47,500 bases of DNA from Dictyostelium firmibasis (Eukaryota > Evosea > Eumycetozoa > Dictyosteliales > Dictyosteliaceae): the NCBI GenBank assembly GCA_036169595.1, contig CM069767.1:375001-422500 (forward strand), given 5' to 3'. The notes beneath the pieces were generated by a model. It worked only from the letters and a program-made list of their open reading frames with translations, did no database searches and was not told the origin of the DNA. Below are positions 1 through 47,500 of the stretch, in pieces; the stretch's first letter is position 1; each line of letters starts with the position of its first letter. The position numbers and the translations under genes were made by a program.

Positions 1-997
1 CAATATTACAAACAAATTCATTAAAATATTATTTAACATGGTTTGATAATATCTATTATTATTCTAATAGTGGCATTAATGGTGGTATTGTATCAGGTTC
101 AATATCATTTCAAAATGGTGGTATTGCATTTAGTGGTTTCTATAAGAATCAATTCTATTTCTTCTCTGAACAAGGTATTATCAAATTAGATATTCAACCA
201 TTTGGTAGTGGTCAACTAGCAGGTTCTGAATTACATATTCAAGATACAATTAAAAATATTGATAGTTCTGATATCATGATGGATACTGATAATAGTGTTT
301 CCTCTTCGAATACACCATCATCTACCATTACTAATAGCACCACCAGTACAATTGCAGTATCACCAATTTTATTTGATATACCAAAAGATGAGAATTTAAT
401 AGGTAGTAAGAGAAATAATGTTTTAAAGTTAATGAATTCATTCTCATTGAAACAACACACAAAAGTAGATCAATTTGTAAAAATTTGTAAAGGATATAAT
501 GATTTAGATCAAGTGATTCAGCAAGTTTCCCTCTGGATTATTGATCAACAACCAAATAGTAAATTCTGGGCAGATGATGGTAAATTGTTACATATGTTTG
601 TAAAAGAGATCTCTGTACAATTGAATCAACAATTAGAGGATAAAAAGAAACGTCATAACTTTTTATTGACCTGTATTAAAGATACTGATTTATATAAACC
701 CTTGACATCATCTACTAAAGAGATTTTAAAAAAGAATGAAATTAAAATTAAATGTGCAATCGAATTAAGAAACTATCAAAATCAACAAGAACAATCTAGA
801 AAATCATCAAGTGGTACTACTAAAGGAAGTTCATCAATTTTTTCACAATTAATTGAATCATTGGTTGCAGAACGTAATCCAAATTGGACAAATATTGGTA
901 TGAACGTTTATGAGTTATTCTATAGTAATGTATCTGGTATTGATCAAATTTTAATTAATATTACAAGTAAATTGCAAGAATCATTACAACCACCACC

Positions 998-1031
<34 letters not shown>

Positions 1032-2477
1032 ATTTTAACATCAGCAAATAAAGCACAAATTCTTTTAGAAAATTGTGAATTATTTTATTTAATTTCATCA
1101 AGTTTCCCAGTTGAATATTTAAATTCACCAATTATTCAAAATACATCCATATCAATTCATAATCTATTCCCAAAGGTGATTCAATCAGTTCTTAGTTTTA
1201 TTCAATCAGAATTTCCAAATTATCATAGTAATACAATCGGTTTAGGTGTAGCAGGTGGTTCATCATCATCAACATCATCAAGCTCAACGATATTACTTAA
1301 AAAGGATTTAGGTATTCCAAATATTGATAAACAACTCTACGATCATCTATATAGATTAACAGAGAAATATTTATATTCATTAAAGACTAATCAATTTGAA
1401 CAATTCAACCAATTCAAAACAAAACTAATTGAACCATTTGTAGAGTATGGTAAATTCCAAGAAGCAATTACATTGGCAAATCAATTCGATGATTTCTTTA
1501 CATTAATTAATGTTTATTGTTGTCAACAAAAAAAACAACAAGGTTCATTGGGTGTGGCAATAACAAGCACAACAACATTAATTGATAGTAATAAACTTTT
1601 AATTGATTGTTTAACAAAGTTTGAAAAGATTGGTCAATTATCCAAAGTTTATGAATACATGTTAGAAAAGAATTTAAAGAGTGAATTACTTCAATTACCT
1701 TCAGATTTTAATGATAGTTTATTTAGATTCTTACAATCCAATACAGAATTATCTTGGATACATTCAATTAGAATGAAGAATTGGACCAATGTTTCAAATA
1801 TTTTATATCAAAAATCAGTTTCAAATCAACATCAGCAACAACAACAATCCATAATGACATTAAAAGAAAAACAAAAACTATTAAGCTTATCAAAGGTTTC
1901 ATTAATGGTATCAGGTGCAACCTCTTCCTCCTCCTCTACTTTGGAGTTACAATTGCAACCATCACAACAAATTCAATTGGATGTTATAAATCAAAATTTA
2001 TCATTAATTAAATCACAAAAATTCTTTTTACCAGAATATAAGAATGTATTATCAGTTTCAGAAGTTATTCAATTAATATTACAACGTGAAATTGGTGATG
2101 AAGATCCAATGATTAATTTCGTTAGTTGCGTTGAAATCATTTCAGAATCACCATTATTATTAAAAAAAGAGGAAGTAAGAGAACTATTGAAATTAATTTT
2201 AGAATTATCTATTATCAATGAAACAGTTTTCTTTGAGAAATCAATCTCTGATATTCAATTAAGCTATAGTTTAAAGGAAACTAAATTCTTTAATTTAATC
2301 TCTCATCCACGTTTCCCAAAGGAAATTTCACTAATCTTATTGGAACCAATCATTGAAGATTATTATAAATCACATATTAACTCTGATAGATTCTCATCAC
2401 CTGACAATAAAAGACAATTTGAAATTTCTGTCACAAGATTATTAGAATTATCAAAATTTGAAATTGGTCAAAAATAA
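1..2477 (+). CDS. nup133: Nucleoporin Nup133, C-terminal part (5' end outside window)
   Basis: The reading frame is open from base 3 to the stop at 2475-2477, so about 824 residues are present and the start lies upstream. An internal Met at 276 is only a track start; the preceding residues are in frame and coding-like. Nup133 belongs to the Y-shaped (Nup107-160) scaffold of the nuclear pore. Family resemblance is seen in 'QLNQQLEDKKKRHNFLLTCI' followed by an 'IKCAIELRNYQNQQ' segment, and in 'LKEKQKLLSLSKVSLMVSG', both typical of the helical C-terminal Nup133/Nup155 domain. Before these comes a stretch of a probable N-terminal beta-propeller ending around base 250. A Gln run (about 997-1030), a Ser run (about 1258-1285) and other simple-sequence insertions are usual for this genome. 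No intron is visible. Identification is by recalled family motifs, not a search. Confidence 0.8.
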
Positions 2478-3690
<1,213 letters not shown>

Positions 3691-3857
3691 AAAAAATATA
3701 AATATATAATAGTATTATAAATTTTAAAAAACAAAAATAAAAAAAATAAAAAAGAAAAGTAAAAATAAAAATAATAAATATATACTGTTTTTTATTTATT
3801 TATATTTTATTATTTATATATTACATTATAATATTAATTTATTTCATTTTTTTTTAT

Positions 3858-4579
3858 TTACATTTTAATAGTTTTAAAAGATTTTTCAGGATTTGACAAA
3901 GACATTGTAAAATGGTTTAGTTTTTTTACATTGACTTTTTTAAATAAATTCTTTGGAATTTTAGTTTGTTCTTGCTGAATTGTTAATAGTTGTTTTTCTT
4001 TTTCAATTTGTAGTTGTTCTTGTTGTTTTCTCTTTTTCTTTAGATTGGTATTAATGTCATTACAATCACTAATTTCATCCAAATTAATACTTAATGTTGA
4101 TTCAATATTTTCTTTGGATGGTACTATCAATTCTTGTAACTTAACATTGTTAACAATTTTATTACCATTATTATTGATGCCATTTATTGATTTACTCTTA
4201 TCTTTTTTTAGTTCTTGTGGTCTTGATATCTCTAGACTTTCATAAACTTTTCTTAAAACTTTTCTAAGATTTAAAAATCTTTTAACAATTACTTTATCAA
4301 GAAAATCTGTACAACCTTTATTTCTTGTGGAGTCTGTGGTAATATTTGTACCACCACTGTTTGTACTATCTGTTATTATTATTGATGTTGAATCCATTAA
4401 AAATGAGACATCTTGTAATAATGATACCAAATTATCAATTGAGCTTTGATTATTACTATTTTCACAATCTTCTTTTGTTGTTGGATATAAATCCTCTTTT
4501 AAATTTAAATATTCTAATCTAATAATAATTTGAACTTGATATTCCCATAGTTTATTAACTAATCTTTTTTCTGTTACTA

Positions 4580-4619
<40 letters not shown>

Positions 4620-4970
4620 TTCATTGATATTATTTTCAATATTTTCCTTATTATTGGATGTTAAAGTATATTTTAATCTTAATGATTTAACTTGTAAAAT
4701 TAAATTTTTTAAAATCCATTGAAGAAATCTTTTTTTATCATCTTTTGAATTTTGATGAAAATAAGCTTGCTTCAATGTATCAATCATCCAATCTAAATCT
4801 TTGATACTATTTTCATTACTGTTGATGGTTGACTCATATTGTTTTTGAATCTCTTTAGTGAACAAAATAAATCTTTGTTTATTATTAACTGTTGATTCAA
4901 TTATATTTTGGAATAAATGTTCTTTTTTTTCTTCTTCAATTATTTGATTTTTATTATTATTATCTTCCAT
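3858..4970 (-). CDS. Asn-rich protein of unknown function, weak Sld3/Treslin-like features
   Basis: A single-exon gene of 370 residues, ATG at 4970-4968. I do not firmly recognise it. It is predicted helical and charged, with a poly-Asn run (about residues 117-130). Conserved-looking stretches are 'DDKKRFLQWILKNLILQVKS' (77-96), 'LWEYQVQIIIRLEYLNLK' (141-158), 'LVSLLQDVSFLMD' (181-193) and 'CTDFLDKVIVKRFLNLRKVL' (220-239), followed by 'YESLEI'. The order 'helical bundle, RLE-type helix, FL..V..+F...L..VL..+YESL' reminds me of the Sld3/Treslin domain of replication-initiation factors. That is a pattern impression, not a demonstrated homology. The C-terminus is Lys/Gln-rich and ends 'LSNPEKSFKTIKM'. 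No signal peptide or membrane helix is seen. Confidence 0.75.
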
Positions 4971-5842
4971 TTGATATTATTGAATGAGAATGAATTTTTT
5001 TTTTTTTTCTGAAATTAATTTTTTTTTTTTTAGGCGCATTTTTTTTTTTTTTTATGAAAAACGAAAAATACTTTTTTTTTTTTTAAAGCGCATTTTTTAA
5101 ATTTTTAACGGATTCTCAAAAAAACGTATGATTTTCAGTTTTTTTTTTTTTTTTCTTAAATCTTAATTTTTTTTTTACATATCTGAGGTACTTTCACAGA
5201 TTATATTTAAATTTTATAAATTTTTAATTAACGTTGAAATGAAAATGTTTAAACAAAACATATCAAATTCAATAAATTATTATAACTTGATAAAACAAAA
5301 AAATGTTTATTTGGCATGAAAACTTTTTTTTTGATTTGATATTAATATATTAACATTTAAAGAATTGTTTAGATGATTGATTATAAAAAATTACAATCTA
5401 CAATTCTTGGGTTTTAAAGTGTAAAATTTTTTATTAACCTTTGATAAACATTATTTACGCATTTTGAAAAATAAAAAAGAAAACAAAAAAATGTTTAACT
5501 TGAAAACTTTGATATTATTTTATTTAAATTTAAAAATTAGATAAATGATTGATTAAAAAAAATACGATAAAGGTGATGAGGAACCTCAATTAAAATTATT
5601 GAGAGAAGAAATAAAATTAATCCCCAACGTCACTGTGTCTAAATCACCTACGATTCATATGAATTCTTGATATATAAAGGTGATGAGGAACCATAAATGC
5701 ATGGCTGTATCATAAAATATAAAGAAAAGTTATCAAGTACTCCTTTTCATCCATCAAGATTACAAAATAAATATTTAAAAAATTTAAAAATAAGATATAA
5801 TGATTTTTTATTTTTATTTTTATTTTTTTTTATAATTTTATA
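4971..5842. other. Intergenic region with a coding-like remnant
   Basis: The first 250 bases are T-runs and short unique stretches forming the 5' flank of the minus-strand gene at 3858-4970. From about 5555 the sequence becomes less AT-rich and holds the remnant listed separately. The last 60 bases are A/T simple sequence at the 3' end of the polyketide synthase gene. Confidence 0.5.
5555..5795 (+). pseudogene. Unassigned coding-like remnant with a 19-bp direct repeat
   Basis: One plus frame reads a plausible peptide beginning 'KKYDKGDEEPQLKLLREEIK' and continuing to 'TIHMNS', then a stop. After a second stop the same frame resumes near 5695 with 'STPFHPSRLQNKYLKNLK'. The 19-bp string ATAAAGGTGATGAGGAACC occurs at 5567-5585 and again at 5674-5692. 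The base composition is less AT-rich than its surroundings. It may be the decayed 3' end of a gene, since coding quality stops abruptly at both sides. I do not recognise the protein. Confidence 0.35.
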
Positions 5843-8800
5843 TTAACTATTAAAAATATGATTAATATGGCTAATTAACATTTTTTCATTTACCTTCCAA
5901 TCTTCATTATAAGATCCCAATGATTTTAGTAAATCTTTAGTTCTTTTCGAAAGGTTGAAACCCTTGTCGAGGTTATGTTTTTCATGGAAATCCATTGAAT
6001 GAAAAGAACGGAATTTAACACAAGATAAAACATCGGAATGCAAGATCATTTGTCTCCATTCTTCAAAAGCGATTGGTTTGCAACCATATATTTTATTCAT
6101 TGGACCATATATATCTTTTGGAGCTATGATATCACCATAGACATTGTAAATGTTTAATTTTCCATGGCTTGAACCCTCCCAACATTTCTCTGTTAATATT
6201 AAATTCATTGTATTATTTGAAACCCAATCAACTGGTGTTAACAATACTTTCATATCAACATCAGGATAATGAGAGGTTGCGTAGCAACACTGAACTGAAA
6301 GTTGGAAGAAATCACTTGAAAGTCCAACACCTGTTTCAGGATGAGAGAATATAGAAGGTGGTCTAATTAACATGGATGGAATACCTCTTCTTGCCGCCTC
6401 TATCAACAAATATTCTCCAATAACTTTACTTTGCATATAACCTGCTGGTAAATTATCAATGTTATCCAATGATGGTAAAATTGATTCATCAAATTCTTCA
6501 CCATTCAATGATTGATTTAAAAATACAGTAAAAGTTGAAAAATTTACTATTGGTTTTTGAATAGCATTGATACGGTCAGCTATTGATAATTTTATGATTT
6601 CAACTACACCATCAACGTTTACAGGTTTATTTGATTTATAATCAGATTCTAAATTTAAATCTGCACCAGAATTTATAATTAAATTTGCATTGTTTGCAAT
6701 GAGTGAATAATCATTATCAGAGAGACCCAATCTTACTTTTGCTAAATCACCGACAACTGGTACAATCTTTGAAATTTGCATTTCATTCAATTGGTCATAT
6801 ACTTTATGATGTTTAAGGTTATTGATTATTTCATCGATTGGATTTATTGAATTTGATTTATTTCTCAAGAGACAATAGGCGACTGAACATTCAGATAATT
6901 TTAATAAATGAACTAACATATGAGCTCCTAAGAATCCAGTTGCACCAGTTATAAATACTCTTTTATCATTTTCTTTTATTATTTTAAGTGGTTGAATTGA
7001 TTCATCCAATTTCATTTCATTATTCCAAAATTGTTTTTTTTCTTCTTTTGTCATATCTGATTTTGAACCCAATTTACCATCTAAAAACTCTTGATACCTA
7101 ATTTCAATTAATTTAATCGAATCACCAATTGATTTGTTTTGTAGTTGTTGAATTGTTACTAAATTTGAAACCTTAAGATGTTTATCAATCCAATTCTTCA
7201 TTTGTACAATAATTAATGAATCTGCGCCATACTTAATTAATCTACTATCTTTATCTATCAATGATTCATTTATTTTTAATAGTTGTGATGCCTTTCCAAG
7301 GAATAATTGTTCAAATGATTTATTTGTTTTATCATCATCATCATCTTTGTTGTTTTCATCAATTTCTGATTGTTCACACCATTGATAGTATGGTAATTTT
7401 TTTGTAGCTCTCTTATATTTTGTATTGTTACCTTCATCATTGAATTGACAATTGAAATCAATGTTAAAACCTTTAAAATATAATTCCACCAATGTATTTT
7501 GAAATTCTTGATAGTTATCTTTCTTTTTATTACAAGGTGAATAAACTGAAACTGAATCACCATTATTAAAGTATTCAGAAGATAATGGTATCATTTCTTT
7601 TAAGTAATTAGACAATGATGGATGTGGGGCCATTTCAAAAAATGATACATTTGAACCTAATTGGTTAGATTCTATAAATTTATAAATGTTTAAAATGGTT
7701 TCATCGAAATAAACTGGTCTTAAAATATTATTAAACAAATAATTTGAATCAAACTGTGTAGATTCATTGAACAGATTTGTTGTAACTGTTGAAAAAGTTG
7801 GTACAGTTGGTGTTTTGAATTTAAAGCAAAGATTTGAAAGAGCATCTTTAGTTTTACTTTGGCTTGATGTATGACAAGATGTATGACAAGCCAACATTGA
7901 TGATATTACACCTTCTTTTTCAAAGAGTAATTTTGAAATTTCATTTAATTGTTCTTCTAGACCTCCAATCACTATTGAATTTGGTGAATTGAAACAACTG
8001 AATTCAACATTTGGATATTTATCAATTGGTATCATTGATTGATATTGATTTTTACTAATTGGTAAAACCAACATTTTACCCATTCCATTTGTTTTGTCTT
8101 GATTTATACCTCTTTGTGATACTAATAAACAAGCTGTTTCTAAATCAAACATTCCAGAACAATAGGCACCGAAAACCTCTCCAATGCAATGACCAACAAT
8201 AATTGATGGTTTAATATTCCAATGTTTATACAATTCAAAGAGTGAAGCATTAAAAATAAATAATAAAGGTTGAGAAATAATAGATTCATTAATGGTTTTT
8301 GAATCTTTTGGATCAATAGATTTTAATTTTTCAAGTGGCGAAAATCCTAAATATTTAAAAAGTTTTTCGTTGATTAAATCAACAGATTTCTTAAATACTG
8401 GTTCATTATTATAAAAATCATCCATCATTGAAATGTATTGAGGTCCTTGTCCACAAAAAACAAATACATTGACTTGTTGTTCACTATCTCTTGATGATGA
8501 TTTTACCTTTTTATTTATTGAATTATTTTGATTACTCTTTAACTCTTTCCAATTTTTTGCTATCATTATCGATTTTGATTTTAATTTGATTGGTCTTGAA
8601 TTAATTTGATGTTGCACAAAATCTTTAAATGGTATAGTTGATTCAAATTCATTATTTTTATCATCAATAATAATTGATTGAAGTTTTTTTAAAGAACTAA
8701 ATGAATTTGCTGAGAAAGGAATTAAGTAATCCTGTTGTTTTTCATCCACTTCTGATATCAATTCATCTCTTGAAATATTTTGGTTATAAATTTTTTTATT

Positions 8801-9640
8801 ATTAATATTATAATTGCTCTTGTTGTTGGTGTTATTATTATTATCATCAAAATGCTTTGAGAAAATGAAACTTGGTGAATGGTATGGACCATAAATAATT
8901 GTATTGAAATTTTGTTCATTTTTGGTAGGATTTACAAATTTTAAAAATGATTTAATAATTGATATGATACCAATTGATTCAGAGATATTTTTGCTACTAG
9001 TTTTTAAAAGCTCTAAATCTGAGAATTCGTTAGCATTTCTTACTGAACAAAAGATGTTATCATTATCTGCAATAGCTTTATTCAAATCTTTTAAAATAAA
9101 AGCACCAACTTGTTCAATCTCTCCATTTTTATTTTTTTTTGATCCACCAATAATGGTAATGTTAGAATCACCAAAAAGAATTGATTTATAACCAAATTTC
9201 AATGAAGTAACTATTGATGCATCACCATTGTTTGTTAGAGACTCACCTTTTAAATTGAATGCTTGTGAAATTCTAACTGAATCTTGTATACCTGATTCAT
9301 ATTGATCAGAGCTAATATAAACTGATGTTTTAGTTCCTTTTAAAATTGTTGGATCAATATTTGCACTTTCAATTGATTCCCAAATACATTTTAAAAGGAG
9401 TATTTGTTTGTCATTGATTATATCTTCTTTTGATGTTTTAATATCAAATCCAAATAATGAATAATCGAACTCTTTAATCTCATTTGAAAGGGAATCGCTA
9501 CTATTTGAATATTTGATTTCTTTTAAATCGCTGTTGATAGTATTATCATCCAATAACCCATTAATACTTTTGAAATATTGATTATTTTGTAATAATCTAA
9601 ACCCAACTCCTATTATTCCAACACCATTATTTTTATCCAT
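5843..9640 (-). CDS. Shortened polyketide-synthase-like protein: degenerate KS, AT, ACP, thioester reductase
   Basis: A single-exon gene of 1265 residues. Domain order: ketosynthase-like N-terminus (1-260), acyltransferase (about 390-690), acyl carrier protein (about 775-850) and NAD(P)H thioester reductase (about 885-1265). The ACP has 'YGADSLI' with the phosphopantetheine Ser at 808. The reductase has 'GATGFLG' (899-905) and 'YMQSK' (Tyr1068, Lys1072). The KS is far too short. At the place of the usual TACSSS nucleophile it reads 'NNGDASIVTS' (no Cys), and the HGTGT region is absent. The AT nucleophile motif is 'GHCIGE' rather than GHSxGE (Cys485). DH, methyltransferase, ER and KR domains of full-length Dictyostelium PKSs are missing. 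The long open frame suggests selection to keep a protein, perhaps acting as a loader/reductase on another synthase's product; that role is inference. Confidence 0.85.
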   Translation of the reverse strand: MDKNNGVGIIGVGFRLLQNNQYFKSINGLLDDNTINSDLKEIKYSNSSDSLSNEIKEFDYSLFGFDIKTSKEDIINDKQILLLKCIWESIESANIDPTILKGTKTSVYISSDQYESGIQDSVRISQAFNLKGESLTNNGDASIVTSLKFGYKSILFGDSNITIIGGSKKNKNGEIEQVGAFILKDLNKAIADNDNIFCSVRNANEFSDLELLKTSSKNISESIGIISIIKSFLKFVNPTKNEQNFNTIIYGPYHSPSFIFSKHFDDNNNNTNNKSNYNINNKKIYNQNISRDELISEVDEKQQDYLIPFSANSFSSLKKLQSIIIDDKNNEFESTIPFKDFVQHQINSRPIKLKSKSIMIAKNWKELKSNQNNSINKKVKSSSRDSEQQVNVFVFCGQGPQYISMMDDFYNNEPVFKKSVDLINEKLFKYLGFSPLEKLKSIDPKDSKTINESIISQPLLFIFNASLFELYKHWNIKPSIIVGHCIGEVFGAYCSGMFDLETACLLVSQRGINQDKTNGMGKMLVLPISKNQYQSMIPIDKYPNVEFSCFNSPNSIVIGGLEEQLNEISKLLFEKEGVISSMLACHTSCHTSSQSKTKDALSNLCFKFKTPTVPTFSTVTTNLFNESTQFDSNYLFNNILRPVYFDETILNIYKFIESNQLGSNVSFFEMAPHPSLSNYLKEMIPLSSEYFNNGDSVSVYSPCNKKKDNYQEFQNTLVELYFKGFNIDFNCQFNDEGNNTKYKRATKKLPYYQWCEQSEIDENNKDDDDDKTNKSFEQLFLGKASQLLKINESLIDKDSRLIKYGADSLIIVQMKNWIDKHLKVSNLVTIQQLQNKSIGDSIKLIEIRYQEFLDGKLGSKSDMTKEEKKQFWNNEMKLDESIQPLKIIKENDKRVFITGATGFLGAHMLVHLLKLSECSVAYCLLRNKSNSINPIDEIINNLKHHKVYDQLNEMQISKIVPVVGDLAKVRLGLSDNDYSLIANNANLIINSGADLNLESDYKSNKPVNVDGVVEIIKLSIADRINAIQKPIVNFSTFTVFLNQSLNGEEFDESILPSLDNIDNLPAGYMQSKVIGEYLLIEAARRGIPSMLIRPPSIFSHPETGVGLSSDFFQLSVQCCYATSHYPDVDMKVLLTPVDWVSNNTMNLILTEKCWEGSSHGKLNIYNVYGDIIAPKDIYGPMNKIYGCKPIAFEEWRQMILHSDVLSCVKFRSFHSMDFHEKHNLDKGFNLSKRTKDLLKSLGSYNEDWKVNEKMLISHINHIFNS

Positions 9641-10513
9641 TTTCTTTTTTTTTTTATTTGTTTTAGTTTTCTATGAATTTAAGTTTGAAAATGTTTAATT
9701 TATCAATGTTTTTGTTTTTTGTTGGTTTGAGATACCAATTATTTTTTTTCTTTTTATAATTTTGGGATTAGTGTATGATAATTGAAAATTATATTTCCTT
9801 CCGAAAAGGAGTTATTTTGTTTTCATTTTACAATATTTTTCTTTTTATCATTTACACGAAGTCGATAAAAAAAAATCAATGAACTACTTTTTATTCTCTG
9901 TAATAATTTATTTGGAGATTAAATATAAAGTCTTTTTTTATGTAATATAAATAGTTCAATTGCATTTTATAAAGATTTTATTGAATATCAAACCGAGGTG
10001 TTTTTATGAAAGAATAAAAAGATAAGAATTTGAGTTACGAAATTATTTTTTATTTTTTTTTGGCCAATTGTTTTTTTCATGTGCACGCCAATTTAAATTA
10101 AAAAAAAAAAAAAAAATTTTTATTTTAAAATTTTTTTGAAGAGAAATAAATAAAACAGAATTATTAATTAATTTTTTTTTAAAAAAAAAAAAATTAAAAA
10201 ATATAAACAAGTAAAATAAAAATATATTTAAATTATAATTTAGCCTAATACTTTTCTTTTTTTATAAATTTTTTTTTTTTTTTTGTAAAACAAGGAAGAA
10301 AAAAAATAAAATATTGAAGTTTACTGCATTTAGATTTTTCTTTTCTATAAAAGAATAGTAAAACCGGGAAATATTAAAAAAAAAAAATAATTGGAGAAAA
10401 TAAAATAAAATTTTATTTTTATTATAACAAAAAAAAAAAAAAAGGGGTATTATTAAACTCCATACCAATATTTTTTTAAACTTGTTAAAATTTTTATTTA
10501 TTTAGCAGTGGAA
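9641..10513. other. Intergenic region upstream of the PKS-like gene
   Basis: T-runs just above the PKS-like start, then about 300 bp of mixed AT-rich sequence (9700-10010) and A/T homopolymers to 10500. Short ORFs here are low-complexity Phe/Lys strings. No RNA gene, repeat family or coding remnant was identified. Confidence 0.5.
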
Positions 10514-10734
10514 TTATTGCATGCTTAATAAAATTCCAATTGCATTTAAGCCACCAAAGAAAAAGGAAAACTGTCCAGTTTTTTCAGTTAGGTCTTCCAA
10601 TTTATTATTTCTAAATTGATTAATTAATACAAGAATTTTTGGAACTAATATCAATGGTAGATTTAACATATATTTCTCCATATCATATGATAATTTAAAT
10701 AAATAAAGATAAGCACTGAAAAAATATTTATTAA

Positions 10735-10783
<49 letters not shown>

Positions 10784-11588
10784 CTATTAATACTTACAAT
10801 AAATATAAAGCAACATAAATATAATAACAATTTTTCAAACCAATTTTTGAAGCCAATGTAATTGATCCTGCATCAGAATCAGCTTTGATATCTCTTGTAT
10901 TATTAACATGTAAAACTGCAACGATTGTTAAAGCTAATGGAATTGAATAAAAGTAAGCGAGTGAATCATGATAATGTGTTTGTGAAATGAAAGCTGACTG
11001 TACTAAAATTGGACCAAAACATAAGAAAATAGTTAAGTCACCCAATCCAATATATTTTAAACCTACAGGTGCTGCAGTGTAAGAAATATTTAAAATGAAT
11101 CCAAAGGCAGCTAATGGTAAAATATTCTCTACTAAACATTTTGTATTGTCCATTCTATAGATCATTAAACTCAAACAAATGGCACATTGAATTAATAAAT
11201 ACCAAATTAAATTTATGATATTTCTTTCAGTTAAACCGAAATCAAACATTGTTCTATCAGCTGATTTATCTTTTGTATCATTTCCATTCTTACAATCATA
11301 AAAACTATTGACAACATTACCTAATGCTTGTAATGAAATTGCACCAATTAAAATAATTGATAACATTATACCATCAAATTCTCTAATCTCTCTGAATGCT
11401 AATGCAGATCCAACTAATACTGATGTAACTGAAATTGTTAATGACCATGGTCTTGTTGCTAAAATTAATCCCATTAATTTTGAAACTGGTTTTTGTTGTT
11501 GTTGTTGTTGTTGTGGTGATATTGATTCTGTTTTATTTTTATTTACCACTTGTTTTATTTTTTCATTTCTATTTACAGTTGTTGACAT
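10514..11588 (-). CDS. ubiad1: UbiA-family prenyltransferase, UBIAD1-like
   Basis: Two exons (minus strand): 11588-10798 and 10715-10514, joined in phase 2 across a GTAAGT...TTTCAG intron, give 330 residues. I chose ATG 11588 ('MSTTVNRNE'); an upstream extension starts only with GTG. UBIAD1 enzymes add a polyprenyl chain to a quinone head group in ER/Golgi or mitochondrial membranes. Motif 1 is 'NSFYDCKNGND' and motif 2 is 'NNTRDIKADSDAGSITLASK' (DxxxD), both expected to bind Mg-diphosphate. About eight hydrophobic helices are visible, starting 'LILATRPWSLTISVTSVLVG', a typical UbiA opening. A short Gln run precedes the first helix. The small second exon supplies the last membrane segment, ending 'GGLNAIGILLSMQ'. 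Confidence 0.88.
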
Positions 11589-11906
11589 TTTTTTTTCTCT
11601 CTCTGTTAGCACAATGTTTTAACTAAAAATAATAAAAAAAAATTAAAAAAAAAAAAATGAAAAATGAAAAAATTAATTAAAAAAAAAAAATCAAAAAAAA
11701 AATCAAAAAAAAAAAAAAAATCAGTTTAATTTATTAGATTTTTTTTTTTTTTTCTTTTAAAAACCATCAAAATAAATCTTTAAAAAAATTATTTGGTTCT
11801 TTAATAATTTTTTTTTATTTGGTAAATAAATAATAATACAATATCAACAACCAACTAAAAAAAATTTTAAAATTTTTTATTCAAAACTTTTTTTGTTTTT
11901 TTTATT
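11589..11906. other. Intergenic region between the ubiad1 and NO66 genes
   Basis: 318 bp of A-runs and T-runs only: ubiad1 5' flank and NO66 3' flank. Nothing else is seen. Confidence 0.6.
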
Positions 11907-13739
<1,833 letters not shown>

Positions 13740-14371
13740 TTTTTTTTTTTTTTTTTATTAAATAAAAATATTTGGATAATTTATTAGAGAGGAGAAAAAA
13801 AAATAAAAAAAAAAATGAAAAAAAAAATTTTATTTGAAAAAAAAAAAAAAAAACGAAAAAAAAAAAAAAAAAATAAAAAATCAAAATAAAAAAAAAAAAA
13901 AACGATTATGATGGTGAAGTTTTCAAAATTTCATTGGTTTTTTTCCAAAATCAAGATCTTAATATTAAATATTTCTTTTTTTTTTTAATATTAATAAATA
14001 TAAAAAAAATTTAAAAATTGAAAAAAAATTATTGGATTAATATTTCAAAAATAAAAAAAAAATAAAAAAAAAAGAAAATATTTAAAATTGAATTCTAAAT
14101 TTCAAAAAGACGAAAAAAGATATTTAGGATAAAAAATATTAAAAAAAATGAAATTTAATTTTTTTTTTTTTTATTTTTTTTTTTATTATTTTTTTGTAAA
14201 CACCACACATTTTTTTTTTTTTTTTTGTTTTTTTTTTGTTTTTTTTTTTTTAAATTTTTTATTTTTTATTTTTTAAAACACTCAAACACAACACATAAAC
14301 ATTTATAATTAAACATTTTACTTAAAACTATTTAAAAATAATTTAAAATAAAATAGAATTTAAATAAAATA
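13740..14371. promoter_or_regulatory. Shared divergent upstream region, NO66 and tat
   Basis: 632 bp between two divergent start codons. Both ends carry long oligo-dT/oligo-dA tracts oriented as usual upstream of Dictyostelium genes. The tat-proximal 90 bp contain a CA-rich stretch (CACTCAAACACAACACATAA at 14278-14297). No defined operator can be named. Confidence 0.45.
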
Positions 14372-14618
14372 ATGGAAACACCACAAAGAAAATGGAATGT
14401 TGAATCATCAAGTTCTTCAAAGAATGCTGTAAATCCAATTAGAAGAATTGTAGATAAAGGTGGTTTCAAACCAAACCCAAATAAATCAACTATTTCATTA
14501 TCTATTGGTGATCCATGCGTTTTTGGTAATTTAAATATTTTAGATTATGCAAATGATTTATTAATTGAAAATATTAAATCATGTAAATTTAATGGTTATC
14601 CACCTTCAACAGTAAGTA

Positions 14619-14661
<43 letters not shown>

Positions 14662-15753
14662 ATTTAGAGATTTTCTTTATTTTTTTTATTATGATTATTA
14701 TAAAATGTTTGACACTTTTTTTTTTTTTATATTATTATTAAAAAGGGATATGAATTTGCTAGAGAAGCAGTAGCAAAATATGTTGAAACACCAACATCAA
14801 AATTAACATCAAAAGATATTATTATAGCATCAGGTGCATCAGGTGCAATTGAATTAGCAATTGGAGTACTTTTAAATGAGGGTGATAATATTTTAGTTCC
14901 AAAACCAGGTTTCCCATTGTATGAATGCACAAGTAAAACTAAATTTATCAATGTTAAACATTATAATTTATTAGAGAAACAGGATTTCAAAGTTGATTTA
15001 GAGCATTTGAAATCATTAATTGATGATAGAACCAAAGCAATCTTAGTTAACAATCCATCAAATCCATGTGGTATTGTTTACAGTAAACAACATTTACTCG
15101 ATATCATTGAAGTTGCCAGAGAGTATTGTTTACCAATCATTGCAGATGAGATTTATTGTGACTTAACATTTGGTGAGCATAAATTCTATCCAATGGCATC
15201 ATTAACAGATAAAGTACCAATCTTATCGATTGGTGGTATTGCAAAAAGATTTTTAGTACCAGGTTGGAGATTAGGTTGGGTTGCAATTCATGATCGTGAT
15301 AATATCTTCTTGAATGGCAGAGTCATCGAAGGTTTAGTGTCATTATCTCAAGTGGTTTTGGGTTCAAATTCATTGATTCAATCGATTTTACCAAAACTTT
15401 TAGATTCACAAAATACTCAAGTTATAGAATGGTGTTCAAAAATCACAAAAACTTTAGAATCTCATTCAAAGTTAACCGTTGATATGTTATCCAAAGCACA
15501 TGGTTTAAAACCTGTCCATTCATCTGGCACAATGTATCAAATGATTGAAATCGATTGTTCAAAATATGAGGATATCGCTGATGATAATGAATTTGTTGGT
15601 AAATTACTTGAAGAACAATCGGTTTTCCTTTTACAAGGTACAGTTTTTTCACTCCCAAATTTCTTTAGAATCGTTTTTTGTGCTCCAATTGAAAAATTAA
15701 CTGAAGCATATGAAAGAATGATTGAATTTTGTGAAGCTCATAAAAAGAAATAA
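14372..15753 (+). CDS. tat: Tyrosine aminotransferase
   Basis: Two exons, 14372-14611 and 14746-15753, joined in phase 0 across a GTAAGT...AAAAAG intron, give 415 residues. It is a fold-type I PLP enzyme transferring the amino group of tyrosine to 2-oxoglutarate, the first step of tyrosine breakdown. Motifs: 'YPPSTGYEFAREAVAKYV' across the splice site, 'ILVNNPSNPCGIVYSKQHL' (cofactor Asn), 'PIIADEIYCDLTFG' (Asp/Tyr contacts) and the PLP lysine in 'SIGGIAKRFLVPGWRLGW'. The final substrate Arg is in 'LPNFFRIVFC'. It is convergent with the glycogen debranching gene, 222 bp between stops. Confidence 0.93.
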
Positions 15754-15975
15754 ATTTAATAATAAAATAATAAAAATAATAATAATAATAATTTATTTTA
15801 TTTATTATTATTGTTTTTTTTTTTTATTATTATTTTTTTTTTAAAATTAAAAATTGTTGTTATTTTTTTTTTTATTTTTTTTTATTTGTATTTTTTTTTT
15901 TTTTTAAATTAATTTTTTATAATAAAAAAAAAAAAAAATTAAATGGTTAATGTTAATTAGTGGAATTGATTAAAA

Positions 15976-18900
15976 CTAATTTCTAGTAAGTGATAATTGA
16001 TAAAGTGAAGCTAAAATTGTTGCAATTGACCAAGCTTGAGAATCACAACTATCTCTACAATAGCTACCTTCACGATTGGTTAACTCTGGTAATGAATAAC
16101 GCTTATCATTTTCAATGTAAAGTTTATGTTTAGTCAACAATGAATTGATTAGATGATTCTTTGTTGAGATTGAAGGGAAATGTTTAAATTGTACAATTGA
16201 TTCCAAAAAGAAACCATAGCACCAAACCCATTCAGGTCCATTATGATAATTGAAACCTCTTGATGTTGGTTTATAGCCAGAGTCTGATGAATTATCATAG
16301 TTACCATGATAATTTGGATCATTTGGATCCAAGGTTTTCATACCAATTGGACCAACCAATGAATTTCTAATGATATCAATACATTTGTTGGCATGTTGTT
16401 CATTGAATAACTTTGGTGCAAATGACATAGCTACACAAACATTTGGTCTTAATTGATAGTCTGAGAATATATTGGCACTACCAACTACATCTTTATAAAT
16501 GTATCTACGATGAACATAGTTTGAATTGATGACATACTTTTTATCATCACCACTTGATGGTACGTAATAGTATTTCTCAAAGTTTGTTTCAATCAATTGT
16601 GACCAATCTTGATATGTTAGAATATCAGTTTTATTGATTTCTGCTTCTGACTTTTTAATTTCAACACCGCCGTGTTTAAATTTATCAAGTTTATATAGTT
16701 CAGAGATCCAAGATAATGTAGAGTATAACATTGCAGTGATTTCAATTGGAGCACCATCACGTGGTGTAGCTGGTTCGCCATAGTTGTTTGCTTTAGTTGA
16801 TTCACCCATTTTATCCATCCATGTACCACAGTTACTACGATTGCCACCATAGAGGAAACCATTTGTTAAATTCAAATCAATGTCAATATTGAAACCTTCA
16901 TCTCTCATTCTATCATCAATCTCTCTACCTGCATTTGGTTCACGGAAATGAATACCTGTTGCATGAGCTTGTAAGATCTCTTGAATTATTTCAGAGATTG
17001 TAGAGATTGGTGAGATATAGTTTGCAGGTGGGAATAAACGATAGACTTTAGTTTGATTTAAGAATTCATCTTTCTCCTTCTCTGTTGGTAAACAATTATA
17101 AGTATCTTGAATGGAACGTAAATACCACCAAACTGAATCTCTAGAGTTAAATCTTGGTTTAGTACCACAATCTAAAAGATTTGGAATTAAACCAAATCTT
17201 AAACAACTACCGAATCCAACTATGATATTAATTGCCTCTTGATGACGACCTGTTACTAAAAGGATACCACGAAGTGAGATGAAAGTATCTCTACCCCATG
17301 ATCTCATATAGCCAGTTGCAAAATGAGGGAAACCTGCTGCTAAAGAAGCTTCTCTATCTTTAACACCTTCCAATACATTTGGATTGGAGATTAGTGGTGT
17401 TGAAACACCAAAGAATTGAATACCAGTGACAGCCAATGCACGAGAGAACCAAGAATCACTGTCTCTAACGAATGAATTACCCATCTTTTCAATGGATTTA
17501 TTAACAGCAACACGATAGGCTGTAATAATTATTTGATAAAAGTACATTGGTATCAAATGTCTTGGTAATTGTTTCAATTGATCAAAACATTGACTTAACC
17601 ATTGTTTAACAGATTTTAAAGCTACTCTTTGATCTAATCTACCAAGGATATAATCCATTGCCCAATTGCCTTTTCTAAGATTCTCACACAATTGATTACC
17701 TAAATCATTGTATTTAACTATTTGATTCAATACTGTTGCAAAACCTTGTAGACCACAGAATGCCAATTCTCCAACTGGATTCTGAATATGATAGGCACCA
17801 TGACCAATAACTTGTTTCTCCTCTTCATTAATTCTAAAGAGTAATACATTCATGTCAATTAAATCTACATTATCAAATGAGTTTGAAAGTTGTTTATTTT
17901 CATCCAAAATAAATGACTCAATCTTTTTAATGGAGTCAATATTTGATTTTGGAATTTCACCTCTAAAGAATAAAATTGAACCTGCTCTAAAATTACTCAA
18001 CTTCAAAGTTGTACATAGTGAACCATTTTCATTGATATACTCATGAGTTTGACAGAATTGGTTCAATACTTTATCATTGTAGTGAACTTCACAATCAACA
18101 TCGATACCATTTAATTTTGATGTATTTGTTTTCCAATCATTTCTATTGATATGAGCATTAGTAATCTTTGCGCCAAAGAGGAATTGTGAAATTTTACATG
18201 GTACATGTAATTCTTTATCATTGTCTTGATCTTGTTGTTGAATGGAGAATGAACAGTGTGCAACCATAAAGATTGATTCATTTAATTTTGGTGAATATCT
18301 TTGAATGAAAATTAGATTACCATCTTGATGAATATGAATTTCATCATAACCATTACATGATAGCTCCAAATGTATCTTTGATAGTAATGATCTAATAGGT
18401 AGAATACCAGTTGAAAGGTTTACATCAGTATTGTAAACTCTAGTTTCATTTACCAAATCTATTGTTTTTGGGAAAATTTCATCATAACCTCTTGTTGAAC
18501 CAATGGCACAAACTGACATTGATACGATTGCAGCGTTTGAAATCGTATCGGCAATGGTTCTCTTTTGATATGGTGTTTCATTATCATGAGTGCAATCCAT
18601 AAAGAGTGCAGGTGGTAAAATTGGTTTCAATGACTTTGAACTATAGTTATTTGATGATGTTATACCACCGACATTTTTAGAGCAACAATCACTTAAATAT
18701 TCACTAAGTGGGGGTTCTTGCATACTTCCAATTGATTTACCACCATAACGATAGAGTACTCTTGTTAATTCCGATGAATCACCACATTGCATAGCTTCAC
18801 GGATCAAAGAATTTATACCCAATTTCTTTACGAAAATATCATCAATCTCTTCTGAGCCTGTGAAAAGTTCACAAGTTATATAGATATCAGGACGAATTTC

Positions 18901-20405
18901 TCTTGCGGCATCTAAAAGGTATTGAGCTAAATGAATTGGAGTGGAGTGACAATTATCAATTCTAATTGCGTGGAAAATACGAGCCATATTTTGAGTGTAA
19001 GTTTTCATATGATTCCAAAGCCATTGATTGTCCGATGGTGATTGTCCATAACGCATTTTCACACAATCACCCCAAACAATAACATCACGTCTAAGGTATG
19101 CACGTGATTCACTACTGGCGAAATCAATGGTTGGATTATGATTGAAGATCCAACCATTGTTTGCCAATGGAATCTCACGAATACTATTATTTGCCAATGG
19201 ATCACGATATTGTACCATGGTAAAGTATGATGTTAACAATGGTTTACTCTTTGTTATCTTTCCAAGTTTTGGACCATGATCACTAACACGTTCATATTTA
19301 ATTCTCTCAAAGATATTCTTTAATATTGCTTCGGTATCATGATCAAACTCTTTATAGATCTCTAAATTGACAATGGATAAGAGATCACGATACTTTTGAA
19401 TTTGTTCCTCTGGTGTAGTATTGTTTAAAAAGGTGGCAGAGGTATCTAAAATCTTATAGGTATAATCTAAATTGATATGAAGTGAATAACGTTCATAGGA
19501 TGGAGCACGAATTATACCATTCTTTGATATGGATTTAATTTGTTCATGTCTTTCATGATTTGGATTGGACACTATGTTCTTTAAAAAAGATGGTGAAAAG
19601 GTTGAACAAGAGGATGAGATGTGTTCCTTTGATCTACCCGATGAGAAATAAGTGTTTTTAAATATTTCAACTTCCTTCTCAACATCTAAAACGTAGTATT
19701 CCCAAAGCTTTAATGGTGGTAATACTTTGGCTTTTACATCATTGATAACTTGCTCCAATTGTTCGATGCTATTAATCTCTTTACCAAATAGAGTTTTGCC
19801 ATATTCTTGTAATGCTTGATCCAATTGAACGGCAGATTTCAAATGTGGTGAATTGTCAGTATTATAACCAGCCTCTGGATGTTGACTCAACCATATTGAA
19901 TTGTTTGCAGTATGATTCCAAACTAAATCAATCATACCCAATACACCATACTTCTTTTCAGCGTCACTTATGAATGATGACAATGCCAATAGTTTCTCAT
20001 CTTCATTGGTAATCTTTGTACTCATACCCTCGAAAATCTTTGAAGATATTGATTGTTGATCATAGATACTATATGAAGAACCACTTTCACCAATCTCTTG
20101 AACAGGTGTATAATGAATCATATTGTATCCCAACTTGGAAGCCATTTCAATATGTTTCTCCCATTGATTTATTGATCCCATACATTTGGTAAGGAATGTT
20201 TGTAAACAAATCGATTCACTTGGTATTAGTTGTTGATTAATCTTTAACATTGGATTAATTTGAAAGGTTCCAAGTTCACCACGTTTTACATCCTTACTAA
20301 CAACTTCTTCCCATTCAACATAATAATCAAAACAACCATACTTTTCAATCTTTTGTTCAAATATTAAATCATTATTACCATTATATCCTGTAATGTTGCT
20401 AATAT

Positions 20406-20438
<33 letters not shown>

Positions 20439-21021
20439 TTTTTAAAATAAAAATAAAAAAATAAAAAAAAAAAAAAAAAATAAAAAACAAAAATCAAAAA
20501 AAAAAATTAGAAAATCAATAAAAAAACAGAAAAATTGATGAAAATTAGTAAAAAAAAAATAAAAATAAAAAAAATATCTAAAATATCCCTTTTTTATAAA
20601 AAAAAAAAAAGAGAAATCCTATAGTTATTTACCCTTTATGGAAAATATAAAATTTATCACGTTGAAAAGATGAAGTTGGATCAATGCCATGATGATAATT
20701 TGTATAAATTTGTGGATTGTATGATGCAACCTCAAGTCCTGCTGGTATAATAATTCTAAGGGTACCTAATGATGGTAATACTAATCCCTTTGCATTGAAT
20801 GGTGGTTCTGATCCATTTCCAACCAATGTAATTGTGTAAACATCTTGATTTATATTATTAATATTATTATTGTTTTTAGTTTCAGTACTTGCATTTGTGG
20901 TATTATTATTATTATTGATACAATGGTCTTTAATTCTAATCTTTTCAGAAAATGAATCAATTAATTTTTTGTATTCAACACCACAATTACTTGATTCTGA
21001 ATTATTATTTGAAATCATCAT
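15976..21021 (-). CDS. agl: Glycogen debranching enzyme (4-alpha-glucanotransferase / amylo-1,6-glucosidase)
   Basis: Two exons (minus strand): 21021-20633 and 20398-15976, joined in phase 2 (GTAAAT...ATTAG), give 1603 residues, slightly longer than the usual ~1500. The Phe/Lys string in front of exon 2 in the raw frame is intron. The enzyme removes alpha-1,6 branches of glycogen in the cytosol. The N-terminal half is a GH13-type transferase: 'RIDNCHSTP' (nucleophile Asp), 'TCELFTGSEE' (acid Glu) and 'DCTHDNETPYQKR'. The C-terminal half is a GH133-type glucosidase: 'GYMRSWGRDTFISLRGILLV', 'NCGTWMDKMGES' and 'GFNYHNGPEWVWCYGFFLES'. Exon 1 encodes an Asn-rich N-terminus with the start of the family domain ('VYTITLVGNGSEPPFNAKG'). 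Confidence 0.93.
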
Positions 21022-22015
21022 ATGATTCTTTTTTTTTTTTTTTTTTTTATTTATTTATTTATTTTTTGTAATAGTTTTTTCTTTATCTTTTTTTTTTTTA
21101 CCCTTTTTTTTTTTATTTTTTTTTTACAATAATATTACTTTTTTAATGATATATGTAAAAGTAAATTGGTTTTTTTTTTTTTTAATATTTTTCTTTTTCT
21201 TTTTTTTTTGATTATAATGAAGAGAAAAAAAAACAAAAAAAAAAAAAAAAGCAATAATAAAAAATAAATAAATAATGATATAATGTTGTAGGGTATGGGG
21301 GGGAGTGTTTGTGTGGGTGTTACTATTATTATAATTGATAATAAAAAAAATAAAAAAAAAAAATAGCAAACACAAGTAAGTGTGGTATTAAATTAAGAAA
21401 AAAAAATTATAACTAAAAAAATATGCAAAATTAATATAATTTCATTTATGAAAAAAGAAAATTAAAAAAAAAAATAAAAAAAAATTAAAAAAATCATAAA
21501 AAAAAAAAAATTGGGGCGATAACAAAGTGTTTGTTTTTTCAACCCCCAAATTCTCTTTTTCTGGGTGTAAATCAAATGTAGTATCATATCATTTTCATTT
21601 ATACTTTAATTTTTTTTTTTTTTATTTTTTTATTGACTTTAATAAAGATAATAAAAAAAAAAGAACTATATAGTTTGAGATATCTCTATCATGATTATCT
21701 ATTCAATTTTAACATATATGTAAAATTAATAATACACTATTTAATCTTTGCATTAATTAAACTATCCTAAAAGAAATATATAAATAATTTAAAAATAAAT
21801 TAATATAACTATAATTATGAATGATCATCATATGATTCTTTGTTTTTTTTTTTTTTGTTTTTTTTTTTAAAAAAAAACTTAATTGAATTTGTTTACTTGA
21901 AATAAATTATTATTATATTATTTATTTTACAATTTAAATTTGCGTATTTTTTTTTTTTTTTTTTTTTATTTTCATTTTTTTAAAGTTTTGTTTTTACACC
22001 TAGTGAACATTAAAT
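21022..22015. other. Intergenic region upstream of agl, with G-rich tracts
   Basis: 994 bp, largely T-runs and A-runs. Two unusually GC-rich islands stand out: 21289-21320 (listed separately) and 21509-21568. In the second, AATTGGGG and CCCCAAATT face each other about 30 bp apart and could form a hairpin. No coding remnant was seen. A second copy of the 12-mer CATCATATGATT (agl start region) lies at 21828-21839, hinting at a small local duplication. Confidence 0.45.
21289..21320 (-). promoter_or_regulatory. C/A-rich promoter element, possible G-box
   Basis: Plus strand reads GGGTATGGGGGGGAGTGTTT then GTGTGGGTGTT. On the agl sense strand this is AACACCCACAC followed by a C7 run. It resembles the CA-rich G-boxes bound by G-box factor at developmental Dictyostelium promoters. 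It lies about 270 bp above the agl start codon. Factor binding is inference. Confidence 0.3.
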
Positions 22016-22362
22016 TTAATCATCTTCATCATCATCTTCTGGGTCAAATACTTTTGGCATTAAATAAGCTAAAGTATCTGCAATAACAGTACGTTCACTA
22101 TAAATTGAAAATTGAATGTTAATAATAATTAAAGATTTAGATATATGAGTTGAATTTAATGAATATCATACCGTGGTAAATCATTTGTAAATAATCTTGG
22201 AAGCCAGTGTTGTAATAATTTAACTGCTGGATGTATTTTATCTACTGGATCTGGTAAGTTATTTGATGCTTCACAACATTGACTTAAATCTTCAAATGCA
22301 TCTTTACATTCTTTTTTATTAAAATTATTTTTATTGGCTAATAATCTACAAGTGATTGATTT

Positions 22363-22403
<41 letters not shown>

Positions 22404-22558
22404 TTAAAATTGATATAATACTCTTTTATTTTTTTTTTTTTCTTTCTTTAAATATTGTTGAATACTTACACACTAAAAAATTTATTTGATTTCTCTTCAC
22501 AATGTTTTATATTTTTTGGAGTGAATAAATTATCATTATCTTTATTATCATCTGCCAT
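22016..22558 (-). CDS. Small three-exon protein, unrecognised, with one CX9C pair
   Basis: Exons (minus strand): 22558-22470, 22345-22172 and 22097-22016. Donors are GTAAGT and GTATGA; acceptors are TTGTAG and TTATAG. Phases fit at both junctions (2+1, 2+1) and the product is 114 residues. The N-terminus is '[20 protein letters not shown]', the middle holds '[15 protein letters not shown]' (Cys43 and Cys53 are nine residues apart) and the C-terminus is acidic ('[10 protein letters not shown]'). Cys20 lies in an earlier helix, but the position ten residues on is Val, so a full twin-CX9C coiled-coil-helix fold is not shown. No signal peptide or membrane helix. The clean splicing phase supports a real gene; function unknown. 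Confidence 0.75.
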
Positions 22559-22585
22559 GGTTTTTATTATATTCGTTTTATTATT

Positions 22586-22627
<42 letters not shown>

Positions 22628-22895
22628 CAATAATAATACTATTATATTAAAATTTATAAAATGGGGAATGGTTTGAAATCAACCAAATTTTTATTTGAAA
22701 AGATTTTTTTAAAAAAAAAAAAAAATCAAAAAAAAAAAAAAAAAAATCAAAAAAAAAAAAAAAAAAAAAAATCAAAAAAAAAAGCAGTTAATTAATTCAG
22801 CAAAAAAATTTCATTTTTATTTTTGTAATCAATTATTTATTTATTTATTCATTTATTTATTATTTTCTGTATTTTTATTTGTAAATTATTTGAAA
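22559..22895. promoter_or_regulatory. Divergent upstream region shared with the LIM gene
   Basis: 337 bp, dominated by a T-run of about 38 (22590-22627) on one side and A-runs joined by ATC (22710-22785) on the other. ATTTATTTATTTATTC-type repeats precede the LIM start. No distinct regulatory motif. Confidence 0.4.
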
Positions 22896-23630
22896 ATGTC
22901 AAATTTAGGAAAATGTACTAGATGTTCAAAAACTGTTTATTCACAAGAAGGTTTCATTGCTGTGAAAGTTCCATTTCACCGTTCCTGCTTTAAGTATGTA
23001 AATTAAAAAAAAATAAACAAAAAAAACAAAAAAAAAAAAAAAAATACACAATTCCTAATTTATTTAATTTCTTTTTTTTTTTTTTTATTTTTTTTTTTAT
23101 AATTTATTTTAAAAATTTTAAATTAAAGATGTGAAGTTTGTAATTGGCAATTAGTTTTAACAAATTATAAATCAATTAATGGTAAAGTTTATTGTGCAAA
23201 TCATTATCCAGTTGGAGGTTTATCAGTTACACCAGAAAAAACACATACAACAGCAGATGATCTTGTTACAAAGAATGCATTGAATGCACCAAAAGTTGAT
23301 ACAGTAAATGAACAATTAAGAGGTGGTAATGAAAAACCACAAACAAGTACAGAAGATTTAGTAACCAAAAATGCATTAAAAGCTCCAAAACTTGATAATG
23401 TAAACAATCAAGTTAGAGGTGTTTCAGATTCTGCACCACTCACAAGTTCTGATGATTTAGTAACAAAGAATGCATTAAAAGCTCCAAAATTAGATAATGT
23501 AAATAATCAAGTTAGAGGAACTTCAGCAATGGGTCCACAAACTGGTATTGATGATTTAGCAACTGCAAATGCATTAAAAGCTCCAAAATTAGATACTATG
23601 ACTGGTTATCAAAAAAGTGTACAAAATTAA
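22896..23630 (+). CDS. Single-LIM-domain protein with four C-terminal repeats
   Basis: Two exons, 22896-22993 and 23129-23630, joined in phase 2 (GTATGT...AAAG), give 199 residues. The LIM domain (about 6-60) shows its zinc ligands as CTRC, H and C ('FHRSCFKCEVC'), and then C..H ('YCANHYP'). LIM domains bind partner proteins; small Dictyostelium LIM proteins act at the actin cortex. After the domain come four tandem units of about 33 residues built on 'DDLVTKNALKAPKLDNVNNQ', the last degenerate. This tail is not a classical heptad coiled coil. It may be one of the described Lim proteins (for instance LimE), but I cannot confirm which. It is convergent with ach1, 208 bp between stops. Confidence 0.88.
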
Positions 23631-23838
23631 TCAAATAAAAAAAATAAAATAAAATAAAACAAAAATAATTAAAAAAAAATGGAATTAAATATATAAAAGA
23701 ATTGATTAAGAAGTATAGGTTATAATTATTATTATTATTATTGAATAAGAAATATAAAATATAAAAATAATAATGAAAGAACAATTGAATCAATTTTAAA
23801 TATTTTAATTTTTTTATTTTAATTTTTTTATTTTAATT

Positions 23839-25436
23839 TTACCATTTATCAATTTTCATTGTACCTTTTTCAGATAAATTTGTATAAAATTTAAAAGCTT
23901 TATCTAATTGATGTGGTTCATGACCCATATGATTTTTTAAACAAATTTGACGAGAAGATTCAAGATATTCCATGAGTATTGGTTTATAGTTTGGATGAGC
24001 ACAATTTTCAATGATAACTTTGGCACGTTCATAAGGTGCTAAACCACGAATATCAGCTAAACCTTGCTCTGTTACAATAATGTCAATATCATGTTCAGTA
24101 TGATCAATATGAGAAGCGAAAGGAACAATACAACTAATTCCATGTGGATCAGTTTTAGTTGGACGAGTTGAAGGTGTATGAACTATGGAAAGTCTAGAGT
24201 TTCTAAGGAATTCACCACTACCACCTAAACCATTTAACATTTTTGAACCCATTGTATTTGTACTATTTACATGACCATAAATATCAACTTCACATGGAGT
24301 ATTTAAAGCGATACAACCAACACGTGAAATTAATTCAGCGGCATTTGAAATTGCTTGATTTCTAAGTATAATTTTATTTTTATAATTCTCCCAATTGTTG
24401 AATAATCTATTGAAACCTGGTGGTGAGAATCTGAGTGAAGTTGCAGAGGCAAATTTTAATTTACCATTATCAAAAAAGTCTAAAAATGTATCTTGAATAA
24501 CTTCGGTCCAAACTGAGAGATTATCAAATGGACCTCTTGAAAGACCACCGATTACAGCGTTTGCAATTGAACCGATACCAGATTGAAGTGGTAATAAATT
24601 CTTTGGAAGACGACCTTGTTCAATTTCATGAATTAAGAATTGTACTATATTGTTGGCAATTCCAGCTGAGGTATCATCCTCTGGTGCACCTACACTAGTG
24701 TTATCTGGTAGTTGTGATTCAACAATTGCAATGATTTTCTCTGGATCAACAGGAAAAGCTTCGAGACCAATTCTATCATCTACACGAGTAATTTGATATG
24801 GTTTTGAGTATGGTGGTAATGCAATCTTTACCATATCATGTAATCCTTTGAATGAAGGTAACGATGTGTTAATCTCAATTATGATTTTATCTGCCATTTG
24901 TAAGATTTCTGGTGTTATACCAACTGATGCACCAGGTACAATAGATCCATCTTCAGTAATTTCTGTTGCTTCAATGATTGCTATATCCATTGTTCTCTTT
25001 GAACCATGTGGTTTATCAATTGTATAATATCCTGCCAAAAGATCACTAGCAAAGGTTGATAAATGTTGATCGGCAAAACGAATTCTACCATTATTTATTC
25101 CATTACGAATATGATGTCCATTCTGATGTGGATATCTTCTATCTATCATATCTAACATTGCCCAACGATCCTCAGTCTCTGGTCCAACAGATGCACCTAC
25201 AAATAAATTCAATTTCATTTTACCTTGTAATCCATTCTTTTCAACATGATCTGCCAATGCAATTGGTACTACTTTTGGATAACCAGTACCTGCAAAACCA
25301 CCCATAGAAACATAATGTCCATTTTGAAAATGTGGTATCAATTGACTAACATCTGTAACAACTTTACTTAATAATGATTTTCTTTTAATTCTTGATTCAA
25401 TTAATGATTTACTACCTTGTTGTACAATTTTATGCA

Positions 25437-25437
<1 letters not shown>
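23839..25437 (-). CDS. ach1: Acetyl-CoA hydrolase / acetate CoA-transferase (Ach1 family)
   Basis: A single exon of 532 residues, normal for the family. Ach1-type proteins move CoA between acyl-CoA and acetate (in yeast mainly succinyl-CoA to acetate, in mitochondria). Family features: '[20 protein letters not shown]' near the N-terminus, '[18 protein letters not shown]', '[17 protein letters not shown]' and '[20 protein letters not shown]'. The first 30 residues are basic and Ser-rich with no acidic residue except one Glu, so a mitochondrial presequence is possible. Two short T-rich blocks flank the gene. No frame break. Confidence 0.93.
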
Positions 25438-25472
<35 letters not shown>

Positions 25473-25486
25473 TAATTAATAAAAAA

Positions 25487-25518
<32 letters not shown>

Positions 25519-26378
25519 TTATATTTTAATTTCAAAATATTAAATTTAAATTTACAGTGAACAGCCTACTTTATTTTTATTTTTATTTTTTATTGAAATG
25601 TAAATTGTGGGGTATTAAAAATATATTTTTTATTTTTTTTTTTATTTTTTTATTATTTTATTTTTGTAACTTCACACACACGCACACCTATTTTAATTTT
25701 AATTTTATTTATATTATTAAATTAAACAAATAATTATTTATATATTTATATATTTATATTTATATATTTATATTTTTTTTAAAATTTTCTTTTAAAATAA
25801 AATAAACTAAGTGTTTTTTTTTTTTTTTTTTTAAAAAAAATCATTTTTTTTTTTTTTTTTAATAAATTTATAGTTTGGAATAAAGAACAATAGAAATGGT
25901 GGTTTGGGAAATAATACAAATCACAAATTACAATAATTATTTTTTTATTTTTTTTTATTTTTTTTTTTTTTCAAATTAATTTTTTATGAAATTATCATCT
26001 TTTTTTAGGAATTCTGATGGTTTTTCGTATGATTTGATTATCGCATGCATATATTATAATTTATATTTTTTGAATCATGATATTCCTATTTCGGAGCTAC
26101 TCTATATATATGGTTTAGAAAAAAAACTGTCATAGTTTTTAATTTAGAAATAATCTACAGATTAACAGATGTCATTTTGAAAAAAAAAAAGTTAAAAAAA
26201 AATAAAAAATAAAAAAAATAAAAAAAAAGTTAAAAAAATAAAAAAAAATAAAAAAAAATAAAAAAATAAAATAAAAAAAAAAAAAATTAAAAAATAAATT
26301 TTAGAAAAAAAAATCCCAAATTCTGAAACCATTTTGTTGTTATACAAGTATCATCAAATTTTCAAATGACTCTGGTTT

Positions 26379-26418
<40 letters not shown>

Positions 26419-26504
26419 GGTAATAAAAAAATAAATAAAAAAAAATAATTCATTTTATTTTATTACTATTTTTTTTATTTTTATTTATTTTGGGAAAAAA
26501 AAAT
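25438..26504. other. Intergenic region between ach1 and the SPP-type gene
   Basis: 1067 bp: a 29-base T-run and an (ATT)n block next to the ach1 start, a CA-rich string CACACACACGCACACC at 25673-25688, then TATATTTATATTTAT repeats (25730-25770). Around 25870-26140 there is less repetitive sequence with no recognisable coding. A-runs and T-runs fill the rest. No gene found. Confidence 0.5.
25673..25688 (-). promoter_or_regulatory. CA-rich element upstream of ach1
   Basis: CACACACACGCACACC lies about 235 bp above the ach1 start. CA/GT-rich boxes like this are known binding sites for developmental factors in Dictyostelium, but no functional inference is possible from the string alone. Confidence 0.25.
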
Positions 26505-27734
26505 TTAAGAATTTATTAAACTCTCTTGATCTTGTTTAGGTTTTGGAATTGGTTTCATTAAAATTGAAAGATGACCACATTTATGAGCAAAGAAAATTGT
26601 TGGTAAAGTTACAGTTGGGACTAGATATAATAATGCTGGTTGACCAGACTCTGTAATTAAAACAGCGAATAAAGAAATTATTAAACCAGAAATATAACCA
26701 ATAACAGAGATTTTAAAGTATCCAAAATTATTAATACCATTATTTTTCTCACCAAATCTATAATATTTATCGAGGAAATATAATTGACACATGTAGATAC
26801 CTGGTAATACAATATCACCATTACCTAATGATGAAAAACCACCACCAAAAAATTTTGGTACTGAAATTAACATTGGTAAATAAAATTTATCTAAAACTTT
26901 AACTGCAACTTTTTCCCTGTGTGTTTTTTTTTTTTTTTTTTTTTTGTTAATTAATATAAATTTCTTACTAAAACAAATTATATATAAAAAAAAAAACCTA
27001 CATTACGCTTTCACCAAAAAAGTAACTACTATAAAATACCCAAAAAACATCATAGATTAAAAATGTCCATAAAAGCATTGTTAATCCTCTTAAATTATTT
27101 AATCTCATGAATGAGAATGCTGTTATACATGAACATATTGATAAAACTATATAGAGTGTGTTAATATTATATATTGAAGATGTGATTATTTATAATATAT
27201 ATTTTTTACATACAATTAACGAATATATAATGATTTGAATAATACCAAAACAAAGTTAATATAACACCACATACAAATGCAATAACTGATGATAACGTTA
27301 TTGTAACTTCATCATCTAACATTTTTAATCTATATGATAGTACTTTAAATATTAGTACAACTATTACTATTACTATAATGTATATAGATGATATAATACT
27401 TTTTAGAAGAATCATGAATTGAAAACTTTGGTAATAAATATTGAAACAAAGGATAGGTTACATATGATATAGCTAAGAGTGATGTTATTACAATTACACA
27501 AATTAATATATTATACATTGCATCCATATAATAGAAAAATGTTAAGAGTGATAATGAACCAATACAAGGTAAAATTAACAACCATTTGTTTGGCATATCA
27601 TTATTATCCATTATTAAAAGTTGATTCTCAATATTGAATCTATATGACCTATAACTACCATACCAAATGGCGAATACTGGTATTCCTATTATCAAAAATG
27701 ATGCTGGGTCAATTAGCATTAACCATTTACCCAT
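26505..27734 (-). CDS. Signal peptide peptidase-like aspartyl intramembrane protease
   Basis: Four exons (minus strand): 27734-27400, 27329-27214, 27146-27002 and 26916-26505. Phases 2, 1 and 2 fit at the junctions; introns are 67-85 bp. The product is 335 residues, all helices and loops. Presenilin/SPP proteases cut type II membrane segments, usually in the ER or endosomes. Catalytic Asp 1 is in 'FLIYDVFWVF', Asp 2 in 'SLGNGDIVLPG', and the PAL motif in 'QPALLYLVPTV'. The GxGD motif here is GNGD, whereas most family members carry Leu or Phe at x. The C-terminus 'KPIPKPKQDQESLINS' has no ER-retention KKXX. The two ends were joined only by splice prediction, but the result reads cleanly through conserved blocks. 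Confidence 0.88.
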
Positions 27735-27946
27735 TTTTTTTTTTTTCTGTTATATATATATATTTTTTTTTTTTTTTTTTTTTTTAGTTTCAGATTTAGG
27801 TCAATATTAAAATTAAAACAAAAAAATAAAAAAAATAAAAAAAAATAAAAAAATAAAAAAAAATTTGTTTTTTTGAAAATTTTCATTTGCAGGTCTTTTT
27901 ATTAAAGAGTTTTTTTTTTTTTTTAGTTTTTTTTATATTAATTTAT

Positions 27947-28218
27947 TTATAAGAAACTAATGATTAAATTTATTGTTGAAGGTCCTTTATTTATTATTTT
28001 TAATTCACCAGATACTTGAAGATTTTTTTCAATATATTTAACACCTTTTCTTATTGAAATACTTTCATTAAGTTTATCATTAATTATTAATTCCACTTCA
28101 GATATTTCATTTTCATTTTTTGTTTCAGCATGGACTATAATAAATTTATTATCAATTACTACAGCTATATTTTATATTTATTTATTAATTTTTTTTTTAT
28201 TATTGTTTTTTTTCATTG

Positions 28219-28251
<33 letters not shown>

Positions 28252-28332
28252 GTATTATTTTTTTTGACAACTTAACAATTAAAAATATTTACAATGAATG
28301 GAATTGGGTTCTAGTTCAATAATATTTGACAT
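27947..28332 (-). CDS. Small two-exon orphan gene, 85 residues
   Basis: Exon 1 is 28332-28293 and exon 2 is 28164-27947 (minus strand), joined in phase 1 across a 128-bp intron (GTAAAT...ATATAG). The peptide starts 'MSNIIELEPNSIHS', continues 'VVIDNKFIIVHAETKNENEI' and ends 'STINLIISFL'. Composition and codon use match neighbouring genes, the splice signals are canonical, and the frame is open throughout exon 2. Alternating hydrophobic and polar residues suggest a small beta-rich protein. No signal peptide, no Cys pattern. I recognise no family. Exon 1 is too short for ORF finders, so it is easily missed. Confidence 0.7.
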
Positions 28333-29202
28333 TTCTTAATTTTGAACTATTATTTTAATTATAAAAAAAATTTTAAAAAAAGAAAAATTTTAAAAAAAAA
28401 AAAAAAAAAATTTAAAAATTAAATGTTCAAATAAATATATTCATTTCAATAAATTTTTACAACAAACCCCATATTTTTTTTTAGGAATTTTTTTTTATTA
28501 TATTTATTTCTTTAAATTTCATTTTTTTTTAAAATTTTTTTTTAAAATATATATAATTGTAATATAAAAAAAAAAAAAAAAAAAAAATAAAATGCAATAA
28601 AATTATTATTATTAAAACAAATTAAATCAAATACAATAAAATTATAAATAATACAATAAATTTTTTAAGTATTTTTTTTCTTTTCTTTTTTTTATTTTTT
28701 TTTTTATTTAAAAAAAAATAAATTTTTGTTAGAGATTTGATTTACAGATTTCTAATTTATATGAATTTTCACCTTTTTTATTTTTTATTTATTTAAACAG
28801 GGGCACCTTTTTAAGTTTTTTAATTAAATTATTCCAAAATAAACAAAGAATTAAAAAATTTAAATTAATAATTTTAAATTATCATACAACATTTGACATT
28901 GGGTTTATTATATTAATCATACCAAACAAAAATAAAAGGTAAACAAGATTCGAATTAGGTGAATTAAAATATGGTAAAAATGCTAGTGAACTGCTATAGA
29001 GGTGTAAAAATAATAAAACCTTTTATGTTAAACAAATATTCCTTTAGTTTTATTTTTTTATTTTTTTCTTTTTTTTTTATTTCACAGAAATTGTTTTTTT
29101 TTCTCCAAAAATATAAAAAATATTTTTCTTTTTTTTTTTTAATTTTTTTTTATTTTTTTTTATTCTCCAAAAGCTTATTTTTTTTTTTATTGCGAATTTA
29201 AT
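28333..29202. other. Divergent upstream region of the orphan and the ankyrin-like gene
   Basis: 870 bp. Mostly A/T homopolymers, with slightly more complex DNA at 28740-29030. An open frame near 28971-29201 is a Phe-rich low-complexity string. No RNA gene or repeat copy recognised. Confidence 0.45.
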
Positions 29203-32200
29203 ATGGAAACAGTTTTTTGGAAAGTATGGAGAAATAAATTTATTAGGAATCAAATTTTATTTAAGATAAAACCAAGAGAAATCAACTTTGGAAAATATAG
29301 GAGATACTATTCATTATGTGATAGAATCGATTATAATCTAATAACATCATTAGAATGGATGGTTGATAAAAAACAATACTCTATGATAAAAGATAAATTA
29401 AAATGTGAAAATAATAACGATAGTTCAAATAATCAATCATATATTCACATAACAAATGAATCAATTATAAAATTAATTAAAAGTTGTAATGATGAAGATA
29501 CATTTCATATTCTATTTAAAATGAGAAGATATGATTTGGAAAGAGTAGATTTAATCATTGAATCAATTAAACAAGGTTCAATGTTTGCATTATCAACATT
29601 TATTAAACTTTATGGTGGTGTTGAATCAGTGAAGTTAGAATATCAAAATTCACCATTATTAGATGAAGCACTAAAAATAGCAAATTTTGAGATTTCAAAC
29701 TATTTAATAGAATGTGGATTAACAGAATATACAGAATCAATGTTAATAAAGAATTCATTATACATAAATAAAGAATCCACACCAAAAAGTTTACCTACTG
29801 CATATTGTCGTGCAGAATTTTTATTGAACCAACAACCAAGACAACTTAATGATTTAAATGATTGTTATGATTTCTTTAGGAATAAATGTCAATTAATTAG
29901 AAAAAATATTGAAGGTAATGTTTTTAAAAGAATTTACACTTCATACAAAGTTTCAAAAGGAAAACAACCAATTCTACGGTCAATATCATCATCATCACCA
30001 ATGCCATATAAAATGATTGGTCCTGCTGTGATACCAATACATGAAAATCATCACTATGCTCGTTATATACACTATATCTACAGTAACAACCACAACAACC
30101 ACAGTAAATTCCACTTCAATTTCAGCATCAACTTCAACAACAATAACTTCAGCTTCAATAACAATAACAATAACAACAACAGTAGCCCGAGTCAAAGCCA
30201 AAGATTATTCTATATTCGAGATAAACTAAACTTTGATATAAACCAAATAATTGAAAAGTATAAGAATGATAAAAACACTTTTCCAAATTTCAATTTTACA
30301 GATTTATCAGCAGAATTAGGATTATCATTATTAAAAAACTCATTTTTCAAATATGATATGGTTCCAGATTTTGGCAAGTTGGTTCCTCCTCTCTTTAATA
30401 GTAAATACGACATAAACTTTTTAATTTACTTAACATCTATCACAGTTTATGGTATTTCAATTTCAAATATTTGCAATGAAAAATCGTTCATCCAATTAAA
30501 AATTTTGTTATCTAAAAAAATAAATAACCTATTGACTACTTATTCTAATCACCATGATAATGATGATATTGGTAAATTCATGGATGAACATATTAATGTT
30601 ATTCCAGCAGTATACTTTATAGATTATTATTTTTATCAATCGAATTTCATTAAAATTGTTGAAAATTCTATTAGACTATTCAATGGTGAAGCTCAATTCA
30701 ATATATTCCATCTATTTAATTTATCATTGTCAAACTTTTCGATTGATGGCCTAAAAACATTATTTATTCTTTTAGAATTTATCAAAATTGAAATGCAATA
30801 TTTTAGTATTATCATTTATCATTTATATTCAACAAAACCAACAAGACCAAAGAAATCATTGAATGAATTAATTGAATTTTTTAATTATTTAGAAACCTGT
30901 TGGTATCAGGCAATGGATTCAGAACAAACAACAATAACAACCACAACTACAACAACAAACACTATAATTTTAAAAAACCCATTTTTTAAGCAACATAGAT
31001 TACCAGAACTTCCATTCCCAATGTATTTATTTTTAGAACATCTAATCAGATGGTATGATTCAAACACTTTGATTTCATTGGTAGAGAATTGTAGATTCTT
31101 TAAAACCAAATTCATTAGTATCGAAACCGCAGATTTATTCAGATTATTTTTCATACCAAATCAAGAGACAGGTTGTATAGATTATGAAAAGTTTTCATTA
31201 TTTTTAAAGTATCATGGTAGTAATGGTGGTGTTGATGAAAACGATCAACCAAAGAACTCTACAGCTCGTGTAACATATAATAATTTTTTCTATGAATGGG
31301 ATTCATTACATCATAAAGATAATTTTATCGAAGAAAGGGTCAAGTTAATTCATTATCTAATTTCAACTAAAGGTATTCACTATGTATTCACCACCAATAC
31401 AACACATTATCAATATGGTAAAAGAACATTCGATCATTTATTCAATGAACTTTTTTATAGTTTAGTTAACAGTAAACCACTTGAAACATCGATCAACATT
31501 TACTCTAAATTCAACATAAATCAAATCTATAAATCCGAATTTTTCAAAACATGTTATGAAGGTTTTTCAAATGGTTCAAATAAACTTGAAAATTACTTTT
31601 TCGATAGTTTTCTCAATGATGCCATCATTAAAAATGATAAAGATTCAATCATTAAAATTATATCAACTGTATTATTAAAAAATAATAATAATAATAATAA
31701 TGCTATTAATGAAAATGATATTCAAATCAATTTACCAATAAATAATAATAACAATAATAATGCAACGAATATTTTATCAAAGATTCAATACCTTTATACA
31801 AATGATTTATTAGATTCATTTGGATATAATTTCACATTGATGTTAATTGAAAATCTTTCGGAAATTGTAGTAAAAAATAACATGAACCACGGATCAAAGA
31901 AATCAATAACTATTACAGAGAATCAATATCTTGATATTATTAAAATAATAATTTTAAAATCAAAAGGAACACAAGGAGAACTACCCATAAGAACTCACAT
32001 TAAAGATATTGCAAATTCATTAGAGTTATTTAGGGTTTTATTATTTTTAGAGAATATCAATAATGAAAGTAGCAGAATCGAATTTTTTAAACAAATCGAA
32101 AATAAAGAAATGACAAAATACAAAGTAGAGTCTGAAATTATTGAAAATATGTCAAAAGATAAAAACAATGCTATCGGTTTATTTAAAATGGGATACCCAG

Positions 32201-33021
32201 AGTATTTATTGAATCTATTTAAAAAAAATACAAAATATATACCATCTCAACTAAAAAATAAACCAAAATCCATTTATTTCTATGATATCCTTAATTTATC
32301 AACACAACTATTCAATTTAGAGTTATACAAAGAAATCTTTGAAACTATACTAGAACCAAATAATGTAGAATTCAAAAATTTATTAGGTTATGCAATCATA
32401 TTCAATAGATTGGATATAGTAAAGTTTTTATTTACATCATTCGAAGTAACAGTACATGAACATCCATTACTATTAGAAGTTTTCACCTATGGCGACATTA
32501 GAATAGCTAAATGGTTATTTAAAGAACATTCACAAATATTCGAATATAGTGATAATAATAAAAGCAATAACAATCAATCGTGTTGTAAATTATTATCATT
32601 AAATAATATCATCAAGGAATCATTAATTAATGGTCATGTAGGTTTATTTAAAGAGATCATAAAGAATTTCCCAAATCACCATTTCGAAATTGGTAAAGGT
32701 ATTATTAATGTTATCATCAAGAATGGTTATCAAAATGTAATTAATTATCTTTTCAATATTGATAAATTAATTGATTTAGACTATATTATTAAATGTAATA
32801 AAACTGCCATTTCAACTCGTGGTAAAATATCAATAGAGATTTCCGATCATTTCTTATCGATTATAAATAACATAATTGAAAAACAACAACAACCATTATT
32901 ATTACCAAATTCTTTAACAACTGATAAAGTGGCCTCTTCTTTCAACAAAAAGAGATTATCACAAGAACAAATAACAAAAAAAAAAGATAATAAAAAACAA
33001 AAAAACGAAAAAATGGAATAG
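29203..33021 (+). CDS. Large ankyrin-like protein of a Dictyostelium-type family
   Basis: A single exon of 1272 residues. The opening 'METVFWKVWRNKFIRNQILF' resembles the N-terminal helix shared by a large Dictyostelium family of divergent ankyrin-like proteins, whose job is unknown. The body is made of helical pairs such as 'LLGYAIIFNRLDIVKFLF' and 'LLLEVFTYGDIRIAKWLF' that look like degenerate ankyrin units near residues 1065-1115. Asn-rich insertions occur around 300-325 and 825-855, and a Thr run near 575. The C-terminus is Lys-rich ('KKKDNKKQKNEKME'), possibly a nuclear signal. The frame is intact even though the sequence immediately downstream is repeat-rich and decayed. Function unknown. 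Confidence 0.8.
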   Translation: METVFWKVWRNKFIRNQILFKIKPREINFGKYRRYYSLCDRIDYNLITSLEWMVDKKQYSMIKDKLKCENNNDSSNNQSYIHITNESIIKLIKSCNDEDTFHILFKMRRYDLERVDLIIESIKQGSMFALSTFIKLYGGVESVKLEYQNSPLLDEALKIANFEISNYLIECGLTEYTESMLIKNSLYINKESTPKSLPTAYCRAEFLLNQQPRQLNDLNDCYDFFRNKCQLIRKNIEGNVFKRIYTSYKVSKGKQPILRSISSSSPMPYKMIGPAVIPIHENHHYARYIHYIYSNNHNNHSKFHFNFSINFNNNNFSFNNNNNNNNSSPSQSQRLFYIRDKLNFDINQIIEKYKNDKNTFPNFNFTDLSAELGLSLLKNSFFKYDMVPDFGKLVPPLFNSKYDINFLIYLTSITVYGISISNICNEKSFIQLKILLSKKINNLLTTYSNHHDNDDIGKFMDEHINVIPAVYFIDYYFYQSNFIKIVENSIRLFNGEAQFNIFHLFNLSLSNFSIDGLKTLFILLEFIKIEMQYFSIIIYHLYSTKPTRPKKSLNELIEFFNYLETCWYQAMDSEQTTITTTTTTTNTIILKNPFFKQHRLPELPFPMYLFLEHLIRWYDSNTLISLVENCRFFKTKFISIETADLFRLFFIPNQETGCIDYEKFSLFLKYHGSNGGVDENDQPKNSTARVTYNNFFYEWDSLHHKDNFIEERVKLIHYLISTKGIHYVFTTNTTHYQYGKRTFDHLFNELFYSLVNSKPLETSINIYSKFNINQIYKSEFFKTCYEGFSNGSNKLENYFFDSFLNDAIIKNDKDSIIKIISTVLLKNNNNNNNAINENDIQINLPINNNNNNNATNILSKIQYLYTNDLLDSFGYNFTLMLIENLSEIVVKNNMNHGSKKSITITENQYLDIIKIIILKSKGTQGELPIRTHIKDIANSLELFRVLLFLENINNESSRIEFFKQIENKEMTKYKVESEIIENMSKDKNNAIGLFKMGYPEYLLNLFKKNTKYIPSQLKNKPKSIYFYDILNLSTQLFNLELYKEIFETILEPNNVEFKNLLGYAIIFNRLDIVKFLFTSFEVTVHEHPLLLEVFTYGDIRIAKWLFKEHSQIFEYSDNNKSNNNQSCCKLLSLNNIIKESLINGHVGLFKEIIKNFPNHHFEIGKGIINVIIKNGYQNVINYLFNIDKLIDLDYIIKCNKTAISTRGKISIEISDHFLSIINNIIEKQQQPLLLPNSLTTDKVASSFNKKRLSQEQITKKKDNKKQKNEKME

Positions 33022-33151
33022 AATCGTAATTATTGCAATATAAATCTTATACAAGAGTTTTATAATTGCTGTTTTATGTTTTTATTATAAATAACCAATT
33101 AATCAATTATATATAATAAGATACAGCAGGGGAAAAAAAAGTTTTGTAGTG

Positions 33152-33915
33152 TTTTTTTTTTACCTATAAGACGCAAGGTCTATCGGCGGTGTTAATTAAA
33201 TAAATTATCTCTACTTTTTAAATTTTTATATATTTGTATTGGTTATAATTGAGTATTATTTTTATTTTTTTATTTTTTTATTTTTTTTTATTTAAGCTTT
33301 AATGTTGTTTCTATTGTGGAATTGGATTTATTGGACTTTGCCAAGAATTGTTGATTTTTAGAAGATTTATGTTGTTGTTGAGATTTTCATTTTGTTCAAT
33401 TTTTTCACTGCCTTAAATTTTTGAGATGTGTTATTTTACCTATTATATTTGTGTAAATTTTATATTTTTTGTTTGAATTGCTTATGTTCATTGTCCAACG
33501 TCTAATTTTTAAGAATGATAGTTTGATTGTTTCGACTATTGGAGTTTTTATGTTCTTGTTTTGGTTGCAATCGATGAAAAAGTGTATGTATGGATCGCTG
33601 AATTATTGCATATTTTGGGCAAATTAAAACAAATTTTTCAAAAAAAAAAACAATCTAATTAAACACCAACCTACAAATCAAATCAAGTTTATTGTAATCA
33701 AATCAAATCATTATTTTTCATTAAAAAAAAAAATTAAATAAAGCTTAAAGAACCTTATATTTATTAATTTTATTTGTATGAGAAGGAAACTACGAATGTT
33801 AGGTTGAATATGCAGTTTTCTAGTGTGTTGTTGGAATTATTTTTGTTATGTCTAATAATCTTTTCATTTTCCAAATTTAAATGCTACCTGTTTCATACTT
33901 AATTCTTCATCAATA
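33152..33915 (-). mobile_element. 3'-end remnant of a probable non-LTR retrotransposon (TRE-like)
   Basis: On the minus strand, broken coding pieces in shifting frames run from about 33915 to 33318. They include 'INIDEELSMKQVAFKFGK', 'NSNNTLENCIFNLTFVVSFS', 'FVLICPKYAIIQRSIHTLFH', 'IKTPIVETIKLSFLKIRRW' and a last stretch ending 'INNSWQSPINPIPQ' at a stop. The 3' flank then ends ...TTAATTAACACCGCCGATAG, ACCTTGCGTCTTATAGGT and a ten-base A-run at 33152-33161. The pattern of a reverse-transcriptase C-terminal region, a short 3' UTR and an A-tail fits a 5'-truncated LINE-type copy such as the Dictyostelium TREs. Family assignment is from pattern memory. The same 3' end occurs at 35961-35998 and 39055-39106. 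Confidence 0.5.
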
Positions 33916-33932
33916 TTTATTAGTCTCCCCCT

Positions 33933-34571
33933 ATGAGAGTCGTTTATAAAGAAATTGATGGAGATAAATTTCAATGGGTTGTTGAAACTTTTAATCAAAA
34001 AGCTGTAAATCGAAACAGTTTAAAAAAACTAATTGACTAAAGTAAACTCGATGCCTATTCACTGGTTGTACTATTGAAAACTGTTCACCTTGGCATCAGT
34101 CATGAAAAAGTGTCTCTTTTCTTTCTTCTGCTGCTACAATTCCTCCATCAATTTTTAAAAATGAATTCAACATTTCAAACATAGTTGGAGTAGGAAGCAT
34201 TTCAAAAGGCAAAAGAATTCGATAAATATAGAAACTCAATTCTTATTATTCAATTTGAAAATGATAATGGTTCTTCAATATCGCAAACGTTGATGTTTTT
34301 AAAAACTGGTAAATATGTCAAAAAGTGTTTCACTGTTTACGACTCTGGTCAAATTGGTGATAGAAAACAGTTTAATGAAGTTATCGCCCTCTCCAACATT
34401 ATTTTCACAATGATTGATTTGTTCGACTTTTTCAATGATGGTAAAATCCAAGATCATAAAGCCAACATTGACTTTGGAGTTCTTGGTAAAGAGGTTTACG
34501 ATTTAGCTAAACGATTGGACAATCTTGAACATATGGTTTACGAGCTCTATCTTGTATTTAAACCATCATAG
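33933..34571 (+). pseudogene. Decayed gene of unknown type with several frame breaks
   Basis: Coding-like pieces appear in order on the plus strand: 'MRVVYKEIDGDKFQWVVETF' from 33933, then 'SFLSSAATIPPSIFKNEFNI', then 'KEFDKYRNSILIIQFENDN', then an open frame from 34290 ending 'YELYLVFKPS' at 34571. At least two frame changes and one stop separate them. The codon mix is richer in C and G than neighbouring genes. The end of the last piece lies inside the inverted repeat described below. I do not recognise the protein; it could come from a mobile element or a duplicated cellular gene. Confidence 0.5.
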
Positions 34572-34622
34572 AGCTCGTAAATCATATGTTCAAGATTGTC
34601 CAATCGTTTAGCTAAATCGTAA
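34496..34622. repeat. 54-bp inverted repeat with 19-bp spacer
   Basis: Arm 1 is 34496-34549 and arm 2 is 34569-34622. Arm 2 is the reverse complement of arm 1 with one mismatch in 54. Arm 1 encodes the end of the pseudogene on the plus strand ('DLAKRLDNLEHMVYEL'). Arm 2 encodes the same peptide on the minus strand with Met-Val changed to Met-Ile. Confidence 0.95.
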
Positions 34623-34800
34623 TCTTTTTATCAACCACCACTTTTATTTATATTGTTATTAATATTATTATTTATATTGTTATCATTATTATTATTGCTA
34701 TTGTTATTGATTTTATTGTTAACATTGTTTGTTAGTGTTTTTTTGATTTTGATTTTTTCTCTTTGCCTCTCTTACTTCTTTGTTACTATACTCAGAGAAG
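34623..34800 (-). pseudogene. Minus-strand Asn-rich coding fragment joined to the inverted repeat
   Basis: Read on the minus strand, 'NKINNNSNNNNDNNINNNIN' and 'NKSGG' precede stops, then the frame enters arm 2 as 'KDYDLAKRLDNLEHMIYEL'. This looks like the upstream part of a second copy of the decayed gene, facing the first tail to tail. Confidence 0.4.
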
Positions 34801-35040
34801 AAGGTTCTGATTATTATTATTTTTGAATTCTATATGATTCTTAATAATTGAGGTTTGTTAGTAACGTTACATTTTCTATCATTCTAACATTACATTAATC
34901 AATTAAAAAGTATTGGAGTGAATTATTAATAAAATAGTAAATAATGTCTTTTTTTATTGAAATTACTTACATTTTGCCAATTGAAAATTATTTATACATA
35001 AAAATAAACAAAATCTATTTAAAAATTAAAAGAGAAATAA

Positions 35041-35470
35041 CAATGTCGTGTGAAGAATTCTTTAGGTCGAATATTTAGTCTTAAACGCAGGTGGTAAAAT
35101 TTTATGGGGAATACGTCAATCCACCTTGGTGGACGAGGAATTAATACCCCAAAATTCAGCACAAAACTGAATATTTGGGTTTTAGATAGTTATATATGTA
35201 CAATAACTAAATGTATCACAACCAATGCTCTGGTGAATACAGATATCATCGTCAACGTGAAGGACGATAAGGCTTATTTACCTCCCTTTACATCCCACTC
35301 ATGATGAATCTGTGAACACCGACCCTCCAATGGAATTATAAATTCCACCCCTAATGATCCATGATAGCTCCACTATCTACAGATCTTCGGAATAATACCC
35401 CCACATCATCCTCGTTTAAGATTATACATTCTGAATCCAACACACAATCAGATGCTACACCATTTTATTA
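35041..35470 (+). pseudogene. Unassigned, less AT-rich remnant, probably mobile-element derived
   Basis: Base composition is clearly richer in C/G than the flanks. Short open pieces such as 'NTSIHLGGRGINTPKFSTKL', 'TNALVNTDIIVNVKDDKAYL' and 'LHPTHDESVNTDPPMEL' appear in different frames with stops between. The string AATACGTCAATCCACCTTG (35109-35127) recurs at 39310-39328. The first piece vaguely resembles an Hsp70 'GDxHLGGxxF' block but the rest does not, so I do not assign it. Confidence 0.35.
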
Positions 35471-35526
35471 TTTTTTTTTTTTAAAAAAGATTGAGGTTTA
35501 TTTTATATATAAATACATACATGATA

Positions 35527-35830
35527 ATAAAGTCTGTGATAAAATTACAAATTTTTTTATTTTATATAATTAATATATTTATAATTATTATTATTATATA
35601 AATATTATTATTATAATATTTAAATTAAATAATTACCTTTAATAATAATAATTCATAACACTTGTTTACTTTGAATAAATAAAATTTTGAGAAAAAAAAA
35701 AAAAATTTAATTTAAATTAAAAAAAATTTAAAAAAAAAAAAACTTTTTATTTTTTTATTCCACTTTAGGTGATTGATTGATTTATCTTTTATTTTCTTAA
35801 TTTGGTAATGACCTAGCCACCTTATTTTAT
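35527..35830 (+). repeat. Dispersed ~300-bp repeat, copy A
   Basis: Starts AATAAAGTCTGTGATAAAAT, includes AAATAATTACCTTTAATAAT, and ends GGTAATGACCTAGCCACCTT. Copy C (42238-42540) follows the same order with scattered changes; copy B (about 40855-40935) keeps only the middle. Confidence 0.85.
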
Positions 35831-35866
35831 ATACAAAATATAAACACTTATTATTATTATTTTTAT

Positions 35867-35960
35867 TATTCACTGAAAAAAACGACTTTTTTCAAAAAAG
35901 CCAAAATTGATAATTTTTATTTTTTTATGGTAATAAAAATGAAAAAAAGTGAAAAAAAAA
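35867..35960 (+). repeat. ~90-bp dispersed repeat, copy 1
   Basis: TCACTGAAAAAAACGACTTT ... GCCAAAATTGATAATTTTTA ... GTAATAAAAATGAAAAAAAG. A close copy lies at 43661-43743. Both are followed by A-rich DNA. It may be part of a short non-autonomous element. Confidence 0.7.
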
Positions 35961-35998
35961 TAGACCTCGAGTCTTATCATAGTTAAAAAAAAAAAAAA
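35961..35998 (+). mobile_element. Retrotransposon 3'-end tail, copy 2
   Basis: GACCTCGAGTCTTATCATAG followed by TT and a 14-base A-run matches the 3' end of the minus-strand element at 33152-33200 (GACCTTGCGTCTTATAGG in sense). Only the tail is present. Confidence 0.45.
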
Positions 35999-36189
35999 CA
36001 CATACAAATAAATTTTCTTTATTGTTTAATTTTTAAATTTTTTTATTTATTTTTGTTAGTTTTAATTTGTATTATAACTTGTTATTATTATTTTTGTTTT
36101 TATATTTTTTTTTTTTAAAAGCTCCAAGTTTTGTTAAGACAAATCATGGTGTATAGTAGAGCTAAATATTGGAAGGGGTTTATTACATC

Positions 36190-36400
36190 TTCTAATCACA
36201 ATTGCGAGTGTACCAATCTTTCAAAGTAGTTGCACCAACAATTTCTAAAGTCTTTGTTAACAGATCTGAATTAAATAAAACATCGTATTGTTGATTAGTG
36301 TTTAGAATTTTAAAAATATTTAATTTACGATAAAAAATATGATTTATAAATGAATCCGATAATTGAATTTCAGAAGGTGGTTTTCTTTTTAATAAAAAAA
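36190..36400 (-). pseudogene. Minus-strand coding fragment, unassigned
   Basis: The frame reads 'KPPSEIQLSDSFINHIFYRK', 'LNTNQQYDVLFNSDLLTKTL' and 'WYTRNCD', then a stop at about 36200. It is preceded by an acceptor-like AAAAAG. It could be the last exon of the MQF-family gene at 37421-38758, but the splice phase from that gene's third exon does not match. So either an exon is missing or this is a separate fragment. Confidence 0.35.
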
Positions 36401-36556
36401 AATTATTTTCCCAAATTTTTAAGAAAGTTTAAAATAAAAAAAATTAAGCGCTATTTGTAAAAACTTTTAAAACAATATCACTTTTTTATTTATTTCATTT
36501 AAAATATTGTTATTATTTTGTTTTATAATTAATTTTGTATATATATTATTATTTTA

Positions 36557-36768
<212 letters not shown>

Positions 36769-36865
36769 TAATTAACTTTTTTTTATTATTTTGTTATTAA
36801 ATTTTTTTTTAATATTTAATTTTATAATTATTTTATAGATGTAAAAATTTATTTATTTCAATTTT

Positions 36866-37175
36866 AGTTCCAAGTATATTATTCGGTTTATTCCATTTGA
36901 TAAATATATTATATGGTTATTTTTCTTTTTATTACGTTGGATTTCAAATTCTTATTGGTACCCTATTCGGATTGAATTTATCTTTGTCATTCTATAGAGA
37001 TCAAACTATCTATACTCCAATCATAATGCATGCATTTAATAATACACTCTCATTATTTATGCCTACTAAAATTGAAACAGAAATTTACCCAATCCTATCA
37101 TTTATATTAGTTTATCAATTTTCAATATTAATTTATCAATTTAGATTTAATTTTAAAAAAACCAAAATAAAATAA
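36866..37175 (+). pseudogene. 3'-exon fragment of a CPBP/CAAX-type membrane protease
   Basis: After an acceptor-like TTTTAG the frame reads 'SILFGLFHLINILYGYFSFY' and 'GFQILIGTLFGLNLSLSFYR', and then 'PIIMHAFNNTLSLF' to a stop at 37175. The spacing of FxxxH ('LFGLFH') and the 'HAxNN' motif fits the C-terminal half of CPBP (Rce1-like type II CAAX protease) membrane enzymes. The catalytic EExxxR part, expected upstream, is not found in the 700 bp before it; that stretch is microsatellite and unrelated DNA. So only a 3' piece survives, antisense to and next to the MQF-family gene. Confidence 0.55.
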
Positions 37176-37196
37176 ATAATAAATAATAACAATAAA

Positions 37197-37315
37197 TAAA
37201 ATATAAATAAAAATAAAAATAAAAATAAAAATAAAAATAAAAATTAAAAATAAAAATTAAAAATAAAAATTATAAATAAAAATTAAAATTAAAACAAAAA
37301 TAAAAGCAAAAATTC
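37197..37315. repeat. AAATAA / AAATTA short tandem repeat
   Basis: Units of AAATAAAAAT and AAAATTAAAA repeated about 15 times just after the CPBP fragment stop. Confidence 0.8.
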
Positions 37316-37420
37316 ACTCAAATCTCCAATATCTTGGTTTAGATTTTTAAAAAAATCGACCTTAGATTTAAATTAATTAGTATAATAATTAACTTTTTTA
37401 TATTTTTTTTTACAACTTAC

Positions 37421-38198
37421 TGCTTTAAAAGAGTGGCCCATAGTTTCTATAACGAAATGGCTATTTTCAAGTTGTTCTGCTTCTTCGGAAGAAAGGTCTT
37501 CAATATTTGGGTAGACCGAAAAAGTTTTCTTAATAAAAATCTTTGAAAAACTTTTTGGTAACTATTAAAAATAAAAAAGAATGTTAATAGAAGAAAAGAG
37601 AAAAAAACCTATAGAATCTTACCATTTGACCTTTGATGATAGATTCTTCACTAGTAATAATGAATTTAATATTACAATAATAATTTTTTCCCAATTGACG
37701 AGGGAAAAATAAATGGTTGTCGGAAACTATATAAAAACCTCTAAAATTAATGGTTAAATTGTCCACTACAAATCCATTATTTGATTTTATTAAATCTCTT
37801 AAAAATGCTAAAAAAGATGTTTCCATAGTTAGTATTGTATAATTCAACCAAAGCTTTGATATGTATAAGTTTTTTTTTTTCAAAAACTTACTTTTTTCTA
37901 TAATATTTTCTGATAAAACAAATTCTTTACCACGTATAGAAGGGATACATGGTACTTGTGAGTTTTTTACCAATAAAGTTGATTGGAATGGAGTGGTCAA
38001 TTGAACTAATTGCTTTGGTGATTCTAAAATTAACTCTTGAGTTGATTCTATATGTGGCTCTTGAGTTTGTTCTATAAATGTGGAGGAATAAAAAGTATCG
38101 TAAATTTCTTCTTCTTGTTGTTGTTGTTGTTGTTGATTTTGTTGTTGTTGTTGTTTTTGTTCTTGCTCTTGCTCTTGCTCTTGCTCTTGCTCTTGCTC

Positions 38199-38275
<77 letters not shown>

Positions 38276-38437
38276 CTTGTTCTTGTTCTTGTTATTGTTA
38301 TTGTTATTGTTCTTGTTCTTGCTCTTGTTGTTGTTGTTGTTCTTGATGTTTAGAACAACAGCAACAACAAGAGCAAGAACAAGAGCAAGAACAAGAACAA
38401 GAACAAGAACAAGAACAAGAACAAGAACAAGAACAAG

Positions 38438-38508
<71 letters not shown>

Positions 38509-38758
38509 CGAACCATGGTACTTCGTTTTGAAAAAAATTAATATTTGTTGAACCATTATAATCAAAATCATTAATATTATCATCATCATTATAAATATAT
38601 TTGAAAAATAATTCATTTAAAATATAAATTACACCTATTGTGTAGAACCATCTGCTGTTTTTACGTTTACAATATAAAAGTTGTTTGTTATAAAATTCTA
38701 ATAAATTGGAAATCACTGTTGGTGGAATTTCCTTTCTTGAATTTTTAGTAAATTGCAT
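37421..38758 (-). pseudogene. MQF-family gene, copy 1: exons disrupted by an inverted triplet repeat
   Basis: Exon A (38758-37892) starts 'MQFTKNSRKEIPPTVISNLL', runs into the repeat block, and in another frame resumes as 'QEEEIYDTFYSSTFIEQTQE' and on to 'LSENIIEK'. Exon B (37807-37623) reads 'FLRDLIKSNNGFVVDNLTIN' and ends 'IIKGQM'. Exon C (37561-37421) reads 'LPKSFSKIFIKKTFSVYPNI' and ends 'GHSFKA'. Introns have GTAAGT/TTTTTTAG with a TACTAAC branch-like string, and GTAAGA/TAATAG; B to C is phase 0. The 5' frame and the downstream frame differ by net one base across the repeat, so the gene is broken as read. A further exon may lie beyond 37420. The family is not recognised. Confidence 0.55.
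38105..38508. repeat. GTT/CTT triplet block and its inverted copy
   Basis: 38105-38345 is built of TTGTTG, TTCTTG and CTCTTG units; 38352-38508 is the complementary kind (CAACAA, CAAGAA, CAAGAG). The join near 38340-38360 reads TTGTTCTTGATG then TTTAGAACAACAG. The single strand can fold into a hairpin with more than 100 bp of stem, with register slips. Confidence 0.9.
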
Positions 38759-38979
38759 TTTTAAAATTTGATAAAGTTTTGATTGATATTGAAAATGAAA
38801 AAAATAAAATATGTATTTATGTATATGTAAAGAGTAAAAAAAAAAAATTTTTTTAAAAAGAAAAATTAAACTAAATAAAACTTTATTTTAAAAAATTAAA
38901 AATTGTTTTTTTTTTATAAAATAATTTTCAAAATATTTTATTTTATTTTTCATATAACTTAAAAAAAAAACAATTTCAG

Positions 38980-38985
38980 AACTTC

Positions 38986-39020
<35 letters not shown>
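38980..39020. repeat. Poly-A tract
   Basis: A run of about 30 A bases, with nothing coding nearby. It sits about 40 bp upstream of the retrotransposon tail copy. Confidence 0.7.
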
Positions 39021-39024
<4 letters not shown>

Positions 39025-39054
39025 TTACAAAAAATAACCATAATAAGCTATAAT

Positions 39055-39106
39055 TTTAATTAACACCGCCTATGACCTTGTGTCTTATCATGTGTAAAAA
39101 AAAAAT
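39055..39106 (+). mobile_element. Retrotransposon 3'-end tail, copy 3
   Basis: TTAATTAACACCGCC, TATGACCTTGTGTCTTATCA, TGTGT then a ten-base A-run. It matches the reverse complement of 33161-33200 closely. No coding part is recognisable just upstream. Confidence 0.5.
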
Positions 39107-39263
39107 AGTTATAAAACACAAATTAAAACCAACAAAAATATGTAAAAAAATTTAAAAAATTTAAAAATTAATTCTGTTGATCAATCAAATAATATTATTT
39201 TTTTTATTTAATTTATAACTTTTAAATTTTTTAATGAAGAAAACATCTATATTTGATAATTTG

Positions 39264-39320
39264 CATCTTTAATATGTCGAAACATCTTTAATACGTTGAA
39301 ACATCTTCAATACGTCAATC
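39264..39320 (+). repeat. Three tandem 19-bp units
   Basis: CATCTTTAATATGTCGAAA, CATCTTTAATACGTTGAAA and CATCTTCAATACGTCAATC, end to end. The last unit continues into CCACCTTG, the string shared with 35109-35127. Confidence 0.8.
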
Positions 39321-39544
39321 CACCTTGACATGTGCAAAACAAAAAAAAAAAGCCCATCATTTTGCTAATGTGAATATATTATTTCATTTTTTACTTTTGC
39401 AATTAAATTTATTAATTTTTCATTTATGTTTATTCTTTTTTTGAATGTTAAAATGTATTCACACCCTAATAAATAAATTAATGTTTTTTCTAAACACACA
39501 AAATGGCAATTGTGTTACAGTGTTTTAATTTTTTTATATAAAAA

Positions 39545-40643
39545 AAAGTATTTACTGATTTTATTATAATTAATTTTTTTTTTTTATTTTTTATTATTTT
39601 ATTTTTTTTATTTTTTTTTTATTTTATTTTATTTTTTTATTTTTTTTATTATTGAAATATATTATTATTAATTATTTGAGTTTATTTGATGTTAACCAAT
39701 ATGAAAAATTACTAATTAATATTGGAAAAAATAAAAATATAATATTAATTATTAAAAAATATTAAGTTCTTATTAAAAAAATATAAAATTTTTAATAAGA
39801 ACTTGAAAAAAAAAATCACTCGTTTTCTTTAAACAAATACTAAAAAAAAAAAAAAAAGAAAATAAAAAAGTAAATTTTTAAAACTTTGGTGATACTTGTG
39901 TTGGAAAAATGAAATTTATTCAAATTTTAGATGAAATTAATGACCTCTTGTAAATATAATTTACATATAAATATACAGTGGCAATCGATTGGTACCACTT
40001 TGGATAAGTAATAGGCTAATTAAAAAAAAAAAATTTAAAATTACTTTTTTTGTATCCAAAATGAAAATTTTCAATTTTCAAAAACATTTGTTGTCATTAT
40101 TTTTATGAAAAATAAAATAAAGTATTTTGAAGGTCATTTTATAAAAAAAAAAAATTATTTTTTTATTTTTTAAATTTAGTGTTATTTAGTTAAAATTTTT
40201 TAATATTTTTTTTTTTTTAATTTTTTTTTTTTACTCTTCCCATACATATACATATTTTATCTTTATCATTATCAAACAAAACTTTTTCAAATTTTAAAAA
40301 TGCAATTCATTCAAACTTTTAGAAAACAAATTTCATCCACTGTTATTTCAAATTTATTAGAATTTTACCTCAAACAAATTTTAAATTTCAAGCGTAAAAA
40401 TAGTAGATGGTTTTGCACTGAAGGTGTAATTTCTATATTAAAAGAATTTTATTTAAAATCAATTACAATTTCAAAACCATCATCAATTTCATTTATAAAC
40501 ATTAAAAAAAATTCAACTTTAACTTCAGATTCATTTTTAATACCATCATTATCAGAGGTATCATCAACAGAATATATATATAATAATGATGAAAACAATG
40601 AATATTATTATGAATTAACAAATAGTAATATTGTTCAATATGA
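39545..40643 (+). repeat. Segmental duplication, left copy
   Basis: From TTTACTGATTTTATTATAAT to the Gln codons at 40643 this stretch matches 46546 to the window end in order. It includes AATTATTTGAGTTTATTTGA, TCTTGTAAATATAATTTA, GGCAATCGATTG and the whole upstream region of the MQF-family ORF. Differences are mostly homopolymer length and small indels. Confidence 0.9.
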
Positions 40644-40746
40644 ACAATTAGAACAACAAGTGATATGGCCTTTCTCTCAGCCAAAATCTAGGATCGGTGG
40701 ATTTTGGCAACCCCTTAAAAAAAAAGGGGAACGACGAAATTTTTAA
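40300..40746 (+). pseudogene. MQF-family gene, copy 2: truncated by foreign sequence
   Basis: ATG at 40300. The first ~114 residues begin 'MQFIQTFRKQISSTVISNLL' and keep the family block 'FKRKNSRWFCTEGVISILKE'. They end in 'QYEQLEQQ', where copy 3 goes on into a Gln run. From about 40651 the frame enters an unrelated, GC-richer segment ('VIWPFSQPKSRIGGFWQPLK') and stops at 40746. The family's later exons are absent. The promoter-proximal part is intact, so a 148-residue chimeric peptide could be made, but I treat it as a truncated copy. Confidence 0.6.
40651..40738 (+). other. Short GC-richer insert with two perfect hairpins
   Basis: CCAAAATC (40681-40688) faces GATTTTGG (40700-40707); CCCCTT (40711-40716) faces AAGGGG (40724-40729) across an A-run. 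It begins exactly where copy 2 leaves its duplicated partner. It may be an end of an inserted element or a structured RNA piece. No family recognised. Confidence 0.45.
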
Positions 40747-40854
40747 ATTTAATTAAATTAAGTCATAACATTACCACTTTCTTCGTTTGAAATTAAAAAA
40801 AATTATTATTATTATTATTTATTCAAGTTTTATAATTATCTTTGAGAATCACTA

Positions 40855-40935
40855 AATTTAAATTAAATAATTACCTTTAATAATAATAATTTATAACAGT
40901 TGTTTACCTTGAATAAATAAAATTTTATGAAAAAA
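40855..40935 (+). repeat. Dispersed repeat, copy B (partial)
   Basis: TTAAATTAAATAATTACC and TTTAATAATAATAATTTATA to GAATAAATAAAATTTT, as in copies A and C; flanks of the unit are missing. Confidence 0.8.
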
Positions 40936-41086
40936 TTATTTTAATTAAAATAAACAATATTGTATATAAATTTTAAAATAGGTCAATCTACAAGTTATAT
41001 ACATTAATATAAATGTATTTCTTATTATATTAATGTATTTATATTTAAATTCATACCTTCTTAATTTTTAATATATATCCTAGTTC

Positions 41087-41360
41087 TTCACATAGAGATG
41101 ACCATCTGTATCCCAAAATATACTAATGGAGATGTACATTTAGGTGGAGATAATTTCGATCAAAAGTAGATTTGCGAAAAGATCCTACCGCCTTAGAACT
41201 GTAAGGGAAGCTGTTGAAAAGGCTCAGGAAACACCGAGATTGGACGTTATTCAGCTTTCTTTTGGTAGAATCCTTAAGCGGGTTATACACCAAGTTAGTT
41301 GAAGCTAGAGTTTTACCTAATCCGACCTTTGGATGGTCCGTGTAATTTTCAGCCATCCTC
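41087..41360 (+). pseudogene. Hsp70 pseudogene, ATPase-domain piece
   Basis: One frame reads 'KYTNGDVHLGGDNFDQK' (the family block GDTHLGGEDFD), then a stop. A shifted frame gives 'AKRSYRLRTVREAVEKAQET', matching the Hsp70 'LRRLREAAEKAK' helix with substitutions. Further frame breaks follow. The segment between the two family blocks is shortened. It is less AT-rich than its surroundings. It is probably one half of the pseudogene whose substrate-binding piece lies at 41961-42185. Confidence 0.7.
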
Positions 41361-41370
41361 GTCCATCCAA

Positions 41371-41960
41371 CAATTTTATTTATTACTCCGAATTATTTTT
41401 TAAAAAAATCCATTTTTTTTTCAATATTAATTGGTGATTTTGTTAACATCAAACTCAAATAATAATAAATTTTCAAAATATAAAAAAAAAAATATAAAAT
41501 AAAAAAATTATAAATTAATATTAACAATAAAAAACATGGAAAAAGTTGAAAATTTTTTTTTTTTGTGATTTTTTTTATTTTTTTTTTTTTTTTTGCAATA
41601 ATCTCAAAAAAACAAGATAAAAGGTGTTTTTGCTTGTTTTTACTGAATTCAACTTTTTATTAAAAAAAAATGTAATATACAACAAAATTTTTATAATAAA
41701 AGTTATATTTGACAATAATTTATTTTTTATTTTTTTTTATTTTTTTTTTTTGAAAATAATAATTAATTTCTTTTTCACAACATAATTTTTAAATATTTAA
41801 TGGCGTCATTGATAATATATTTTTTTTAATTATTATGAAAATTTTTTTTTTATTATTTATTTATTTATTTATTTATTTTCTGTTAACTGTCAAAAATTAT
41901 AAAAAATACAATTTGTAAATTTGTTTAAATTTATTAGTTTTTTTTAAAATCCACTAAATC
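41371..41960. other. AT-rich spacer between the two Hsp70 pieces
   Basis: 590 bp of A/T-runs and short low-complexity strings, with no coding resemblance to Hsp70. It may be an insertion that split the pseudogene. Nothing else recognised. Confidence 0.5.
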
Positions 41961-42185
41961 CTATAATTATAAAATGATGGATGGATCGTCCTCAATCCTA
42001 ACTCCGTACTTTTTTAAAAAAAAAATCCGGATAAGGCTTTACTCTGGTTGAAGCTAATACGACCATCCCTACAAAAAAGTCAGAGGTATTCTCCACCGCT
42101 GCCGATAACCAATCTGAGTAACCATTCATGTTTTACTAGGCGAAAGGGCAATCCACAAAAGCAACTACAAAGGTACCTTTAAAAA
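41961..42185 (+). pseudogene. Hsp70 pseudogene, substrate-binding piece
   Basis: The frame reads 'EANTTIPTKKSEVFSTAADN', 'QSE', then after a one-base shift 'VTIHVLLGERAI'. This is the well-known junction of the Hsp70 peptide-binding domain (NTTIPTKKSQVFSTAADxQ...V.I.V.QGER), same strand and order as the ATPase piece upstream. Frame breaks and loss of the rest show it is dead. Confidence 0.8.
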
Positions 42186-42237
42186 ACCAGTTGAAGATGA
42201 CATTACAGAATGAATAAAGAGCTGATGCAACTCATGG

Positions 42238-42540
42238 TAATAAAGTCTGTGATAAAATTACAAATTTTTTTTTTTTTAAAATTAATATTATAAATAATAA
42301 TTAAATTTTTTTTATAATATTTAAATTAAATAATTACCTTTAATAATAATAATTTATAACACTTGTTAACTTGAATAAATAAAATTTTGGGAAAAAAAAA
42401 AAAAAATTTTAATTTATATTGAAAAAAAAAATAAATTATTTTTTTTAATTTTTTTATTTTTTTCAAAATTCCACATTAGGTGATTCATTGATTTATTCTA
42501 TATTTTCTAAATTTGGTAATGACCTAGCCACTTTATTACT
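42238..42540 (+). repeat. Dispersed ~300-bp repeat, copy C
   Basis: Same order of blocks as copy A: AATAAAGTCTGTGATAAAAT, ATTACCTTTAATAATAATAA, GGTAATGACCTAGCCACTTT. It ends directly against the 730-bp microsatellite. Confidence 0.85.
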
Positions 42541-42541
42541 A

Positions 42542-43273
<732 letters not shown>

Positions 43274-43440
43274 CAAGAAATGATTATTGAAAATTGTAGA
43301 AATTCACTTTTTTGCAAAAAAGTTTTTTTTTTTTTTTTTTTTTTTTTCTTGGGTTTCTTGGGTTTCGAGAGTTTTGGGAGTTTTGAAAAAAACTGAAGGA
43401 AACTGGTGTCAAAAAAAAAAAAAAATATGTACAATTTATA

Positions 43441-43477
43441 GAGTTTCGCGAGTTTATTTTCAAAACTTGTGAAACTC
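43441..43477. repeat. 37-bp imperfect palindrome next to the TIR
   Basis: GAGTTTCGCGAGTTT (43441-43455) faces AAACTTGTGAAACTC (43463-43477), matching at 12 of 15 positions. It ends three bases before the left inverted repeat of the 43481-46260 unit. Confidence 0.75.
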
Positions 43478-43660
43478 AACTACACCTCCAGAAAAAAATG
43501 CGGAATAACTCGGATTATTATTAAAATCTAGGGGACAATTCTTATTATAATTATATTCTTTTTTTTTTAGATAATAATAATATTCTCAATTAATTCTCAA
43601 TTTATTCGAAAAAAAGAATAATATAATAATATAATGAGAAAAATATAATAATATTAATGA

Positions 43661-43743
43661 GTCACTGGAAGAAACGACTTTCACAAATTGCCAAAATTGA
43701 TAATTTTTATTTTTTTGTGATAATAAAAATGAAAAAAAGTCAA
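43661..43743 (+). repeat. ~90-bp dispersed repeat, copy 2
   Basis: TCACTGGAAGAAACGACTTT ... GCCAAAATTGATAATTTTTA ... GATAATAAAAATGAAAAAAA, as at 35867-35960. Confidence 0.7.
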
Positions 43744-43779
43744 AAAATATTTTTTTTTAACAAAATTTTGGTGGTATTG

Positions 43780-43863
43780 TTATTTTATTTTATTTTATTT
43801 TATTTTATTTTATTTTATTTTATTTTATTTTATTTTATTTTATTTTATTTTATTTTATTTTAT
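43780..43863. repeat. (TTTTA)n pentanucleotide repeat
   Basis: About 16 perfect units. Confidence 0.95.
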
Positions 43864-44061
43864 CACTATTATATAATTAATATCATCATATATTATTATT
43901 TTTTTATTTTTATTTTTTTTATTTTTTATTTTCACTTTTTTTTATTTTTAAAAATACGTTTCATTTTCAAAATTTTTTTTTTTTTTTTTTTCAAAACAAT
44001 TAATATGTTTATACAATTTAAATAAATATATAAATTCATTAATAATAATATATAACACACA

Positions 44062-46112
44062 ATGCCTAAAAATTTTAATGATTTGTTAAAATCTTTATCC
44101 TATGAAAAAAACGATGACTCACTAACAGTATACTCGAATCCTGATAACAAAAGAGCTATCAACAGTTTTTTACAAAAAAATTCAATTTTTGGCATAGATA
44201 GATTTTCTGTGTTCCATACATATTTTAATGAAAATAAAAGGAAAAGTGACACACCTCTTACAAATAAAAATGACAGGAAAAAACTTAAAAATAGAGATAT
44301 TTTTCAAGATTTTAAAGAACCAGAAGAAGAAGATATAAACAAAATTACTCCTATCAAATCATTAGGTAATAAAAATGATTTAGAGATTGAAAATGAAGAG
44401 AGTGAAAATGAAGAGAGTTCATATGATGGTAAAACTAATGCAGATGGCGAATATAATGAATATGATGGTGAAAGGAATGAATATGATGGTGAAAGAATGA
44501 GTATGATGGTGAAAAGAATGAATATGATGGTGAAAAGAATGAATATGATGGTGAAATGAATGAATATGATGGCGAAATGAATGAATATGATGGTTATGGT
44601 GAAATGAATGAAGGTGATGGTAATAGTGAAATGAATGATGATAATGGTGAAGATGATGGTGAAGATGATGGTGAAGGCAAAAGTGAAACAAATGAAAAAC
44701 AAGTAATTTATGAAATTTATGATAATTACCCCCCTGAAATAGAATCAATTGAAATTTCTTCATTTTCAAAAGAAGAAATTGATCAATTATTTGTTTTATC
44801 AAATAATGATTATGGATTTGTTCTTTCAAAATGTTTGAATTATATTCAAAAAAAATCAAAAGAAATTTTTGAAAAAGTAATTTCAGTAATAAACACACCA
44901 GATTCTTATGTTTATCAAATGCTACAACAAAACACTTCCACAGAAAACCACCTAATGATGTGGATTAAAATTCAACAACTGCAGCACAATTTATTTAATC
45001 ATCAACAACAATTAAATATAGCATCACCCCAACAATATATTGATATTGCCAATTTATTAAAAAATCCAGACTTTTTAAAACTCATCTCGGGTGAAACAAG
45101 AATTAATGAAAAAGAGATAAAACCAATAGATTACAAAAAAAGAAAAGAAAAAAATGAAATTAAGAATTATATCAAATCTTGGTATAGATATAAAGAATCA
45201 AATTTTTTAACAATTTCAGATGAAAAAATTCCACAATTATTGCTAGAATTTTTAAAAAAACAAATATCTCAAGATCCAAAAATTTTAACAACATTTAAAG
45301 ATCAATCACTAATATCACTAATCAATGAATCGAAAAAAAATTTGAAAGATCTTTGGAAACCAAAAGACAAATTATTTAAAGAATTATGTATCAAGTTTCC
45401 AAAATATATTATTAATGAAAAATTAAAATTAGAAAAAGATGTAGTCAAAGATATGGTTTATTCCAAATTTTCTTTTCAAATTGATGAAGAACAAGCTACC
45501 AAAATAACAAAATGGATCTTAGCTAGCAAAGAATCATTTCACTCATACACACAACCAGATTACATAAAAAATTATACACAACCAACTTCTTCCAATATTA
45601 TTTCACCAAAAGTATCTTTAAAAATAGAAGAAAAATCAAAATCTGATCTAACATCAACACCAAAATCATTACCACCAAAATCTAATGCAACATCAACACC
45701 AAAATCATTACCACCAAAATCTAATGTAACATTAACACCAAAATCATTACCACCAAAATCTAATGCAACATCAACACCAAAATCATTACCACCAAAATCA
45801 GATGCAACATCAACACTAAAATCATTACCACAAAAATCTAATGCAACATCAACACCAAAATCAGATGCAACATCAACACCAAAAACATCAAAATATGTAG
45901 TAATATCAACAACAAAATCATTACCATTAAAATCTGATATGGCATCAACACCAAAAACTTTACCATTTAAATCTAATGCAACATCAACACCAAAAACATC
46001 AACATCAAAATCTGATGCAGCATCAACACCAAAAATAGTTACCCGACTTCGTATAGATCCTCAACTCCTCGAAGATTACCAACAAGATAAAAAAAAAAAT
46101 AATAAAAAATAA
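44062..46112 (+). pseudogene. Large ORF of unknown family, one-base frameshift in a repeat
   Basis: ATG at 44062 and stop at 46110-46112. The first frame is open to 44559, the second from before 44556 to the end. They meet in tandem 21-bp units coding YDGE[K/R/M]NE. One unit near 44490 has GAAAG where its sisters have GAAAAG or GAAAGG, so one missing base explains the shift. With it restored the protein would have 683 residues. The N-terminus is 'MPKNFNDLLKSLSYEKNDDS'. The middle, after acidic repeats, is helical, with 'KNYIKSWYRYKESNFLTISD' and 'LWKPKDKLFKELCIKFPKYI'. The C-terminus is about ten 13-residue units like 'SNATSTPKSLPPK', then 'TRLRIDPQLLEDYQQDKKKN'. Both repeats suggest rapid expansion. 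It may be a young pseudogene or a sequencing error in a live gene. Confidence 0.6.
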
Positions 46113-46260
46113 TTTAAATATTTTTGAACACATAATGTTGGGTAAAAAACCCTTTTAAAATTAATAACGTTTCTTTTTTTTTTTTTTTTAAAATCAATCG
46201 ATAATTCTTCTATTTTATTCCAATACGATAAAATTCTTTTTTCAAATTTCTGGAGGTGTA

Positions 46261-46545
46261 ATTAAAAAAAAATAAAAAAAAAAATTAAAAAAAAAACCAA
46301 TTTTATATTTCATAATAATAAAAAAGTTAAATTTAGTCTAAAGTATAAACATATGTTTTATATTGTTTTTTGAGATTCTTGCAAAAAAAAAAAAATTAAA
46401 AAAACATAATAACAAAAAAAAAAAAATTAACACAAAAAAAACAAACATTTTCAACTTTATTCATAATTTTTTTTGCAGATTTTTTCATCAACAAAAAAAA
46501 TAAAAAAAAAAATTATTATTTAAAAATAATTAATAAAAAAAAGGA
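46261..46545. other. AT-rich spacer right of the candidate element
   Basis: A-runs and T-runs with no feature beyond the following duplication. Confidence 0.5.
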
Positions 46546-46562
46546 TTTACTGATTTTATTAT

Positions 46563-46596
<34 letters not shown>

Positions 46597-47500
46597 TGTA
46601 TATTTTTTATTTTATTTTATTTTTTTATTTTTTTTTATTTTGAATTTATTATTTTTAATTATTTGAGTTTATTTGATGTTTAAATCACTAATTAATATTT
46701 AAAAAAATTATTTTATAAGAACTTAAAAAAAAAAATCACTCTTTTTCTTTAAACAAATCCTAAAAAAAAAAAAAATAAATAAATAATGACCTCTTGTAAA
46801 TATAATTTATTTATAAATTTACGTCTAAATTCACTGGCAATCGATTGATACCTCATTAAATTAGTAATAGGCTAATTAAAAAAACTAAATTTAAAATTAC
46901 TTTTTTTGTATCCAAAATGACAATTTTCAATTTTTAAAAACATTTTTAGTCATTATTTTTATGAAAAATAAAATAAAGTATTTTGAAGGTCATTTTATAA
47001 AAAAAAAAAATTATTTTTTTATTTTTTAAATTTAGTGTTAATTAGTTTATATTTTTTTAAATTTTTTTTTTTTTTTAAATTTTTATTTTTTTTACTCTTG
47101 CCATACATATACATATTTTATCTTTATCATTATCAAACAAAACTTTGTCAAATTTTAAAAATGCAATTCATTCAAACTTTTAGAAAACAAATACCATCGA
47201 CTGTTATTTCAAATTTATTAGAATTTTACCTCAAACAAATTTTAAATTTCAAGCGTAAAAATAGTATATGGTTTTGCACTGAAGGTGTAATTTCTATATT
47301 AAAAGAATTTTATTTAAAATCAAATACAATTTCAACTTCAACTTCAACTTCAGATTCAATTTTAATACCATCATTATCAGAGGCATCACCAACAGAATAT
47401 ATATAATAATGATGAAAACAATGATTATTATTATGAATTAACAAATAGTAATATTGTTCAATACGAACAATTAGAACAACAACAACAACAACAACAACAA
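46546..47500 (+). repeat. Segmental duplication, right copy (continues past window)
   Basis: Same order of blocks as 39545-40643, in the same orientation, offset by about 6.86 kb at the ORF start codons. It has a slightly shorter block in front of CCTCTTGTAAATATAATTTA. Confidence 0.9.
47161..47500 (+). pseudogene. MQF-family gene, copy 3: frameshift in a TA repeat, 3' end outside window
   Basis: ATG at 47161 gives 'MQFIQTFRKQIPSTVISNLL' and the family block 'FKRKNSIWFCTEGVISILKE'. At 47395-47408 the sequence has two fewer bases (one TA) than copy 2, so the frame stops at 47404-47406. The next frame would continue as 'NNDYYYELTNSNIVQYEQLE' into a Gln run reaching the window end. In copy 2 that place is open. 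It is either a fresh pseudogene or a sequence error at a dinucleotide repeat. Confidence 0.6.

Follow-up and report, generated by a model that had tools for sequence, protein, structure and literature searches.

The window analyzed here, a stretch of 47,500 nucleotides of Dictyostelium firmibasis DNA (C3:375001-422500 in an assembly of 31,455,843 bases and 12 contigs), harbors towards its right-hand end a unit of 2.78 kb bounded by a 14-bp inverted repeat. Both 14-mers are exact: TACACCTCCAGAAA spans 43481-43494, and 46247-46260 is its perfect reverse complement, as a sequence-only reading of this DNA had described, and the TA reported at both outer ends is indeed present. Because of these two TAs, the element proper is taken as 43483-46258, with terminal inverted repeats (TIRs) of 12 bp (Table 1). 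The unit holds an orphan gene in two overlapping pieces and a short dispersed repeat; directly left of its target-side flank lies an (AAT)n microsatellite of ~700 bp (42560-43276). Elsewhere in the window, the minus strand of 5843-9640 carries a polyketide-synthase-like ORF with acyl transferase, carrier and reductase domains and a partial ketoacyl synthase domain. An imperfect inverted repeat of ~35 bp (ATAAGAC.CAAGGTC...GGCGGTGTTAATTAAA), with its halves 5.9 kb apart at 33164-33200 and 39057-39100, could represent the ends of another element.

Table 1. Coordinates in the window of the element, its flanks and the segments with copies elsewhere in the genome.
Feature	Position	Strand	Remarks
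Left target-side flank	43286..43482	+	repeat with element-free C6 copies; includes palindrome 43441-43477
Left target-site copy, TA	43481..43482	.	one single TA in 4/4 empty paralogues
Left 12-bp TIR CACCTCCAGAAA	43483..43494	+	exact
Left end segment common to second copy	43485..43662	+	C6:769302-769478, 97%
Subterminal motif TTTTTTTCGAATAAA	43601..43615	-	weak evidence; 9 genome sites, reversed control 4
Short dispersed repeat inside element	43663..43748	+	C6 copy diverges from window copy at start of repeat
ORF piece 1, 165 aa, N-terminal part	44062..44559	+	ends after frame break in tandem repeat
ORF piece 2, 518 aa	44556..46112	+	acidic tract, middle part, TPKS-rich C-terminal repeats
ORF 3' part kept in C6 copy	45637..46143	+	C6:770022-770528, 98%, 8 differences in 507 bp
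Short piece	46153-46180	forward in C6 copy	C6:770762-770789, 96%
Right-end segment	46174..46240	+; inverted in C6 copy	C6:770929-770995, 98.5%
Right 12-bp TIR	46247..46258	-	with inner neighbour, like three single ends elsewhere
Right target-site copy, TA	46259..46260	.	
Right target-side flank	46261..46310	+	matches C6:519584 paralogue after 15 missing bases

The gene had been read as one long ORF matching no known family. The absence of a significant family match stands, but the ORF proves to be two, which overlap at 44556-44559 and are separated by an apparent frame break, at a point where a ~21-bp tandem repeat has one unit a base shorter than the rest. In the product, an N-terminal part is followed by an acidic repeat tract, then by a middle part of ~300 residues, and a TPKS-rich tail closes the sequence. 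The G+C content is 27 and 26.5% in the ORFs vs. 13 (5') and 20.5% (3') in the non-coding parts of the unit, a contrast that would be expected for a real gene. Also in the unit are three shorter ORFs (122, 132, and 159 aa), of which two cross the tandem-repeat tract on the opposite strand. The ~83-bp dispersed repeat (CACTGGAAGAAACGACTTT...GAAAAAAAGTCA) is found at 43663-43748 and 35852-35957 in the window and at C6:526580, C6:707154 (without its first part) and C4:4052066. The copy at 43663 has no stable RNA fold (z -0.22), and Rfam finds nothing in 42400-47500 at E up to 1.

The profile search proposed for the ORF yields no significant match, and no transposase is recognizable in the unit by Pfam or NCBIfam on the ORF pieces. 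In Pfam, no family reaches E 0.1 or better with either piece, and none appears at E up to 10 with piece 1 or its first 103 residues. The 298-residue middle part gives five weak families at E up to 10, all below the cut-off; the best, DUF4158 (E 0.032), a domain of Tn3 transposases, was treated as a chance match. Searched against NCBIfam, piece 1 and the middle part match no family at E up to 1. The best PDB matches by sequence (E 0.3 for piece 2, 0.36 for piece 1) are not significant. The viral_contigs and genome_contigs collections contain no relative of the ORF, which is little informative since, by their descriptions, they comprise viruses and prokaryotes. Within its own genome, no intact paralogue of the ORF was found, and none at E 0.001 or better except a remnant on C6; a match of 54 residues of the middle part (E 0.069) in a frame of 5,162 residues was taken as chance. 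Two AlphaFold models computed without alignment (mean pLDDT 44 and 49) contain helices only, so the middle part is predicted, with low confidence, to be all-helical. Foldseek with one of them finds no PDB match at E 0.001 or better, a result that is not meaningful at that model confidence.

The inverted repeat was assessed for chance occurrence. Under an order-3 Markov model, perfect 14-bp inverted repeats (at least 6 G/C, spacing 0.2-10 kb) are expected 0.05 times in the window, and 2 of 60 simulations had any. However, the real window has five such pairs at four places, that of the element included; the repeat alone is thus no proof, was rejected as a sufficient one, and other evidence is needed. 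Three further matches to the 14-mer occur within the window, each with 3 mismatches. Across the assembly, the 14-mer has 24 matches at ≤1 mismatch, 4 of them exact, vs. 11 in a reversed control. Among these 24, the window pair is the sole convergent pair ≤10 kb apart.

The left flank provides this other evidence. With its last 88 bp as query, five places are found, the window itself and four on C6, which are 100, 98, 98, and 91% identical to it (91% across 69 bp). Every left-flank alignment ends with the A of the left TA (43482), and all four paralogues run on past the same TA, single in each, without the element. Where the window has the element, the paralogues read ATTGGTGACAAA or ATTGATGACAAA; their junction is CTCAACTAATTGGTGACAAA or CTCAACTAATTGATGACAAA, and that of the window is CTCAACTA, followed by the element. 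The palindrome previously noted as touching the left end of the unit is real, but it occurs at all four element-free sites, was therefore rejected as part of the element and belongs to the target repeat. Three of the four empty paralogues (L037, L038, L046) have alike sequence beside the repeat, with a possible gene start in L046, and hence the target repeat may be the promoter region of a small gene family.

At the other end, the window reads TAATT 3' of the right TIR. Both flanks were joined, with the unit and one TA left out, and aligned to the closest paralogue, C6:519584. The joined flanks share 102 identical bases on the left and ATT (of TAATT) across the junction, and 15 bases are missing, placed by the aligner as gaps of 8, 5, and 2. 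After this loss, AAAAAAATAAAAAAAAAAATT(A)nCCAATTTT matches the paralogue with one 3-base gap and 2 mismatches near the end. The match lies in low-complexity A/T sequence, and its score of 78 is reached by none of 13,448 control stretches (best 77), which begin with TAAT and were drawn from fetched loci that partly overlap. In a first test, which drew on 254 stretches that begin with TAATT and lie within the window's first 42 kb, none reached the score of the flank (best 73). The remaining three paralogues score 36-38 on the right flank, as do ~12% of controls. As judged from these alignments, the left junction of the putative insertion is firm, the right junction is probable, with a small deletion, and TA is supported as the target on the left side. 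The target duplication can be read from one insertion only, with TA at both ends, a single TA in the empty paralogues and 15 bp lost on the right.

A second copy, heavily deleted, is located at C6:769302-770995; it is 97-98% alike, and its left flank has no match to that of the window copy. All four of its blocks (three long, one of 28 bp) fall inside the TIR-bounded unit. Its left homology sets in with the third TIR base, the left end reads ATCCTCCAGAAA, and between the blocks most of the gene is gone and other sequence stands in its place. No right TIR is present in the expected orientation within 9 kb at ≤3 mismatches in 12. Because this copy has lost terminal bases and shows no right TIR, its own target site is unreadable. 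Seven of the 8 differences in the 507-bp block lie in the ORF and change five codons; four of these codons differ in the residue encoded, one gives a stop, and none is changed silently. A protein search adds two weaker rows at this copy, which align repeat with repeat. The stretch 46300-46404, to the right of the unit, is found again at C6:766208-766293 and C6:774690-774791 and, as judged by eye, close to C6:771213, among genes with FNIP-like repeats. These two to three recurrences near the C6 copy leave some room for shared surroundings.

The sequence-only reading would have been refuted by a genome without other copies of the end sequence, but this sequence occurs elsewhere too; the decayed copy on C6 is joined by three single ends, C5:3098958, C1:6937464 and C5:2423560, in which 15, 14, and 14 of the next 21 bases are as in the right end. 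The other 19 non-window matches share 2-11 of these bases. A 31-base form of the end has three matches in the genome and none in the reversed control, the pattern being drawn from the same three ends; the window right end is not among its matches. None of the three has a convergent partner at ≤3 mismatches in 16 within the stretches examined, and a convergent word 5.3 kb from C5:3098958 (4 mismatches in 16) was taken as chance. No orphan gene copy lies beside them, the C6 remnant being the only other gene copy found. Used as a DNA query, the C1:6937464 end returns seven rows: one is the query itself, three belong to the two other ends, and three to two new C1 places, C1:8937280 and near C1:8090821. 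At C1:8937280, no end-like word with <5 mismatches in 16 occurs within the 3 kb examined. The assembly yielded no further pair of intact ends. As for the subterminal motif TTTTTTTCGAATAAA, four of its nine genome sites are inside this end family, two of these four being copies of one another. Most of the other five are in low-complexity DNA, and the motif was rejected as strong evidence; an end-like word with 3 mismatches is close to one of these five, C3:1551089.

These observations also bear on the idea that an ordinary host gene and a chance inverted repeat were duplicated together as segments. Other 14-bp inverted repeats do occur in the window and duplicated intergenic pieces abound in the region, but the empty sites break exactly at the inverted repeat, the second copy starts ≤2 bases from it with a different left flank, and further ends share the extended end sequence. 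The empty paralogues have already largely refuted this idea, which we regard as quite improbable. The unit is very probably an inserted, low-copy TIR DNA transposon. It is read as a real insertion because the left-flank repeat recurs at four C6 places, all element-free past the same TA. In addition, C6:519584 matches both flanks, the second copy has its left homology from the third base of the TIR and all its blocks inside the unit, and three genomic ends extend the end sequence. Against this stand the unclean right junction, the lack of another intact end pair or a recognizable transposase in the unit, and the recurrence of 46300-46404 near the C6 copy. The earlier proposal that the unit moved as a piece finds good support: the left flank has four element-free paralogues, the closest of which also matches the right flank, and the second copy elsewhere has another left flank.

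The best reading is a rare, now broken TA-inserting TIR transposon, ordinary in kind. As expected for class II TIR elements, the left end is exact with respect to all four empty sites, the right TIR is exact with its flank matched after 15 missing bases, and copies are dispersed with unrelated flanks, here a single decayed copy whose left flank differs. Tc1/mariner (IS630) elements have short TIRs with TA at either end, as does the unit, but no transposase domain was found in its ORF. The link to Tc1/mariner made in the sequence-only reading thus finds no protein evidence in its support. DDE_3 and DDE_1 were the transposase families sought in the genome. The best DDE_3 match has 19.9 bits vs. 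a cut-off of 28.6 and three stops inside, and DDE_1 has none. In 14 named control genomes, DDE_3 has matches in three (two over the cut-off) and DDE_1 in one (none over the cut-off). Owing to these weak controls and to introns, the genome negatives for both families are limited, their sensitivity being little tested. A piggyBac-like element, which would have TTAA flanking both ends, does not fit, as the flanks read ACTA and TAAT.

Tdd-4 and Tdd-5 (Ginger2/Tdd) are likewise Dictyostelium DNA transposons, but their target duplications measure 5 bp, their TIRs are 260 and 297 bp long, and a Gypsy-like integrase is reported for them (PMC2836005, available text). In contrast, the present element has TA, 12-bp TIRs and no integrase match. 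Other Ginger2 elements have a 4-bp target duplication (same text). According to the available part of a review, no D. discoideum DNA transposon transposase is significantly similar to known ones (PMC5633606). Given the reported integrase of Tdd-4 and Tdd-5 (PMC2836005), this "none" is too broad. The D. discoideum elements DDT and Thug are also dictyostelid DNA transposons with transposases reported unlike known ones (PMC5633606, available part) and, by their descriptions, are possible relatives. The DDT-B consensus, 5,471 bp in the text available (PMC9012585), is ~2x the length of the element. As far as testable, the family is new, with DDT and Thug as possible relatives.

How the element moved can be outlined. 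A transposase would have recognized the CACCTCCAGAAA ends, excised the element from its donor site and inserted it at a TA, so that this TA would have been doubled; we infer the cutting and pasting, and the left junction shows the joining at TA. The element would now be broken, its longest gene having a frame break and the sole related copy found being gutted. Whether the orphan gene is the element's own unrecognized transposase or a passenger, with the transposase supplied elsewhere, is nearly balanced, with some leaning to the passenger. A non-autonomous element, the ends moved by a transposase encoded elsewhere and the gene captured as cargo, has about an even chance of being correct. An RNase H-like DDE domain is expected to contain strands, and the two low-confidence models make the middle part all-helical without them; the ORF also has no family match, and the three related single ends lack this gene alongside. 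On the other hand, the genome has yielded no donor gene or cargo paralogue, no candidate transposase with these ends and no DDE_3 or DDE_1 over the cut-off.

An autonomous version of the transposon, the ORF being an unrecognized transposase as reported for Dictyostelium DNA transposons, is possible though somewhat doubtful. The ORF is the longest, fills most of the unit and reaches almost to its right end, and D. discoideum transposases unlike known ones provide a precedent (PMC5633606, available part). However, no catalytic signature was found in the ORF, the models are all-helical at very low confidence and low-complexity repeats are many. Moreover, all five codons that differ between the copies are non-silent, so nothing shows constraint on the ORF. 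That it encodes the transposase of an undescribed TA-joining superfamily, a largely helical enzyme unlike the DDE families, is unlikely.

In the genome paper of D. firmibasis TNS-C-14, transposable elements were annotated by tblastx against D. discoideum Repbase entries, and the words DDT, Tdd and Thug are absent from its main text as available (PMC11193728). Among the open-licence PMC papers searched, none joining "firmibasis" with "DNA transposon" was found. The element family may escape this tblastx approach. For the most part, the enzymes that move Dictyostelium DNA transposons reportedly do not resemble known transposases. A delimited unit whose ends are exact, together with paralogues that lack it and one candidate gene, offers a starting point for finding intact relatives in other dictyostelids and for testing what moves them.
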